Assembly: GCF_000013565.1 (NCBI RefSeq)
Contig: NC_007802.1
Location: forward strand, 2,480,001 to 2,544,000
Length of the DNA stretch: 64,000 nt
From: Jannaschia sp. CCS1
GTDB lineage: Bacteria > Pseudomonadota > Alphaproteobacteria > Rhodobacterales > Rhodobacteraceae
Reading direction: 5' to 3'
Positions 1 to 64,000 of the stretch are shown here, one piece after another. The notes beneath the pieces were generated by a model. It was not told where the DNA came from. It ran no database searches and saw nothing but the letters and a program-made list of their open reading frames with translations. The position numbers were made by a program, and so were the translations under genes. Numbering within the stretch: the stretch's first letter is position 1; each line of letters begins with the position of its first letter.

Positions 1-60
1 GATCCAAGTGGTCGGCTCCTGAAAGGCGGCGGTGTTGAAGAAGGGGATATCGTTTTCCAT
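1..60 (-). CDS. Start of an unidentified protein-coding gene (truncated by window edge)
   Basis: Reading leftward from an ATG at 60, the 20 codons to the edge are open and give MENDIPFFNTAAFQEPTTWI. The gene lies 60 bp downstream of xerD on the same strand, so it may be the last member of that run. No convincing ribosome binding site is visible before the ATG and the peptide is too short to identify. It could also be a chance open stretch. Confidence 0.35.
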   Translation of the reverse strand, partial: MENDIPFFNTAAFQEPTTWI

Positions 61-120
61 AGGTTGGTTATGGGCGTGCGGGGCAGGCCGTTCAAGGGGT
101 GCAGGCGGTCTCCGGGACGC

Positions 121-1035
121 TCACCGCGCCAGGGGATGATGGTCCAGGACCAACTGGCGCAGGCGTTCATCCAGGATGTGGGTATAGATCTCGGTCGTGG
201 CGATATCGGCATGGCCCAGAAGCGTCTGGATCGCGCGCAGGTCCGCCCCGTTCTGCAACAGATGCGTGGCGAAGGCATGGCGCAGGGTGTGGGGCGTGAC
301 GCGGGCGGGGTCGATGCCCGCGCTGGCGCTTAACTCCTTGATCAGGGTGAAGAACCGCACCCGCGTGAGGTGGCCGGATTTGCCGTGGGAGGGAAACGCA
401 AACAGGCTGCGCGGCTCCTCCTGCGTTGCGTCAAGATGGTCCAGCCAGGCGGCCATGGCCGTGCGCGCGGGCGGCGACAGGGGGACCATCCGCTCCTTCC
501 CGCCCTTGCCCAGGACCAGCAGCATGTTCGGATCGCCCCGCAGCGCCGTGATGGGCAGCGACACCAGTTCTGTCACGCGCAGGCCCGTGGCGTAGAGGAT
601 CTGCATCAGGCAATGATTGCGCAAGCGGTCGGCATCATTGCGGCCATAGGTGGCGGAGGCCTCCAGCAGCGCGTCGACCTCCTCCAGCGACAGGGTGCCG
701 GGCAGCTTGCGGGTGCGCGCGGGACCGGTGATTTGCAAGGTCGGGTTGTCCTCGCGCCACCCCTCCTCATGGGCGAAGCGGTAGAGTTGTTTGAGCGAGG
801 ATAACCGGCGCGCCCGGGTGGCCGCGGCCAGCCCCTGGGCCTCAAGCCCGGCAATATAGGCCTCCAATGCGGCACGGTCGGCGCCGGCAAATCCGCCGGA
901 TTTACGAACCGACATCATGGCGTCCTTCAGGTCGCGCCCATAGGCCAGAAGCGTGTTGCGCGCGGCCCCCTGCTCGGCAGCGGCGGCGTCCAGATAGAGG
1001 GCGATCCAATCCATGTCCTGGGCTGGCGCGCGCAT
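121..1035 (-). CDS. xerD: Tyrosine recombinase XerD/XerC type
   Basis: This 304-residue protein is a site-specific tyrosine recombinase. Such enzymes resolve chromosome dimers at dif together with a XerC partner. Residues 8-90 form the N-terminal SAM-like DNA-binding domain. The catalytic set is complete: R153 (GLRVTEL), K177, H249 and R252 (HTLRH), H275 and nucleophile Y284 (TEIYTHI), matching E. coli XerD spacing with a 5-residue offset. Length is normal for the family. A second possible start is Met8. The start codon lies 3 bp after the stop of the 514-aa secreted-protein gene, so the two are probably co-transcribed. XerD rather than XerC is inferred from overall resemblance and is less certain than the family. 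Confidence 0.9.
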   Translation of the reverse strand: MRAPAQDMDWIALYLDAAAAEQGAARNTLLAYGRDLKDAMMSVRKSGGFAGADRAALEAYIAGLEAQGLAAATRARRLSSLKQLYRFAHEEGWREDNPTLQITGPARTRKLPGTLSLEEVDALLEASATYGRNDADRLRNHCLMQILYATGLRVTELVSLPITALRGDPNMLLVLGKGGKERMVPLSPPARTAMAAWLDHLDATQEEPRSLFAFPSHGKSGHLTRVRFFTLIKELSASAGIDPARVTPHTLRHAFATHLLQNGADLRAIQTLLGHADIATTEIYTHILDERLRQLVLDHHPLAR

Positions 1036-1038
1036 CCC

Positions 1039-2583
1039 CTAGCGCTCCAGCAGCAGCAATTGCAGCGCGGTGCGGCGGGCGACGTCCTCCAGCCCGACGG
1101 ACCGGAAGAGGACCAGCGCATCGGTCAGATCATTGGCGTCCCCGTCGCCCCGTGCCAGGACCTGCGCGGCGCGCAACAGAGCCTCCCCAAGGCGGGTGCT
1201 CTGGACATAGGGGGCATAGCGGTGGGCTGGCAGCGGGTCGGTGAAGGCCCCGGCGATGGCAAGGCGGATGGTGTCGCGCCCCGTGGCCTCCACCGGCAGG
1301 CCCCGGGCGATGGCGAAGGCGAAGGCCTCGTCCTCGTCCTGGGCGATGGCGGTCTGGGCGACTTCTTCGTAGATCGGGGACAGCAGGCCAACGCGCCGTG
1401 CAAGGATCCCGGCCTCGTCCACCAGGGGTGTGCGCAACAGACGGTCGGCGTAGATATCGGCGAAGGCCACTTGCAGCCCGGCCTCGCCCATCGCCTCCCA
1501 GGCCGGGACAAGTCGGCGGCTGGTTTCCACCGGATCGCCCGCCAGAAGTGCGGCATCAAACGCCTGAACGGCGGCGACCCGGTCCCAGACCGCGCCGGAG
1601 GCCGAGGGGGCCTGGGACGTATAGATCGCGAGCCATTGCTGCGGCGCAATCGCGCCCGACCGTGTCAACCGCTCCGCCGCGTCCAGTTGCGCGCGCCACC
1701 CGGCCAAGACGCTGAGGTCCGCGTGGACGAAGGCCAGCGGCAGGCCCGTGGCATCGGGACGTTCCGCCAGCGCCATCCGCATCTGGAATTCCAACGCCGT
1801 CAGGTTCGTGTCGGGCGGCAGGGGCGGCTCGTTCTCAAACAGCTCCGGGTCCAGAAAGCGGGCGATCAGATCGGCCTCCCCTTCGGTGATCTGGCCAAGC
1901 GCCTCCCCGGTATCAAGCAGCAAGACCGCCGCAGACCAATCGCCCCCGCGCGCCAGGCAGAAGATCTGCGCGGGCAGCGTGGGCGCGATATCGGGGTTGG
2001 CGTTCATCGTGGCGCAGGCGCGGTTGGCGCGATCTGTGAGAAGCGAGACATCGAACCAGCGCCGGAAGACGGCGGGGTCTGAGGGCCCTGCCCGCTCAAT
2101 CAAGGCCTGCGCGGGGTCCAGCGCGCCGCGCGTCAGCAGCATATCGAGCCGCGCGAGGAACAGTTCCGAGCCTTCGGGCGCGGCGTTTTGCGGCGGATCA
2201 AGTTCGGCCAGCGCCAGCATCTGCGTGAAGCTCTGCATCGCGGGCAGGCCACGGATCGGCTGCGCGCGCATCAGGGCGGCCAGCGTCGCGGCCTCCGACG
2301 TGCCCCAAAGATCGCGCGGCAATCCGGTGATGGAGCTTGGCAACAGCCCCACCGCATCCAGCTGGATCGCATCGAGCGGCAGCACGGTGATCGCAGGGGT
2401 GGAGGCATCTTCGGCGATGTTGGCATGGGGCCGGGTGATCGTGTCAGACAGCCAATCGGGCGTGCCCAAGGGCGGCAGGCCCGTGGCATCGATGCCCCCG
2501 CCCCCGTCCTGGGCCATAGCCGCGCCGCCCATAAGGCACGCCGCCACAACGATCTGTGCGCCCCTAATCCACATCCAGATCAA
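1039..2583 (-). CDS. Secreted 514-aa hypothetical protein
   Basis: I do not recognise a named family. The protein starts with a clear signal peptide (MIWMWIRGAQIVVAACLMGG, then AAMA before a likely cut ahead of QDGGGG). The rest is rich in Ala, Leu and acidic residues. Many amphipathic helical stretches suggest a helical-repeat (TPR- or alpha-solenoid-like) periplasmic protein. There are no obvious catalytic motifs. Its 5' end overlaps the 44-aa membrane-peptide gene by 20 bp and its 3' end is 3 bp from xerD, so translation of the three is probably coupled. A link to recombination is not implied by anything in the sequence. Confidence 0.75.
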   Translation of the reverse strand: MIWMWIRGAQIVVAACLMGGAAMAQDGGGGIDATGLPPLGTPDWLSDTITRPHANIAEDASTPAITVLPLDAIQLDAVGLLPSSITGLPRDLWGTSEAATLAALMRAQPIRGLPAMQSFTQMLALAELDPPQNAAPEGSELFLARLDMLLTRGALDPAQALIERAGPSDPAVFRRWFDVSLLTDRANRACATMNANPDIAPTLPAQIFCLARGGDWSAAVLLLDTGEALGQITEGEADLIARFLDPELFENEPPLPPDTNLTALEFQMRMALAERPDATGLPLAFVHADLSVLAGWRAQLDAAERLTRSGAIAPQQWLAIYTSQAPSASGAVWDRVAAVQAFDAALLAGDPVETSRRLVPAWEAMGEAGLQVAFADIYADRLLRTPLVDEAGILARRVGLLSPIYEEVAQTAIAQDEDEAFAFAIARGLPVEATGRDTIRLAIAGAFTDPLPAHRYAPYVQSTRLGEALLRAAQVLARGDGDANDLTDALVLFRSVGLEDVARRTALQLLLLER

Positions 2584-2698
2584 CCGGTTGCGTCACGGTC
2601 TGCACATCGGGCTGCAAAAAACCTGAATAGGCGTAGCCCACAAGCGCAACCGCCCCCAGGACCAGCAAAATCAGAACCAAAACTATGATCCGCCCCAT
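2564..2698 (-). CDS. 44-aa single-pass membrane protein
   Basis: The peptide is MGRIIVLVLILLVLGAVALV followed by GYAYSGFLQPDVQTVTQPVDLDVD. It has an N-terminal membrane helix (residues 3-22) and a short acidic, Val/Pro-rich tail, presumably periplasmic. Its 3' end overlaps the next gene by 20 bp, an arrangement typical of coupled translation. An in-frame Met at 2734 would give 56 residues. I prefer 2698 because the hydrophobic helix then follows the start directly. It diverges from aroK across about 90 bp that must hold both promoters. The function is unknown. Confidence 0.6.
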   Translation of the reverse strand: MGRIIVLVLILLVLGAVALVGYAYSGFLQPDVQTVTQPVDLDVD

Positions 2699-2789
2699 CG
2701 TCGCGCCCACCTGCCCCTTGCGAAAGTCCGGCATCTGCCTGCGCAGGATACCATCGACGTTTGCCGCCGCTTGCGAGTTCATATAAGCC

Positions 2790-3407
2790 ATGGACGGCGA
2801 GATTTCGCCACTGATCGGGGGATTTTTTTCAGCCATGGGCGAAAGCGTGCCACAGGGGACGGGAAAGCTGGCCAGAAGCGTCGTGCTGATCGGCATGATG
2901 GGGGCGGGCAAAACGGCCATTGGCCGGGCCCTGTCGGCGAGCCTGGGCGTGCCGATGCGCGACTCGGACACGGAAATCGTGCAATCCGCGCAGCTGACCA
3001 TCGCCGAGATCTTCGAGCGCTTCGGAGAGTCGTTCTTTCGCGAAAAGGAAGGCCAGGTGATTGCCCGCCTCCTCGACGGCCCGCCCTGCATCCTGTCGAC
3101 CGGCGGCGGCGCCTGGCTGTCAGAGGCCAACCGGGAGATGTTGTTGGCCCGCGCCAGTGTGGTCTGGCTTGAGGCCGATCTGCCACTGCTTTGGTCGAGG
3201 GTGAAACACAAATCCCACCGCCCGCTCCTGCGCACCGAAGACCCCCGCGCGACCCTGGCAGCATTGCTGGAGGCGCGCACGCCGTCCTATGCGCTGGCGC
3301 CCCACAAGGTCACGGTGCGGCCCGAATGGTCGATCGACGCGACCGCCGATCAGGTCATGGATATCCTGCGCCACAATGGCACTGTGCCCGAGGCCGCCGC
3401 CCCATGA
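2790..3407 (+). CDS. aroK: Shikimate kinase
   Basis: Shikimate kinase phosphorylates shikimate at the 3-hydroxyl with ATP, the fifth step of the chorismate pathway, in the cytoplasm. The Walker A loop is GMMGAGKT (residues 35-42). Shikimate-binding features include the RDSD segment (57-60), the GGG loop at 105-107 and an Arg in the HRPLL lid segment. The 205 residues exceed the usual 170-180 because of an N-terminal extension. An alternative start at Met16 (2835) would remove most of it. The gene overlaps aroB by 4 bp (ATGA), a conserved pairing that supports both calls. Confidence 0.95.
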   Translation: MDGEISPLIGGFFSAMGESVPQGTGKLARSVVLIGMMGAGKTAIGRALSASLGVPMRDSDTEIVQSAQLTIAEIFERFGESFFREKEGQVIARLLDGPPCILSTGGGAWLSEANREMLLARASVVWLEADLPLLWSRVKHKSHRPLLRTEDPRATLAALLEARTPSYALAPHKVTVRPEWSIDATADQVMDILRHNGTVPEAAAP

Positions 3408-4516
3408 GCGATACGGTCCGGGTCGAGTTGGGCGCGCGCGCCTATGATGTTGAAATCGGGGCAGGTCTTATCGCCTCCGCCGGGGCCCGCATCGCGCCGC
3501 TGCTGTCGCGGCCCAAAGTGTGGATCGTCACGGAAGAGACGGTCGCCGCCCTGCATATGGATGCCCTGCGCGCCGGTCTTGACGCCGCCAATATCGCCAG
3601 CGAGGCCCTGGTTCTGCCCCCCGGCGAGGCCACCAAATCCTGGCCGCATCTGCAACGCATCGCCGATTGGCTCCTGTCCGAGCGGGTGGAGCGCGCGGAT
3701 ATCGTGATTGCCTTCGGCGGCGGCGTGATCGGTGATCTTGCGGGCTTTGCCGCCGCCATCCACCGGCGCGGCATCCGTTTTGTGCAGATCCCCACGTCAC
3801 TTTTGGCGCAGGTTGACAGCTCTGTCGGTGGCAAGACCGGTATCAACGCGCCACAAGGCAAGAACCTGATCGGCGCGTTTCACCAACCGTCGCTGGTGCT
3901 GGCCGACATCGACGTTCTGGGCACACTGATGCCGCGCGATTTTCTGGCGGGCTACGGCGAAGTGGCGAAATACGGTATGCTCGGCGACGCCCCCTTCTTC
4001 GAGTGGCTGGAGGCCAACGGCCCCGCCATGGCCAAGGGTGACCCCGCGCTGCGGCAAGAGGCGGTGCGCCGCTCCGTCCAGATGAAGGCAGATATCGTCG
4101 CCCGCGATGAGACGGAGCAGGGTGATCGCGCGCTCCTCAACCTTGGCCACACGTTTTGTCATGCCCTGGAAGCCGCCACGGGGTATTCCGACCGGCTGCT
4201 GCATGGCGAAGGGGTCGCCATTGGCTGCGCCTTGGCGTTTGAGCTATCGGCCCGTCTGGGCCTGTGTTCGCAAGAAGACCCCAGCCGCGTGCGCGCCCAT
4301 CTGGCCGCCATGGGCACAAGGCGCGATCTGTCGGACATTCCCGGTGACCTGCCCGACGCAGACGCCCTCATCACGTTGATGGGCCAGGATAAAAAGGTCG
4401 TGGCAGGGCAACTCCGCTTCATCCTCGCGCGCGGCATCGGCCACGCGTTTGTCACTGCCGACGTGCCCACAGATGCGGTCAAAGCCCTCCTCACGGACGC
4501 GCTCGCCGGTCGATAG
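3404..4516 (+). CDS. aroB: 3-dehydroquinate synthase
   Basis: AroB converts DAHP to 3-dehydroquinate, using NAD and a divalent metal, in aromatic amino-acid synthesis. The 370-residue protein carries the NAD loop (FGGGVIGDLAGFAAA), the PTSLLAQVDSSVGGKTGIN segment and the metal-site region LGHTFCHALE. Most bacterial enzymes have Gly where this one has Cys in HTFCHALE; I believe the Cys form is common in alphaproteobacteria. The start is the ATG overlapping the aroK stop by 4 bp. A longer in-frame reading beginning at 3191 runs inside aroK and is rejected. Translational coupling with aroK is likely. Confidence 0.95.
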   Translation: MSDTVRVELGARAYDVEIGAGLIASAGARIAPLLSRPKVWIVTEETVAALHMDALRAGLDAANIASEALVLPPGEATKSWPHLQRIADWLLSERVERADIVIAFGGGVIGDLAGFAAAIHRRGIRFVQIPTSLLAQVDSSVGGKTGINAPQGKNLIGAFHQPSLVLADIDVLGTLMPRDFLAGYGEVAKYGMLGDAPFFEWLEANGPAMAKGDPALRQEAVRRSVQMKADIVARDETEQGDRALLNLGHTFCHALEAATGYSDRLLHGEGVAIGCALAFELSARLGLCSQEDPSRVRAHLAAMGTRRDLSDIPGDLPDADALITLMGQDKKVVAGQLRFILARGIGHAFVTADVPTDAVKALLTDALAGR

Positions 4517-4533
4517 CGCGCGCCGCTCCCCCT

Positions 4534-4557
4534 TTCATCTGGGCAAATACAACTCAA
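4534..4557 (-). repeat. 24-bp dispersed repeat, copy 1
   Basis: These 24 bases are identical to 52668-52691 and in the same orientation. On the minus strand they read TTGAGTTGTATTTGCC followed by CAGATGAA. This copy starts 17 bp after the aroB stop, in the gap before the dimethylglycine dehydrogenase gene. A perfect 24-mer recurring in noncoding sequence 48 kb away is not expected by chance. Confidence 0.8.
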
Positions 4558-4669
4558 TCCCGGCATCTCCACGCGCGCCTTGGTCAACGCGGACACGCAG
4601 ATGTCGCAAACGCACTTGCCCCGGCCCCCGCCCTGCCCTCACATGGCGCAAACCCACCGCGGAGGCCCC

Positions 4670-7090
4670 ATGAAATCCCACACCCATGTCTGTATCATCG
4701 GCGGCGGCGTCATCGGCTGCTCCGTCGCCTACCACCTGACGAAACTGGGCTGGTCTGATGTCACGTTGCTGGAACGGTCTGAGCTGACATCCGGCTCCAC
4801 CTGGCACGCGGCGGGCGGCTTTCATACCTTGAACGGCGATACCAATATGGCGGCGCTGCAAGGCTACACGATCCGTCTCTATAAAGAGCTGGAGGAGCTG
4901 ACGGGGATGTCCTGCGGGCTGCACCATGTGGGTGGCGTGACCCTCGCCGACACGCCGGAGCGGCTGGACATGCTGAAGGCCGAGCGCGCCAAGCATCGGT
5001 TCATGGGGTTGGAGACTGAAATCATCGGCCCGGAGGAGATCGCCGAACTTGCGCCGATCACAAATGTGGATGGCATCCTCGGCGGGCTGTATGATCCGCT
5101 TGACGGCCATCTGGACCCCTCCGGCACCACCTATGCATATGCCAAGGCCGCGCGGATGGGCGGGACGGAAATTCACCTCCATAGCAAAGTGTTAGAGACC
5201 AATGCTCGTGTGGATGGATCGTGGGAGATTGTGACAGACAAGGGCACGATCATCGCCGAGCATGTGGTGAACGCCGCGGGCCTTTGGGCGCGGGAAGTGG
5301 CGGCGATGGCGGGCTGCTATCTGCCCCTGCATCCGATGGAGCACCAATATCTGGTCACGGAAGAGACGCCCGAGATCTATGGGCGCGACACCGAGCATCC
5401 CCACGTCATGGACCCGGCGGGCGAAAGCTATCTGCGCCAGGAAGGGCGCGGGCTGTGTATCGGGTTTTATGAGAAAACCTGCCGCCCCTGGGCCGTGGAT
5501 GGCACGCCCTGGGACTTCGGTCATGAATTGCTGCCCGATGACTTCGACAAGATCGAGGACAGCATCGCCTTCGCCTTCAAACGCTTCCCGGTTCTGGAAC
5601 GGGCCGGCATCAAATCCGTCGTCCACGGCCCCTTCACCTTTGCGCCGGATGGCAACCCGCTTGTCGGCCCCGTCCCGGGCCTGCGCAATTACTGGTCCGC
5701 CTGCGGCGTGATGGCGGGGTTCAGCCAGGGCGGCGGCGTCGGCCTGTCGCTGGCGCAATGGATGGTGGAGGGCGAGGCGGAGCGCGACGTGATGGCGATG
5801 GATGTCGCGCGCTTCGGGCGCTGGATCACGCCAAGCTACACCCTGCCCAAGGTGGTCGAGAATTATCAGACGCGGTTTTCCGTGGTGTACCCTAACGAGG
5901 AACTCCCCGCCGCCCGGCCCGTCCGCACCACGCCGATGTATGATGTCTTTGACAAGATGGGCGCGGTCTGGGGCCAGCAATATGGGTTGGAAGTGCCGAA
6001 TTACTTCGCGGGACCTGGGGAGCCGAGATACGAGGTCCCGTCCTTCCGTCGGTCAAATGCATGGGAGGCCACGGCGCGCGAGGTCAAAGCCGTGCGCGAG
6101 GGCGTCGGCATCAATGAGGTGCAGAATTTCGGCAAATACGACGTTCAAGGCCCCGGGGCGCGGGCCTGGCTGGACCGGGTTCTGGCGGGCCGCATCCCAA
6201 AGCCGGGGCGGCTGTCCCTGACCCCCATGCTGTCACCCAAGGGCAGGATTATCGGCGACTTTACAGTCACGTGCCTGTCGGAGGAGCACTTTTTGCTGAC
6301 CGGGTCCTACGGCGCGCAGGATTACCACATGCGCTGGTTCATGGCGCAGGCGCCGGATGCCTCCGCAGGGGACGTGACCCTCGACAACGTCTCGGACCGG
6401 CGCACCGGGTTCCAGATCGCGGGCCCCCACGCGCGGGAGGTGTTGCAAGCCGTTACGCGGGACGACGTCAGCGACATGGCGTTCATGGATGTCCGCCAGC
6501 TTCACATCGGATATTCTACGGCAATTGTGCAAAGGGTCAGCTACACCGGCGATCTGGGGTATGAGATCTATGTCGACGCGATGGAGCAGCGCGCCCTTTG
6601 GAACGTGCTTTGGGCCGCCGGAGAGCCGCACGGCATGCGCCCCTTCGGGATGCGCGCGATGATGTCGCTCAGGCTCGACAAGTTCTTCGGGTCGTGGATG
6701 CGAGAGTTCTCGCCCGATTATACACCCGCTGAAACGGGTCTCGACCGGTTCATCTCCTGGAAGAAAAACGTCGATTTCATTGGCCGCGCCGCGGCGGACC
6801 GCGCCCGCTCCTCCGCGCCGGAGCGCGTCCTCGCCGCGTTTGAGGTGGATGCCGCAGATGCAGACGTGGTGGCGTATGAGCCGATCTGGATCGACGGGCA
6901 TGTTGCAGGCTTCTGCACGTCGGGCGGGTATTCACACACCGCAGGCAAATCCGTCGCGCTGGGGTTTGTCCCCCGGGACAAGGCCACGGACGGCCTGAGC
7001 GTCGAGATCGAAATCCTCGGAGAGATGCGCCCGGCGCGGTTGATCACACGGCCGTTGTTCGACGGCGAAGACACGCGGATGCGTGGATGA
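4670..7090 (+). CDS. Dimethylglycine/sarcosine dehydrogenase-like flavoprotein
   Basis: The 806-residue protein has an N-terminal FAD-dependent amine oxidoreductase half and a C-terminal folate-binding GcvT-like half. This is the layout of dimethylglycine and sarcosine dehydrogenases, which demethylate N-methylated glycines and pass the one-carbon unit to tetrahydrofolate. The Rossmann motif is GGGVIG (11-16). STWHAAGG contains His46, equivalent to the histidine that binds FAD covalently in mammalian DMGDH. The start at 4670 has GGAGG 4 bp upstream; longer readings from 4580 or 4643 lack this. The stop overlaps the next start by 4 bp. The exact substrate (dimethylglycine, sarcosine or another methylamine) cannot be settled from sequence. 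Confidence 0.85.
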   Translation: MKSHTHVCIIGGGVIGCSVAYHLTKLGWSDVTLLERSELTSGSTWHAAGGFHTLNGDTNMAALQGYTIRLYKELEELTGMSCGLHHVGGVTLADTPERLDMLKAERAKHRFMGLETEIIGPEEIAELAPITNVDGILGGLYDPLDGHLDPSGTTYAYAKAARMGGTEIHLHSKVLETNARVDGSWEIVTDKGTIIAEHVVNAAGLWAREVAAMAGCYLPLHPMEHQYLVTEETPEIYGRDTEHPHVMDPAGESYLRQEGRGLCIGFYEKTCRPWAVDGTPWDFGHELLPDDFDKIEDSIAFAFKRFPVLERAGIKSVVHGPFTFAPDGNPLVGPVPGLRNYWSACGVMAGFSQGGGVGLSLAQWMVEGEAERDVMAMDVARFGRWITPSYTLPKVVENYQTRFSVVYPNEELPAARPVRTTPMYDVFDKMGAVWGQQYGLEVPNYFAGPGEPRYEVPSFRRSNAWEATAREVKAVREGVGINEVQNFGKYDVQGPGARAWLDRVLAGRIPKPGRLSLTPMLSPKGRIIGDFTVTCLSEEHFLLTGSYGAQDYHMRWFMAQAPDASAGDVTLDNVSDRRTGFQIAGPHAREVLQAVTRDDVSDMAFMDVRQLHIGYSTAIVQRVSYTGDLGYEIYVDAMEQRALWNVLWAAGEPHGMRPFGMRAMMSLRLDKFFGSWMREFSPDYTPAETGLDRFISWKKNVDFIGRAAADRARSSAPERVLAAFEVDAADADVVAYEPIWIDGHVAGFCTSGGYSHTAGKSVALGFVPRDKATDGLSVEIEILGEMRPARLITRPLFDGEDTRMRG

Positions 7091-7665
7091 GCGCGCTGAT
7101 CCTCTTGCTTGCCGCAGGCACCTCAACCCGCATGCGCGGCACCGACAAGCTATTGGAACCGGTCGATAATCAGCCCCTTCTGCGCCTGATGGCCGAGCGC
7201 TGCATCAAGGCCGGTGAGACGCGGATCATTCTCGGCCCGGATCAGGCCAGACGCCATGCGGCACTGGCGGACCTCGACGCCCACATCGTTGAGGCGGAGG
7301 GCGAGGACGGCATGGCCGCGTCCATCCGCGCGGGCGTCAAAGAGGTGAAAACCCGAAGCGTGATGATCGTTCTGGCCGATATGCCAGAGATCACGGCCAG
7401 CGATCTGCACCTTCTGCTGAGCCTGCATGCGCAAGGTCTGTCGCCGATCATTCAGGCCGCAACCCATGACGGAACGCCCGGGCAACCGGTTGTCTTCGCG
7501 GCGAAATACCTCAAGAAACTGGCCGCGCTTCAAGGGGATGAAGGGGCGAAGAGCATTCTGACGGCCCATCGCCATGACGTGGTGCGGATCCCGCTGCAAG
7601 GGGACCGGGCCACGCTGGACCTCGACACGCCCGAGGCCTGGGCAGCCTGGCGCGCCTCCCGCTAA
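7087..7665 (+). CDS. MobA/MocA-like nucleotidyltransferase
   Basis: The 192-residue protein begins with the nucleotidyltransferase signature LLLAAGTSTRMRGTDKLLEPV. It keeps the metal-binding LADMPEIT segment and the later GTPGQPVVF motif. These are typical of MocA/MobA-like enzymes that transfer CMP or GMP to molybdopterin. It overlaps the stop of the dehydrogenase by 4 bp, so the two are translationally coupled. A molybdenum cofactor role is known for the family, but a flavoprotein partner is not a molybdoenzyme, so another nucleotide-transfer substrate is possible. Confidence 0.75.
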   Translation: MSALILLLAAGTSTRMRGTDKLLEPVDNQPLLRLMAERCIKAGETRIILGPDQARRHAALADLDAHIVEAEGEDGMAASIRAGVKEVKTRSVMIVLADMPEITASDLHLLLSLHAQGLSPIIQAATHDGTPGQPVVFAAKYLKKLAALQGDEGAKSILTAHRHDVVRIPLQGDRATLDLDTPEAWAAWRASR

Positions 7666-7674
7666 CTGACCCTC

Positions 7675-7714
7675 AGAAAGAAAACGGACGACCCCAGTTC
7701 CCCGAGGTCGTCCG
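7675..7714 (-). terminator. Rho-independent terminator for the RTX gene
   Basis: A 9-bp perfect stem (CGGACGACC at 7685-7693, GGTCGTCCG at 7706-7714) is followed on the minus strand by TTTTCTTTCT. It lies about 120 bp beyond the stop of the RTX/Hint gene. There is no U-tract in the plus direction, so it does not serve the MobA-like gene well. Confidence 0.7.
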
Positions 7715-7795
7715 CTGCACTGGCTACGGTGAAATCATCTACTCGTTAAACAACAGGTACTCATTCACTCGTTACGCGTAGCGACAGTGTCCGGA

Positions 7796-7827
7796 GGACC
7801 GCGCGTGGTGCGAGCAACACGCGGTCC
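7796..7827 (-). other. GC-rich stem-loop just after the RTX gene stop
   Basis: GGACCGCG (7796-7803) pairs with CGCGGTCC (7820-7827) across a 16-base loop. It starts 9 bp after the RTX gene stop. There is no U-tract, so it may stabilise the 3' end of the message rather than terminate it. Confidence 0.45.
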
Positions 7828-7835
7828 CTAGGCCG

Positions 7836-10337
7836 TCAGAGTTGCAAAAGCTGCGCCTCGTGAGCCTTTAGCGAGCGGCGGGCTGCCGCGTATTCCGTCA
7901 ATCCTCCGTGGGTGGCCAGGTCCGGGAACAGCGCGACAATCTCGTCCCGTGTCGCCGTGCCCATCGATCCCAGAGTGTGATCCCCGGGCTGGAAACTTTC
8001 TGTCCAGGCTCCGTCCGACAGCACAACTTCGTGGCAGTCGAACATGAAGTGGATGTAGGTGGTGCGCAGGGTGTCCACGACGCTGACACCGGCCTGTCCG
8101 ATCAGGTGCTTGGCGGCGACAAGAACCTCACTTTCCTCAAAATAGATCTGCGGTGTCTCGCCGGTGACCAGAACCCGATGTTGCGGACTGACCAGCATGT
8201 CACGTTCCGGCAGATTGGGCCCAAGCGCGCCCGCCCTGATCCGGATCGGCTTGAGGCGCGCGTCGCGGGCCAGCTCCGCGCGGTTCAGGGTCCGGTGCCC
8301 GGTCCAGCGGATCTCCTGAATGCCATTGTCGCGGGTGATCACCTTGTCGCCTTCGCGCAAACTTTCCACCGGAACTTCGCCGCGCGGTGTGGCAATCATC
8401 GCCCCGGGGGTGAAGCAGGGAATGACGGTCTCGATCTCCTTGAAGACCAGCTCTCCCTTGGCGGTTGTCTTGGTGTCGTCGGTGTAGAACACGACGCGCC
8501 CGCTTTCGCCCGGCATGCCAGTGGGATCCATCGAATCCTCATAAAGGATGTCAAAGTCGACCGACCCGGTCAGGTCCAGCACGTCCTCTTCCGCGTCCGG
8601 GTTCCCGGGACCTTCGCCGCCGACAATCGTGTCCCCAAGGCCCTCACCTTCATCGTTGCCGAAGACGGGATCGGTGGAGGTGCCCACAGCGAAGGTGTCG
8701 TTGCCCGTCCCCCCGTCCAGGCTGTCGGCCCCCGGACCACCCACGATCAGGTCGTCGCCCGCGCCACCGGTGATCGTGTCGTCACCCGCGCCGCCGTCCA
8801 GCACGTCATCGCCACCTTGTCCGTCGATCACATCATCGCCGCTGCCGCCCGCGATCGTATCGTTACCGCCATCGCCGGGGGGGCTGGCCAGCTGCACAAG
8901 CACCACGTCGTCGATGGACGCACCGAAATTGTCCAGATCACCACGCCCGACGAAGTCCAGCCGGTCCGAGCCGTCCCCCGCGCCGCCCTTCACCTCAAAG
9001 GTGTATCGGTCCATCTGGCCCGCTTCGGGGTCGACAAGGGCGATCAGCTCGCCGCCCCAATAGACCTCAATCAGGTTTTCGCCTGCGCCGGATTGCGGCT
9101 CATTGCTCTTGTCGCCTGCGTCAAAGGTCAGGCGATAGGTCTCGCCCACCTGAATGCCTTCGACATCCTGACCGATGCGGCCATTGCCGGGGGAGGCTTC
9201 CAGATCCAGCCAATTCTGGCCATCGGTCGGTTCAATGCCGCCGCGTCCGTCATTGTGGAAGTCGATCTGACCGCCGCTGGCATCGGTCCAGCCCGGGGCA
9301 TCGCCGTTCATCGCCACGAAGCCATAGCCCCGCGTGTTCATGCCGGAGGTGATCTCGAACGAGCCGTTGAAGATCAGATTGCCGGACACGACGGTGCCGT
9401 CGGCGGGGTCATCGCCAAACAGGGTGTCATCACCGGAATTGCCCTGAATGCTGTCGTCGCCACCATTGCCGTAGATCAGGTCATCGCCCTCACCGCCAAG
9501 CAGCGTGTCATCGCCGTCGCCCGCAGGCGGGCCGGCGTTGGGCACATCGAAATAGACATCCGTGACGTTGACGCCGGAATTGCCGGAGCCGTCTTGTACA
9601 TGGAAGATCTGGATCTGAGACACGGGGCCCGGGATCGTCACCAGAACCGAGTATTCTGCTGAAATATCAGGTCCATAACCGCCGTTGCTGTCTGCACTAT
9701 CGGCACCCGCAACACTGTCTGTGTCCAGCAGGGTGACGTTGGAGCCCCCATCGAGCTGCACTTCGATCAGATCGCCGCTCACGTCAAAGGCCTGGATGCG
9801 CACGACACCATCGCCGTCAACGTCATTGACGCGGAAAGAGACATTCTCGACAGGATCCGAGAACGAAAGGGAATAGGTGTCGGAATTGCCCGGCCCGTTC
9901 GTCACACTATCCAGAGAAGAGGTGCTATCGACGGCACCCAATGGGCCGGTTTCAATAGCGGTGACATTTTGGATCTCTGTCGAGATATTGTCGGAGGCGC
10001 CGCCATTTTCTTCTGAGAATGTCACGATCACATTGCCGGTGTTCTGACTGAAATCGGACGCGCCCGTGTTGGGCGCAAGGTCCCATTGAAACACATCGCG
10101 CAGGGAGGTCGTGCCCCGGCCACCGGCGTCCCCAAAGATCGTGTCGTCGCCCGCGCCACCATCGGCGCGGTCATTGCCGGAGCCCCCGAGCAGCAGGTCA
10201 TCATCGCCCGTGCCAGCCAGCAGGTCATCGCCCGCGCGGACTGTGTCGTCGCCACCATCGGCTGACATCGTAACACCATGCGCGTCATCTGTGTTCGTTC
10301 CGCCGCGCAAATCGTTAACGTCTATTGGTGTTGTCAT
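7836..10337 (-). CDS. RTX repeat protein with C-terminal Hint domain
   Basis: The start chosen is the ATG at 10337 ([13 protein letters not shown]), with a purine-rich GGGAAGAG upstream; a longer reading from 10439 has a non-polar, Cys-rich extension and is unlikely. The 833-residue protein has calcium-binding nonapeptide blocks (GGxGxDxLxGG type) at about 20-70, 285-325 and 535-600. Two beta-rich segments lie between them. The second (about 330-520, beginning [13 protein letters not shown]) resembles DUF642/carbohydrate-binding-like domains. A Hint domain starts at Cys641 ([20 protein letters not shown]) and includes the [10 protein letters not shown] motif. There is no N-terminal signal peptide, as expected for type I secretion. 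The Hint domain may self-cleave or anchor, which is inferred. Secretion genes are not adjacent. Confidence 0.85.
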
Positions 10338-11310
10338 CTCGCACTCTTCCCTTCCGGCAAAACACCGGCCGCCCGCAGAACAAAGGGCAAAATAGTCAAC
10401 AAACAGCGACGCTGAGAGACCCAACGGCGGCGCACACACTATTTCCAGGGGAGGAGAGGATCAGGGCTCGCACCCCGACAGACGGCTTGTCATCCGATTG
10501 GACACAAGACCCATCACTTGCCTGGCGGTCGGTTTCGACCGGCACATAAAACGGCAACACCCCACGCCCCAGCGTGACAATCGTGTGCGGCCGCCCCCGT
10601 GGCCTTAAGCAGACATCGCCCCCCAGTTGGGCTGACATCGAGATACCGCAAACATCGGAGGGAGGCGAAGAGAAAAATGTCGAGATGATGGCACAATCGC
10701 GACAACAATTAAGGTAATGCGGTGATTGCGCCTATTGAAGCACAGACCGATTGTTTCGAAATCGCAAAATTGCCACAATTCAAAACGCCGTATTTTCCGA
10801 CAATTAGCATTATTTGCCTGACAATATGCGGTCGGAGGCGAGGGATTTGCCGCCACTCTTCCTAAAATTGTTCGAAAATGGGAAACAGTTTTGGGATGAC
10901 GTCACGGAAACACATTGTTGCCGAATTTCGAGATAAGTCCCGCGGAGACCTATCTTTTTAGACAAGTCCTTTCAGTCAGGTGCGGGGGGATCCCAAGTCA
11001 AGCGGCGCGAATCACCTCGCTTGCCCGGGACGACGACGAGCGATTTTGTGGACTCCGCGCGATTGAGCGTAAAATGGCCGAAGTACGGGCCAGAGAGGAG
11101 CCGTCCCTGTGGGGCTGTGCGTCGGTCGGGGCTCTCGGATTTGAAATCGCGGGGCCGGACTTGCCCGTAGCTGCGGCCGGTTTGGGCGCAGGGATACCCG
11201 GATATCGGACGGCATCCCGCCGAGTTGACACCGTCAGGTCGCCGCCGTTCGGTCGCGCAGGGTATGCTGCGCAAGCCCACACCGAACACGCGCTATGATC
11301 TGTCAGAGCC
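10338..11310. other. Long gene-free leader region, partly AT-rich
   Basis: No credible gene is found in these 970 bases. Short open frames lack coding character. The stretch around 10690-10920 is clearly more AT-rich than its surroundings and holds repeated AATTG/CAATT words. A 6-bp perfect stem with a GTTT loop (CGGTCG...CGACCG) lies near 10525-10541. The region probably contains the RTX promoter and regulatory sites. No element is clear enough to name. Confidence 0.5.
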
Positions 11311-11395
11311 TGGTACCCGAGGTCGGACTCGAACCGACAAGCCTCGCGGCGGGGGATTTTGAATCCCCTGCGTCTACCAATTCCGCCACTCGGGC
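11311..11395 (-). tRNA. tRNA-Leu(CAA)
   Basis: An 85-nt leucine tRNA with a long variable arm and encoded CCA. The anticodon stem-loop is GGGGA-TTCAAAA-TCCCC, giving anticodon CAA for UUG codons. The D-arm AGTGGCGGAATTGGTAGACG and the T-arm GGTTCGAGTCC are canonical. The acceptor stem GCCCGAG/CTCGGGT has a G-U first pair. Confidence 0.95.
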
Positions 11396-11406
11396 CCCTA
11401 AGAGGT

Positions 11407-11435
11407 CGCTTAGCGCTCTGATCCGGGCGCGTCAA
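11407..11435 (-). promoter_or_regulatory. Promoter of tRNA-Leu
   Basis: On the minus strand TTGACG (11430-11435), a 17-bp spacer and TAAGCG (11407-11412) lie 11 bp before the mature tRNA. The -35 is good and the -10 is weak. Confidence 0.5.
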
Positions 11436-11511
11436 TATGGGTTAAGCAGGCGCTTGCCCCCCCTGCCCCGATGCGGCAAACGGAAGACGTATTTCAAGTG
11501 AGGACGCGAGT

Positions 11512-12090
11512 ATGCTGCGCCGCCTTTATGATTGGGTTATGGGATTTGCAGGCCACCCCCGTGCGCTTTGGGTGTTGGCGATTGTGAGCTTTGCCGAAAG
11601 TTCGGTCTTTCCGATCCCGCCGGACGTTCTGATGATCCCGATGATTCTGGCGCGCCCGTCGCGCGCGTGGCTGATTGCCGGGGTCTGCCTTGTGGCCTCC
11701 GTCCTGGGCGGCCTGTTGGGCTACGCGATCGGCTATTTCGCGTTCGAGGAGATCGGGCGGCCAATCTTCGAGAGCCTGGGCAAGGTGGAGCGGATCGAGG
11801 AATTCAACGCGCGCTTCAACGATGTGGGCTTTTGGGCGGTGCTGATCGCGGGCCTGACGCCCTTCCCGTACAAGGTCATCACCATCATGTCGGGCTGGAC
11901 GGCCATGCCACTTGGCACGTTCATCGTGACGTCTATCGTGGCGCGCGGTTTGCGCTTCTTTATCGTGGCCGCGCTGCTGTGGAAGTTCGGGGAACCGATC
12001 AAGGCGTTTATCGAGCGGCAATTGCCGCTGATGTTCATCCTGTTCTGCGCGCTGCTGGTCGGCGGCTTCTACGTGCTGAAGTTCCTGTGA
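11512..12090 (+). CDS. DedA/YqaA family membrane protein
   Basis: A 192-residue integral membrane protein of the DedA/YqaA (SNARE-associated, VTT domain) family. Members are linked to lipid scrambling, undecaprenyl-phosphate recycling and envelope homeostasis. About four to five hydrophobic helices are visible. The family's re-entrant segment shows as SFAESSVFPIPPDVLMIPM and GLTPFPYKVITIMSG, with conserved acidic and Pro/Lys residues. The stop overlaps dsbB by one base (TGATG), indicating co-translation. The precise substrate is unknown. Confidence 0.85.
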   Translation: MLRRLYDWVMGFAGHPRALWVLAIVSFAESSVFPIPPDVLMIPMILARPSRAWLIAGVCLVASVLGGLLGYAIGYFAFEEIGRPIFESLGKVERIEEFNARFNDVGFWAVLIAGLTPFPYKVITIMSGWTAMPLGTFIVTSIVARGLRFFIVAALLWKFGEPIKAFIERQLPLMFILFCALLVGGFYVLKFL

Positions 12091-12563
12091 TGGCCTCCCG
12101 GCGCAACCTGATCATTCTGGCGGGCCTGGGCTCGCTCGGGCTGTTTCTGGGTGCGCTCTACTTTCAGTATTGGGTGGGTCTGCTGCCTTGCACCATGTGT
12201 CTGTGGCAGCGCTGGCCGCACCGGATCGCGATTGGTCTGGCGGTGGTGGGCGTGGTGTTTCCCCGCGCCGTGATCGCGTTGCTTGGCGGCTTGTCGATGG
12301 TGGTCAATGCCGGTATCGCGCTGCTGCACACCGGCGTGGAGCAGCGCTGGTGGGACGGCCCCCAGGTCTGTGGCGCATCGGCGGCCCAGGATGTGGGCAG
12401 CCTGTCGGTCGAAGATCTGTTCGATACGACGTCAGGCCCGCAAATCGTGCTGTGCAATGAGGCGGCCTGGCACTTCGCGGGCCTCAGCATGGCAAGCTGG
12501 AATGGGATCATATGTCTGATCCTTGCGGGCCTCTGGTTGGCCGCTGCGCGGGCGAAAGCCTGA
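12090..12563 (+). CDS. dsbB: Disulfide bond formation protein DsbB
   Basis: DsbB is an inner-membrane protein that reoxidises DsbA with quinone. This 157-residue copy has four predicted helices. The N-terminal redox pair is Cys34/Cys37 (LPCTMCLWQRWPH) and the second periplasmic pair is Cys94 (QVCGAS) and Cys122 (VLCNEAAW), so all four redox cysteines are present. The start overlaps the stop of the DedA-like gene. A DsbA-like partner is encoded in this window at 59808-60560. The gene ends about 150 bp before gyrA, which has its own promoter. Confidence 0.92.
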   Translation: MASRRNLIILAGLGSLGLFLGALYFQYWVGLLPCTMCLWQRWPHRIAIGLAVVGVVFPRAVIALLGGLSMVVNAGIALLHTGVEQRWWDGPQVCGASAAQDVGSLSVEDLFDTTSGPQIVLCNEAAWHFAGLSMASWNGIICLILAGLWLAAARAKA

Positions 12564-12636
12564 TCGGCCCCTCCTCGGTCTTTCCAAGGCCTCCTCGCAG
12601 CGGTTTTGAACTGGCCCCGCGGGCGCTATCACGCCA

Positions 12637-12665
12637 TTGCACCCCATATCGCGGACGGCTATAGT
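12637..12665 (+). promoter_or_regulatory. Sigma70-type promoter of gyrA
   Basis: TTGCAC (12637-12642), a spacer of exactly 17 bp and TATAGT (12660-12665) stand 45 bp before the gyrA start. Both boxes are close to consensus, the best such match seen in the window. Confidence 0.7.
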
Positions 12666-12710
12666 AATGCCAACAAAATATAGCGTAACAGCGAACCGAC
12701 AGGCCGAGCC

Positions 12711-15470
12711 ATGACAGACACTCCCGAACCCCCTGAAAACGGCGAGGATACGCTGCCAGAGCGCCCCGAATATTCGGGCCCGTCGATTGATATTTCGGCG
12801 GAGATGAAGACCTCATTTCTCGACTATGCGATGTCGGTCATTATCAGCCGCGCGATCCCGGATCTGCGCGATGGCTTGAAGCCGGTTCACCGCCGCATCC
12901 TGTTCGCGATGCACGAGACGGGCAACACCCATGAGAAATCCTACCGCAAATCGGCGCGGCCCGTGGGCGATGTCATGGGCCAGTACCACCCCCACGGGGA
13001 TTCAGCTATTTACGACGCGCTGGTGCGGATGGCGCAGGACTTCTCCATGTCGCTACCGCTCTTGGACGGGCAAGGGAATTTCGGCTCCATGGACGGCGAT
13101 AACCCGGCCGCGATGCGCTACACGGAGGTGCGCATGGACGCCCCCGCCGCGTATCTGCTGGAAGATATCGACAAGGACACCGTCGATTTTCAGGACAATT
13201 ACGATGGCAAGCAGCAGGAGCCGAGCGTCCTGCCTGCGCGCTTCCCCAACATGCTGGTCAACGGCGCGGGCGGTATCGCCGTCGGCATGGCCACCAACAT
13301 TCCGCCGCACAATCTGGGCGAAGTGATTGACGCCTGTCAGGCGCTGATCGAGAAACCGGATCTGTCGTCCGAGGAATTGATCGAGTACGTCCCTGCCCCG
13401 GATTTCCCCACCGGCGGCATCATTCTGGGCCGCTCCGGCGCGCAGAAGGCGTATATCGAGGGGCGCGGCAGCGTCATCATCCGCGCCAAGACCCGCACGG
13501 AGGAGATCCGCAAGGACCGCTTCGCCATTGTCATCGACGAGATCCCGTATCAGGTGAACAAGGCGAGCATGATCGAGCGGATCGCGGAACTGGTACGCGA
13601 CAAGAAGATCGACGGCATCAGCGGCGTGGCCGACGAGAGTGACCGCATCGGTGTCCGGGTTGTGGTCGAGTTGAAGCGCGACGCGACGCCGGAGGTGGTG
13701 CTGAACCAGCTGTTCCGGTTCACGCAGATGCAGACGAGCTTTGGCTGCAACATGTTGGCCCTGAACGGCGGCAAGCCCGAGCAATTGACGCTGCGCGGCT
13801 TCCTGACGTCGTTCCTGGATTTCCGCGAAGAGGTTGTTGCGCGCCGCACGGCGTTTGAGTTGCGCAAGGCCCGGGACCGCGCACATGTCTTATGTGGCCT
13901 CGCGGTGGCCGTGTCGAATGTGGACGAGGTCGTCGCGACCATCCGCGCCTCCGCCGATGCGCCCGCCGCCCGCGCGGCCCTGATGACCCGCGCCTGGCCC
14001 GCCGAGGAAATCCTGCCGTTCATCAAGCTGATCGACGATCCGACCCATGTCGCCAATGAAGACGGCACCTATAACCTGTCCGAGACCCAGGCCCGCGCCA
14101 TTCTGGAGCTGCGCCTGCAACGCCTGACACAACTGGGCGTGAAAGAGGTGACGGACGAGCTGGAAGAGCTGGCGGGCAAGATCAAGGATTACCTCGCCAT
14201 TCTTGCGTCCCGCGAACGGATCCTTGAGATCATCTCCAACGAACTGGCCGAGGTGCGGGCGAAATTTGCCGTCGACAGGCGCACGGAGATTGTCGAGTGG
14301 TCCGGCGATATGGACGACGAAGACCTGATCGAACGCTCGGATATGGTCGTGACGATCACACAGGGCGGCTATATCAAACGCACTCCTCTGGCCGATTTCC
14401 GCGCCCAGAAGCGGGGCGGAAAGGGCGTGGCGGGCGGATCGATGAAGGACGACGATGTCGTGACGTCGATGTTCGTGGCCAACACCCACACGCCGCTCTT
14501 GTTCTTCACCACGGGCGGCATGGTCTACAAGCTGAAGACCTGGCGCTTGCCGTCCGGGTCGCGGTCCTCTCGCGGCAAGGCCATCGTGAATATCCTGCCG
14601 ATTGAAATTGGCACCGGCATCGCCGCGATCATGCCCGTGGACCGCGATGAGGAACATTGGGACGAGTTGCAGGTCGTGTTCTGCACCGACCGGGGCACCG
14701 TGCGCCGCAACGCGCTGTCGGATTTCGCCAACGTCATGCGCAACGGCAAGATCGCGATGAAATTTGAGGGCGACAGCGAGGGCTGGCGGATGATCAACGC
14801 GCGCATTGCGTCCAACGACGACGATGTGATGCTGGTCACCAAACAGGGCCGCGCGATCCGCTTCCCGGCGACCGATGTGCGCGTCTTCAATTCCCGCGCC
14901 TCCACCGGTGTGCGGGGAATCAAATTGGGCAAGGACGACGAAGTCGTGTCCATGTCGATCATCCGCCATTTTGACGCGGAAGCCTCGGAACGCGCGGCGT
15001 ATCTCAAGCAACGCCGCCTGATGGCCGGTGTGACGGAAGAGGCGGAGACTGACGAAGATGATGTGCCCGAGGGCGATCTGTCCCCGGAACGCTACGCAGA
15101 GATGAGCGCCGCCGAGGATTTGATCCTGACGATCACGTCCGGCGGGCTCGGCAAGCTCTCGTCGTCCCACGACTACCCCGTGCGCGGGCGCGGCGGCCAG
15201 GGTGTCAGCGCCATCGACAAGGCCATGCGGGGCGGCACATTGATCGCCAGCTTCCCCGTTGAGATGGACGACCAGATCATGCTGGCGACCTCAACCGGCC
15301 AATCCATCCGAGTGCCGATTGACGGGATCTCGTTCCGGTCCCGCAGCGCGGGCGGCGTGAAAGTGTTCAACACCGCCAAGGGCGAGGATATCGTCTCCGT
15401 CGCCTATATCGCGGACCAAGGCGACGAAGACGCTGACGTGATAGATGAAGATCCGGCTCCAGATGCTTGA
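12711..15470 (+). CDS. gyrA: DNA gyrase subunit A
   Basis: GyrA is the breakage-reunion subunit of gyrase, which introduces negative supercoils. The 919 residues include the topoisomerase IV/GyrA core with catalytic Tyr137 (AAMRYTEVR) and a C-terminal domain of gyrA-box beta-pinwheel repeats ([14 protein letters not shown] motifs). The quinolone-resistance segment [14 protein letters not shown] is wild type: Ser98 and Asp102 correspond to E. coli Ser83 and Asp87. There is an acidic C-terminal tail. A sigma70-type promoter lies just upstream. The small membrane-protein gene begins within its last codons. Confidence 0.97.
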
Positions 15471-15690
15471 TATGTGGCCATTTTTCATCCTCATCGCCCT
15501 GTTCATCGGGTTCAGCCTGTATCTCGCGCGCGCCATGGGATCGGGGAAAGAAGGCTCCTACACCTCCCTGATGAAGCGCCAGAATGAGCTGATGGAGGCG
15601 CAGATCTCTGTCCAGATGGAGATGCTGGCCGAGATGCGGCGGCAATCGGATGCGTTGGAGACATCCGTACAGGACAAGCGCGATGTCTGA
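15463..15690 (+). CDS. 75-aa membrane-anchored coiled-coil protein A
   Basis: The sequence starts [20 protein letters not shown]: one membrane helix at residues 4-24, then a charged, Met/Glu/Gln-rich amphipathic helix ([20 protein letters not shown]) likely to form a coiled coil. Possible starts are 15445, 15463 and 15472. I chose 15463, which overlaps the gyrA stop by 8 bp. The gene overlaps the next by 8 bp. Protein B has the same helix-plus-coil design, so the two may be a diverged tandem pair. No named family is recognised. Its position after gyrA suggests cotranscription but says nothing about function. Confidence 0.6.
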
Positions 15691-15913
15691 ATTAGACATG
15701 TTCCTCGCGGTGGCCTTCACCATCATGTTGGTGATGATCGCCATCATGCTTGTGATCGGCATCCCACGGGGAAAGCGGCTGCAAAAGACGAACGAGACGA
15801 TAGCCGCCAATCAGGCCCGCATGATCGAGATGCAGGAACGTCAACTGGCCGTCGCCGAGCGCCAGGCCACAGCACAAGAGCGGATCGCCACGGCGCTAGA
15901 ACGCCGCCCATGA
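15683..15913 (+). CDS. 76-aa membrane-anchored coiled-coil protein B
   Basis: The peptide starts [20 protein letters not shown], with a membrane helix at residues 6-27, followed by KRLQKTNETI and a Gln/Arg/Glu-rich amphipathic helix (MQERQLAVAERQATAQERI). The ATG overlaps the stop of protein A by 8 bp. Its own stop overlaps the DoxX gene by 4 bp. The shared topology with protein A, with the N-terminal helix in the membrane and the coil facing the cytoplasm, suggests they interact or arose by duplication. This is inference. The function is unknown. Confidence 0.65.
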   Translation: MSELDMFLAVAFTIMLVMIAIMLVIGIPRGKRLQKTNETIAANQARMIEMQERQLAVAERQATAQERIATALERRP

Positions 15914-16278
15914 GCGACGCGCTCGCCCTGGTGGGTCGCCTGCTTCTGGCGTCTCTCATGCTGGCTGGCACGTTGCAGAAAATCGCTGACCCCGCGGGTG
16001 CGGGCGCGCTTCTGGCCCTCGCGGAACTCCCCCTCTGGCCGCTCTGGCCCGCTGGCCTTTTCACCGCCATCGCAGGCCTTGGCCTCGCCCTGGGTGTGCA
16101 AACCCGCCCCCTGGCCATCGTCGCTGCCGGATACTGCATCGTCACCAGCTATTTCCACATCCTCATGGACGACCCCTGGCAGATGACCATCGCCTTCAAG
16201 AACTGGACCATTGCGGGCGGCTATCTGATGCTCGCGGCCCATGGCCCAGGGCGCTATGCCCTTCGCCCCGCCACGTGA
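15910..16278 (+). CDS. DoxX family membrane protein
   Basis: A 122-residue protein with four hydrophobic helices and the DoxX-like pattern GRLLLASLMLAGTLQKIADP near the N-terminus. DoxX proteins are small inner-membrane proteins of varied and often unclear function, some associated with quinone or thiol redox chemistry. The start overlaps the preceding stop by 4 bp (ATGA), closing a chain of overlaps that begins at gyrA. The family call is good; a specific role cannot be given. Confidence 0.8.
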   Translation: MSDALALVGRLLLASLMLAGTLQKIADPAGAGALLALAELPLWPLWPAGLFTAIAGLGLALGVQTRPLAIVAAGYCIVTSYFHILMDDPWQMTIAFKNWTIAGGYLMLAAHGPGRYALRPAT

Positions 16279-16541
16279 GTCGGGGTCCGGGTCAAGGATG
16301 CGCAGCACCGCGCTATGCGCGGCGCCAAAGGCGTCCTTGAGGCGGATCGCGACTCGCACTCCAACCTTGTACGGGCCTGTTTCCGGCAGACCTGCCCGGA
16401 AACGGCCTCCCCAGCAAACTCGCCAAATCTCAACCCCTAACGCACCCAAGTCATCTGGGCTCACACCAGCCCCAAACACCAAGCATAGGAACAAAGCCTT
16501 CAGGCTTTTCCTTTTCATAAGAAATCCCTACATCTCCCCCC
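16279..16541. other. Intergenic element with two stem-loops before trmFO
   Basis: These 263 bases contain a perfect 8-bp inverted repeat (GTTTCCGG 16379-16386, CCGGAAAC 16396-16403). Near the end a second stem AAAGCC/GGCTTT (16493-16498/16503-16508) runs into a pyrimidine tract TTTTCCTTTTC, which may end the transcript coming from DoxX. A minus-strand open frame crosses the region but runs on through doxX and is doubtful. The stretch also has the word GCCCAGATGA (minus strand) found in the 24-bp dispersed repeat. Confidence 0.45.
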
Positions 16542-17918
16542 ATGACACAGAACACACAACTCACCATAATCGGCGGCGGCATGGCCGGGTCTGAGGCCGC
16601 CTGGCAGGCCGCCAACCTTGGCGTCAACGTGCGCCTGATCGAGATGCGGCCCAAGGTCGAAACCTTCGCCCACCGCACCGGCAATCTGGCCGAGATGGTG
16701 TGCTCCAACTCCTTCCGCTCCGACGACAGCGAGCAGAACGCCGTGGGCCTGTTGCATTGGGAAATGCGGGCGGCCAATTCCGTGATCATGCACACCGCAG
16801 ATTCCCACAAGCTGCCCGCAGGCGGCGCGCTCGCGGTGGATCGGGATCCGTTTGCAGAGGCCGTCACGGCGAAACTACACGCCCATCCCAACATCGAAAT
16901 CACCTATGGCGAGGTCACCGACCTCCCTGCCGCGGGCCCAACGATCATCGCCACCGGCCCCCTCACCGGCAGCGCTTTGGCCGATGCGATAGCCCGCGAA
17001 GCAGGCCAGGACGCGCTGGCGTTTTTCGACGCCATCGCCCCCATCGTCTACGCCGACAGCATCGATATGGACATTGCCTGGCGACAATCCCGCTATGACA
17101 AGGGCGACACGCTGGAGGAGCAGCAGGCCTATATCAATTGCCCTCTGACGCGCGATCAATACGAGGCCTTCATCGACGCGCTCCTCTCTGCCGACAAGAC
17201 CCAGTTCAAGGACGGCGAGACGGCTGGTTACTTCGACGGCTGCCTTCCCATCGAGGTCATGGCCGAGCGGGGCCGTGAAACCCTGCGCTTTGGCCCGATG
17301 AAGCCCGTGGGCCTCACCAATCCCCATGACCCGCAGACCAAGGCCTATGCCGTGGTCCAGCTACGCCGTGATAACGCTTTGGGAACGCTCTACAATATCG
17401 TGGGCTTCCAGACCAAGATGACCTATGGCGCGCAGAAGCAAGTCTTCGCGATGATCCCCGGCCTGCAGGAGGCCAGTTTCGCGCGTCTGGGTGGCATCCA
17501 CCGCAACACCTTCATCAACTCGCCCACGCTGCTGGACGACCAGATGCGCCTTCGCTCCAAGCCACATATCCGGTTCGCGGGCCAGATTACCGGCGTCGAA
17601 GGCTATGTGGAGAGCGCCTCCATGGGTCTTCTCGCAGGGCGCATGGCCGCTGCCGAGATCCTGGGTGAGACGTTGCCAGACCTCCCCGACACGACCGCCA
17701 TGGGCGCGCTCGTCACGCACATCACCGGCGGGGCGGACGCGAAAACGTTTCAGCCGATGAACGTGAATTTCGGCCTGTTTCCCCCGGTGGAGGGCCTGAA
17801 GGGCGGCCGCCGGGGCCGCAAGGACCGCTACAAGGCCTATACCGACCGCGCCAAAGCTGCGTGGACCAACTGGCTCACGCCCCAGACATCATTGGGCGGA
17901 TCGCAAGCGGCGGAGTGA
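16542..17918 (+). CDS. trmFO: tRNA (uracil-54-C5)-methyltransferase, folate-dependent
   Basis: TrmFO makes 5-methyluridine at position 54 of tRNA using methylenetetrahydrofolate and FADH2. The 458-residue length is typical. The FAD-binding motif is [17 protein letters not shown] at the N-terminus. Family motifs [12 protein letters not shown] (with the catalytic-region Cys), [12 protein letters not shown] and [17 protein letters not shown] are all present. The start is the ATG shortly after a pyrimidine-rich stretch; no strong Shine-Dalgarno is visible. It is one of four tRNA modification genes in the window. Confidence 0.95.
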
Positions 17919-17956
17919 TCTGGACGGCGCGCCTGTCGCCGCGTTAGCATCACCCC

Positions 17957-18568
17957 ATGAAAAGCCCCATCGACGCAAAACTCTGGACGCCCCGCTCTGT
18001 CGAAGACACGCAAGCCCTCTATGCCGACTGGGCGCAGGCCTATGACGCCGACATGGCCCGGATGTCCTACGCCACCCCCACCCGGATCGCCGAGGCTTTG
18101 GCGTCGGTCTGGCCCAAGCGGGACGCGCCGGTGCTGGATTTCGGCTGTGGTACGGGCCTGAGCGGGGCCGCTTTGCGGGCGGCGGGCTTCGCGCGGATCG
18201 ACGGCACGGATATCTCGCCAGAGATGCTGGACGTCGCCCGCTACAAGGCGCTCTACGACACGCTGCACCTCGGCATCCCGGGGGACGTGCCCGGCGCGCC
18301 CGGTGACTACAGCGCCATCGTTGCCACAGGGGTCGTCAGCCTCGGCGCAGCGCCGCCTTCGATGCTGCGCGTTCTGTTGGATGCGCTGATACCGGGCGGG
18401 CGGCTGGCGTTCAGCTTCAATGATCCAACCCTCAACGATCCCACCTATACCTATGCTTTGGCCAATGTTCTGGCTGACAATATTGCCCGTGTGGAATACC
18501 GCGCCCACGGGCCACATCTGTCTGAAAAAGTCACAGGCTCCGACGTGATCGTACTTCTGCGGCAATGA
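17957..18568 (+). CDS. Class I SAM-dependent methyltransferase
   Basis: A 203-residue protein with the SAM-binding motif VLDFGCGTGLSGAALRAAGF (motif I) and an acidic post-I residue in GTDISPEMLDVA. It otherwise resembles small-molecule methyltransferases of the Methyltransf_11/25 type. The substrate cannot be inferred. Its stop overlaps the gluQ start by 4 bp, so the two are translationally coupled, although no functional link to queuosine tRNA is known to me. Confidence 0.8.
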   Translation: MKSPIDAKLWTPRSVEDTQALYADWAQAYDADMARMSYATPTRIAEALASVWPKRDAPVLDFGCGTGLSGAALRAAGFARIDGTDISPEMLDVARYKALYDTLHLGIPGDVPGAPGDYSAIVATGVVSLGAAPPSMLRVLLDALIPGGRLAFSFNDPTLNDPTYTYALANVLADNIARVEYRAHGPHLSEKVTGSDVIVLLRQ

Positions 18569-19449
18569 TCACCCGCTTCGCGCCGTCGCCTACGGGGCCC
18601 TTGCACCTGGGTCATGCCTATTCGGCGATCCTGGCCCACGACATGGCATTGGCTGAGGGGGGCCACTTTCTTCTGCGGATCGAAGACATTGACCGCCAGC
18701 GCTCCAAACCGGATTGGGAAGCGCAGATCTACGATGATTTGCAATGGCTTGGTTTGCATTGGGACATGCCGGTCCTGCGTCAATCGCAAAGGATGGAGGC
18801 CTACCGCGCTGCCCTGTCTGATCTTTGGCAGCGCGGGTTTCTGTTTCCCTGCGACTGCTCCCGCCGCGATATCCAGGCGGCCCTGTCGGCGCCTCAGGAA
18901 ACGGCCAGCCCCCCACTTGGACCCGACGGGATCATCTATCCCGGCACCTGTCGCCACAGAACGCCTCATCCCAATCATGCGGATCCCGGCCCGATGCCCG
19001 ATGGGGTCGCCCTGCGCCTGCGCGTCGACGAACATCTGGGGGTATTTGCCACGCCTCGTGTCGGGGGCGACGTGTTCAGTTTTCGCGAAACCGGCCCGGG
19101 CCATTCCTCCGATGTCGCCTTCACCGTAGATGAGGCGATCGCGTCAATCGGCGATATCGCCCTGGCGCGGCCTGATTTCGGGACATCCTACCACCTGTCG
19201 GTCGTGTTGGATGACGCGGCGCAGGGCGTCACGCATGTCACGCGGGGAGCCGATCTGTTTGAGGCCACGAAAATCCATGTGATGTTGCAGAAGATCCTGG
19301 GCCTGCCCACGCCCCTCTACCATCACCACCGCCTGATCCGCGATGACACAGGCAAGCGCCTGGCCAAACGCAATGACGCCCGCGCGATTGCCAAATACCG
19401 TGCGGATGGTGCCTCGCCCGACGACGTTCGTGCCATGGTCGGGCTTTGA
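18565..19449 (+). CDS. gluQ: Glutamyl-Q tRNA(Asp) synthetase
   Basis: GluQRS is a truncated glutamyl-tRNA synthetase that attaches glutamate to the queuosine base in tRNA-Asp rather than to the 3' end. The 294 residues contain only the catalytic domain: HLGH signature at 14-17 (FAPSPTGPLHLGHAYSA), Zn-region CDCSRRDI and later Cys, and the KMSKS-like TGKRLAKRND. The absence of an anticodon-binding domain separates it from GltX. tgt, which starts queuosine insertion, and two tRNA-Asp genes are in the same window. Confidence 0.93.
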   Translation: MITRFAPSPTGPLHLGHAYSAILAHDMALAEGGHFLLRIEDIDRQRSKPDWEAQIYDDLQWLGLHWDMPVLRQSQRMEAYRAALSDLWQRGFLFPCDCSRRDIQAALSAPQETASPPLGPDGIIYPGTCRHRTPHPNHADPGPMPDGVALRLRVDEHLGVFATPRVGGDVFSFRETGPGHSSDVAFTVDEAIASIGDIALARPDFGTSYHLSVVLDDAAQGVTHVTRGADLFEATKIHVMLQKILGLPTPLYHHHRLIRDDTGKRLAKRNDARAIAKYRADGASPDDVRAMVGL

Positions 19450-19497
19450 GCTATCGCCATCTTGGCTGGGGAGGCCGCAGAACGGGGGCAGCGCTCC

Positions 19498-19857
19498 CTA
19501 TTCCGGCGCCATCAACTCCACCTCTTCACCGCTTGTGACCGAGGTATAGAAACACACGCGCCGGTTCGTGTGACACGCGGGCCCGGTTTGCCGGACCACG
19601 GCCAGAAGGCAATCCCGATCACAATCCACGCGCAGATCCACCAGTTCCTGCACATGCCCGCTGGTCTCCCCCTTCACCCAGAACGCCTGGCGAGAGCGGC
19701 TCCAATAGGTCACTCGCCCGCTCTCTAACGTCCGGGCCACAGAATCGGCATTCATCCACGCCATCATCAGCACCTCGCCGGTGCCCTCCTGCTGCGCAAT
19801 ACAGGGGATCAAGCCGTTCACATCATAGCGAAGTGTCGCCGGATCAAACTGGGTCAT
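19498..19857 (-). CDS. hisI: Phosphoribosyl-AMP cyclohydrolase
   Basis: HisI opens the adenine ring of phosphoribosyl-AMP, the third step of histidine synthesis. The 119-residue protein starting at MTQFDPATL fits the family length. An upstream Met at 19881 is less likely because GAGG precedes the chosen ATG. Family signatures include LMMAWMNADSV, SRQAFWVKGETSGHVQ, the metal-binding DCDRDC and ACHTNRRVCFY, which supply the Zn cysteines and Mg aspartates. It is a stand-alone HisI without a HisE domain, convergent with gluQ. Confidence 0.93.
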   Translation of the reverse strand: MTQFDPATLRYDVNGLIPCIAQQEGTGEVLMMAWMNADSVARTLESGRVTYWSRSRQAFWVKGETSGHVQELVDLRVDCDRDCLLAVVRQTGPACHTNRRVCFYTSVTSGEEVELMAPE

Positions 19858-19940
19858 CGGGTGTGCCTCTTTGCAAATCATTCACGCGCCGCTACTTAAG
19901 GCAGGACGGACCCGAAAGGCAAAGCCCCGAAAGGCAAGCG

Positions 19941-20393
19941 ATGGCGAGCGATACTGACCTCATCAAGCTATATTCCCAGCGCATCCTTGCCCTGGCCGCC
20001 GATATTCCCCATCGCGGCAGGTTGGACGCGCCCCAGGCCAGCGTGAAGAAGCGCGCGCCTTTGTGTGGGTCGACAGTGACGGTGGATCTGTCCCTGGCCG
20101 ATGGTGTGATCTCGGAATTTGCCCAGGACGTGAAGGCCTGTGCCCTGGGTCAGGCCTCTGCGGCGCTTCTGGGGCAGAACATCATCGGGCGCTCTCGGCT
20201 GGAGGTCGAGGCCGCACGGGACGCTTTGCATGCCATGCTCAAGGACAATGGGACGCCTCCTGGTGCCCCTTGGGAAGGGTATGAGGTGCTGGAGCCAGCG
20301 CGCGAGTACCGCAATCGCCACGCGTCGATCATGCTGTCGCTGGACGCCACAGCCGCCGCGATGGCCGAGGCCGAGCAATCCGCCTGCGCCTGA
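19941..20393 (+). CDS. IscU/NifU-like iron-sulfur scaffold protein
   Basis: A 150-residue member of the IscU/NifU-N family, starting MASDTDLIKLYSQRILALAA. Two of the three cluster-binding cysteines are visible: PLCGSTV and DVKACALGQAS. The third site, normally HC in a (K/R)xHC segment, reads RHASIML, so Cys is replaced. Such variants are, as far as I recall, common in Rhodobacteraceae. Either cluster ligation differs or it has a specialised role. It stands alone, diverging from hisI, and is followed by a repeat region. SufT and an A-type carrier lie elsewhere in the window. Confidence 0.75.
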   Translation: MASDTDLIKLYSQRILALAADIPHRGRLDAPQASVKKRAPLCGSTVTVDLSLADGVISEFAQDVKACALGQASAALLGQNIIGRSRLEVEAARDALHAMLKDNGTPPGAPWEGYEVLEPAREYRNRHASIMLSLDATAAAMAEAEQSACA

Positions 20394-20415
20394 GAGTTTT
20401 TCTGCCCTTTCGCGT

Positions 20416-20508
20416 CGCTCCTTGAGCAGCGGATCTTTCTATGTGCTATCGCTTCGCTCCTTGAGCACCAGATCTTTCTATGTGCTATCGCTTCGCTGCT
20501 TGAGCACG
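20416..20508. repeat. 39-bp tandem direct repeat, about 2.4 copies
   Basis: Copies run 20416-20454, 20455-20493 and a partial 20494-20508. The first two differ at two positions. Each unit contains GATCTTTCTATGTGCTATCG and CTTGAGCA, and GTGCT/AGCAC can pair within it. It lies between the scaffold gene stop and the minus-strand terminator. The period is 13 codons, but it is not inside a credible gene. Confidence 0.85.
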
Positions 20509-20511
20509 GAC

Positions 20512-20551
20512 AAAAAAACCGCCGCACATCCCGGACAGGAGATGGCGGCGG
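20512..20551 (-). terminator. Strong terminator of the small SOS-type gene
   Basis: On the minus strand CCGCCGCCATC pairs with GATGTGCGGCGG (one bulge) and is followed by seven T. It lies about 120 bp beyond the stop of the small gene at 20672-20803 and marks the end of that transcript. Confidence 0.85.
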
Positions 20552-20671
20552 AGTAATGCGTATCCGTGACGTCCCGAGGCAGGGGACAATGGGCCGAGGC
20601 AAATCATGTTTGAGCCGGGACAAGTGGCGCAAACGAAACCCGTGGATCGCAGGCAGAACTGAGAAAAGACG

Positions 20672-20803
20672 TTAGATCATGCCGGGCAAATGCAGCAATG
20701 CGACCGTCATAACCACCAAAGCAACAACACCACCCAAGTCATACATCAGCGTGTCACGCGAGCGGGCGAGGATCTGAGTGGCTTGGGCAATCATGGCGGT
20801 CAT
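20672..20803 (-). CDS. 43-aa single-pass membrane protein under a LexA-type box
   Basis: The peptide is MTAMIAQATQILARSRDTLM followed by YDLGGVVALVVMTVALLHLP and GMI. Residues 1-20 form a polar amphipathic segment and 23-43 one membrane helix ending at the C-terminus. Met4 (20794) is an alternative start with ACAGGA 8 bp upstream, giving 40 residues. Evidence that it is real: a sensible hydrophobic profile, codons like the neighbours, an AT-rich promoter region with a GTTC-N7-GTTC box, and a strong terminator downstream. It lies after recG and ligA on the same strand. The design recalls small SOS-induced membrane division inhibitors such as SidA of Caulobacter, but I see no sequence match. 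The function is inferred. Confidence 0.65.
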   Translation of the reverse strand: MTAMIAQATQILARSRDTLMYDLGGVVALVVMTVALLHLPGMI

Positions 20804-20862
20804 CCTGTCTTGGTTAACGTCTTTGTTGCACCTTTGTTCTCATATATAGATAAGATTGTAAA

Positions 20863-20887
20863 GAACTTTTTGAGAACATTTGAGAAC
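20863..20887 (-). promoter_or_regulatory. Putative LexA (SOS) operator
   Basis: On the minus strand GTTC (20874-20877), seven bases and GTTC (20863-20866) form the direct repeat known as the alphaproteobacterial LexA box. A further GTTC (20884-20887) is six bases upstream, making a TTTGAGAACA tandem on the plus strand. TATATA at 20843-20848 just downstream is a likely -10. The small membrane-protein gene begins 60 bp downstream. Confidence 0.6.
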
Positions 20888-20917
20888 AAACAGCGTTTTG
20901 TTCCCGGTACGGTCCTT

Positions 20918-25436
<4,519 letters not shown>

Positions 25437-25517
25437 TCATCGTGGACACATCCAATTGAAAGCCCCCGCTTCAAAGGAAATTCCGGACGCAAAGGTTGGA
25501 TTGGAAGTTGGGAGCGA

Positions 25518-26234
25518 TTACCCCGTGGCAACCATATCCATGTCCATATCCGCCGCCGAGACCGGGTCACGAAGCACGTAGCCGCGGCCCCAAACCGTCT
25601 CGATATAGGTGTCGCCGCCCGTTGCCTCAGACAGCTTTTTGCGCAGTTTGCAGATGAAGACGTCGATGATCTTCAACTCGGGCTCGTCCATGCCGCCATA
25701 CAAATGATTGAGGAACATCTCTTTCGTCAGCGTCGTGCCCTTGCGCAGCGATAGCAGTTCCAGCATCTGGTATTCCTTGCCGGTCAGATGCACGGGCGTT
25801 CCTGCCACATCGACGGTCTTGGCATCCAGGTTAACCGAAATTCGCCCGGTATCGATGACCGACTGAGCGTGCCCCTTGGAGCGACGGATGATGGCGTGAA
25901 TGCGGGCCACAAGTTCTTCGCGGTGGAACGGTTTGGTCAGATAATCGTCGGCCCCAAATCCGAACCCTTTCAGCTTGTTCTCCGGGTCATCGAGGCCAGA
26001 GAGGATCAGGATCGGCGTATCAACGCGGGCTGTCCGCAAGTGACGCAGCACCTCATGGCCGGAGACATCGGGAAGATTAAGGTCGAGAAGGATGATGTCG
26101 TAGTCGTAGAGTTTTGCGAGATCCATCCCCTCCTCCCCCAGATCGGTGGAATAAACGTTGAGGTTCGCGTGCTTGAGCATCATTTCAATGCTTCGTGACG
26201 TGGTGGGATCGTCTTCGACTAACAGTACGCGCAT
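25518..26234 (-). CDS. ctrA: Response regulator CtrA
   Basis: CtrA is the OmpR-type master regulator of the alphaproteobacterial cell cycle. In Rhodobacteraceae it mainly controls motility and gene transfer agents. The 238-residue protein has a receiver domain with phospho-acceptor Asp51 ([11 protein letters not shown]), acidic pocket E7-D9 and Lys101 (DDYLTKPF). The C-terminal winged helix contains [20 protein letters not shown] and [15 protein letters not shown]. The upstream gap has a CtrA-like site, suggesting autoregulation. The SciP inhibitor gene is directly upstream on the same strand. Confidence 0.95.
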
Positions 26235-26287
26235 CCGCTTGTTCTCCAGGTGGTTCTCATTCGTTGCTGCTAGTTTTAGCCCAAATG

Positions 26288-26303
26288 GTTAACACCAAGT
26301 TAC
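26288..26303 (-). promoter_or_regulatory. CtrA-type binding site upstream of ctrA
   Basis: On the minus strand GTAA, seven bases, TTAAC (then CAT) matches the CtrA consensus TTAA-N7-TTAAC with one mismatch. It lies about 55 bp before the ctrA start. Confidence 0.5.
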
Positions 26304-26341
26304 CTGCACCAATAGATTTCGCAAAAACATCAATTTCTTTT

Positions 26342-26623
26342 TTAGTCTCTTTCGCGGAATTGCTGAATCGCCGTTGTTTTCAGGGCTCTCACGCCGTGTT
26401 TCTCAACGGCAACCCGCCAGGCCTCCAACTCCTCCTCTGACAGGGCGTAGGTGCGAATCGCCTCCTCAGCGCTCAAAAGCCCATAATCGACCGCGCGAAC
26501 GACCGACGCCTTGCGGCTGGCCACCCAGCGCGTCGTGTCGGGCGGGGGCAGGTCAGATCGTGTCATATTGCTGCCATCGGGCAAGGTCACGGTATGTGGC
26601 CCCTGGATTTTCCTGATATACAT
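26342..26623 (-). CDS. sciP: CtrA inhibitor SciP (DUF1153)
   Basis: A 93-residue protein with the DUF1153 pattern LPDGSNMTRSDLPPPDTTRWVASRKASVVRAV followed by GLLSAEEAIRTYALSEEELEAW and a C-terminal TTAIQQFRERD. In Caulobacter this family (SciP) is a small helix-turn-helix protein that binds CtrA and blocks activation of its targets. Length and motifs match well. It lies 107 bp upstream of ctrA on the same strand, so the regulator and its inhibitor are neighbours. A FadR-type palindrome lies 19 bp before its start. Confidence 0.9.
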   Translation of the reverse strand: MYIRKIQGPHTVTLPDGSNMTRSDLPPPDTTRWVASRKASVVRAVDYGLLSAEEAIRTYALSEEELEAWRVAVEKHGVRALKTTAIQQFRERD

Positions 26624-26641
26624 CTTGGCCTCGAATGTTCA

Positions 26642-26654
26642 TTGGTCTGACCAA
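26642..26654. promoter_or_regulatory. GntR/FadR-type palindrome upstream of sciP
   Basis: TTGGTCTGACCAA is a perfect palindrome around a central T and fits the TGGTnnnACCA operator type of FadR-subfamily GntR regulators. It sits between the sciP start and the mnmA promoter. No GntR gene is in the window. Confidence 0.4.
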
Positions 26655-26692
26655 GTGATGGGCCATGAGGTTTAAGATCGGGTAAGCGCGCC

Positions 26693-26720
26693 TTGTGATA
26701 GGCCGCATTTTTCCTATATT
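26693..26720 (+). promoter_or_regulatory. Probable promoter of mnmA
   Basis: TTGTGA (26693-26698), 16 bp and TATATT (26715-26720) lie 33 bp before the mnmA start. Confidence 0.5.
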
Positions 26721-26753
26721 TCGCCACAGCCCCCCTTGCGCAGGATCTATCCC

Positions 26754-27896
26754 ATGGCACTCGACCGGTCTGATGGCCTCAATTCGCTCGGCTTTGCCAA
26801 AGCGCCCGCTGACACGCGCGTTGTCGTGGCGATGTCGGGCGGCGTGGATTCGTCTGCGGTGGCGGCACAGCTGGCGGATGAGGGCTATGATGTCGTGGGG
26901 GTCACGTTGCAGCTCTATGATCACGGCGCGGCGCTGGCCAAGAAGGGCGCGTGCTGTGCGGGCCGTGATATCCATGATGCCGCCCGTGTGGCCGAAACGA
27001 TGGGCTTCCCCCACTACGTTCTGGATTATGAGAACGTGTTCAAAGACGCCGTGATCGATGAATTCGCCGACAGCTATTTGGCCGGGGCCACGCCTGTGCC
27101 CTGCATCCGCTGCAACGAACGGGTGAAATTCAAGGATCTGCTGGAGACGGCCAAGGATCTGGACGCGGATTGCATGGCCACGGGCCACTACATTCAACGC
27201 AAGATGGGCCGCGAGAAGGCGGAGCTTCATTCCGCCGCCGATGCCGCGCGCGATCAGTCCTATTTCCTGTTCTCCACCAAGCAGGAGCAGCTGGATTTCC
27301 TGCGGTTCCCCTTGGGGCATCTGGAAAGCAAGGCCGAGACGCGGGCGCTGGCGGCGAAATATGGGCTGAGCGTGGCCGACAAGCCCGACAGCCAGGACAT
27401 TTGCTTCGTGCCCAACGGCAACTATGCCGCTGTGATCGAAAAACTGCGCCCCGGCGCGGCTGATCCCGGTGAGATTGTGGATATCGACGGCAACGTACTG
27501 GCCATGCATCGTGGCGTGATCCACTACACCATTGGTCAGCGGCGCGGTCTTGGCATCGGCGGGCTGGATGACCCGCTTTACGTCGTGAAGCTGGACCCTG
27601 ACACCCGACGCGTGATCGTCGGCCCGAAAGAGATGCTGTCGACCCGGACGGTGCCAGTGCGAGAGATCAACTGGCTTGGGGATACGCCGTTCGACAGTCA
27701 GCAGGAATGGCAGATGGACGTCAAAATCCGCTCCACCCGCCCGCCGCGCGGTGCGGTGATCCGGCCGGTGTCGGCGACCGAGGCGGAGGTGGAACTGATC
27801 GTCGCCGAAGAGGGCGTCAGCCCCGGACAGGCCTGCGTTTTCTACGCGCCCGAAGGCGGGCGGATCTTCGGGGGCGGCTGGATCCACAAGGGGTAG
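26754..27896 (+). CDS. mnmA: tRNA-specific 2-thiouridylase MnmA
   Basis: MnmA thiolates U34 of Glu, Gln and Lys tRNAs. From MALDRSDG it has 380 residues; a Met six codons earlier is possible. Motifs: PP-loop AMSGGVDSS, catalytic Cys in [12 protein letters not shown], the ATGHYIQ segment, the second catalytic Cys in [11 protein letters not shown], and C-terminal beta-barrel sequences including [13 protein letters not shown]. It diverges from sciP and is monocistronic as far as can be seen. Confidence 0.95.
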
Positions 27897-27905
27897 GTGC
27901 GGCGA

Positions 27906-28586
27906 TCAAACCCCGCCACCCATCAGAAAGCTCCGAAACGTAAACGATTGGTGTCCAAGCGTCAGGGTCATCCGGGCGCTTTCGACATGAACCATCGTAT
28001 CGCCGGGGCCGTCTGTGGCATCAAGGCGATATCCGTCCTCCCCGTAAATAATGCGGGTCCCGTTTGTCTGCGGCAAGGCGGTGAGCGTGTTGAACACCTC
28101 TGCCAATGCAAGTTGGGTGTCATGCTCGGGCAGGATTGCCACCACGCGCGCATCGTCCCAGACGAACGAACAATGGAGCCGCGCGACCGCCCCGTCCGGC
28201 CAGACGCTTGCGTCGTCAAACTGAGGTCGCGCCTGACCCATGAGCGTGAAGCTCTCCCGCGCGGTCAGCCCATGCTCGGCGAACAGATCACGGGTCCCCA
28301 GACCATAGCGGGCGCAGGCGAAGATGGCTCCGGCCCGGGGATGCGCGCCGCCCCCACCGAAGCTGCCGGTGAGCGACCAGAGGAACGGGTCTGGCTGGAA
28401 GTTGGGCAAGGGCGTTGGTTCGCTGGTGATCGGAAGCGCTTGGGCCAGCACATGTTCAAACCCGCTGGCATCGAGATGGGCCTGAGTGGCGAGCTCCAGA
28501 ACATCGCGCAGTGGGAAGGCAATCGCCACCTCCTGCGCGGAGGCCGACTGACCGGCGACGACAAGGGCGAGTAGGCTCCGAAACAT
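27906..28586 (-). CDS. Secreted hypothetical protein, 226 aa
   Basis: The start chosen is MFRSLLALVVAGQSASAQEV, which gives a short signal peptide cut after SASA. An upstream Met at 28625 would bury the signal. The mature part has scattered aromatic residues, two Cys (FACARYG, RLHCSFVW) that could form a disulfide, and no motif I recognise. It is convergent with mnmA (9 bp apart) and downstream of a tRNA-Asp gene on the same strand. Function unknown. Confidence 0.6.
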   Translation of the reverse strand: MFRSLLALVVAGQSASAQEVAIAFPLRDVLELATQAHLDASGFEHVLAQALPITSEPTPLPNFQPDPFLWSLTGSFGGGGAHPRAGAIFACARYGLGTRDLFAEHGLTARESFTLMGQARPQFDDASVWPDGAVARLHCSFVWDDARVVAILPEHDTQLALAEVFNTLTALPQTNGTRIIYGEDGYRLDATDGPGDTMVHVESARMTLTLGHQSFTFRSFLMGGGV

Positions 28587-28750
28587 ATCGCACCGTAACG
28601 CAACATTCTGCGGAGCGTATCCCACAAACGCAAAGCGATGGATATGCCGTCAGAAAGGCTTGGTCTGACGCCCTCAAGTGACGCAACACGCGGCCAACAA
28701 AGCGCCACGTGCTCAAGCAGGCCAAAGGCGGGGCGGAAAAATGAGGCAAA

Positions 28751-28827
28751 TGGCGCGGTTGACGGGACTCGAACCCGCGACCCCCGGCGTGACAGGCCGG
28801 TACTCTAACCAACTGAGCTACAACCGC
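28751..28827 (-). tRNA. tRNA-Asp(GTC), copy 1
   Basis: A 77-nt tRNA with encoded CCA. The anticodon arm GGCCTGTCACGCC gives anticodon GTC. GTC reads both Asp codons and is a queuosine target. The body is identical to copy 2 at 29178-29254. The nearest downstream T-run on the minus strand is CATTTTTCC. Confidence 0.96.
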
Positions 28828-29177
28828 GCGTGAGCGTCGGGATAACGACGGCGCGCGGTGCGGTCAAGCGGGAAACTTGCGGTTTGTGGGGAAGATTTGT
28901 CCCATCGGGCGCGGACGAACAGAACGGGTGGGGCTTGTCGTGAAATCCGTTCATCGGCGCAAACTCTGATGGGGCTGATCACACCGCCGCACATATGCGC
29001 CCGGCGCATCGCTAAGTCACCCATTTGTCAGCAAGACGAGGCTTACGTCCTCAGAGAATGCGATACGCGGTTGCAGGAAAACGCCCACGTCTCGAAACAG
29101 TCCGGACGACAGCAGAACGCAGAGACAGCCCACGTCTCAAGTAGCCCAAAGGGCGGTAGGACCATATAAAAAAGATC
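28828..29177. other. Spacer between the two tRNA-Asp genes
   Basis: No gene is visible in these 350 bases. The right end (29130-29177) resembles the sequence left of copy 1 (about 28705-28750), with shared words CCACGT, CTCAAG and CCAAAG. The duplication therefore included the 3' flank of the tRNA. The left end holds the promoter of copy 1. Confidence 0.5.
28839..28867 (-). promoter_or_regulatory. Promoter of tRNA-Asp copy 1
   Basis: TTGACC (28862-28867), a 17-bp spacer and TATCCC (28839-28844) on the minus strand lie 11 bp before the mature tRNA. Confidence 0.6.
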
Positions 29178-29254
29178 TGGCGCGGTTGACGGGACTCGAA
29201 CCCGCGACCCCCGGCGTGACAGGCCGGTACTCTAACCAACTGAGCTACAACCGC
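29178..29254 (-). tRNA. tRNA-Asp(GTC), copy 2
   Basis: Same 77-nt sequence as copy 1, with encoded CCA and anticodon GTC. It is followed immediately on the minus strand by GATCTTTTTTATATGG, an oligo-T stretch that probably helps end the transcript. Confidence 0.96.
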
Positions 29255-29287
29255 TAACCCAAGCGAGACAGCACCTCGCGTTCGGAT

Positions 29288-29316
29288 CGTGTATGGCGAG
29301 GTCAGACCCTCGTCAA
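29288..29316 (-). promoter_or_regulatory. Promoter of tRNA-Asp copy 2
   Basis: TTGACG (29311-29316), 17 bp and TACACG (29288-29293). The -35 is strong, the -10 moderate, and the spacing equals that of copy 1. Confidence 0.55.
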
Positions 29317-29360
29317 GCGGGCGCACGCGGCGACACCAAGGTTTCGCATAACTCAGCGGG

Positions 29361-30362
29361 TCAACCTCGGCGCAGGGGGCGTTCGGCGGCGGGGCCGGAT
29401 GGACCTCCGGTACCAGCGCGGCGACGCTCACGGGCGAAGACATAGAGACCCGCAAAAGCGATGAGGGCCGTTCCAAGGATCATGACCCAGCTCGGACGCT
29501 CGGCAAAGACCAGCCACCCCAGCAGAATTGCCATGGGCAGCGCCGCATATTCGTAGGAGGCGACGGTCGCGGCGTTGCCGATGCGGTAGGCGGCGGACAG
29601 GCAATAGCCGATCACGGCGGACATGGCGCCCAGAACCGCGAATTTCCAGATGTCCTCCGTTGCGGGCCAGACCCAGGCGCGCAAAAGGAAGACGAGGCTC
29701 TCACTCTCCACACCTTCGGCATACCGGCCATGGCCGACCGCGATATAGGACAGGGTGGAGACCACGATAAATGCGACCTGAATATAGATCGCCATGGCCG
29801 ATGCGGCAGATTTTGCGCCCAGTTTGCGGGTCATCACCTGCATCCCCGCATAGCAGGCGGCGGCAACGATCGGCAGCAACATGGCGGCGCGGGGGACGTC
29901 ATTCCAATCGGTCGCGGGGATCATCATCACGGCGACACCCACAAACCCGATGAGAAGCGCCGTGAGCCGGTGGCGGCCCACCGCCTCTCCCAATACCGGG
30001 ATGGCGAGAAGGGTGATGAACAGCGGGGCCACGAAGAACAGCGCCGTCGCCACACCCAGAGGCATGACGGACAGGCCAGCAAAATAGATCATGTTGGCGC
30101 AGACGATCAGCCCGGCACGGATCAGGTGCAGGCCCGGGCGGTCCGTTTTCAGGATACGCCAGCCGCCCTCGAACCAGACAAAGACCGATGTGGCAAAGAT
30201 CCCGATGACTGAGCGGATGAACACCATCTGGTGCAGGGGATAGCCACCGGACAGAAGTTTGATCAGCATATCGTTGATCGAGATACAGGCCATCCCCAGA
30301 AGGATCAGCATGATGGCGCGCAGCGGTGTGGCATCGGGGGGCGTGGCGTCAGGGGATGTCAC
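29361..30362 (-). CDS. EamA/DMT-superfamily transporter
   Basis: A 333-residue integral membrane protein with about ten helices and two EamA repeats (SINDMLIKLLSGGYPLHQMVFIRS in the first half; SYEYAALPMAILLGWLVFAERPS in the second). This places it in the drug/metabolite transporter superfamily. The substrate is unknown; relatives export amino acids or other small metabolites. A Pro/Thr-rich N-terminus precedes the first helix. Its start overlaps the stop of the GNAT gene by 4 bp, so the two form an operon. Confidence 0.85.
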   Translation of the reverse strand: MTSPDATPPDATPLRAIMLILLGMACISINDMLIKLLSGGYPLHQMVFIRSVIGIFATSVFVWFEGGWRILKTDRPGLHLIRAGLIVCANMIYFAGLSVMPLGVATALFFVAPLFITLLAIPVLGEAVGRHRLTALLIGFVGVAVMMIPATDWNDVPRAAMLLPIVAAACYAGMQVMTRKLGAKSAASAMAIYIQVAFIVVSTLSYIAVGHGRYAEGVESESLVFLLRAWVWPATEDIWKFAVLGAMSAVIGYCLSAAYRIGNAATVASYEYAALPMAILLGWLVFAERPSWVMILGTALIAFAGLYVFARERRRAGTGGPSGPAAERPLRRG

Positions 30363-30874
30363 CGGCCCTGCCCCCTGAGCCGGTCCAGAAGGTCAACCGT
30401 GTTGCGCCAACCGACGGTGACGGCAGGCACGGTCACGCCCAAAACCTCATCGTCGAACTCCACCGATTCCTGCCCGCCCCACCGACGGTAGATCGCGCGC
30501 GCAGCCGTGTTGGCGCTGAGCACGTCCAGGGTAAGGGCGCCGGGCACGGCCAGAACCGCAACGGCAGACATCAACGCCCGCCCCACCCCTTGGGCCCGCG
30601 CGGAGGGCTCCACATGCAGGTTGTCGAGAAAGGCACATTCGTGCGGGCCGTCATCCTGCATCGCCGCGAAACCAACAATCGACCCGCCGTCGACCATCAC
30701 AAAGACGCGCCGTGTGTCCAGGGCATTGACGGTCCATTCCTTCGCCATATGGGCCGAGAGCGGCGCGCCAAGGACCACTTCTGGCAATATTCCCACGTAA
30801 TCGCGCCGCCAGTTCGCCTCATGCAGGCGGGCGATCTCGGGCAGGTCCGAGGGGATTGCGGGGCGGAGGTCCAT
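30359..30874 (-). CDS. GNAT family N-acetyltransferase
   Basis: A 171-residue GNAT protein with the expected order: N-terminal strand (DLRPAIPSDLPEIARLHEANW), strand with LDNLHVEPSARAQGVGRALM (acetyl-CoA pyrophosphate loop motif A), and LDVLSANTAARAIYRRWGG (motif B region). It acetylates an unknown amine substrate. The 4-bp overlap with the downstream EamA exporter suggests that the enzyme and transporter share a substrate, which is inference. Confidence 0.85.
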   Translation of the reverse strand: MDLRPAIPSDLPEIARLHEANWRRDYVGILPEVVLGAPLSAHMAKEWTVNALDTRRVFVMVDGGSIVGFAAMQDDGPHECAFLDNLHVEPSARAQGVGRALMSAVAVLAVPGALTLDVLSANTAARAIYRRWGGQESVEFDDEVLGVTVPAVTVGWRNTVDLLDRLRGQGR

Positions 30875-31008
30875 GGGGAATTGGTGCCCTGCGCCACGAT
30901 GCGCTGCAAGGCCCCTATGTCGCGCGACCCGGTCATAAATCGCTTGACCTAAAGCCGCTTCACCCCGGTATCCGTCCTACGAGGCAACACACACAAGGCG
31001 CACGGGTC

Positions 31009-31368
31009 ATGCAAATCTCTGAAGTGTCCGAACGCTCTGGCCTGAGCGTGGCGACAATCCGCTACTATGAGAGGGCTGGAATCTGCCCAAAGATCCCTCG
31101 CGACGGGGCAGGTCACAGGGTGTTCACGCCCGAAATGCTGGCATGGCTGACCCTGTTGGCCGCGCTGCGCGACACCGGCATGGGGACGGAGAAGATGACC
31201 GCCTTCGCCATGCTGTACCGCGACGGGGACGCCACCGTGGCGGCGCGAAAACGGATGCTGATGGAGCATCAGACCGCCCTGGCCGCCCAACAGGCGCGTC
31301 TGGATGCCTGCCAGGCGCTGCTGGCCCAGAAGCTGACGCGCTACGATGAAATCCTGGGAGACGGGTGA
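31009..31368 (+). CDS. MerR family transcriptional regulator
   Basis: A 119-residue MerR-type regulator. The winged-helix N-terminus reads MQISEVSERSGLSVATIRYYERAGICPKIPRD, followed by a linker and a C-terminal coiled coil (residues about 75-115). No metal-binding Cys cluster is seen, so it is not a mercury or copper sensor of the classic kind. The start at 31009 is the family start; the reading from 30856 is too long. The stop overlaps the next start by one base (TGATG), so it probably regulates the SDR gene and itself. Confidence 0.88.
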   Translation: MQISEVSERSGLSVATIRYYERAGICPKIPRDGAGHRVFTPEMLAWLTLLAALRDTGMGTEKMTAFAMLYRDGDATVAARKRMLMEHQTALAAQQARLDACQALLAQKLTRYDEILGDG

Positions 31369-31967
31369 TGAGGATCATCGTTGTCGGAGCATCTGGGGAT
31401 ATCGGGCAGGCCGCATGTCGGGCGCTGGAGGGGACCCATGACCTGATCCGTGTCGGGCGATCCTCAGGCGACATAACGGCCGACATGAGCGATCCGCGGG
31501 CGGTGGCCGAGATGTACCGCCAAACGGGGCCAGTTGATGCCGTGGTCTGCACCGCCGGAGAGGTTCATTTCGCCCTCCTGCTTGCGCAGACCCACGCCAC
31601 GATGATGGAAGGTTTGGCGCAAAAGACCATGGGGCAGATCAACCTTGTGCTTCAGGGGCTCACCCATGTTAGCGACGGCGGCTCCTTCACCCTGACCAGT
31701 GGCATCCTGGATCGCAATCCGGTGCGTGGTGGCGTGGGGGCTGCAACCGCCAACGGCGCGCTTGCAGGCTTCGTGACCGGGGCCGCGATCGAGATGCCCC
31801 GGCGGCTGCGTTTGAACGTGGTCAGCCCCGGCATGCTGGACACCTCAGCCAGACGATACGGCGCGCTGTTTCCGGGGCATATCCCGGTACCGGACCACCG
31901 GGTCGGACAGGCCTATGTCAAATGCGTTGACGGCGCGATGACGGGCCGGGTCATCTGCGTGGACTGA
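31368..31967 (+). CDS. Atypical short-chain dehydrogenase/reductase
   Basis: A 199-residue Rossmann protein with the nucleotide loop VVGASGDIGQAA. The region where classical SDRs carry YxxxK reads GAATANGALAGFV, so both catalytic Tyr and Lys are absent. The Ser of the strand before it (TLTSGIL) is kept. It resembles the short, Lin1944-like atypical SDR group. It may bind NAD(P)H without classical chemistry. An ATG at 31368 overlaps the MerR stop; a GTG one codon earlier is also possible. Confidence 0.8.
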   Translation: MRIIVVGASGDIGQAACRALEGTHDLIRVGRSSGDITADMSDPRAVAEMYRQTGPVDAVVCTAGEVHFALLLAQTHATMMEGLAQKTMGQINLVLQGLTHVSDGGSFTLTSGILDRNPVRGGVGAATANGALAGFVTGAAIEMPRRLRLNVVSPGMLDTSARRYGALFPGHIPVPDHRVGQAYVKCVDGAMTGRVICVD

Positions 31968-31978
31968 CGCCCCGGACG

Positions 31979-32914
31979 TCAGCCGGGCAGCGGGATGTGT
32001 TCTGCGTTGTCCGTGGGGGGCAGTTGAAAGCGGCCATGCATCCAATCCCCCTCGCGCCACGCCTCCTTCGCGGCCTCGATCCGGTCCTTGGAGGAGGCCA
32101 CAAAGTTCCACCAGATGTGACGTGGGCCGTCCATTGTGTCGCCCCCCAAAAGCATGACCCGTGCGCCTTGCTCACCTGCTTGCATCGCGATCCTGTCGCC
32201 GGGGCGGAAGACCATCATCTGGCCTTTTGCGAAGGTTTGGCCTGCCACGCTCACCCCCCCGTCCAGCACATACGCGCCGCGATCCTCATGATCTTCGGGG
32301 AGCGGCAGCTGCGCGCCAGCCTCCAGCAGGGCATCGGCGTAGAACATACGTGACGGCGTGCTGACGGGGTTTGTCTCTCCGTAGGCCTCCCCCAGGATCA
32401 GGCGGAGCTGTTTGCCCTCTCCCTCCAAAAGCGGCAAATCGGCCTTGGCGGCATGGACAAAGTCAGGCGCTGCGTCCTCGGCGGCCTCCGGCAAGGCGAT
32501 CCACGTCTGAAGACCCGACAGCGTGTAGGGGGCGGCCAGCATGTCGCCGTCGATCCGCTCAGAATGGGTGATGCCGTGGCCCGCGGTCATCAGGTTCACG
32601 GCGCCGGGCTCAATCCATTGATCCGTGCCAAGGCTGTCGCGGTGGTGAAACTTGCCCTGAAACAGATAGGTGACGGTCGAGAGGCCGATATGGGGATGCG
32701 GGCGGATATCGACGCCCTGCCCGGTCAGAAACTCTGCCGGGCCCATCTGATCGAAAAAGATGAACGGGCCGACCATCTGACGTCTGGGTGCGGGCAGCGC
32801 GCGGCGCACCTCAAAATCACCAAGGTCCCGCGCACGGGGGACGATCACGGTCTCGATGGCGTCGACATCGTTGCCAATCGGGTAGTGGGTGTCGAGGAGC
32901 GGGTTCCAGCTCAT
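31979..32914 (-). CDS. Pirin family protein
   Basis: A 311-residue bicupin of the pirin family. The metal-binding motif RPHPHIGLSTVTYLFQGKFHHRDSLG and the following GITHSER with Glu are present in the N-terminal domain. The C-terminal domain carries DGGVSVAGQTF and HIWWNFVASSKDRIEAAKEAW. Bacterial pirins can be quercetinases or act as redox-linked regulators. The start at MSWNPLLDTHYPIG has AAGGAC 9 bp upstream and is preferred over the Met at 32962. Confidence 0.9.
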   Translation of the reverse strand: MSWNPLLDTHYPIGNDVDAIETVIVPRARDLGDFEVRRALPAPRRQMVGPFIFFDQMGPAEFLTGQGVDIRPHPHIGLSTVTYLFQGKFHHRDSLGTDQWIEPGAVNLMTAGHGITHSERIDGDMLAAPYTLSGLQTWIALPEAAEDAAPDFVHAAKADLPLLEGEGKQLRLILGEAYGETNPVSTPSRMFYADALLEAGAQLPLPEDHEDRGAYVLDGGVSVAGQTFAKGQMMVFRPGDRIAMQAGEQGARVMLLGGDTMDGPRHIWWNFVASSKDRIEAAKEAWREGDWMHGRFQLPPTDNAEHIPLPG

Positions 32915-33010
32915 GGCGTAGGTCCTTTCGGCGGGTGTGCGACACTGATAGCCGATCTGCACATTTGCGCCAATCTGCGCCGCACAGCTACTTTATGTGC
33001 AAAAGTGCAC

Positions 33011-33391
33011 CTAAACCGCTTTCAGTCCAAACGCCTCAGTCCCGCTGACGGGCCGGTTCGCCTGGGTCAGTTGAAAGCCGGTGATCAACCGAACAATCAG
33101 CCAAACAACCCAAAACGCCCAGACCAGGAAGCCCACGAGCACGAACATAAGGATGAAGCCCACCACGCCCATCAACAGGCCCCACCAAAACGTGCTGATC
33201 TGAAAGGTGAGATGACTGTCGAGAACCGGGTCTTTGCCCCGTTCGACATAGGCATAGACCAACCCGGCCAGCGCCGCGAATGGCACGAACAGACCCGCCG
33301 CAAAAAGTGCGTAGATGATGATGGCGGGTTGCAGCGGATGGCCATGGCCGGGCGCATTAATTGGGGGGCGCGGGGCGTTCGGGTCTTGCAT
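33011..33391 (-). CDS. DUF4870 small membrane protein
   Basis: A 126-residue protein with a Pro/His-rich N-terminus and three hydrophobic helices in the DUF4870 pattern (YVERGKDPVLDSHLTFQISTFWWGLL, then two long helices and a short tail). No biochemical role is established for the family to my knowledge. It lies between pirin and tRNA-Val on the same strand without visible coupling. Confidence 0.75.
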   Translation of the reverse strand: MQDPNAPRPPINAPGHGHPLQPAIIIYALFAAGLFVPFAALAGLVYAYVERGKDPVLDSHLTFQISTFWWGLLMGVVGFILMFVLVGFLVWAFWVVWLIVRLITGFQLTQANRPVSGTEAFGLKAV

Positions 33392-33564
33392 GGCGGGCTC
33401 CGGTCAAAAGGGGTTGGGCCAGTTTGACGTCAGGCAAGATGCGAGGTCAACGTCAGGTTTTGCGAAGCGCCGTTTTGCGCGTTCGGGCGCAGGGCTGATC
33501 GCGCGCCCCATATCAGGACGTCCCTCGTGCTCAAGTAACATGTTGGGGTCGCAGATATAGGGAA

Positions 33565-33640
<76 letters not shown>

Positions 33641-33703
33641 GCTGGCACGGCTGATAGCGCGAGGATGCGGGCGCGGGCAAGAGGCAATCTTGCCGCGATG
33701 CGC

Positions 33704-34315
33704 TCAATCGGCGTCATTGTCCTCCAGACGATATTCCTGCCCATCCCAAAGCCCGTATACGATACCCTGGTCATGCCCCTGCCCGGCCATCTCGTCCCGG
33801 CTGAGGCCGCGGATCAGCCCCCGCAGGACAAGCGATGTGATGCCATGGGTGACGCAGATGGCAGGTTCGGTGATCTCATCCAACAGGTCCTCAAGGCGCG
33901 CGCTCAGCGCCTCAAATCGTTCTCCTTCAGGGGTGTTCAGAGACAGCTCAAACAGGTTTGGATGTGCACGCGCGGCGGCGTCCTCCGCCAGGAAATCCTT
34001 GCGCAGGCGACCCTGCCAGGTGCCCATGTGAACCTCGGCCAACCTCGGCTCGATCTCAAACCCTTGCTCTGTGCGATCCGCGATCTCCGCCGCAATGTCC
34101 CAGGTCGTGCGGGTGCGTTGCAGGGGGCTGATGCGAACGGAACACGAGCGATGATGGGCAAACACCTGATCGCGCAAAATCCGCCCCTGTTGCGCGGCCT
34201 GATCCCGTCCAAGCGGTGTCAGCGGCGCATCAAGGTGACCCTGGCAACGCCCCTCCCGGTTCCACTCCGTCTCACCATGGCGCAGCACGTAAATGGCAGG
34301 CAACGGGCGCATCAC
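33704..34315 (-). CDS. Histidine phosphatase family protein
   Basis: A 203-residue phosphoglycerate mutase-like protein. The catalytic RHGE motif is YVLRHGETEWNREGRCQGHLD, with phosphorylated His at about residue 13. The second Arg segment is ISPLQRTRTTWDIA, the Glu is in LAEVHMGTWQG, and the distal His is in CVTHGITSLVLRGL. It could be a phosphatase of sugar phosphates or alpha-ribazole phosphate; nothing nearby decides. It lies between two tRNA-Val genes on the same strand. Confidence 0.87.
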   Translation of the reverse strand: MMRPLPAIYVLRHGETEWNREGRCQGHLDAPLTPLGRDQAAQQGRILRDQVFAHHRSCSVRISPLQRTRTTWDIAAEIADRTEQGFEIEPRLAEVHMGTWQGRLRKDFLAEDAAARAHPNLFELSLNTPEGERFEALSARLEDLLDEITEPAICVTHGITSLVLRGLIRGLSRDEMAGQGHDQGIVYGLWDGQEYRLEDNDAD

Positions 34316-34357
34316 GTCTGCCGCCTAGTGCTGAACGTCTGACTGCCGGGGGAGGAA

Positions 34358-34432
34358 TGGTGGGTGATAAGAGATTTGAACTCCTGACATCTTCGATGTG
34401 AACGAAGCGCTCTACCACTGAGCTAATCACCC
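34358..34432 (-). tRNA. tRNA-Val(CAC)
   Basis: A 75-nt tRNA with encoded CCA. The anticodon loop CTTCG-TTCACAT-CGAAG gives anticodon CAC. The acceptor GGGTGAT pairs with ATCACCC. Its -35/-10 lie inside the end of the HU gene. Confidence 0.93.
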
Positions 34433-34443
34433 ATTCCGAGGCG

Positions 34444-34472
34444 CTTTTAGCTGTCCTTAATCGGGTCTGCAA
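34444..34472 (-). promoter_or_regulatory. Promoter of tRNA-Val(CAC) within the HU gene end
   Basis: TTGCAG (34467-34472), 17 bp and TAAAAG (34444-34449) on the minus strand. The -10 falls across the HU stop codon region. Confidence 0.5.
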
Positions 34473-34932
34473 GGGGGGCGACATCGCCCGCGGCAGGGTC
34501 CGCTTCAGCGCGTTTCAGCTTCACGGTCAGCATGTCGCCGCCGGGCTTTTCCACGCGTTTCTTGATCATCAGCTTGCCAAGCGGTGGCACGACAACCTCG
34601 TCGGAGGCGTCGAGCGCTTTACCAATCTCGTCAAGGACAACATCAAAGACCATTTTCGCCTCGGACCGCTTCAGCGACACGCGCTTGGCCACCGCCTCGA
34701 TCAGATCGGGGCGTTTCAGGCGATCATCATCAGAAGCGGATGCTGCCGCCGCTGGCATGGGCGCGTTGGGTGATGTTGGCGTTGCCGGTGCAGGGGCCGT
34801 CTCGGCCACGGATTTGGGACCACCCGCCTTTGCGGCTGTCTTGGCCGTCGTCTTGGCAGATGTCACCGAGCGGCGCGGCCCGGCGGAGGTGGATTTGCGC
34901 TTTGTGGGTTTGCTCGGAGTGGTCGTTGCCAT
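34447..34932 (-). CDS. HU-family DNA-binding protein with basic N-terminal tail
   Basis: A 161-residue protein. Residues 1-75 are a low-complexity Lys/Ala/Pro/Thr/Ser tail (MATTTPSKPTKRKSTSAGPR...). Residues 80-160 form an HU/IHF fold (RLKRPDLIEAVAKRVSLKRSEAKMVFDVVLDEIGKAL, then PPLGKLMIKKRVEKPGG). Ordinary HU is 90 residues. The histone-H1-like tail suggests extended, perhaps regulated, nucleoid binding. Met at 34956 is an alternative start. Upstream readings are Cys-rich and unlikely. Confidence 0.8.
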   Translation of the reverse strand: MATTTPSKPTKRKSTSAGPRRSVTSAKTTAKTAAKAGGPKSVAETAPAPATPTSPNAPMPAAAASASDDDRLKRPDLIEAVAKRVSLKRSEAKMVFDVVLDEIGKALDASDEVVVPPLGKLMIKKRVEKPGGDMLTVKLKRAEADPAAGDVAPLADPIKDS

Positions 34933-35057
34933 TGCAGTCTGCCTCGCTCTGTACATCAGCGCCTTGACCTCAAAGGCCCGGCACACTGATTGTTTCTGAT
35001 CTGGGAACAACCTAGCCGAACCGGAGTGATTGGACCACCCTGCCCCAGAAATCAGCG

Positions 35058-35834
35058 TTAAGACGCAGCCTCCACCAGACGCAGCCGGCGGCGATCCCAG
35101 CGGGGCCATCCGATCAGCTCAGACATTGTGACGAACCGAAACCCGCGCCCCGTGACCCCGTCTAGGGCCGTGGGCATGGCGCGCACCGTGGCGCTGTGGA
35201 TGTCGTGGGCCAGGATCACGGCGCCGGTGTGACTGCCACCAACAACCCGCTGCGCGATGATGGACGACCCCGGGCGCTGCCAGTCCAGCGTATCCACCGA
35301 CCAGAGAATCGTTGGCATGGCACGGGTTTCAAACAGCATCAGCCGTTGGCGATCATAAAGATTGCCATAGGGCGGACGCATGGTAACGGGTGGACGCCCC
35401 ACGGCATCAAAGACCGCGCGGTTCGTCCGGTCGACCTGACTGAGGACCGAGGCATCGGAGTGACCATGGAGACTGGGATGGGACCATGTATGGTTGCCGA
35501 TCTCATGGCCCTCAGCCACCATCCGTTGCAGGATCTGCGGATAGCGCGCCGCATTGCGGCCAATCACATAGAACGTGGCGCGGATGCCCCTGACCCGCAA
35601 CATATCCAGCAATTGCGGCGTCAGATTGGGGTGTGGGCCATCGTCAAACGTCATCGCAACCAAGGGCTGCGCGGTCGGGATGCGCGTGACGGTTGCGGCT
35701 TCGCCCCGGGTGATCGGCCCGCGTCCGGCAAACGTCTGCGGCAGGCTCTGCGCCCGTGCGGCCACCGACACGAAGGGCGTTGCAAGGGCAGACACCGTTC
35801 CCAACAGCAACGCTCTACGGTGAAGAATAGTCAT
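35058..35834 (-). CDS. Secreted polysaccharide deacetylase
   Basis: A 258-residue NodB-homology protein with a signal peptide of TAT-like look (MTILHRRALLLGTVSALATP..., RR at 6-7). Motif 1 is TFDDGPHP, motif 2 HTWSHPS (metal-binding His), motif 3 RPPYGN. The later LAHDIHS gives the catalytic His. Such enzymes remove acetyl groups from peptidoglycan or exopolysaccharide in the periplasm. The substrate is not decided by context. It lies 125 bp upstream of the HU gene on the same strand. Confidence 0.88.
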   Translation of the reverse strand: MTILHRRALLLGTVSALATPFVSVAARAQSLPQTFAGRGPITRGEAATVTRIPTAQPLVAMTFDDGPHPNLTPQLLDMLRVRGIRATFYVIGRNAARYPQILQRMVAEGHEIGNHTWSHPSLHGHSDASVLSQVDRTNRAVFDAVGRPPVTMRPPYGNLYDRQRLMLFETRAMPTILWSVDTLDWQRPGSSIIAQRVVGGSHTGAVILAHDIHSATVRAMPTALDGVTGRGFRFVTMSELIGWPRWDRRRLRLVEAAS

Positions 35835-36151
35835 AGCGGCTGCCGTCCCTCGGCCTCGAAAAAGTGCCGCTCAACCATGGGCGGTGCGGCGGCAACTGCG
35901 CAACGAATCAGCAACTTGCGGCGGGCGATAGGGGCGCGCGCGTTGTCAGGAAGACACATTTCCGGCGACCATCGCCCTGATGGACGCCCGTAAACGTGGC
36001 AATGCTGCCACGGTCTGCCCCCCACCTGACGTGGATTACGGGCTGCCCCATGTCTCGCATTGAAAATTACAACCTGTCTTTGCCACATTAACGTGTCCAT
36101 GGCTGCTGCCTGCCATGCCAGTTTGTCTGAAATTTGTTCCCGGGGGACCTC
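35835..36151. other. Gene-free leader between deacetylase and small secreted protein
   Basis: No credible gene. Open frames here lack coding character. The region must hold the two divergent promoters. I see no strong sigma70 pair and no clear regulator box. Confidence 0.4.
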
Positions 36152-36331
36152 ATGAAAAAATTCTTGATTGCCGCAACCGCTGCAACCGTATTCACCACTT
36201 CTGCCCATGCTGGCGGGGTCGTGACACATATTCCACCCGCCGTTGTGGTTGATGACACCGCGGCGTCGAGCCAAGGCATCCTTGTGCCGGTCTTTGCATT
36301 GATCTTTATTTTGCTGGCGACACACGGCTAA
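36152..36331 (+). CDS. 59-aa small exported protein
   Basis: The start MKKFLIAATAATVFTTSAHA is a textbook signal peptide with cleavage after AHA. The mature part is only about 39 residues: GGVVTHIPPAVVVDDTAASS, then GILVPVFALIFILLATHG, a C-terminal hydrophobic helix. It may stay in the inner membrane. GGGGGACC precedes the ATG. A strong bidirectional terminator follows at 36387. Similar tiny secreted proteins with a GG-V-P start occur in Rhodobacteraceae, to my recollection. Function unknown. Confidence 0.65.
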   Translation: MKKFLIAATAATVFTTSAHAGGVVTHIPPAVVVDDTAASSQGILVPVFALIFILLATHG

Positions 36332-36386
36332 GCGATGCCAGAGGCGATCTCGCCCTTTGGGGCTGGGTCGGCTGGTACATCTCAAT

Positions 36387-36425
36387 AAAAAGGCCCGTAG
36401 CTGAAAAACGCTACGGGCCTTTTTT
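36387..36425. terminator. Bidirectional terminator between small secreted gene and lon
   Basis: AAAAAGGCCCGTAGC (36387-36401) pairs with GCTACGGGCCTTTTTT (36410-36425) over a TGAAAAAC loop. T-runs on both strands serve the plus-strand small gene and lon. Confidence 0.92.
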
Positions 36426-36482
36426 ATTTCTTTTCAGCCATTTGCGGGGCGGAGCTTACGTCCCGCCCCGGTCCGACACGTG

Positions 36483-38882
36483 CTAATGGGCCGTCGCACC
36501 CTGACCGCCTTGAGCGATCGCAGCCGCAGCGGCGGCGGCCTCTTCAGCGGCCTCATCCCATTCGATTGGCTCGGGTTTGCTTGTCAGAGCATGGGCCAGA
36601 ACCTCCGAGACATGGGTCACGGGGATGATGGTCAGCCCGTCCTTCACGTTGTCCGGGATCTCCACCAGGTCCTTCTCATTCTCTTGCGGGATGAGAACTG
36701 TGGTGATCCCACCGCGCAGGGCAGCCAGCAGCTTTTCCTTCAAGCCGCCGATGGGCATCGCATTGCCGCGCAAGCTGACCTCGCCCGTCATCGCAATGTC
36801 GCGCTTCACGGGAATGCCCGTGAGGACCGACACGATGGACGTCACCATGGCCAGACCGGCAGACGGCCCGTCCTTGGGTGTCGCGCCATCGGGCACGTGG
36901 ACGTGGATGTCCATCCGGTCAAACCGAGGCGGCTTCACCCCGATCTCTGGCGCGATGGAGCGGACGTAGCTGGCCGCCGCGTCGATGCTTTCCTTCATCA
37001 CATCGCCGAGCTTGCCCGTCGTTTTCATCCGCCCCTTACCGGGCAGCTTCAACGCCTCGATATGCAGAAGGTCGCCGCCCACTGACGTATAGGCGAGGCC
37101 GGTGACAACACCGATGGCATCGGCATCCTCTGCCAACCCGTAGCGATACTTCTTCACGCCAAGGAAATCGTCTAGATTCTCGGGGGTTACAACGACTTCT
37201 TCAACCTCCTTGCGCACGATCTTGGTGACCGCCTTGCGGCAGAGCTTCCCGATCTCCCGCTCCAGATTCCGCACGCCCGCTTCACGGGTATAGGTGCGGA
37301 TCATCTCTTGCAGCGCTTCGGGCTCCAGCGTGAATTCGTTCTTCTTCAGCCCGTGGTTCTTCACCTGCTTGGCGATGAGGTGACGATTGGCGATCTCGGC
37401 CTTTTCATCCTCGGTGTAGCCGGCCAGCGGAATGATCTCCATCCGGTCCAGAAGCGGGCCCGGCATGTTGTAGGAGTTCGCGGTGGTAAGGAACATCACG
37501 TTCGAAAGGTCGTATTCCACCTCAAGATAGTGATCCACGAAGGTGCCATTCTGTTCGGGGTCCAGCACCTCCAGCATCGCGGATGCCGGATCGCCCCGGA
37601 AATCCTGCCCCATCTTGTCGATCTCGTCCAACAGAATAAGCGGGTTCGTCGTCTTCGCTTTCCTGAGCGCCTGGATGATCTTGCCGGGCATGGAGCCGAT
37701 ATAGGTGCGCCGATGGCCGCGGATCTCGGATTCATCGCGCACGCCGCCGAGGGAAATCCGAATGAACTCCCGCCCCGTCGCCTTGGCCACCGATTTGCCC
37801 AATGAGGTCTTACCCACGCCGGGAGGGCCGACGAGGCACATGATCGGCCCCTTCAGCTTCTTGGAACGTTGCTGGACCGCGAGATATTCAACGATCCGCT
37901 CCTTCACCTTCTCCAGGCTGTAGTGATCGTCGTCGAGGATCTTCTGGGCACGCCCCAGATCCTTTTTCACGCGGGATTTCGTGCCCCACGGGATCGACAG
38001 CATCCAGTCGAGGTAGTTGCGCACAACCGTGGCTTCCGCGCTCATCGGCGACATATTCTTGAGCTTCTTCAGCTCCGCATCGGCCTTTTCGCGCGCCTCC
38101 TTGCTCAGCTTGGTGCTGGCGATCCGCTCCGACAGCTCGGCCACTTCGCCCTCGCCCTCTTCACCATCGCCCAATTCCCGCTGGATCGCCTTCATCTGTT
38201 CGTTCAGGTAATATTCGCGCTGGGTCCGCTCCATCTGGGACTTCACGCGGGTCTTGATCTTCTTTTCCACCTGCAGCACGGACATTTCGCCCTGCATTAG
38301 GCCATAGACCTTCTCTAGCCGCGCGGCGACTTCGAGGGTTTCAAGAAGCTCCTGCTTTTGCTCCACCTCGATGCCCAGGTGGCCGGAGACAAGATCGGCC
38401 AGCTTCGCCGGATCATGCGCTTCCGATACAGAGGTCAGCGCCTCTTCCGGCACGTTCTTCTTCACCTTGGCGTATTTCTCGAATTCTTCGGCCACCGACC
38501 GCGTCAGCGCCGTGATCGCTTCCAGATCGCCGGTGGATTCGGACAATTCGACGGCAATCGCCTCAAAGAACGGCTCAGTGGACGTGTATTCCTCGATCCG
38601 CACGCGGCGACGGCCTTCGACAAGCACCTTCACGGTGCCATCGGGCAGCTTCAGCAATTGCAGCACATTGGCCAGCACGCCGTTTTCAAAGATGCCGTCG
38701 GTGCCGGGATCATCCTCCGCCGGGTCCCGTTGCGACGACAGCAGGATCTGCTTGTCGTCCTGCATCACCTCTTCCAGCGCACGCACGGATTTTTCGCGGC
38801 CCACGAACAGCGGCACCACCATGTGCGGGAACACCACGATGTCGCGCAGCGGCAGGACGGGATAGATAGTTTGTTCGGACAT
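36483..38882 (-). CDS. lon: ATP-dependent protease Lon
   Basis: Lon degrades misfolded and regulatory proteins; in alphaproteobacteria it also degrades cell-cycle factors such as CcrM and SciP (known from Caulobacter). The 799 residues comprise the N-terminal LAN domain, AAA+ module with Walker A GPPGVGKTS and Walker B LILLDEIDKMG, and the protease domain with the Ser674/Lys717 dyad (DGPSAGLAMV, GGLKEKLLAA). An Ala-rich acidic tail ends the protein. A sigma32-type promoter lies 83 bp upstream. Confidence 0.97.
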   Translation of the reverse strand: MSEQTIYPVLPLRDIVVFPHMVVPLFVGREKSVRALEEVMQDDKQILLSSQRDPAEDDPGTDGIFENGVLANVLQLLKLPDGTVKVLVEGRRRVRIEEYTSTEPFFEAIAVELSESTGDLEAITALTRSVAEEFEKYAKVKKNVPEEALTSVSEAHDPAKLADLVSGHLGIEVEQKQELLETLEVAARLEKVYGLMQGEMSVLQVEKKIKTRVKSQMERTQREYYLNEQMKAIQRELGDGEEGEGEVAELSERIASTKLSKEAREKADAELKKLKNMSPMSAEATVVRNYLDWMLSIPWGTKSRVKKDLGRAQKILDDDHYSLEKVKERIVEYLAVQQRSKKLKGPIMCLVGPPGVGKTSLGKSVAKATGREFIRISLGGVRDESEIRGHRRTYIGSMPGKIIQALRKAKTTNPLILLDEIDKMGQDFRGDPASAMLEVLDPEQNGTFVDHYLEVEYDLSNVMFLTTANSYNMPGPLLDRMEIIPLAGYTEDEKAEIANRHLIAKQVKNHGLKKNEFTLEPEALQEMIRTYTREAGVRNLEREIGKLCRKAVTKIVRKEVEEVVVTPENLDDFLGVKKYRYGLAEDADAIGVVTGLAYTSVGGDLLHIEALKLPGKGRMKTTGKLGDVMKESIDAAASYVRSIAPEIGVKPPRFDRMDIHVHVPDGATPKDGPSAGLAMVTSIVSVLTGIPVKRDIAMTGEVSLRGNAMPIGGLKEKLLAALRGGITTVLIPQENEKDLVEIPDNVKDGLTIIPVTHVSEVLAHALTSKPEPIEWDEAAEEAAAAAAAIAQGGQGATAH

Positions 38883-38964
38883 ATGCCTACTTCCTTGGTC
38901 TTAGGCAGAGGATCATGGCCCCGCTTGGCGGCAACCTAGCCCTCTCCATCTTCAGGATAACTTA

Positions 38965-38993
38965 ACGTGGGGCGGGTGTTTGGGTCTTTCAAG
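38965..38993 (-). promoter_or_regulatory. Sigma32-type heat-shock promoter of lon
   Basis: On the minus strand CTTGAAA (38987-38993), a 14-bp spacer and CCCCACGT (38965-38972) match the heat-shock consensus CTTGAAA-N13/14-CCCCATnT with one difference. Confidence 0.7.
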
Positions 38994-39115
38994 CAAGATA
39001 GCGTGCTATTCGTTGCGCCCAATGTGCCCGGGGTCTTTGGACGGCACAACCCAGACTTGGCGGTTTAGATAGCTTTGGCCCCAAAATGCTGTGGATGGAT
39101 TGGCGCGGTGCCCGG

Positions 39116-40027
39116 TCACGCCCCGGCCATCTTACGTGCCGCCCAACCGGCAATTGAGCGGTCGCGGCGTCCTTCCAGTCGGGCTGCAATCGCATCCATT
39201 TCTGATCCACCCATGTCGTCGAGCCACAGGAGCGACCAGGAGCCAATGCCAAGATCGGGATAATTGTGAGTTATCGTGACGCGGCAAGGTCCCTCTGCAA
39301 GGGGCTCGCACCGCATCTCAAAGCTGCCATGAACACCGCGCATCTTAGCCGTTGCATCGATCTTCACGTCTTCCGGTTTGAAATCGTAGAGAAAATGGAA
39401 TGGCTGTTCCCAGATCCGCCGCGTGTGTGTCTGAACCAAGCTCAACGGAGGGCCCATGAAGAAGCGCACATTGACCGTATTCGGCCCAAGGTCAGGGCGC
39501 GCGTCGACTTGTGCGATAGAGCCGGTCCAATAGGTGCCAATCGTGTCGGCATCAGGTGCAACCGCAGCCCAGACACCATCCGGGGTTGCGTTGATCGTCC
39601 GCACGGATGTGGTGTGGAACCGAAAGCGCAGGCCAAGCCATGAGAACGGATCACGTTCAAGCACGTATGAGATCACGTAGAAGAAACTGAGGTACCAAAT
39701 CCATGGGGCGAAACCGTCCAAGGCCCAGGATGGAAGCACACCACCCGCATGTTTGATCGCTTCTATCATTACGAGGGCGATGCCTCCGGATTCCAGCAAA
39801 CGGCGCATGGACGGTACAAACAGCACGACGCACATGCCGCAGAGAACCAGAAGACCAACCCCTATCGCATTGAAAAGAAACGGGACCTGTTCACTGGCAG
39901 GCACGGCATCATGCTTGACGGCATACCGCAGGTCAGGGGCGTTCCATTGAGAAATAACCACGGACAGAACCAACATGACCGTCAGAAAGATCAGTCGGCG
40001 ACGTTGTCGATAAAGGCGTTTGATCAT
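39116..40027 (-). CDS. Membrane protein with SRPBCC-like C-terminal domain
   Basis: A 303-residue protein not assigned to a named family. Three or four hydrophobic helices lie within the first 130 residues (LIFLTVMLVLSVVISQW, FLFNAIGVGLLVLCGMCVVL, IWYLSFFYVISYVL). The C-terminal half (about 140-290) reads like a START/SRPBCC lipid-binding fold: RFHTTSVRTINATPDGVWAAVAPDADTIGTYW with later beta strands and a final amphipathic helix. This is judged by pattern only. It is followed by no clear operon partner and lies between lon and tgt. Confidence 0.6.
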   Translation of the reverse strand: MIKRLYRQRRRLIFLTVMLVLSVVISQWNAPDLRYAVKHDAVPASEQVPFLFNAIGVGLLVLCGMCVVLFVPSMRRLLESGGIALVMIEAIKHAGGVLPSWALDGFAPWIWYLSFFYVISYVLERDPFSWLGLRFRFHTTSVRTINATPDGVWAAVAPDADTIGTYWTGSIAQVDARPDLGPNTVNVRFFMGPPLSLVQTHTRRIWEQPFHFLYDFKPEDVKIDATAKMRGVHGSFEMRCEPLAEGPCRVTITHNYPDLGIGSWSLLWLDDMGGSEMDAIAARLEGRRDRSIAGWAARKMAGA

Positions 40028-40138
40028 TGCATCCTCGCGATCAGCCTCTGGGACCTAAGCAGGGATTTCGGCAGGATCGGGGCGAAAGAGGGGGGAAAAC
40101 GAGGGTTCATCGGCAAAATGCGCCTGTTCAACTGAACA

Positions 40139-41269
40139 CTAGAGTGGCACGATATCGCCTTCCGCACGGTCCGCGTGAAACCGCGCCTCAAACCCTGCAA
40201 AGTCATTCGCGGCGATGGCATCGCGCATCGTCTGCATCAGCTCCTGATAATAGTGCAGGTTGTGCCAGGTCAGGAGCATACCGCTGATCATCTCCTGTGC
40301 GCGAAACACATGGTGCAGATATGCGCGGGAATAGTTGCGGCACGCAGGACAGGTGCAGTCCTCGTCCAGCGGGCGGGGGTCATCGGCGTGGCGCGCATTC
40401 TTGATGTTCACCTGCCCCCGCCGCGTCCACGCCTGCCCGGTGCGGCCCGAGCGAGATGGCAGCACGCAATCCATCATGTCTATGCCGCGCTTCACCGCGC
40501 CCACGATATCGTCCGGCTTGCCCACGCCCATCAGGTAGCGCGGCTTGTCGGTGGGAAGTTGATCCGGCGCGAAGTCGAGGCAGCCGAACATGGCCGCCTG
40601 CCCCTCTCCCACCGCAAGGCCGCCGACCGCGTAGCCATCGAACCCGATCTCCCGCAGGGCCTTGGCGGATTCCTCACGCAGGTCTTCTTCCAAACCACCC
40701 TGCTGGATGCCGAACAACGCATAGCCGGGACGGTCCCCGAACGCCTCCTTGGACCGCGCGGCCCACCGCATCGACAGGCGCATGCTGTCGTCCAGCGCTT
40801 TGCGATCTGCGGGCAGCGCGGGGCATTCATCGAAACACATGACAATGTCCGAGCCGAGAAGCTTCTGGATCTCCATCGACCGCTCGGGGCTGAGCAGATG
40901 TTTGGACCCGTCGATGTGGGACCGGAAGGTCACGCCCTCCTCGGTCAGCTTGCGCAGATCGGCGAGGCTCATGACTTGGAACCCGCCCGAATCCGTCAGG
41001 ATCGGCTTGTCCCAATTCATGAAGCTGTGCAGCCCGCCGAGGTTGGCGATCCGCTCCGCCGTGGGGCGCAGCATCAGGTGATAGGTGTTGCCCAACAGAA
41101 TATCCGCGCCGGTCGCGGCCACCGATTCAGGCATCATCGCCTTGACCGTGGCGGCCGTGCCCACGGGCATGAAGGCGGGCGTGCGAATGTCGCCGCGCGG
41201 GGTTTGGATCACACCCGTGCGGGCCTTGCCCGAGGTTGCGTCGAGGCGGAAAGAGGATGCTCTGGTCAT
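40139..41269 (-). CDS. tgt: tRNA-guanine transglycosylase
   Basis: TGT exchanges G34 for preQ1 in Asp, Asn, His and Tyr tRNAs, the first tRNA-bound step to queuosine. The 376 residues contain the general-acid Asp in [11 protein letters not shown], the nucleophile in [18 protein letters not shown], the GGLAVGEG base-recognition loop, and a zinc site [16 protein letters not shown]. gluQ and two tRNA-Asp(GTC) genes are in the window. No queA is adjacent. Confidence 0.96.
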
Positions 41270-41309
41270 CCGCTCCGCTTAGCCGCGTCCCGGGCAAAAT
41301 GCAAAGCAC

Positions 41310-41492
41310 CTAGCGACGCCGCCCCCGGCCACGGGCCCTGCGCAATCCAAGCACCGACATCACCTTGTTCCTGCGATCACGTTTGCGGCGCAGGCGATCT
41401 TCCGCTTGCAAATTTGCAAAGAACTGCCGCTCCTCCATGACACCGGTTTGGGATTGTTGGGGGATATTGATCTTGCGAATAATCTCATGCAT
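41310..41492 (-). CDS. 60-aa small basic protein
   Basis: Starting at MHEIIRKINIPQQSQTGVME, this short protein ends in a very Arg/Lys-rich tail (RLRRKRDRRNKVMSVLGLRRARGRGRRR). AAGGAAAC precedes the ATG by a good distance, so I prefer this start to Met at 41513 or 41576. The composition suggests nucleic acid binding. It ends 40 bp before the tgt start on the same strand. I recognise no family. Confidence 0.5.
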   Translation of the reverse strand: MHEIIRKINIPQQSQTGVMEERQFFANLQAEDRLRRKRDRRNKVMSVLGLRRARGRGRRR

Positions 41493-41596
41493 GGCTTGTT
41501 TCCTTCTGTGCATGACGTGACAATGCCACAGCAGGCCGGTGCCTCGCGACAGACAGGATCGCGAGTTGGTTTTCATTTTTGCAAAGGATGCGGCTC

Positions 41597-42409
41597 ATGT
41601 GGGATGACCTGGCGCTTTTCTCGGCCGTGGCCCGGCACGGCAGCCTCACCGCGGCCGCCACCCAGACGGACAGCAGCGCGGCGACCCTCAGCCGCCGCAT
41701 GAAGGCGCTAGAGGCTGCAATGGACCGCCCGCTCTTCCTGCATGGACGCGACGGCTATGCCCTGACCGCCGAGGGACGGGAGTTGTTGCAGCGCACCGAG
41801 CGGATGGAGGCCGCCGCCGCCGATATCGAATCCTGGCGCAATCAGGGACCGGGCAAGCGCCGCGTCCGGATCTCTGCCGGATCTTGGACGTCGGACCTTC
41901 TGGCGCGGCATCTGGCTGACTTCTGGCAACCCGACTTCAATTGGGTGCCCGAGTTTCTGCATTGTGAGCGCGATATGGACATCGCCCGGCGGCAAATCGA
42001 CATCGGCGTTCGCAATCACAAACCCGATCAGCCCTGGCTGGCGGGGCGACGCACCGGAGAGGTCAACTTCGCCCCTTTCGCCCGCGACACCAGTGTCACG
42101 GAATGGATCGGGGCTGCGGGCGACCGTGCGACCCTGCCATCCGCGCGCTGGGTCGATGAAAATCAGTCCGATCACATCGTCACCCGCGCCAATGACGCGC
42201 ATCTGGCGATGGCCATGGCCTGCGCGGGGATCGGGCGCGTTGTATTGCCGACTTTCGTGGGCGCGTCCGCCAGAACGCTGGTCCAGGTGGGCGAGCCGAT
42301 TGAGGCGCTTCGGTCCGAGCAGTGGCTGGTCTGCCACCACGAGGGTCGCCATGATCCGCCTGTGCGCCATGCGTTGACGGCGTTGGCGCAGTTTCTAACG
42401 AGCAGCTAG
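41597..42409 (+). CDS. LysR family transcriptional regulator
   Basis: A 270-residue LysR-type regulator from MWDDLALF, with AAAGGA upstream. The HTH is LFSAVARHGSLTAAATQTDSSAATLSRRMKALEAAMDRPLF. The C-terminal effector domain is somewhat short (family usually about 300). It diverges from the small basic-protein gene, 105 bp apart, and may regulate it. No metabolic target is evident nearby. Confidence 0.85.
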   Translation: MWDDLALFSAVARHGSLTAAATQTDSSAATLSRRMKALEAAMDRPLFLHGRDGYALTAEGRELLQRTERMEAAAADIESWRNQGPGKRRVRISAGSWTSDLLARHLADFWQPDFNWVPEFLHCERDMDIARRQIDIGVRNHKPDQPWLAGRRTGEVNFAPFARDTSVTEWIGAAGDRATLPSARWVDENQSDHIVTRANDAHLAMAMACAGIGRVVLPTFVGASARTLVQVGEPIEALRSEQWLVCHHEGRHDPPVRHALTALAQFLTSS

Positions 42410-42431
42410 GCCAGACGCGGGGTCCGGGCGA

Positions 42432-43244
42432 TCAGGCCGTGGCGGTAAAGATATGCACGCGCGCGGGCACGAGGACCGCCCCTGCCTTGTTCTGCATCTG
42501 CCGGAAGCGCGATGCGATGGTGTCAAAAATGGCCTCTGTGTCCTCCGCATCTGCGTCTTCCTCGGCGATGCGCCGGGCCGCGATGCCAAGTTCCATCTGC
42601 GTGGCCGTGATCTCATCGGGGGTCCCAGTGGGGGTCAGGGTCAGGTCCAGCGTCTCAACCTCGGCCTGCCACTCGCTGGCGGCCAAAGCGTCCAGTGCGG
42701 TATCGGGCAGTGCGAAGCGAAAGGGACCGGGCGCATTGGGATCGGGGCGTGGGTCCGGCGGCCCAAGGATCGCCGTCACCGCCTGTCCGCCAATGCTAAG
42801 CCAGGGATTGCTCGCCGGGGGGGCCCAGGCGGCGAATGTGAACCGCCCGCCCGGAGCCATGGCACGGCGAATGTTGGCAAAGGCGCCGACCGTTTCGTCA
42901 AAGAACATGGTCCCGAAGATGGAGATGGCGCGTTCAAACCCGGCACCGCCGAAATCATGGGTTTCAGCATCCGCCGCCAGCAGCGTCACATCACTTGGCA
43001 CACGCTCTGCGGTGCGCGCCACGAACGGCGGGGCCACATCAACCCCCGTGACCAACCCGCCCTGCCCCACGGCATCGACGGCGCGCGCCGTGCTCAGCCC
43101 GCTGCCGATCCCGATGTCGAGCACACGTAGACCCGTGCGCAGATCGGCGCGCGCCAGCATCGCCTCCAGAACCGGGGCATGCGCCGCCTCCATCCGTGCC
43201 TCGGCGCGCAGCCAAGGAGCGGCCAATTCATCCCAGTTTTTCAT
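42432..43244 (-). CDS. Class I SAM-dependent methyltransferase
   Basis: A 270-residue protein (from MKNWDELAAPW; Met at 43256 also possible). Motif I is VLDIGIGSGLSTARAVDAVG, with GVDVAPPFV as the acidic post-I strand, LLAADAETHDFGG as motif II and a conserved PGGRFTFAAWAP motif. It resembles UbiE/small-molecule methyltransferases. The substrate is unknown. It is convergent with the LysR gene, with 22 bp between stops. Confidence 0.8.
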   Translation of the reverse strand: MKNWDELAAPWLRAEARMEAAHAPVLEAMLARADLRTGLRVLDIGIGSGLSTARAVDAVGQGGLVTGVDVAPPFVARTAERVPSDVTLLAADAETHDFGGAGFERAISIFGTMFFDETVGAFANIRRAMAPGGRFTFAAWAPPASNPWLSIGGQAVTAILGPPDPRPDPNAPGPFRFALPDTALDALAASEWQAEVETLDLTLTPTGTPDEITATQMELGIAARRIAEEDADAEDTEAIFDTIASRFRQMQNKAGAVLVPARVHIFTATA

Positions 43245-43387
43245 GATGGTCCCCATCTGTCAGACGGCGCAGTCTGCGGGCGCCCTTACGTAAACACAAG
43301 GCGCAACCTGTTCCCGTGCCGGAGGCGTCTTTACGCCCTCCCTCCCAATCCCTATATCTTTGGTCAGATATGACCACGGGATGACCC

Positions 43388-43750
43388 ATGACCGAGCCGA
43401 CACCCCAGATGGAAGGCGCGCCGCTGATCGCGCCCTCAAGCACCGATCACCCCCTCTACGACAATGTGGTAGAGGCGTGCCGGTCTGTCTATGATCCTGA
43501 AATCCCAGTGAATATCTACGACCTTGGTTTGATCTACACGATCGACATCGGGGCCGAGAATGAGGTGTCCATCATCATGACGCTCACGGCGCCGGGCTGT
43601 CCCGTGGCCGGTGAAATGCCCGGCTGGCTCGCCGATGCGGTCGAGCCGCTGGACGGCGTGAAGCAAGTCGACGTGCAGATCACGTGGGAGCCGCCCTGGG
43701 GCATGGACATGATGTCCGATGAGGCGCGCCTTGAACTGGGCTTCATGTAG
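43388..43750 (+). CDS. sufT: SUF-associated Fe-S assembly protein (DUF59/MIP18)
   Basis: A 120-residue MIP18/DUF59 protein. The signature is VYDPEIPVNIYDLGLIYTIDI, followed by TLTAPGCPVAGEMPGWL, which carries the reactive Cys of the family, and the C-terminal WEPPWGMDMMSDEARLELGF. SufT aids maturation of Fe-S proteins. In many alphaproteobacteria it lies in the suf operon; here it stands apart, but an A-type carrier gene is about 1 kb downstream on the same strand. Confidence 0.88.
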   Translation: MTEPTPQMEGAPLIAPSSTDHPLYDNVVEACRSVYDPEIPVNIYDLGLIYTIDIGAENEVSIIMTLTAPGCPVAGEMPGWLADAVEPLDGVKQVDVQITWEPPWGMDMMSDEARLELGFM

Positions 43751-44060
43751 TCACCGCAGCCAAACCCCTTTTGCCCGCTGAAAAAACTCGTCCTGTAAAG
43801 TCAGGCTATCCCTACACCCGATGCAGGCTTTCCTCCGTTGTCGGAACGGCGAGGGCCTGACATCGTGGGTCCACTGCGTTTCGTGGGCACACTGGAATGT
43901 CCCATTTGGCGAAATGCGGTGCGGCATCTGGGTGCCGCGAGCGCGTCAAATTTATGTGGCGTGTCTTTGGGAACATTGAGGGAGAGGACGGTGTGTCTTG
44001 CGCCGTCAACGGGGCCGCGCCGCGCGTGTCGCCCCTTGGAAACGGGACCAGACACCACCC
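43751..44060. other. Gene-free gap between sufT and the DUF3307 gene
   Basis: No gene, terminator or strong promoter can be supported in these 310 bases. Minus-strand open frames read through and lack coding character. Confidence 0.4.
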
Positions 44061-44747
44061 ATGGCAGCCTATACCTTTGCCGCATTGTTTCTTGCCCATG
44101 TCATCGCGGACTACGTGCTGCAAACCACGTGGATGGTCGTCAACAAAAAGCGCCCCATCGCCATGGCCGCCCATATCGGGCTTGTCCTCGGGACGATGTG
44201 CGCCACAACGCTGACGCTGAACCCGTGGTTTCTGGCATTGGCCGCGCTGCATCTGTGGATCGACATCATCAAGACCTATGCCATGCCCGAGGGTCTGGGC
44301 GCTTACGTGGCCGACCAAGTGCTCCACGTCGCCTCCATTGCCGGGATCGCGCTGCTGGCCCCGCAGATCTGGCCGATGAGCCCGCTGGCCGATGTCGATA
44401 ACCTGCCGCTTTATTACATGATCATCGGTGGCGTGCTGTTTGCGGCGCGCGGCGGACAATATGCGGTGGCGATGCTGGTCAGCGCGCGTGGCACGGGCTC
44501 GGGTCACGGGGTCGTGCTGGGATGGGCCGAGCGTGCGGCGCTGTGTGTGGTGCTGATCGGCGGCTGGCAGATCTGGCCCCTTCTTCTGGTGGCCGTGATC
44601 GCCGTGAAGGGCCTCTATATGGGCGTCAGCTTTGCGCGCCGTGACACGGGCGGTCGCGCGCGCCTGCTTCTTGGGTCTGGTATCAGTCTGGCCTGGGGCC
44701 TTGCGGTCGCCGTGCCGCTGGCCCTCGTGATGCCGATGATGCAGTGA
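44061..44747 (+). CDS. DUF3307 membrane protein
   Basis: A 228-residue integral membrane protein from MAAYTFAALFLAHVIADYVL. The N-terminal third has the DUF3307 pattern (HVIADYVLQTTWMVVNKK...AAHIGLVLGTM...LHLWIDIIKTYAM). Another three or four helices follow. Function unknown. The start is preferred over 43998 because the latter adds an Arg-rich stretch before the first helix. Confidence 0.75.
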   Translation: MAAYTFAALFLAHVIADYVLQTTWMVVNKKRPIAMAAHIGLVLGTMCATTLTLNPWFLALAALHLWIDIIKTYAMPEGLGAYVADQVLHVASIAGIALLAPQIWPMSPLADVDNLPLYYMIIGGVLFAARGGQYAVAMLVSARGTGSGHGVVLGWAERAALCVVLIGGWQIWPLLLVAVIAVKGLYMGVSFARRDTGGRARLLLGSGISLAWGLAVAVPLALVMPMMQ

Positions 44748-44830
44748 TGCCTGAGCGTTCTACTCAGGCTTGAGAAACGCGGGCCTGGCGCTTACATTGC
44801 ACATCAGCAGTTACAGGAAGGCGCAGCGCC

Positions 44831-45211
44831 ATGTTCGGTATCCCCGGAAAACAGGCCGTCACCATGACGGACAAAGCCGCCAGGCAAATCGCCAAGCTGA
44901 TGGATCAGGGCGGGACCCAGGGCCTGCGCATCGGCGTCAAGAAGGGTGGCTGCGCGGGCATGGAATACACAATGGAATATGTGTCCGAGATCGACCCGCT
45001 GGATGAGGTGGTCGAACAGGATGGTGCCCGCGTGATGATCGCGCCGATGGCACAGATGTTCCTTTTCGGCACTGAGATCGACTATGAAGTCAGCCTGCTT
45101 GAAGCGTCGTTCCAGTTCCGCAATCCCAACGTCTCGGATGCCTGCGGTTGCGGCGAGTCGATCAAGTTCAAGGACATGGATGAATTGGCGGCTGCAACTG
45201 GCAACAAATGA
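44831..45211 (+). CDS. A-type Fe-S carrier protein (IscA/SufA)
   Basis: A 126-residue HesB/IscA/SufA family protein. The three conserved cysteines are Cys41 (KKGGCAGMEYT), Cys105 and Cys107 (DACGCGES). It carries Fe-S clusters or iron to apo-targets. About 20 extra residues at the C-terminus extend the usual end. The stop overlaps the TfoX-N gene by 4 bp. Whether it belongs to an ISC or SUF route cannot be seen here. Confidence 0.9.
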   Translation: MFGIPGKQAVTMTDKAARQIAKLMDQGGTQGLRIGVKKGGCAGMEYTMEYVSEIDPLDEVVEQDGARVMIAPMAQMFLFGTEIDYEVSLLEASFQFRNPNVSDACGCGESIKFKDMDELAAATGNK

Positions 45212-45537
45212 GCGTCTCTGACGAAGAGATCGCCCATGCGCTGGAGCTGTTTGACAGTCTCGGCGATCTGACGACCCGCAAGATGATGGGCGGCTTGTGC
45301 ATCTATCACCGGGGCACGATTTTCGCATTACTGATGTCCGATGGGCAGCTTTACCTCAAAGGTGCGGGCGACTTTCACGACGTCCTGAAGGACGCAGGCT
45401 GCACCCGCTGGACCTATCAGCGGGAGGGGGCGAAGCGCAAACCCACCGCGATGCCCTACTGGACCATGCCCGATGCCGCGCTGGATGATCCGGAAGAGGC
45501 CGTGGCCTGGGCCCGCCGCGCGTTGGAGCATCTTTAG
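45208..45537 (+). CDS. TfoX N-terminal domain protein
   Basis: A 109-residue single-domain protein with the TfoX_N pattern LFDSLGDLTTRKMMGGLCIYHRGTIFALLMSDGQLYLK and YWTMPDAALDDPEEAVAWARRAL. In gammaproteobacteria the two-domain TfoX induces competence genes. Stand-alone N-domains are widespread with no settled role. Translation is coupled to the A-type carrier by an ATGA overlap. Confidence 0.85.
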   Translation: MSVSDEEIAHALELFDSLGDLTTRKMMGGLCIYHRGTIFALLMSDGQLYLKGAGDFHDVLKDAGCTRWTYQREGAKRKPTAMPYWTMPDAALDDPEEAVAWARRALEHL

Positions 45538-45583
45538 CCGCTTCAATGATGGAACCAAACCCGCGCGGGGGCGTTCTGGGCCT

Positions 45584-47284
45584 ATGACTGCATTAAAGTT
45601 TTTCCGCGCCAGCATTGGCGCCATCTTCGTTTCTGTCTTTGTTTGCTTCGCTCTGCTTGCCGTGACGTCCGCGCCGACCTGGGCGCAGGACGATCCGTTC
45701 TACGACATTGATGGCTTGAACCCCGGCCTTGGTGCCGTACCGGACTCCATCGACAGATCCACGCCGCGGTCCGCCATGGAGAGTTTTCTGCGCGCAGCTG
45801 ACGAGGAGGATTGGGCGGCGGCCGCCCATCTACTGGATCTCGGCGCGTTATCTTCAGCAGATCAGGCCCGCGACGGCGCAACGCTTGCGCAGAAGTTGCA
45901 TATGATTGTCGAACGGCGTGCGCTGCTGGATTGGTCGCTTCTGGTGGATCGGCCCGATGGCCTTGATGCGCGCGCATCCGATCAGGACACGATGGGAGGA
46001 CAGCCGCGCCGGTCCCTTCTGCTGCGGGAACTGGCGCTTGATCCTGTTCCCGCGACCCTGCGCCTGAACCGCGTTCGTCCCGGCGGCGACGGAACGGAGC
46101 TTGTCTGGGTCTTCCCCCGCGCCACGGTGGATGAGATTGAGCCTCTCTTCGACCGCTACGGTCCCTCCCCATTTGAGCAGATGTTGCCCTCCGCGCTGCG
46201 GGCAGAGGCCGTGGGTGGGCTGATGATCTGGGAGTTGATCGGCTTGCCCCTGCTTATCACTCTGGCCTGTCTTGCCGGTTGGCTTGCCGCATTCGGCTTT
46301 CGGCTGGGGCGGCAATGGCTCCACCACGCGTCGCATAAATTGCTCGACGCGGCGCGCCTGCCCGCAATTATCGCAGCGGTGACGGCTGTGCTCTCCTGGG
46401 GCACGCAGGAGGTTTTTGTGTTCTCCTCCGTGTTGTCTGTCTTCATTTCCCCGCTTGTAGCGGTCGGGTACACGACAGCGGCGCTGATGCTGGTGATGAA
46501 CGGTCTCGGGGCCATTCTGGAGCGTCTTCTGGGTCCCGAAGCCGCCGATCTGACCCACCGCGAAGTGGCGGAAGCGCGCGAAGCGGCCACACGCGTGGCG
46601 GCCCTGCGCCATATCCTGACGGTGCTGGTCTTTGTCATCGGGGCAGGCATCGTGCTGTCGAGTGCCAGTATCTTCCGCAGCTTTGGCCTGTCGCTTCTTG
46701 CCTCCGCCGGTGCCTTGACGCTGATCATTGGCTTCGCCGCGCGTCAGGTTCTTGGAAACATCATGGCAAGTCTGCAGATCGCCCTGAACCAATCGGCCCG
46801 GGTCGGCGACCGCATCATGTGGCAGGACCGGCTGTGTTATGTCGAGAAGATCAACTTCACCTACATTCTGTTGCGCAATTGGGATGACACGCGCGTCGTC
46901 GTGCCAGTGTCCGAATTCGTGACCGAGACGTTCGACAACTGGACCCTGGAAGATCCGGGCATCAAGCGGATCCTCAAGCTGAAGCTGTCGCCAGAGGCAG
47001 ATGTCGCCGCCTTGCGGGAGGCCTTCAACGACATCATGGATGACATGAAAGCGGGCGAGTTGGGCAGCGAGTTGGGTGATCTAGAAGAGGCGACCGTGAA
47101 TGTCGCGGGTCAGGATGCGTTGGGCGTCGATGTCTGGTTTGCTGTGCCATGCCTTGATCCCTCAACCCAATGGGAGGTGTCCTGCGAAGCCCGCGAGCGG
47201 TTGATCAAGGCCGCGTCCCAGATTGCCGAGCAGACGGGCCGGGCGGTGTTCCCTGAAGGCGCGGCATTGGATGCCGCGGCATGA
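45584..47284 (+). CDS. MscS family mechanosensitive channel
   Basis: A 566-residue protein from MTALKFFRASIGAIFVSVFV. A signal peptide (cut near TWA-QDD) is followed by a 170-residue periplasmic domain, then four or five helices. The pore helix and beta domain of MscS are at LLASAGALTLIIGFAARQVLGNIMASLQIALNQSARVGDRI. It opens under membrane tension. The size places it between MscS and MscK types. The reading from 45473 is rejected because it would overlap the preceding gene. Confidence 0.88.
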   Translation: MTALKFFRASIGAIFVSVFVCFALLAVTSAPTWAQDDPFYDIDGLNPGLGAVPDSIDRSTPRSAMESFLRAADEEDWAAAAHLLDLGALSSADQARDGATLAQKLHMIVERRALLDWSLLVDRPDGLDARASDQDTMGGQPRRSLLLRELALDPVPATLRLNRVRPGGDGTELVWVFPRATVDEIEPLFDRYGPSPFEQMLPSALRAEAVGGLMIWELIGLPLLITLACLAGWLAAFGFRLGRQWLHHASHKLLDAARLPAIIAAVTAVLSWGTQEVFVFSSVLSVFISPLVAVGYTTAALMLVMNGLGAILERLLGPEAADLTHREVAEAREAATRVAALRHILTVLVFVIGAGIVLSSASIFRSFGLSLLASAGALTLIIGFAARQVLGNIMASLQIALNQSARVGDRIMWQDRLCYVEKINFTYILLRNWDDTRVVVPVSEFVTETFDNWTLEDPGIKRILKLKLSPEADVAALREAFNDIMDDMKAGELGSELGDLEEATVNVAGQDALGVDVWFAVPCLDPSTQWEVSCEARERLIKAASQIAEQTGRAVFPEGAALDAAA

Positions 47285-47403
47285 TGCGCCCCAACCCTGT
47301 GTGGTCAGGCAGCCAGTATGTGCAGCGCGCACGAACTCCATTGACCGGTGTCGGTTTGTAGTGGCCATTTGACTAATCCTGCGGCGCGGGCCACACGACG
47401 CAC

Positions 47404-48231
47404 ATGATACCGCTTGCCCAGATGGCCGACCTCGTGCTGCGCACCGCTGATGCCCGCGAAAAAACCGCGCTGTCGCGTGATTTCGCGGCTCAGTGGCAGG
47501 CCGCGCGGACCAAAGGGGCCACGCTGGAGGTCGGCACAGCCACGCCGCCCGATGCGCCCGCACGCCCGGCAGAGCCTGCGCTTCTGGACCCGCGCGACGT
47601 GCCACGCCGCAAACCCGGCTCTCCGCAAGGGCGTATCGCGATCCTGCACGCCGTGGCCCATATCGAGCTGAACGCCGTGGACCTGCACTGGGATTTGATC
47701 GCGCGCTTCTCGGACACGCGCTTTCCGATGGGCTTCTTTGACGATTGGGTGCGGGCGGCGGATGAGGAATCCAAACATTTCAATCTGATCGCCGATTGTC
47801 TTGTGGCCATGGGATCGCGTTATGGCGCCCTGCCCGCCCATGCGGGCATGTGGCGCGCGGCGGAGGATACGGCGAATGATCTTCTGGGCCGCCTAGCCGT
47901 GGTCCCGATGGTGTTGGAGGCCCGCGGGCTGGACGTGACGCCCAGCATGATCAGGATCTTCCAGAACGCCAAAGACGATCCCGCCGCGGCCCAGGCCGTC
48001 GCCGCGATGGAGGTGATTTACGCCGAAGAAGTGCACCATGTGGCCTATGGCTCCAAATGGTTCCATTTCCTGTGTGGCCGCCACGATCTCGACCCGAAAG
48101 AGGCATTCCACGATCTGGTGCAGCGTTACTTCCACGGCCCCCTCAAGCCGCCCTTCAACGCGGAAAAGCGCGCCGAGGCCGGTATTCCGCCCGACTTTTA
48201 TTGGCCACTGGCCGAGGACGTCCGCCGCTAA
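47404..48231 (+). CDS. DUF455 ferritin-like protein
   Basis: A 275-residue DUF455 protein with a ferritin-like four-helix pattern. Candidate metal ligands are seen in ILHAVAHIELNAVDLHWD, AADEESKHFNLI, VLEARGLDVTP and VIYAEEVHHVAYG: Glu and His residues spaced as in di-iron proteins. It may be an oxygen-using or iron-binding enzyme; the reaction is unknown. It appears monocistronic. Confidence 0.85.
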   Translation: MIPLAQMADLVLRTADAREKTALSRDFAAQWQAARTKGATLEVGTATPPDAPARPAEPALLDPRDVPRRKPGSPQGRIAILHAVAHIELNAVDLHWDLIARFSDTRFPMGFFDDWVRAADEESKHFNLIADCLVAMGSRYGALPAHAGMWRAAEDTANDLLGRLAVVPMVLEARGLDVTPSMIRIFQNAKDDPAAAQAVAAMEVIYAEEVHHVAYGSKWFHFLCGRHDLDPKEAFHDLVQRYFHGPLKPPFNAEKRAEAGIPPDFYWPLAEDVRR

Positions 48232-48433
48232 GCACGACGATTTGCTATAAGAAATCCGCTTTCATCGGCAATTTTCCGCCACCTTTGCGCGTTTTTTCGG
48301 TGCCTTTTCATGATGTGTTCACTACAGTGTTGGCACAAAGGGCAGTGTGGCTTATCCCCAAGCACACTGCGGCGGCCGCCTGGGACAAGCTGGCGTCGTG
48401 GACAAACACAAGGGGAAGTGAGGCGTAAGGACA

Positions 48434-49771
48434 GTGACATCTCGGCTTTTCAGCCGCGTGAACGCGGCGCTTGAACGGCATTTGCCCGAACAGCGTCTGT
48501 TTCTGAAATCAGAAGAGGGCACGCGGTTCATTCGCCTCCGCCCCGTCACGCAGGCCAGTATGATTATGGGCTCCGCCGTTATCGTGGGGTGGACCGTTAT
48601 CGTGACGTCGTTCTTTTTGATCGACACAATTTCCGCCGGAAATGCCCGCGATCTGGCCGAGCGGGAACAGGCGATGTACCAAGACCGCCTGAATGCCCTG
48701 GCGCTGGAACGCGACGCCCACGCCGCCAACGCCAGTGCCGCCCAGGACCGCTTCGCCCTTGCGATGGACCAGGTCTCGGCCATGCAAACACGGCTTCTGG
48801 ACAGCGAAGAACACACGCGGGAGCTGGAAACCGCCGTTGACGTGATCCAGGCCACGCTGCGCCGCACGATTGACGAGCGTGACAATGCCCGCATCGCCCA
48901 AGCCGCCCTTCAGGCAGAGCTGAGCGCAGATACCGGCACTGTTCTGACCGCCGCCGAGCGGGAGCAGGAGCTGGAGCAAACCCTCGCCTTCCTCAACCAA
49001 GCCCTGGAATTGACCGCGGAAGAGCGGGACACCGGCTACACCATGGTCGCAGAGGCCGAGGACGAGATTAACCGCCTGAATTTTGAGGCCGCGCTGACCG
49101 ACGAGCGCTCCAGCCGTGTCTTCCGCCAGTTGGAAGAGGCCGTGGCCGTCTCGATGGAACCGCTCGATGAGATGTTCCGCGCCGCAGGCATGAATACCGA
49201 TGACCTGATCGACGCGGTGCGCCGCGGCTATTCCGGCCAGGGCGGCCCGCTGACGCCGATCCTGTCGACCTCTGGCGAGCCGGCCGATGGCCTGTCGATG
49301 CGCGCCAACGAAGTTCTGGAATCGCTCGACCGGATCAACATGTACCGCATCGCGGCCGAACGACTGCCGCTGGCCATGCCAGTCAACGGCTCTTTCCGCA
49401 CAACGTCGGGCTTTGGCCCTCGCGGTGATCCGTTCAACGGCCAGCGCCGCATGCACAACGGCGTGGATTTCGCCAGCTCGCGCGGCACGCAGATTGTTGC
49501 CGGTGGCAGCGGCATCGTGAGTTTCACTGGCCGTCAAAGCGGCTATGGCAATACAGTCGAGGTCGAACACGCCAACGGGTTCATGACGCGCTACGCTCAC
49601 CTCTCTCGCATTCGTGTGACCGAGGGGGAAAGGGTCTCGCGTGGAGACCTGTTAGGTGATATGGGCTGCACGGGTCGGTGCACGGGCACCCATTTGCACT
49701 ATGAGGTGCATCGCAATGGAACGCCCGTCAATCCGATGACGTTCATAAGGGCAGGACGCAATGTTTTCTAA
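48434..49771 (+). CDS. M23 (LytM) peptidase with coiled coil
   Basis: A 445-residue protein starting from GTG (TAAGGA just upstream). A membrane helix lies at about 43-63 and a long coiled coil at 70-240. The C-terminal LytM domain is complete: HNGVDFAS (Zn ligands), GYGNTVEVEHANGFMTRYAHL and GTHLHYEVHRNG. It cleaves peptidoglycan cross-links or activates amidases. Its last codons overlap the bactofilin start by 11 bp. M23-bactofilin pairs shape cells in Helicobacter and others. Confidence 0.92.
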   Translation: MTSRLFSRVNAALERHLPEQRLFLKSEEGTRFIRLRPVTQASMIMGSAVIVGWTVIVTSFFLIDTISAGNARDLAEREQAMYQDRLNALALERDAHAANASAAQDRFALAMDQVSAMQTRLLDSEEHTRELETAVDVIQATLRRTIDERDNARIAQAALQAELSADTGTVLTAAEREQELEQTLAFLNQALELTAEERDTGYTMVAEAEDEINRLNFEAALTDERSSRVFRQLEEAVAVSMEPLDEMFRAAGMNTDDLIDAVRRGYSGQGGPLTPILSTSGEPADGLSMRANEVLESLDRINMYRIAAERLPLAMPVNGSFRTTSGFGPRGDPFNGQRRMHNGVDFASSRGTQIVAGGSGIVSFTGRQSGYGNTVEVEHANGFMTRYAHLSRIRVTEGERVSRGDLLGDMGCTGRCTGTHLHYEVHRNGTPVNPMTFIRAGRNVF

Positions 49772-50369
49772 ATCCAAGATCAATGAACCCGGATCCAAGG
49801 CTGGCGACGCGTCGTCTGGGTCCGCGAGTGCTGGTTCGGGCTCGGCAACGGGCGCCTCTTCTGGAGATACCATGAATAAACCAAACACCAACGCGGCCTC
49901 TGGCTCCAAGACCAAGCCACAGCCCTCGATGCTGTCCACGGACCTGACGATCGTGGGCAACCTGCGCACGACCGGCGACATTCAGGTCGAAGGCACTGTG
50001 CAAGGCGACATTCGCGCGCATCTGCTGACCGTTGGCGAAAGCGCCAACATCGAAGGTGAGATTGTGGCCGATGACATCGTCGTGACGGGCCGTGTCGTGG
50101 GCCGGGTGCGCGGCTTGAAAGTCCGCCTGACCTCCACCGCGCGGGTTGAGGGTGACATCATCCACAAAACCATCGCGATTGAGAGCGGCGCACATTTCGA
50201 AGGCTCCGTCCAGCGGGCCGAAGATCCGCTGTCCACAGGCGCCAACAACCCGATCCCCGCGGCCCGTACACCGGTGTCGACCGGCGCGCCCGCCCCGGCG
50301 GCAGAGGCCCCTTCGTCCTCCATTCCCCGCCCGGCAGCCGCCGGACCGGTGCCGTCCTCCAAGGACTAG
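49761..50369 (+). CDS. Bactofilin
   Basis: A 202-residue bactofilin. Residues 1-55 are a Ser/Gly/Lys-rich linker (MFSKSKINEPGSKAGDASSG). The central 57-150 is the beta-helix DUF583 core (STDLTIVGNLRTTGDIQVEGTVQGDIRAHLLTVGESANIEGEI...). The tail is Ala/Pro-rich. Bactofilins polymerise without nucleotides beneath the membrane and recruit wall enzymes. The overlap with the M23 peptidase gene supports joint action in cell shape. Confidence 0.93.
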   Translation: MFSKSKINEPGSKAGDASSGSASAGSGSATGASSGDTMNKPNTNAASGSKTKPQPSMLSTDLTIVGNLRTTGDIQVEGTVQGDIRAHLLTVGESANIEGEIVADDIVVTGRVVGRVRGLKVRLTSTARVEGDIIHKTIAIESGAHFEGSVQRAEDPLSTGANNPIPAARTPVSTGAPAPAAEAPSSSIPRPAAAGPVPSSKD

Positions 50370-50391
50370 GCTTGGGTCAGATGATTTTGAG

Positions 50392-50420
50392 AAAGCTGGG
50401 CGCCCTGCCCGGCTTTTTTT
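50392..50420 (+). terminator. Terminator after the bactofilin gene
   Basis: AAAGCTGGGC pairs with GCCCGGCTTT and is followed by a run of T ending at 50420. It touches the stop codon of the convergent DUF2189 gene. Confidence 0.75.
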
Positions 50421-51222
50421 ATGGCGATGTCGAAGGCCCCGTGGCCGTCGCCAATCGGTACATGTGCCAAGACGCGTGGCCCAGAAGCGGCAATACCACC
50501 AAAAGACCAAACAGTCCCGGCACCATCGCCAGAAATGTCAGTCCTGCGATCACGACACCCCAGATCAACATGATGCCCAGATTCTGCTTTACGACTGAGA
50601 TGGACGTGATCATCGCTGTCACAAAGTCCACTTCCCGGTCCAGAAGCAGCGGCAGCGACACGGCGGTGAGCGCGAAAAGCACGAAGGCGAAGACCGCCCC
50701 GAACCCCGTGCCCACCAGCAGCATCAAAATGCCCTCGGGTTGCAGAAGGTAGGCGTAGGAGCTGGTCACATTGGTCAGCGCTGACGGCCCGAGGAAAAGC
50801 GCGAACAGCATATGCGCGAAGAATGACCAGAACAGGAAATAGACGATCACGACCCAGGCCATGGACGGCAATTGCCGGAGGCGTTGACGCCAGATGACGC
50901 CAAGGATGTCGTTGCGTGGCCAGTCCGTTTGGCCCGCCTCAAGTCTGCGGGAGATCTCGTAAAGCCCCACGGCCAGAAACGGGCCCAGAAGCGGGAAGCC
51001 AACGGTGATCGGGATCGCGAACCAGATCTGATCCGTCACGATCAGAAACAGGTAGAGGAGCCAGCCTCCCACCACATAAGTCGCCCCGAAAAAGAGCCCC
51101 ATCGCGGGTTTGCGCAGGAAATCCTTCAACCCCAATCGCAAAGCGGTGCCGATGTCGCCAAGGCGAAGGTCGCGGATCGCGGGCGCGCCCTCTCCAACAG
51201 GGTGTGTCGCGATGTCAGACAT
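50419..51222 (-). CDS. DUF2189 multi-pass membrane protein
   Basis: A 267-residue integral membrane protein from MSDIATHPVGEGAPAIRDLR, with GGGAGGA 7 bp upstream. About six helices are visible, matching the DUF2189 family (DLRLGDIGTALRLGLKDFLRKP; FPLLGPFLAVGLYEISRRLEAG). Function unknown. A longer open reading up to 51570 overlaps the amidase gene and is rejected. Confidence 0.8.
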   Translation of the reverse strand: MSDIATHPVGEGAPAIRDLRLGDIGTALRLGLKDFLRKPAMGLFFGATYVVGGWLLYLFLIVTDQIWFAIPITVGFPLLGPFLAVGLYEISRRLEAGQTDWPRNDILGVIWRQRLRQLPSMAWVVIVYFLFWSFFAHMLFALFLGPSALTNVTSSYAYLLQPEGILMLLVGTGFGAVFAFVLFALTAVSLPLLLDREVDFVTAMITSISVVKQNLGIMLIWGVVIAGLTFLAMVPGLFGLLVVLPLLGHASWHMYRLATATGPSTSP

Positions 51223-51280
51223 GGCAAATCCTCCCGCAGCCAGTGTAGCGAAGGGGATGCGGTGGTGCAAAGCCTGTCGC

Positions 51281-52654
51281 TCAGGTGGGATCGCGCACCG
51301 TTCGGGGGCCGACCATCGCCTCCCACGCCGCCCCCAAGGCGAGGATCTTCGCATCCGCGCCCGGCGGGCCGATAATTTGCAGGCCGTGGGGCAGACCCGT
51401 CGCCCCGTAGCCGCCGGGAACCGCCAAAGCGGGCACGCCCGCGAGGCTGGCGGGCACCACGCATTCCATCCATCGGTGGTAGGTGTCCGTGGATGTGCCA
51501 GAGATCGCGCGGGGCCAATCCCACTCCGCCGGGAACGGCCACATTTGCGTGGCAGGCAGCACGAGCGCATCTAAGCGCCTGAACAGTTCCGCCAACACTG
51601 CTAGCCAATCGCGGCGGATTGCGGCGGCCCGCTCCACTACGTCGCCGGTCAGGGCGAGGCCCTGCTCGATCTCCCAAATGGCTTGCGCGTTCAACACCTT
51701 GCGCGCATCCGGGTCACGCCAGTGGCGGGCCAGGTCTTGCGCGACGACGAAGGACCGCAGCACGGTCCAACTTTGCCACAGGTCTTCTGCTGGCATGGGC
51801 GGCTTGACGGCCTCAACCTGCCAACCGAGCGCCTCCGCCTGCCCCAACGCCTGCGCGCCCGCGTCCAGAAGCCCGTCATCCATAAGATACGCGCCGCCCC
51901 AATCGCCAAGCCACGCCACCCGAGGCGACTTTGGCGGTTCGGGTATGTCGATCCTCTGCCCAGAGAGCGTAGCCAGCAACGCCGTCACGTCCTCGATACT
52001 GCGCCCCATGGGCCCCAGCGTCGCCAGGCGGTGCAACAGCACGTTGTCACGCGGCTCTCCCGGAACCAATCCGACGGTGGGCCGAAACCCATAGACGTCA
52101 TTCCAGGCCGCCGGATTGCGCAGGCTGCCCATCATGTCCGAGCCATCCGCGACGCTCACCATGCCGGTGGCAAGGGCTGCCCCGGCCCCGCCCGATGACC
52201 CGCCAGCGGTGCGCGACAGATCGAACGGATTGCGCGTGACCCCAAACACACCGTTTGTGGAATGGGACCCCAAGCCGTATTCCGGCACATTGGTTTTGCC
52301 GATCACAATCGCGCCCGCGCCGCGCAAGGCACGAGCCAAGGCGTCGTCCGCTTCTGGCACAAACTCCGCGAGGATCCGCGACCCCCAGGTGGAGCGCAGC
52401 CCCTTCAGCGCCACCAGATCCTTGATCGCCACCGGAATGCCGTGAAGCCAGCCGTCGCCGCGCACGGCATCGGCCACCCGCGCCTCTCCCATCAACGCCT
52501 CCCGGTCGCGCAGGGAGACGATAGCGTTGACCGCGCCGTTCACCGCATCGATCCGGGCAAGCGTCGCGCGCATCAACTCGACGCAAGACACCTCCCGCGC
52601 GGCGATCTTTCGCGACAGCTCCGTTGCCGTCAGCCGCCAGAGGTCAAGCGCCAC
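51281..52654 (-). CDS. Amidase signature family hydrolase
   Basis: A 457-residue amidase of the Ser-cisSer-Lys type. Lys78 (PVAIKDLVAL), Ser153/Ser154 in GGSSGGAGAALATG and nucleophile Ser177 in GSDMMGSLRNPA are present. The usual GTDTGGS reads GSDMMGS. The start is taken as GTG at 52654, with AAGGAGGG upstream. An in-frame ATG at 52672 lies inside the 24-bp repeat and overlaps that ribosome binding site. The substrate (aliphatic or aryl amide, or an amidotransferase role) is unknown; no GatB/C neighbours. Confidence 0.85.
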   Translation of the reverse strand: MALDLWRLTATELSRKIAAREVSCVELMRATLARIDAVNGAVNAIVSLRDREALMGEARVADAVRGDGWLHGIPVAIKDLVALKGLRSTWGSRILAEFVPEADDALARALRGAGAIVIGKTNVPEYGLGSHSTNGVFGVTRNPFDLSRTAGGSSGGAGAALATGMVSVADGSDMMGSLRNPAAWNDVYGFRPTVGLVPGEPRDNVLLHRLATLGPMGRSIEDVTALLATLSGQRIDIPEPPKSPRVAWLGDWGGAYLMDDGLLDAGAQALGQAEALGWQVEAVKPPMPAEDLWQSWTVLRSFVVAQDLARHWRDPDARKVLNAQAIWEIEQGLALTGDVVERAAAIRRDWLAVLAELFRRLDALVLPATQMWPFPAEWDWPRAISGTSTDTYHRWMECVVPASLAGVPALAVPGGYGATGLPHGLQIIGPPGADAKILALGAAWEAMVGPRTVRDPT

Positions 52655-52667
52655 GGCTGCTCCCTCC

Positions 52668-52691
52668 TTCATCTGGGCAAATACAACTCAA
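52668..52691 (-). repeat. 24-bp dispersed repeat, copy 2
   Basis: Identical in sequence and orientation to 4534-4557. Here it forms the leader of the amidase gene, ending beside its Shine-Dalgarno. Confidence 0.8.
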
Positions 52692-52746
52692 ATTCCGGTC
52701 CCCGCCCCGTGCGCAATGGACGATGAAGCGGCCCCACGGCCCCGCC

Positions 52747-53874
52747 TCAGTCATCACCCCGGGCCTCGGCCCGGCTCTTGCCGGACACGTCCATCGCCAA
52801 GACGCTCGCCATCAGCCCATCGATATTGCCGTCCAGCACCCCTTGCGTGTCGGAGGTTTCAAAAGCCGTCCGCAGGTCCTTCACCATCTGGTAGGGCTGC
52901 AACACATAGGATCGAATCTGGTTGCCCCAGCCCGCATCGCCCGCATTCTCATGGACCTCGTTCACCTTGGCCGAGCGCTTATCCAGTTCCATCTGATAGA
53001 GCCGCGATTTCAACGCCTTCATGGCGATATCGCGGTTCTGGTGTTGGGATTTCTCCGAACTTGTGACCACGATACCGGTCGGATGGTGGGTGATACGAAC
53101 CGCGGAATCCGTGGTGTTCACGTGCTGGCCACCGGCCCCGGACGAGCGATAGGTGTCGATGCGGATGTCAGAGGGGTTTACCTCAATCTCGATGTTGTCG
53201 TCCACGACCGGATAAACCTTCACCGACGTAAAAGACGTGTGCCGCTTGGCGGCGCTGTCGAAAGGTGAAATCCGTACCAGACGGTGCACGCCGCTCTCGG
53301 ACTTCAACCAACCATAGGCGTTGTGCCCGCTGATCTTGTAGACGGCGGATTTGATCCCCGCCTCTTCGCCCGCGCTGAAGCTTTGCAGATCCACGTCATA
53401 GCCCTGCTTCTCGGCCCACCGCGTGTACATCCGCGCCAGCATCGACGCCCAGTCACAGCTTTCCGTGCCCCCCGCGCCCGAATTGATCTCAAGAAACGTG
53501 TCGTTGCTGTCGGCCTCCCCATCCAGCAGCGCCTCAAGCTCCTTGGCGGCGGCCTCGTCAACCAGCGCCGTCAAAGCCGCTTCGGCCTCGGCCACGACCT
53601 CGGCATCGTCCTCCATCTCTCCCAGCTCGATCAGCTCGGCGTTGTCGTCCACACCCTGCCTGATCGTCTCGTACTGCTTCATCTTGTCGACGAGCACCTG
53701 CCGGTCGCGCATCAATTTCTGCGCCTTCTCAGGATCATTCCAAAGGTTCGGATCTTCGACGCGGGCGTTGAATTCCTCCAACCGGTGGGGCGCGGTCTCT
53801 ATGTCCATCCGCTGCCCCAGAAGGGTCAGGGAATTGCGGATCTTCTCGATATTGGCTTGTGTCTCGGCCCGCAT
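52747..53874 (-). CDS. prfB: Peptide chain release factor 2
   Basis: RF2 reads UGA and UAA stops. The 375-residue protein has the SPF codon-recognition tripeptide at 203-205 (RISPFDS) and GGQ at 248-250 (SSGAGGQHVN). It is read in one frame throughout. The early in-frame UGA and programmed frameshift of E. coli prfB are absent. It is the last gene of the rne-amiC-mrcA-prfB order, separated from mrcA by a palindrome pair. Confidence 0.96.
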   Translation of the reverse strand: MRAETQANIEKIRNSLTLLGQRMDIETAPHRLEEFNARVEDPNLWNDPEKAQKLMRDRQVLVDKMKQYETIRQGVDDNAELIELGEMEDDAEVVAEAEAALTALVDEAAAKELEALLDGEADSNDTFLEINSGAGGTESCDWASMLARMYTRWAEKQGYDVDLQSFSAGEEAGIKSAVYKISGHNAYGWLKSESGVHRLVRISPFDSAAKRHTSFTSVKVYPVVDDNIEIEVNPSDIRIDTYRSSGAGGQHVNTTDSAVRITHHPTGIVVTSSEKSQHQNRDIAMKALKSRLYQMELDKRSAKVNEVHENAGDAGWGNQIRSYVLQPYQMVKDLRTAFETSDTQGVLDGNIDGLMASVLAMDVSGKSRAEARGDD

Positions 53875-53957
53875 GTCCGCCCCCCTGGTGTTCCGTTTCC
53901 CAACGGATAGACCAGCGCCCCCCGACCTTCAATGCACGACCGCGCCCTCCGGGCGTC

Positions 53958-54001
53958 CCAAAGCCTTGCAAGGCTTTGGCCAGACTTTTGCAAAAGTCTG
54001 G
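53958..54001. repeat. Two back-to-back 22-bp perfect palindromes
   Basis: 53958-53979 (CCAAAGCCTTG and its complement) and 53980-54001 (CCAGACTTTTG and its complement) are perfect 22-bp palindromes with no gap. Both have TTGCAA at the centre. They lie 16 bp after the mrcA stop and could form a double hairpin, terminate transcription or be a REP-like element. Confidence 0.85.
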
Positions 54002-54017
54002 CACGCGACGGTTGCGG

Positions 54018-56582
54018 TCAGTACAATCCGCCTGAACTGAGCGTGCCAAAGCCGGTGTTTGTCGGCACCCGCGCGGCGTCGCCGTCTGACGTTTCCACCA
54101 CAGTGCCCTGACCGCCACCGCCGCCATCTCCGCCCTCCTGGCTGAACATCGGGATGTCGGATGACATCGCCCACCCGCCATCGATGACCGACAAAAGCCC
54201 CTCGAACGGCGCTTCGCCAGCCCGGAACAATTCGTAGACCACATTCTCGCCAGACGCGCCACTTGGCAGGCGCGCGCCGGAATAGCGGTCGATGGGGTAA
54301 AACGCGCCGCCCTCGGGCACCGGAAAATCACCCGATCCGTATTCCTCGATCGCCTCCAGCATGAAGCGTTGGAATACCGGGCCGCACATGCCGCCGCCAG
54401 ACGCGCCCCGGCCCAGGCTTTCCGGCTGATCATAGCCGATGTAGCAGCCCGCCACGATGTTGGACGTGAAGCCCACAAACCAAACGTCCCGCGCGTCGTT
54501 TGTCGTGCCCGTCTTGCCCGCCGTGGGCACCGGGAGATTGACCGAGCCCGAAGCGGTGCCGCGCTGGACCACGCCGCGCATCATCGACGTCAGTTGATAG
54601 GCGGTGATCGGGTCGATCACCCGCTCCCGGGTCGAGACGATCCGGGGCGCGAGGCCCGCCTCGATCTCTGCCTCGCCACAATCCGGGCAGAGGCGCTGGT
54701 CATGGCGATACACCGTTTCGCCATAGCGGTTCTGGATCCGGTCCACCAGCGTCGGCTCCACCCGCTCACCGCCATTGGCAAACATCGCGTAGGCCGCCAC
54801 CATGCGAAACAGCGTCGTCTCCTGACTGCCAAGCGCGTTCGCAAGAAACGGCTGCATATCGTCGTAGACGCCGAACCGCTCGGCATACCGGGCGACGGTC
54901 TCCATGCCCACATCCTGGGCCAGACGCACGGTCATCAGATTGCGGGATCGCTCAATCCCCGTGCGCAGGGGCGACGGGCCGTAGAACTGGTTCGACGCAT
55001 TCGTCGGCCGCCAGATGCCGTCACCTGTCGCGACCTCAATCGGCGCATCAATCACGATGGTGTTGGGGCCATAGCCGGAATCCAGAGCGGCCGCATAGAC
55101 GAACGGCTTGAAGCTGGAGCCCGGCTGGCGCGTGGCCTGGGTCGCCCGGTTGAAGCTGGAATACTGGTACGAAAACCCGCCCTGCATCGCCAGAACGCGG
55201 CCCGTATGCACATCCATGGCCATGAAGCCGCCCTGCACCTCGGGGATCTGGCGCAGGGTCCAGCGGATGAAGCTGCCATCGCTGTCATTGGTCATGCGGC
55301 GCACGTGGACCACGTCGCCAACGCTCAGCAAATCGCCGGCCACGCGCGCTGTACTCCCGCGCGAGCCGTCTTCAAGCAGCGGACGCGCCCATGTCACGTC
55401 TTCGGCGGGGATGAAATGGCCGTCATCGTCGTCCTCGACACCTTCAATGCCGATCCGGGCCGAACTATCGCCCACCTCCAGCACGACAGCGGCAAACCAG
55501 CCGTCCACGTCGCGCGCGATCTCTGCCCCGCGCAGGGCGTCGCGCCAGCTGGCCTCTTCGGTTAACAGACCGGGCTCAATCGTGTCAGCGGCCCCGCGCC
55601 AGGTGCCCAGATTCCGGTCATAGCGCTCCAACGCACGGCGCAGCGAGGCTTCCGCCACCTCCTGCAGGCTCTCATCCATGGTGGAGCGCACGGCATAGCC
55701 ACCGGAGAAGAACTCATCCGCCCCGTATTGCGCCGAAAGCTGACGGCGAATCTCGTCCGTGAAGTAGTTGCGCGGCGGACGGGTCAGACGGCGGCCTTCG
55801 ATATGGCCACCCTGCACTGTCTCCAGCGGCATGGCCTGCGCGGCCTCCATCTCTTCCAGCGTCACATAGCCGTTCTCGTACATCTCGCGCAGAACGTAAT
55901 CGCGGCGGCCCACAGCACGCTCGTAATCATTGACCGGGTGGAACCGCGAGGGGGCCTGCGGCAACGCGGCCAGATAGGCCACCTGCTCCAACGTCAGATC
56001 CTCCAGCGTCGCATTGAAATAGGTCTGGGCGGCGGCGGTGACGCCATAGGAATTCTGGCCCAGAAAGATCTCATTCAGGTACAATTCCAGAATGCGGTCC
56101 TTGCTCAGCGTCCGTTCGATCCGGGCCGCCAGAATGATCTCGCGCACCTTCCGTTCAACCGTGCGGGAGCTGTCGAGAAGGAAATTCTTCATCACCTGCT
56201 GGGTGATCGTCGACGCGCCACGCACGTCCTGCCCGCGAGAGCGCACGGCATCAACGAAGGCCGCGACAATCGCGCGCGGATCATAGCCGGAGTGGGTGTA
56301 GAAGTTGCGATCCTCGGCGGAGACGAAGGCGAACGAGACCAGATCCGGGATCTCCTCGGCGGGCGTGAACAGCCGCCGTTCGGTCGCGAATTCGTCCACG
56401 ATCATGCCTTGGCGCGAATAGATGCGGCTGATGGTCGGCGGCGCGTATTGCGACAGCGCCTCATGGTCCGGCAGGCCACGCGAGTAGGTGAACAACAGGC
56501 CACCGACCCCCAGAGCCGCGAACACCAGCCCCAACGTGACTGCGCTGAAAATCGCGCCGAAAAACCCAACAATGAATCGCAT
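54018..56582 (-). CDS. mrcA: Penicillin-binding protein 1A
   Basis: A class A PBP that polymerises and cross-links peptidoglycan at the inner membrane. Of 854 residues, an N-terminal anchor helix covers 7-33. The GT51 domain has EDRNFYTHSGYDPRAI and RGASTITQQVMKN. An OB-like insert follows. The transpeptidase has catalytic SxxK in PGSSFKPF, the RSRNLMTVRLA region and KTGTTND. It follows amiC in gene order, with a plus-strand methyltransferase between them. Confidence 0.96.
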   Translation of the reverse strand: MRFIVGFFGAIFSAVTLGLVFAALGVGGLLFTYSRGLPDHEALSQYAPPTISRIYSRQGMIVDEFATERRLFTPAEEIPDLVSFAFVSAEDRNFYTHSGYDPRAIVAAFVDAVRSRGQDVRGASTITQQVMKNFLLDSSRTVERKVREIILAARIERTLSKDRILELYLNEIFLGQNSYGVTAAAQTYFNATLEDLTLEQVAYLAALPQAPSRFHPVNDYERAVGRRDYVLREMYENGYVTLEEMEAAQAMPLETVQGGHIEGRRLTRPPRNYFTDEIRRQLSAQYGADEFFSGGYAVRSTMDESLQEVAEASLRRALERYDRNLGTWRGAADTIEPGLLTEEASWRDALRGAEIARDVDGWFAAVVLEVGDSSARIGIEGVEDDDDGHFIPAEDVTWARPLLEDGSRGSTARVAGDLLSVGDVVHVRRMTNDSDGSFIRWTLRQIPEVQGGFMAMDVHTGRVLAMQGGFSYQYSSFNRATQATRQPGSSFKPFVYAAALDSGYGPNTIVIDAPIEVATGDGIWRPTNASNQFYGPSPLRTGIERSRNLMTVRLAQDVGMETVARYAERFGVYDDMQPFLANALGSQETTLFRMVAAYAMFANGGERVEPTLVDRIQNRYGETVYRHDQRLCPDCGEAEIEAGLAPRIVSTRERVIDPITAYQLTSMMRGVVQRGTASGSVNLPVPTAGKTGTTNDARDVWFVGFTSNIVAGCYIGYDQPESLGRGASGGGMCGPVFQRFMLEAIEEYGSGDFPVPEGGAFYPIDRYSGARLPSGASGENVVYELFRAGEAPFEGLLSVIDGGWAMSSDIPMFSQEGGDGGGGGQGTVVETSDGDAARVPTNTGFGTLSSGGLY

Positions 56583-56693
56583 AGTATGCTCAAATCCCCA
56601 TATTCTTGGGTGTGCTTATACGCCGGGCGCGGGTCTGGGTCAAAAGCAACTGGGCGGGTTTTTGCCGCGATTTTGTTACGTTACGGTGATGTG

Positions 56694-57296
56694 ATGGGAC
56701 CTGAAGACATCTTGCCGGCCTATGCGGTTGAGGCCGCCCATTGGGCCCGTCAGCGCAATCTCGATCTGTGGGAGCGTCCGGCGCTGGAGGCCTGCGTGGC
56801 AGACCGTGCCCCCGGGCTGCGTGTTCTTGATCTGGGATGCGGGTCCGGACAGCCCATTGCGCAGTGGTTCGTGGCACGGGGTGACGTCGTATGCGGGGTC
56901 GACGGCGTGGCCGAAATGCTGGCTGAATGCGCCCGCCGGGTGCCCGAGGTGGCGCGGGTCCACGCCGATATGCGCAGGTTGGCACTGGGTCGTCAGTTCG
57001 ACATCATCCTGGCGTTCAACAGTTTTTTCCACCTGACCCCGGATGATCAGCGCGCCATGTTCCCGGTCTTCAGGGCCCATGCCGCCCCCGACGCGCGATT
57101 GCTCTTTACCTCAGGCCCCAGCGCCGGGGAGGCTGTGGGACAGGTCGGTACCAGCCCCGTCTACCACGCGAGCCTTGACCCCGATGAATACCGCAACCTT
57201 CTGGCCACCCATGGGTTTGAACTCGTCTGGTTTCGCCCCGAAGATGCGGAATTGCGCGGCCACAGCGTCTGGCTCGCGCGGTTTACTGACGCCTGA
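56694..57296 (+). CDS. Class I SAM-dependent methyltransferase
   Basis: A 200-residue methyltransferase from MGPEDILPAYAVEAAHWARQ, with motif I VLDLGCGSGQPIAQWFVARG, acidic residue in GVDGVAEMLAECA, then DIILAFNSFFHLTPDDQ. It is a Methyltransf_11/25-like enzyme with unknown substrate. It is inserted on the opposite strand between amiC and mrcA, and its 3' end overlaps that of amiC by 14 bp. A long reading from 55728 through mrcA is a shadow. Confidence 0.8.
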   Translation: MGPEDILPAYAVEAAHWARQRNLDLWERPALEACVADRAPGLRVLDLGCGSGQPIAQWFVARGDVVCGVDGVAEMLAECARRVPEVARVHADMRRLALGRQFDIILAFNSFFHLTPDDQRAMFPVFRAHAAPDARLLFTSGPSAGEAVGQVGTSPVYHASLDPDEYRNLLATHGFELVWFRPEDAELRGHSVWLARFTDA

Positions 57297-58488
57297 GCGC
57301 CGCCGCAGCGGCATCATCCTGCGACCAAGACAACACCGCATCGGTAATGGCCGCCTGCATCTGCGCCCGCCACTCCGGGTTCTGAATGTTCTCCAGGTCT
57401 CCGCCTTCGCTGAGAAACCCGATTTCCAGCAACACGGCCGGAAAATCTGCCGCCTTCAGCACGGAAAACGCCCCTTCGCCCCGGGGCCGCGCGTGCAAAT
57501 CCAACCCCGCCATATCAATGGCTTGCACGAGGGTATCGGCGAAGGCACGGCTGCGCGGCGCGGTCTCGATCCGGGCAAGATCCAGCAACACACCAACGAC
57601 CTCATCATCGCTGCCGGACAGGTCGATCCCCTGCAACAGATCCGCGCGGTCGTGCTGTTCCGCCAGCGCTGCGGTGGCGGCATCCGTGGCCTCATCGGAC
57701 AGCGTATAGACCGTGGCGCCCTGCGCGCGCCCCTCGGCAATCGCGTCGGCGTGGAGCGAGATGAACAGGTCGGCCCCCACCGCCCGGGCCAGCGTCACGC
57801 GGGTCGGCAGCGGCACGAAAATATCGGCATCGCGGGTCATCTGAACCTCGATTTGACCAGTGCGGCGCATGACTTCGCGCAGCTCCCGGGCAAAGGTCAG
57901 GATCAGCTCGGCCTCCGAGAACCCCTCCCGCAGGGCACCGGGATCGATACCGCCATGGCCGGGGTCGAGCATCACCACAAACGTGTCATCCTCCGTCGGC
58001 AGGGCCTGGGTGACCGTGGGCAGGAGCATCGCATCAAGGCCCGGCGGTGCACCCGCGGCCTGTGCAAACATATCGGCATCAATGGGCGAAAGGGTCAGCG
58101 AAACAACGGCTTCTCCGGTAATGGTATCCGTCTCCATCGCGGCCACATCCAGCGATAAGGGCGCGCCGAGCGTCAGGATCATCCGGGACCAGCCCGGGGT
58201 GGAGGCCCCGCCCATCTGAACCCCCACCACATCCGGTGCGTTGCCGAATGCCGCAGGCAGCGCGCTGAAATCGACGGTTCGGAAGTCCAGCACCACGCGC
58301 ATCGGGTCGGTCAGGGTGAAGACGCGGAACGGCACCGCCTGGCTGAGGGTCAGCCGCAATTCGGTCGCGCTGCGATTGCCCTCCAGCACCGACCCTTCGG
58401 GCAAGACCCGGGCGGCAGCCGAAAGCGTCTGCGCCATCGACGGCGCGCCAAACCACAGGAGGGCGATGATCAGGACGGCTCGAAACAC
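57283..58488 (-). CDS. amiC: N-acetylmuramoyl-L-alanine amidase AmiC-type
   Basis: This periplasmic amidase splits septal peptidoglycan. Of 401 residues, 1-19 form a signal peptide (MFRAVLIIALLWFGAPSMA). An AMIN domain (about 30-140) targets the septum. The Amidase_3 domain holds zinc ligands DPGHGG, Glu in EAELI and SLHADA, with catalytic Glu in LEIGFLS. The neighbours rne, mrcA and prfB match a common alphaproteobacterial order. Confidence 0.93.
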   Translation of the reverse strand: MFRAVLIIALLWFGAPSMAQTLSAAARVLPEGSVLEGNRSATELRLTLSQAVPFRVFTLTDPMRVVLDFRTVDFSALPAAFGNAPDVVGVQMGGASTPGWSRMILTLGAPLSLDVAAMETDTITGEAVVSLTLSPIDADMFAQAAGAPPGLDAMLLPTVTQALPTEDDTFVVMLDPGHGGIDPGALREGFSEAELILTFARELREVMRRTGQIEVQMTRDADIFVPLPTRVTLARAVGADLFISLHADAIAEGRAQGATVYTLSDEATDAATAALAEQHDRADLLQGIDLSGSDDEVVGVLLDLARIETAPRSRAFADTLVQAIDMAGLDLHARPRGEGAFSVLKAADFPAVLLEIGFLSEGGDLENIQNPEWRAQMQAAITDAVLSWSQDDAAAAALRRQ

Positions 58489-58547
58489 GGGGGGGCTGCT
58501 TCCCTCTGATTGGTTGCGCGCAGGTTAGCGGATCGGGACGGGCGGGC

Positions 58548-59693
58548 CTAGAGGGCGTTGAGGAACGTCATCAGGCGCGCGACGCCCTCCTCAATATCGT
58601 CGGTTGCGCGGGCGTAGCTGAGGCGCAGGGTCCCTGCCCCACGCGTCTTGTCGAAATCGAGGCCCGGGGTCACAGCGACGCCCGCCTCATCAAGGATGCG
58701 CGCCGCAAACGCCCGGGCATCGTCGGTCAGGTGGCTGATATCGACATAGACATAAAACGCCCCGTCAGCGGGCGCGGTGTTGGTCAGCCCCGCCGCGCAC
58801 AGGCCCGTTTGCAGAATCTCGCGATTGCGCGCGTAGACGGCGCGGTGCTGGTCCAACTCGGCGCGGCCCTCAGGTGACAGCGCCCCTAGCGCCGCAACCT
58901 GGGCCGCGTGAGACGGGCAGATGAACATGTTCTGGGCCAGACGTTCGATGGTGCGGACGTGATCAGGCGGGACGACCATCCACCCCAGCCGCCATCCGGT
59001 CATGGAGAAGTACTTGGAGAAGGAGTTGATCACATAAACATCATCGGTCACTTCCAGCGCGCTGACGGCCCGACCCACATATTGAAGGCCATGGTAGATC
59101 TCGTCTGAAATCAATGAAATACCGTGCGACGTGCATGTGGTTGCCAAGGCGTCCAGCTCCGGGCGGAACAACATCGTCCCCGTTGGGTTGGCAGGGCTCG
59201 CAACGATCAATCCGTCGAGGCTGGCATCCAGATGATCCGGCGTTGGCTGGAACCGCGTCTCGGCATGGGTTTGCAGGCCAACGGGGGTCAGGGACAGGGC
59301 CGTGAGGATCTGGCGATAGGAGGGATAGCACGGCTCCCCCAATGCCACGCGCGCGCCTGCATCAAAGAGCGCCGTGAAGGCCAGGATGAAGGCGCCCGAC
59401 GCGCCCGCTGTCAGCACAACCCGGGCCGGGTCCAGATCCACGCCGTACCATTCACCATAAAGCGCCGCGATGCCGTCGCGCAGATCCGGGCGGCCCAGGG
59501 CAACGGTGTAGCCCAGGGGCCCCGCCGCCATCGCATCGGCCAAGCGGTCCCGTGCGGCTTTGGGCGCGCCTGTGCCCGGCTGGCCCACTTCCATATGGAT
59601 GATGTGACGCCCGGCGTCTTCCGCCGCGCGCGCCTGCTCCATCACATCCATGACGATGAACGGGTCCACGTGGGATCGGGTCGATTGGCGCAT
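58548..59693 (-). CDS. PLP-dependent class I/II aminotransferase
   Basis: A 381-residue fold-type I aminotransferase. The PLP lysine is in INSFSKYFSMTGWRLGW, the Asn/Pro stretch is VASPANPTGTML, and TAGASGAFILAF is the phosphate loop. It resembles AspC-like or arginine-pyruvate type enzymes of the MalY/PatB-AAT I class. The substrate is not decided. It lies 59 bp upstream of amiC on the same strand but is not obviously related to wall synthesis. Confidence 0.88.
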   Translation of the reverse strand: MRQSTRSHVDPFIVMDVMEQARAAEDAGRHIIHMEVGQPGTGAPKAARDRLADAMAAGPLGYTVALGRPDLRDGIAALYGEWYGVDLDPARVVLTAGASGAFILAFTALFDAGARVALGEPCYPSYRQILTALSLTPVGLQTHAETRFQPTPDHLDASLDGLIVASPANPTGTMLFRPELDALATTCTSHGISLISDEIYHGLQYVGRAVSALEVTDDVYVINSFSKYFSMTGWRLGWMVVPPDHVRTIERLAQNMFICPSHAAQVAALGALSPEGRAELDQHRAVYARNREILQTGLCAAGLTNTAPADGAFYVYVDISHLTDDARAFAARILDEAGVAVTPGLDFDKTRGAGTLRLSYARATDDIEEGVARLMTFLNAL

Positions 59694-59807
59694 GGGGTTC
59701 CCCTCAGGAAGTCACGAAAGTGTGAGACCATTGACGCGCGCATTCGTCAATGGCGGCGGGCGCGGGATGTGATAGACGGGGGCAAGAGCGATTGAGCGGA
59801 GGCTTTG

Positions 59808-60560
59808 ATGAAACGATTGATGACAAGTGTGGCGGCATTGGCCCTGTTGGCGACGCCGCTGGCCGCGACCGAGATTGGCGATATGACCGCCGCTGAACGG
59901 CAGGCCTTCCGGGCCGAAGTGCGCCAGTATCTGCTGGAGAACCCCGAGGTTCTGATGGAGGCGATTGCCGTTCTGGAGGAACGCCAGGCCGCCGAAGAAG
60001 CCGCCGCGCAGGAACTGGCCGTGGTGGAGAACGCGCCCGCGCTGTTCAATTCGGCCTTCGACCATGTGGGCGGCAACCCCGAGGGCGATGTCGTGATCGT
60101 CGAGTTTGTCGACTATCGATGCAGCTTCTGCCGCCGCGCGCACCCGGAGGTGACGGAACTGGTGGAGGCCGATGGCAACATCCGCATCATCACCAAGGAA
60201 TTCCCGATCCTGGGCGAGCAATCCACGCTGGCCTCGCGCTTCGCGATTGCCACGAACCTGTCGCTGGGAGGCGAGGCTTATGAACAGGTAAGCGACGGTC
60301 TGATGGCGCTCCGCTCGGACGTGACCGAGTTGGCGCTGGCGCGTCTGGCGGGTGATCTGGGGCTCGACAGCGAGGTGATCTTTGAGGCGATGGACGACCC
60401 GAGGGTGCAGGCAACGATTGATGCCAACCGCAATCTCGGCCAGCGGATGGGGATCACCGGCACGCCGTCATTCGTGTTCGGTGACCAATTGGTGCAGGGC
60501 TATGTGCCGCTGCCCAACATGATGGATATCGTGTCGATCATCCGGGACACCGCCGGCTGA
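59808..60560 (+). CDS. DsbA-family thiol:disulfide protein
   Basis: A 250-residue exported protein with a signal peptide (MKRLMTSVAALALLATPLAA). A helical extension at about 25-75 is typical of the Com1/ScsC-like DsbA subfamily. The thioredoxin fold has redox CSFC at 105-108 (FVDYRCSFCRRAHPEV) and the cis-Pro loop GTPSFVFGD. It could be an oxidase with DsbB of this window or an isomerase. The start is the ATG after a TTG. Confidence 0.9.
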   Translation: MKRLMTSVAALALLATPLAATEIGDMTAAERQAFRAEVRQYLLENPEVLMEAIAVLEERQAAEEAAAQELAVVENAPALFNSAFDHVGGNPEGDVVIVEFVDYRCSFCRRAHPEVTELVEADGNIRIITKEFPILGEQSTLASRFAIATNLSLGGEAYEQVSDGLMALRSDVTELALARLAGDLGLDSEVIFEAMDDPRVQATIDANRNLGQRMGITGTPSFVFGDQLVQGYVPLPNMMDIVSIIRDTAG

Positions 60561-60582
60561 ACCCGTCGCCGCATTTGATGCG

Positions 60583-60613
60583 AAAAGGGCGCCCGGTGAG
60601 GCGCCCTTTTTTG
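60583..60613. terminator. Bidirectional terminator between dsbA-like gene and rne
   Basis: AAAAGGGCGCC pairs with GGCGCCCTTTTTT over a CGGTGA loop. It serves both the plus-strand dsbA-like gene and the minus-strand rne. Confidence 0.9.
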
Positions 60614-60631
60614 TTTGAATGGACCGTGAAC

Positions 60632-63304
60632 TCAGCCCCGCGACCACCATCCGCGCCGTTTCGGTTTGGCCGGGGCGTCAGGTTCCGCTGCCGCCTGGGC
60701 CGCGACAGGTTCGGGCGTGGCCTCTGCCGCGACAGGCTCAGGGGTTGGTTCGGGGGCGGCCTCGGGCTCCGGCGTTGGCTCGGCCGCCTGGGCAGGTTCC
60801 TCTGAGGCGACCGACGCATCGGCGGCAACCAACTCCCGTTCGGGCTGAGGCTCGGGCTCAGGGTCCGGGGTCGGCTCCGGCGTGATCTCAGGCTCAGCGT
60901 CAGCCGCGACCTCGGGCTCCGGCGTGCTCACCGACGCAGGCTCTGCTGGCTCTGCCGCTGGCGCATCCTGAGCCTCCATGGCGTCACCATTGCCCTCATC
61001 CGTCGTCTCGGCTTGCGCCTCAGACGACTTGCGGCCCCGGCCACCCCGGCGCGAGCGGCGGCGCTTTTTGGGCTGCTCCTCTTCGCCCTCCGGGCTGGCC
61101 TCGGGCGGTGTATCGGTTGACGGGTCGGCTCCAGCCGCCTCCTCCGGCACAGCCGCAGCGGCTGATCCGTCCTCGGCGCTGTCACCGGTCTCTCCATTCT
61201 CATCGGAGGTCCGACGGCGGCCCCGGCCACCACGACGGCGGCGGCGCTTTTTCCTCGGCTGCTCGTCTTCAGACGCTTCAGCCGCCTCATCGACCTGATC
61301 CGCGTCTTCGACGACGTCATCACCGGCATCTTCGTCGATGTCATCCATCAGGCCCGCGTCCATGGAAACGACGGGGGCCACGGCGGTGATCTTGCGGGTG
61401 GCGGTCTTGAACTTCTCGATCTTGTAGTCCGGCACGACAAGGCTCGCGTCGGCCTCGATCCGGATCGCCATGCCCGAGCGCGCCTCAATCGCGTCCAGAT
61501 AGTCGCGTTTGAAGTTGATCAGGAAATTGACGATGCCCACGGGCGCAGTCAGCAGAACCTCGCGGGCGCGGCCCCGTGTCCCTTCCTCTTCCAACTGGCG
61601 CAGGATCGACAGCGCAAGACTGTCATCCGAGCGCACGAGGCCCGTGCCGTGGCAATGGTGGCAGGCCTGCGTCGTGGCCTCCAACATACCCGGGCGCAGG
61701 CGCTGGCGGGACATTTCCATCAGGCCGAAGGTCGAAATCCGGCCCACCTGAATGCGCGCCCGGTCGGTCTTCAGCTTGTCCTTGATGCGCTTCTCGACGG
61801 CGTTGTTGTTGCGGCGTTCATCCATGTCGATGAAGTCGATGACGATCAGACCGGCAAGGTCACGCAACCGCACTTGACGCGCCACTTCCTCCGCGGCCTC
61901 CAGGTTGGTTTTCGTCGCCGTATCCTCGATGCTGCCTTCCTTGGTGGACCGGCCCGAGTTCACGTCGATAGCCACCAGCGCCTCGGTGATGTTGATGACG
62001 ATATAGCCGCCGGATTTCAGCTGCACGGTCGGGTTGAACATATCCGACAGATACGATTCCACCTTGTATTTCGCGAAAAGCGGAACCCCGCCGCCGTGCC
62101 GTTTCACCTTCTTGGCGTGGGACGGCATGATCATCTTCATGAAGTCCTTGGCGTGGCGGTACCCGGCCTCGCCCTCCACGATAACCTCGCCGATATCGCG
62201 GTTATAAAGGTCGCGGATGGTGCGGTGGATCAGGTCGCCTTCCTGATAGATCGGTGCGGGCGCGATGGATTTCAGCGTCAGCTCGCGGATCTGTTCCCAT
62301 TGGCGTTGCAGATATTCATAATCGCGCTTGATCTCGACTTTGGTGCGCTGGCTGCCTGCCGTGCGCACGATCAGGCCCGCGCCCTGGGGCACATCCAGCG
62401 CCGTGGCGATGTCTTTCAGCTTCTTGCGGTCGGCGGCGTTGGTGATCTTGCGGGAAATCCCGCCGCCCCGCGCGGTGTTGGGCATCAACACGCAATAGCG
62501 CCCGGCCAGGGACAGATATGTCGTCAGCGCGGCCCCCTTGTTGCCCCGCTCTTCCTTGACGACCTGCACCAGCATGATCTGGCGGACTTTAACGACCTCC
62601 TGGATCTTGTACTTCTTCGGGCGTGGTTTGCGGACGGGGCGGATTTCCTCCACGTCGTCGTCATCGGCCACAACCTCGGAATTGTCGTCGCCGCTGTCGT
62701 CCGTATCCGCATCTGTATCAGTGTCAGCATCCGTATCGGCGTCCGCGTCATCCGTCGTGTCGGCGTCGCCCTCGGGCTCTTCCACCGGCGTTTCTTTCAC
62801 CAGCTCCATCGGCGACAGGCCTTCGACATCCGCGTCATCGGATGCGGCCGCGTCTTCCCCCGCTTCCAGATCGACCACATCCATGCCGTTGGGTGTGCCT
62901 TTGGCCACGGCGTCATTGCCAGTCTCCTCGGCCTTGGTGTCACCACCACGACGCCGCTTGCGACGGCGCTTGGGTTTGGAGGATTCCTCCTCCTCCTCCC
63001 GGGCCTGCTGTTCCGCATAGGCGCGTTCTTCGGCCAGAAGCGCTTCACGGTCGGCCACGGGGATCTGATAATAATCGGGGTGAATTTCCGAGAACGCGAG
63101 GAACCCGTGGCGATTGCCACCGTAATCCACAAAGGCCGCCTGCAACGAGGGCTCAACCCGCGTCACCTTGGCCAGATATATGTTTCCTGCGAGTTGCCGC
63201 TTATTTAGCGATTCAAAGTCAAATTCATCGACCTTGGTTCCATCTGCCACCACAACGCGGGTTTCTTCCGCGTGGGTGGCATCGATGAGCATTGTTTTTG
63301 CCAT
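60632..63304 (-). CDS. rne: Ribonuclease E
   Basis: RNase E starts most mRNA decay and processes rRNA and tRNA. From MAKTMLIDATHAEETRVVV it has 890 residues. The S1 domain is interrupted at about 95-235 by a charged insert with Arg/Lys runs (KPKRRRKRRRGG) and an Asp/Thr/Ala repeat. The catalytic core has EALVAIDVNSGRS and GLIVIDFIDM with the metal-binding Asp residues. The Zn-link is CHHCHGTG. The C-terminal 250 residues are disordered: basic RRRRGGRGRR blocks and Pro-Glu repeats, the likely degradosome scaffold. Met at 63340 is a less likely start. Confidence 0.95.
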   Translation of the reverse strand: MAKTMLIDATHAEETRVVVADGTKVDEFDFESLNKRQLAGNIYLAKVTRVEPSLQAAFVDYGGNRHGFLAFSEIHPDYYQIPVADREALLAEERAYAEQQAREEEEESSKPKRRRKRRRGGDTKAEETGNDAVAKGTPNGMDVVDLEAGEDAAASDDADVEGLSPMELVKETPVEEPEGDADTTDDADADTDADTDTDADTDDSGDDNSEVVADDDDVEEIRPVRKPRPKKYKIQEVVKVRQIMLVQVVKEERGNKGAALTTYLSLAGRYCVLMPNTARGGGISRKITNAADRKKLKDIATALDVPQGAGLIVRTAGSQRTKVEIKRDYEYLQRQWEQIRELTLKSIAPAPIYQEGDLIHRTIRDLYNRDIGEVIVEGEAGYRHAKDFMKMIMPSHAKKVKRHGGGVPLFAKYKVESYLSDMFNPTVQLKSGGYIVINITEALVAIDVNSGRSTKEGSIEDTATKTNLEAAEEVARQVRLRDLAGLIVIDFIDMDERRNNNAVEKRIKDKLKTDRARIQVGRISTFGLMEMSRQRLRPGMLEATTQACHHCHGTGLVRSDDSLALSILRQLEEEGTRGRAREVLLTAPVGIVNFLINFKRDYLDAIEARSGMAIRIEADASLVVPDYKIEKFKTATRKITAVAPVVSMDAGLMDDIDEDAGDDVVEDADQVDEAAEASEDEQPRKKRRRRRGGRGRRRTSDENGETGDSAEDGSAAAAVPEEAAGADPSTDTPPEASPEGEEEQPKKRRRSRRGGRGRKSSEAQAETTDEGNGDAMEAQDAPAAEPAEPASVSTPEPEVAADAEPEITPEPTPDPEPEPQPERELVAADASVASEEPAQAAEPTPEPEAAPEPTPEPVAAEATPEPVAAQAAAEPDAPAKPKRRGWWSRG

Positions 63305-63749
63305 GATATCCTTGCTCGTGACAGCCCCGCGCGCCTGCACGGGGCGAACCCGTGCAATGTCGCTGTTGAGGTATCACGTTGTGCTGTTAGAGCGATGGAA
63401 CCGGCCTTTTGGTCGCAAATCGACTGATCCCACGCGGCATGTTGCCGTTTCAAGTGGACCAGATCTGCGCCGGGGCGGGCCATTGCTGCTGTCTCCGGGT
63501 GGTCAGAGCCAACATGGCCTGCCATCCAATCAAGCCGGCCCCATTCAGGCGCGCGGCGGTTAAATACGACCCACAGCGCGGCGTATCGCGCGGGGGCCAA
63601 GTGACCTGCGCCCTTTAGTGGTGCGGCGTCATCGCGCGGCACAAACGAAAAAGAGGCAGAGAACCTTTGACCTGACCAAAAGGCCAGTTGTCTTACATTA
63701 AAGGCGGGGGGAACAAAAAGACAATGGGGAAACGGCGCGGCCTGAACGT
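63305..63749. other. Long leader upstream of rne
   Basis: No credible gene in about 445 bases. RNase E genes often have long, autoregulatory 5' UTRs and this could be one. A small inverted repeat (CTGACCAAAAGGCCAG type) at about 63675-63690 may end the small gene upstream. No clear promoter boxes are visible. Confidence 0.45.
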
Positions 63750-63992
63750 TTATCCGTCGCCGCCTAGAACCTCGTCCAGGCGGGACTGATCGCAGAGGTA
63801 GGCATAGGTGAACGCATCGCGCGCCTCGGGCGGTCCGGCATTGGGGCAGATCAGGGCGGTCCACGCCTCGGTCATCTGCTGGATGGACGGCGACGCGGCG
63901 TCATTGCGTGACAGGGGCCAGTAAATGAACGCGCCAACGTCCTGCCACGGCGCCACGCTGCGGTAGGTCGCTGCGGGCGGCGGATCTGACAT
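63750..63992 (-). CDS. 80-aa hypothetical protein
   Basis: The ATG at 63992 gives MSDPPPAATYRSVAPWQDVG and a mixed alpha/beta-looking peptide ending LDEVLGGDG. Two Cys (LICPNAG, YLCDQS) are present. Composition and codon use look coding. I recognise no family. It lies upstream of rne on the same strand with a 445-bp gap, so separate transcription is likely. Confidence 0.5.
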   Translation of the reverse strand: MSDPPPAATYRSVAPWQDVGAFIYWPLSRNDAASPSIQQMTEAWTALICPNAGPPEARDAFTYAYLCDQSRLDEVLGGDG

Positions 63993-64000
63993 GGGATCAT

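Follow-up and report, generated by a model that had tools for sequence, protein, structure and literature searches.

Among the described systems, DinR of Klebsiella pneumoniae stands closest to the locus analysed here: it is a 3'-end sRNA from the LexA-controlled dinI mRNA that represses ftsZ, and, in the accessible sections of the report, further sRNAs under direct LexA control are said to be lacking (PMC10907235). On the protein side, the nearest precedent is SidA of Caulobacter, described as a 29-aa SOS-induced inner-membrane division inhibitor that acts on FtsW (PMC4211646); YneA of B. subtilis and SosA of S. aureus are likewise described as SOS-induced division inhibitors, and YneA as interacting with FtsW. 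Within the Rhodobacteraceae, 3'-UTR-derived sRNAs are reported from Rhodobacter sphaeroides, namely CcsR1-4 from the ccaF1 mRNA (PMC8625941), SorX and UdsC (PMC8625941, PMC9779115). As far as its accessible part goes, a comparative study of LexA regulons, with R. sphaeroides and Paracoccus among the organisms covered, indicates that recG is apparently LexA-regulated in some alphaproteobacteria (PMC3323433), while the accessible part of a report listing predicted LexA sites for D. shibae does not name the locus considered here (PMC6473078). The open-access literature, covered mostly through abstracts, yielded neither a description of the peptide or the RNA presented below nor an account of division arrest after DNA damage in the Rhodobacteraceae.

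The window, that is the whole stretch of 64,000 nucleotides of Jannaschia sp. CCS1 DNA that was analysed, carries recG on its minus strand (20918..23020). An initial annotation of the sequence had pointed to an unannotated small membrane protein of 40-43 aa with one C-terminal helix beside this gene, and the 43-codon minus-strand frame (20803 to 20672) is indeed present; recG precedes it immediately and is read in the same direction. The RecG protein is 86% identical to that of its closest named counterparts, which belong to the genus Roseicyclus. The longer, 43-aa reading of this frame is not favoured; judging by the alignment of homologues and by the Shine-Dalgarno spacing, translation more probably starts at the inner ATG (20794), from which the ORF (MIAQATQILARSRDTLMYDLGGVVALVVMTVALLHLPGMI; 20672..20794, minus strand) would encode 40 aa followed by a stop codon, with an amphipathic N-half and a C-terminal membrane helix. 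At E <= 1, a search with the single peptide sequence gave matches in 29 of 61 relatives, one of them (L027) due to chance. The set of homologues used below comprises 134 loci, obtained from 138 after removal of L027, a chance hit without a match, and of three duplicates. Exactly 40 aa, counted from the aligned ATG, are found in 119 of the 134 homologues; an ATG was present in all 134, as read by a start-picking script that prefers ATG over other start codons.

For sequences of the genus, the small-ORF frame gives a pN/pS of 0.25 and the other five frames give values between 0.45 and 2.96; a 19-residue window with a Kyte-Doolittle value above 1.6 occurs in 133 of the 134 peptides. The N-half has a hydrophobic moment of 0.39 (0.25 after shuffling), and AlphaFold2, run on the single sequence, predicts one continuous helix spanning residues 2-39 with a mean pLDDT of 93. 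At a cut-off of E <= 0.05, a profile (HMM) of the peptide matches 354 of 394 family genomes. It also matches four of 140 genomes from other families of the class at noise level (E 0.027-0.035), and some of the weakest matches within the family may therefore be false. No match to the peptide was obtained in Pfam or NCBIfam. On these comparative grounds, the small ORF is a real gene for a predicted single-helix membrane peptide of 40 aa, as the initial annotation had proposed in substance, and a SidA-like inhibition of cell division by this peptide may be regarded as its candidate function.

Peptides of quite another kind are induced by the SOS response as well; TisB is one that is membrane-active. 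The Jannaschia peptide could in principle belong with these, depolarising the membrane and arresting growth, while the RNA described below would control its translation. Its predicted SOS control, its small hydrophobic character and its amphipathic N-half fit such a role, and DinQ, an SOS peptide with a single span, is described as toxic and as being accompanied by antisense RNAs (PMC3567139). We nevertheless regard this possibility as quite improbable: the peptide is near-universal in the family, most genomes possess a single match each at a fixed locus, and searches of plasmid and phage sequences gave no match, so that a plasmid- or phage-borne element was rejected. Furthermore, the conserved RNA is a 3' RNA on the sense strand and not an antisense RNA directed against a toxin mRNA, as would define a type I toxin-antitoxin system. 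The residues D19 and G22 are invariant in all 119 full-length members, which suggests a specific partner of the peptide.

The initial annotation had proposed joint conservation of frame and upstream box as a test of its reading, and the outcome is clear: the putative LexA box GTTC-N7-GTTC (GTTCTCAAAAAGTTC, GTTC-TCAAAAA-GTTC; 20863..20877, minus strand) is exact in 133 of the 134 homologous loci. A third GTTC, which had also been noticed, lies nearby (20884-20887, minus strand), spaced upstream of the box by N6 rather than N7, a spacing kept in 117 of 133 loci; the sole locus without an exact box has three GTTC at N6 spacing. The box is directly followed by a -35-like TTTACA (20857..20862, minus strand; TTTACA in 95 of 133 loci), and 17 nt after this hexamer comes the element GAAC-N7-CAAC (GAACAAAGGTGCAAC; 20825..20839, minus strand), which had escaped the initial annotation. 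The 17-nt spacing, followed by GAACAAA, is present in 110 of 133 loci, and the second half-site reads CAAC in 109, TAAC in eight and a perfect GAAC in three of the 133. In two diverged loci (L190 and L194) the site was read by eye as a perfect GAAC-N7-GAAC. We read GAAC-N7-CAAC as a putative degenerate second LexA site, which would lie across the -10 region and the transcription start. The -10 hexamer would then be GAACAA, lacking a T at position -7, a base described as missing from more than 60% of the mapped alphaproteobacterial sigma-70 promoters (PMC8407463). A scan for E. coli-type sigma-70 promoters returned no canonical promoter for the unit and no sigma-70-like site near the RNA; as the scan misses the unit's main promoter too, the RNA may still have a promoter within the ORF. 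In the diverged locus L190 (1500-2500), the recG stop codon is immediately followed by a run of four GTTC half-sites, with a perfect second box GAAC-N7-GAAC downstream of them.

The string GTTC-N7-GTTC carries no weight by itself and was rejected as evidence on its own, as it occurs at control level in the genome (95 copies, compared with 109 for a reversed-pattern control) and once in the window, where 1.9 copies are expected. It is by its conservation, which goes far beyond chance across the aligned loci, and not by its rarity that the box is recognised as real. The same pattern is found upstream of lexA, recA, uvrA and uvrB in the Jannaschia genome (gene identities were read from the translated products), and in the family as a whole 23 of the 24 recA leaders that could be read contain GAAC-N7-GAAC; these occurrences support the use of GTTC-N7-GTTC by the LexA protein of the family. 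Control of the unit by LexA is hence likely. A different regulator might be considered, given that the spacer of the box is unusually fixed across the homologues (TCAAAAA and close variants) and differs from the spacers at the lexA and recA boxes. This alternative appears very improbable indeed, as the half-sites and the N7 spacing are identical to those of the lexA, recA, uvrA and uvrB boxes, and as the box is present in reversed form in two diverged loci. Moreover, the one genome whose recA leader is devoid of the box (L352, G020) possesses neither a LexA match nor the peptide. Some further sites of the pattern were seen in the Jannaschia genome: its lexA promoter (L105, 998-1023) carries two overlapping GTTC-N7-GTTC boxes made of three half-sites in 11-bp steps, and of the sites at L092, L093 and L097, two lie upstream of genes that resemble, by eye, radical-SAM DNA-repair proteins, while that at L097 precedes a resolvase-like gene.

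A part of the unit that had been missed is found downstream of the ORF. A hairpin followed by T7, which the initial annotation had correctly recognised as the end of the transcript, is located at 20512-20551 (stem CCGCCGCC..GGCGG at 20519..20551, minus strand, and T7 at 20512-20518), and its stem is 96.5% paired over 98 sequences. This terminator is shared between the mRNA and a conserved structured RNA (20512..20656, minus strand) that starts shortly after the stop codon and is matched by a covariance model with 54.7 bits (E 3.4e-12). The layout of the RNA comprises a single-stranded CUGCCUG, a closing stem of long range, a set of inner hairpins, and the terminator; CUGYCY recurs in loops and linkers. 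Motif statistics were taken from the 111 of the 134 loci in which a terminator was recognised. In these, the RNA body holds on average 3.4 copies of CTGYCY (0.40 in shuffled sequences), whose positions are 73% unpaired in minimum-energy folds, compared with 40% elsewhere, and the reverse complement of the motif occurs in only two of the 111 bodies. In a sample consisting of every third of these sequences (37), the closing long-range helix forms in all 37, compared with 68% of 185 shuffles, and the mean folding energy is -71.7 kcal/mol as opposed to -65.3 kcal/mol after shuffling. The stem of the hairpin around GTCC differs in sequence between loci and keeps its pairing in most of the 97 sequences with a CTGCC-like start.

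Automated alignment with MAFFT followed by RNAalifold did not recover the long stem; from the alignments of 111 and of 98 rows, RNAalifold alone gave nothing beyond the terminator, and from 30 rows it gave the terminator plus one hairpin. A hand-drawn structure, and then a covariance model built on it from seven seed sequences, were therefore used. The model matches 98 of 99 sources, the seven seeds included, and 30 of 30 further sources; it matches none of 28 controls and none of five family loci without the ORF, and three of nine diverged loci at E <= 0.002. In the Jannaschia genome it gave a single match at E <= 0.01 among the 19 of 1207 first-look candidates that were scored. In the 98-row alignment, 93.0% of the cells are paired (73.8% shuffled), both partners have changed in 35 of the 39 base pairs, the cells with such double changes number 574 (149 shuffled), and the covariation score amounts to 0.345 (0.111 shuffled, at most 0.058 in slid controls); these counts rest on the hand-drawn model and on an alignment fitted to it. 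Two weak matches from other families were discarded, one (L246) consisting only of a GC-rich hairpin without CUGYCY and the other (L247, E 0.005) having no box. Rfam contained nothing at gathering level for the region of the window (best E 0.69), and the best match from six further loci, with E 0.084, also stayed below that level. Judged by this strong covariation, the segment between the stop codon and the T7 terminator appears to be a conserved structured RNA that has no Rfam entry. Pairing of the RNA with the Shine-Dalgarno region of its own unit was rejected, since GGACAG occurs in one, GGCAG in none and ACAGG in 16 of the 134 leaders. Imperfect tandem repeats with units of about 42 nt, containing CGCTTCGCTCCTTGAGCA and AGATCTTTCTATGTGCTAT, were seen by eye at 20400-20515, between the end of a convergent gene (20393) and the terminator.

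The leader of ftsZ was chosen in advance, as the only candidate target of the RNA, because of the Klebsiella DinR precedent. Directly before the ftsZ start codon stands ACAGGCGGACAG or a near variant of it. CAGGCGG is present within 45 nt of this start in all 40 RNA-bearing family genomes, one of which (G013) has only a weak RNA match of 26 bits, and GGACAG in 28 of them, while neither is found in ten genomes of other families. CAGGCGG pairs with the CUGCCUG of the RNA, including one G-U pair, and GGACAG is a perfect match to CUGUCC; CTGCCTG or CCGCCTG occurs in 99, and CTGTCC in 92, of the 111 RNAs. For these counts, five of 29 new loci were set aside, four without the RNA and one diverged (L400). 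Both elements are missing before the ftsZ start in the three readable family genomes without the RNA (the start was not found in the fourth, L386), and they are missing from L400 as well. A wider window of 110 nt, which includes coding bases, yields GGACAG in 32 of 40 genomes; among the loci without the RNA it yields CAGGCGG in two of four, inside the coding sequence (L386) and further upstream (L387). In control leaders of 110 nt, CAGGCGG occurs in one of 23 for recA and in two of 134 for the small ORF. The ftsZ leader of Jannaschia itself (near 2767164, L366) has a non-canonical ribosome-binding region, ACAGGCGGACA, with the core CAGGCGG.

The predicted duplex of the RNA with the ftsZ leader has a mean energy of -14.0 kcal/mol, compared with -9.2 kcal/mol for the leader of the unit itself, and is the stronger one in 23 of 24 cases with one tie, the own-leader window being shorter (53 vs 65 nt). 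It is only modestly better than the duplex with shuffled ftsZ leaders (mean z -1.1, negative in 21 of 24). It should be noted that CAGGCGG-N4-14-ATG occurs at 329 sites in the Jannaschia genome, compared with 59 for the reversed pattern. Hence, CAGGCGG is not specific by itself, its conservation may partly reflect its place in a ribosome-binding site, and other targets of the RNA are possible. The frequency of this element before ATG, the several identical motifs in each RNA, and the CcsR precedent from Rhodobacter would all fit an sRNA with many targets, or a sponge for a CUGYC-recognising RNA-binding protein, with ftsZ being one target of many or an incidental match. We consider such a role improbable, and slightly more so than that of a TisB-like toxin, as ftsZ was the first and only candidate, chosen beforehand, and it matched in 40 of 40 genomes. 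As it stands, ftsZ is a putative target of the RNA with good comparative support; it is not a result.

The conserved ftsZ complement also bears on a further reading of the locus, in which the peptide alone would be the checkpoint, as a single-span division inhibitor of the SidA or YneA type, and the 3' RNA simply a stable 3' UTR, there to shield the mRNA or to adjust its expression. The conserved LexA box, the one membrane helix, the purifying selection on the frame and the precedent of SidA are all in line with it. A plain stabiliser, however, would need neither unpaired CUGYCY repeats nor a conserved complement before ftsZ, and because both have been kept, this reading is disfavoured; we regard it as unlikely, though it deserves to be taken seriously.

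RecG C-termini are encoded upstream of the small ORF in 133 of the 134 loci, with a median distance of 116 nt from the recG stop codon to the ORF's ATG. A sample of 80 loci out of 405 was selected by the similarity of RecG to the Jannaschia locus, without use of the peptide; the box and a DxxG ORF are present in 78 of these 80, and the RNA in 70 of the 72 that were searched for it, the other eight being taken as repeats of genomes already searched. In the two exceptions (L253 and L260), box, ORF and RNA are all missing together. Twenty of the 40 genomes without a profile match were examined as well, and recG was found in 14 of them. Nine of these 14 flanks have a hydrophobic-looking ORF of 36 to 43 aa behind recG, with seven GTTC-N7-GTTC boxes and two that were read by eye as reversed GAAC-N7-GAAC (L201, L202). 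The remaining five have no ORF behind recG; two of them have no LexA match either (G203, G020), and three possess LexA with both peptide and RNA missing after recG (G145, G090, G029). Of the other combinations, a peptide without a LexA match is found in G069 (74% complete), and both are present in eight of the 14 genomes. Three family genomes that are at least 97% complete (G203, G065, G095, of which only G203 gave recG) have neither a LexA match nor a peptide profile match, and they possibly represent lineages that lost the SOS repressor. In recG 3' flanks from other alphaproteobacterial families, the box is found in none of 28, and hydrophobic frames of greater length (56-73 aa) are present in three of these, likewise with no box. 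Given the joint presence and absence in the RecG-selected loci and the lack of the box in the 28 loci of other families, the unit appears to be family-specific as far as searched and to behave as one inherited block.

We propose that the locus is an SOS division checkpoint, a LexA-repressed unit whose single mRNA would give rise to both a peptide and an RNA; in our estimation, the case for this stands at about an even chance. In the undamaged cell, LexA would cover the -35 region by binding GTTC-N7-GTTC and would probably bind the degenerate GAAC-N7-CAAC over the -10/start region as well. DNA damage would lead to the cleavage of LexA and to the synthesis of a transcript of about 0.3 kb, whose 5' part would be translated into the 40-aa single-span inner-membrane peptide, and whose 3' part, from after the stop codon to the terminator, would form the multi-branched RNA whose loops and linkers present CUGCCUG and CUGUCC. 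This RNA, perhaps freed by RNase E cleavage like other Rhodobacter 3'-UTR sRNAs as described in the accessible part of PMC8625941, would probably act as a 3'-UTR-derived sRNA that reduces the synthesis of FtsZ by pairing with CAGGCGG(ACAG) at the ribosome-binding site of ftsZ. The peptide would act on the assembled divisome in the manner of SidA or YneA, and together the two products would hold back division until repair. The initial annotation, which had interpreted the locus as a possible SidA-like checkpoint peptide, thus stands with regard to the conserved gene and the alphaproteobacterial LexA box; its account was incomplete, as the 3' half of the unit had gone unnoticed, and so had the fact that the RNA is complementary to the ftsZ leader.

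Viewed against the known systems, the unit shares with DinR the LexA-driven mRNA of a small protein (with LexA control being predicted here), the terminator-bearing 3' RNA and, as we infer for the Rhodobacteraceae, the ftsZ ribosome-binding site as target. It differs in that DinR is described as being cut from inside the dinI coding sequence, whereas the Rhodobacteraceae RNA begins after the stop codon; in that the ftsZ-pairing stretch of DinR is described as Klebsiella-specific, whereas the RNA considered here is conserved across the family with a multi-branched fold; and in that DinI is described as modulating RecA filaments, whereas the protein here is a predicted membrane peptide. Like SidA, the peptide is alphaproteobacterial, tiny, and predicted to be membrane-borne and LexA-controlled, but it has 40 aa instead of 29 (a comparison by description); no such unit stands behind recG in the 28 loci of other families, and no RNA part is described in the accessible part of the SidA report (PMC4211646). 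YneA and SosA are SOS-induced division inhibitors, as proposed for the peptide, but they come from Gram-positive bacteria and were compared by description. The RNA resembles CcsR1-4, SorX and UdsC in being a putative 3'-UTR sRNA of the Rhodobacteraceae, and CcsR and UdsC are described as following small or hypothetical ORFs, as does the RNA studied here (PMC8625941, PMC9779115). UdsC, an RNA of 67 nt, is described as RpoHII-dependent, unlike the predicted LexA control of the unit, and neither recG nor LexA occurs in the main texts of PMC8625941 and PMC9779115; UdsC was therefore set aside as the same RNA, and its identity with the Jannaschia locus is unlikely.

The fullest version of our proposal would have one SOS transcript block division on two levels simultaneously, through a peptide on the divisome and through a multi-loop antisense RNA against ftsZ translation, the unit being inherited beside recG throughout the family and including a class of structured RNA not represented in Rfam; we consider this possible, although we place it a little short of an even chance. 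The Rhodobacteraceae are an abundant marine and phototrophic family, and for most of its members the locus provides a single testable candidate for damage-induced division arrest. The unit would offer a conserved case of a protein and a regulatory RNA produced from one SOS mRNA, and its RNA part would add a structured RNA that is spread through the family and that Rfam lacks.
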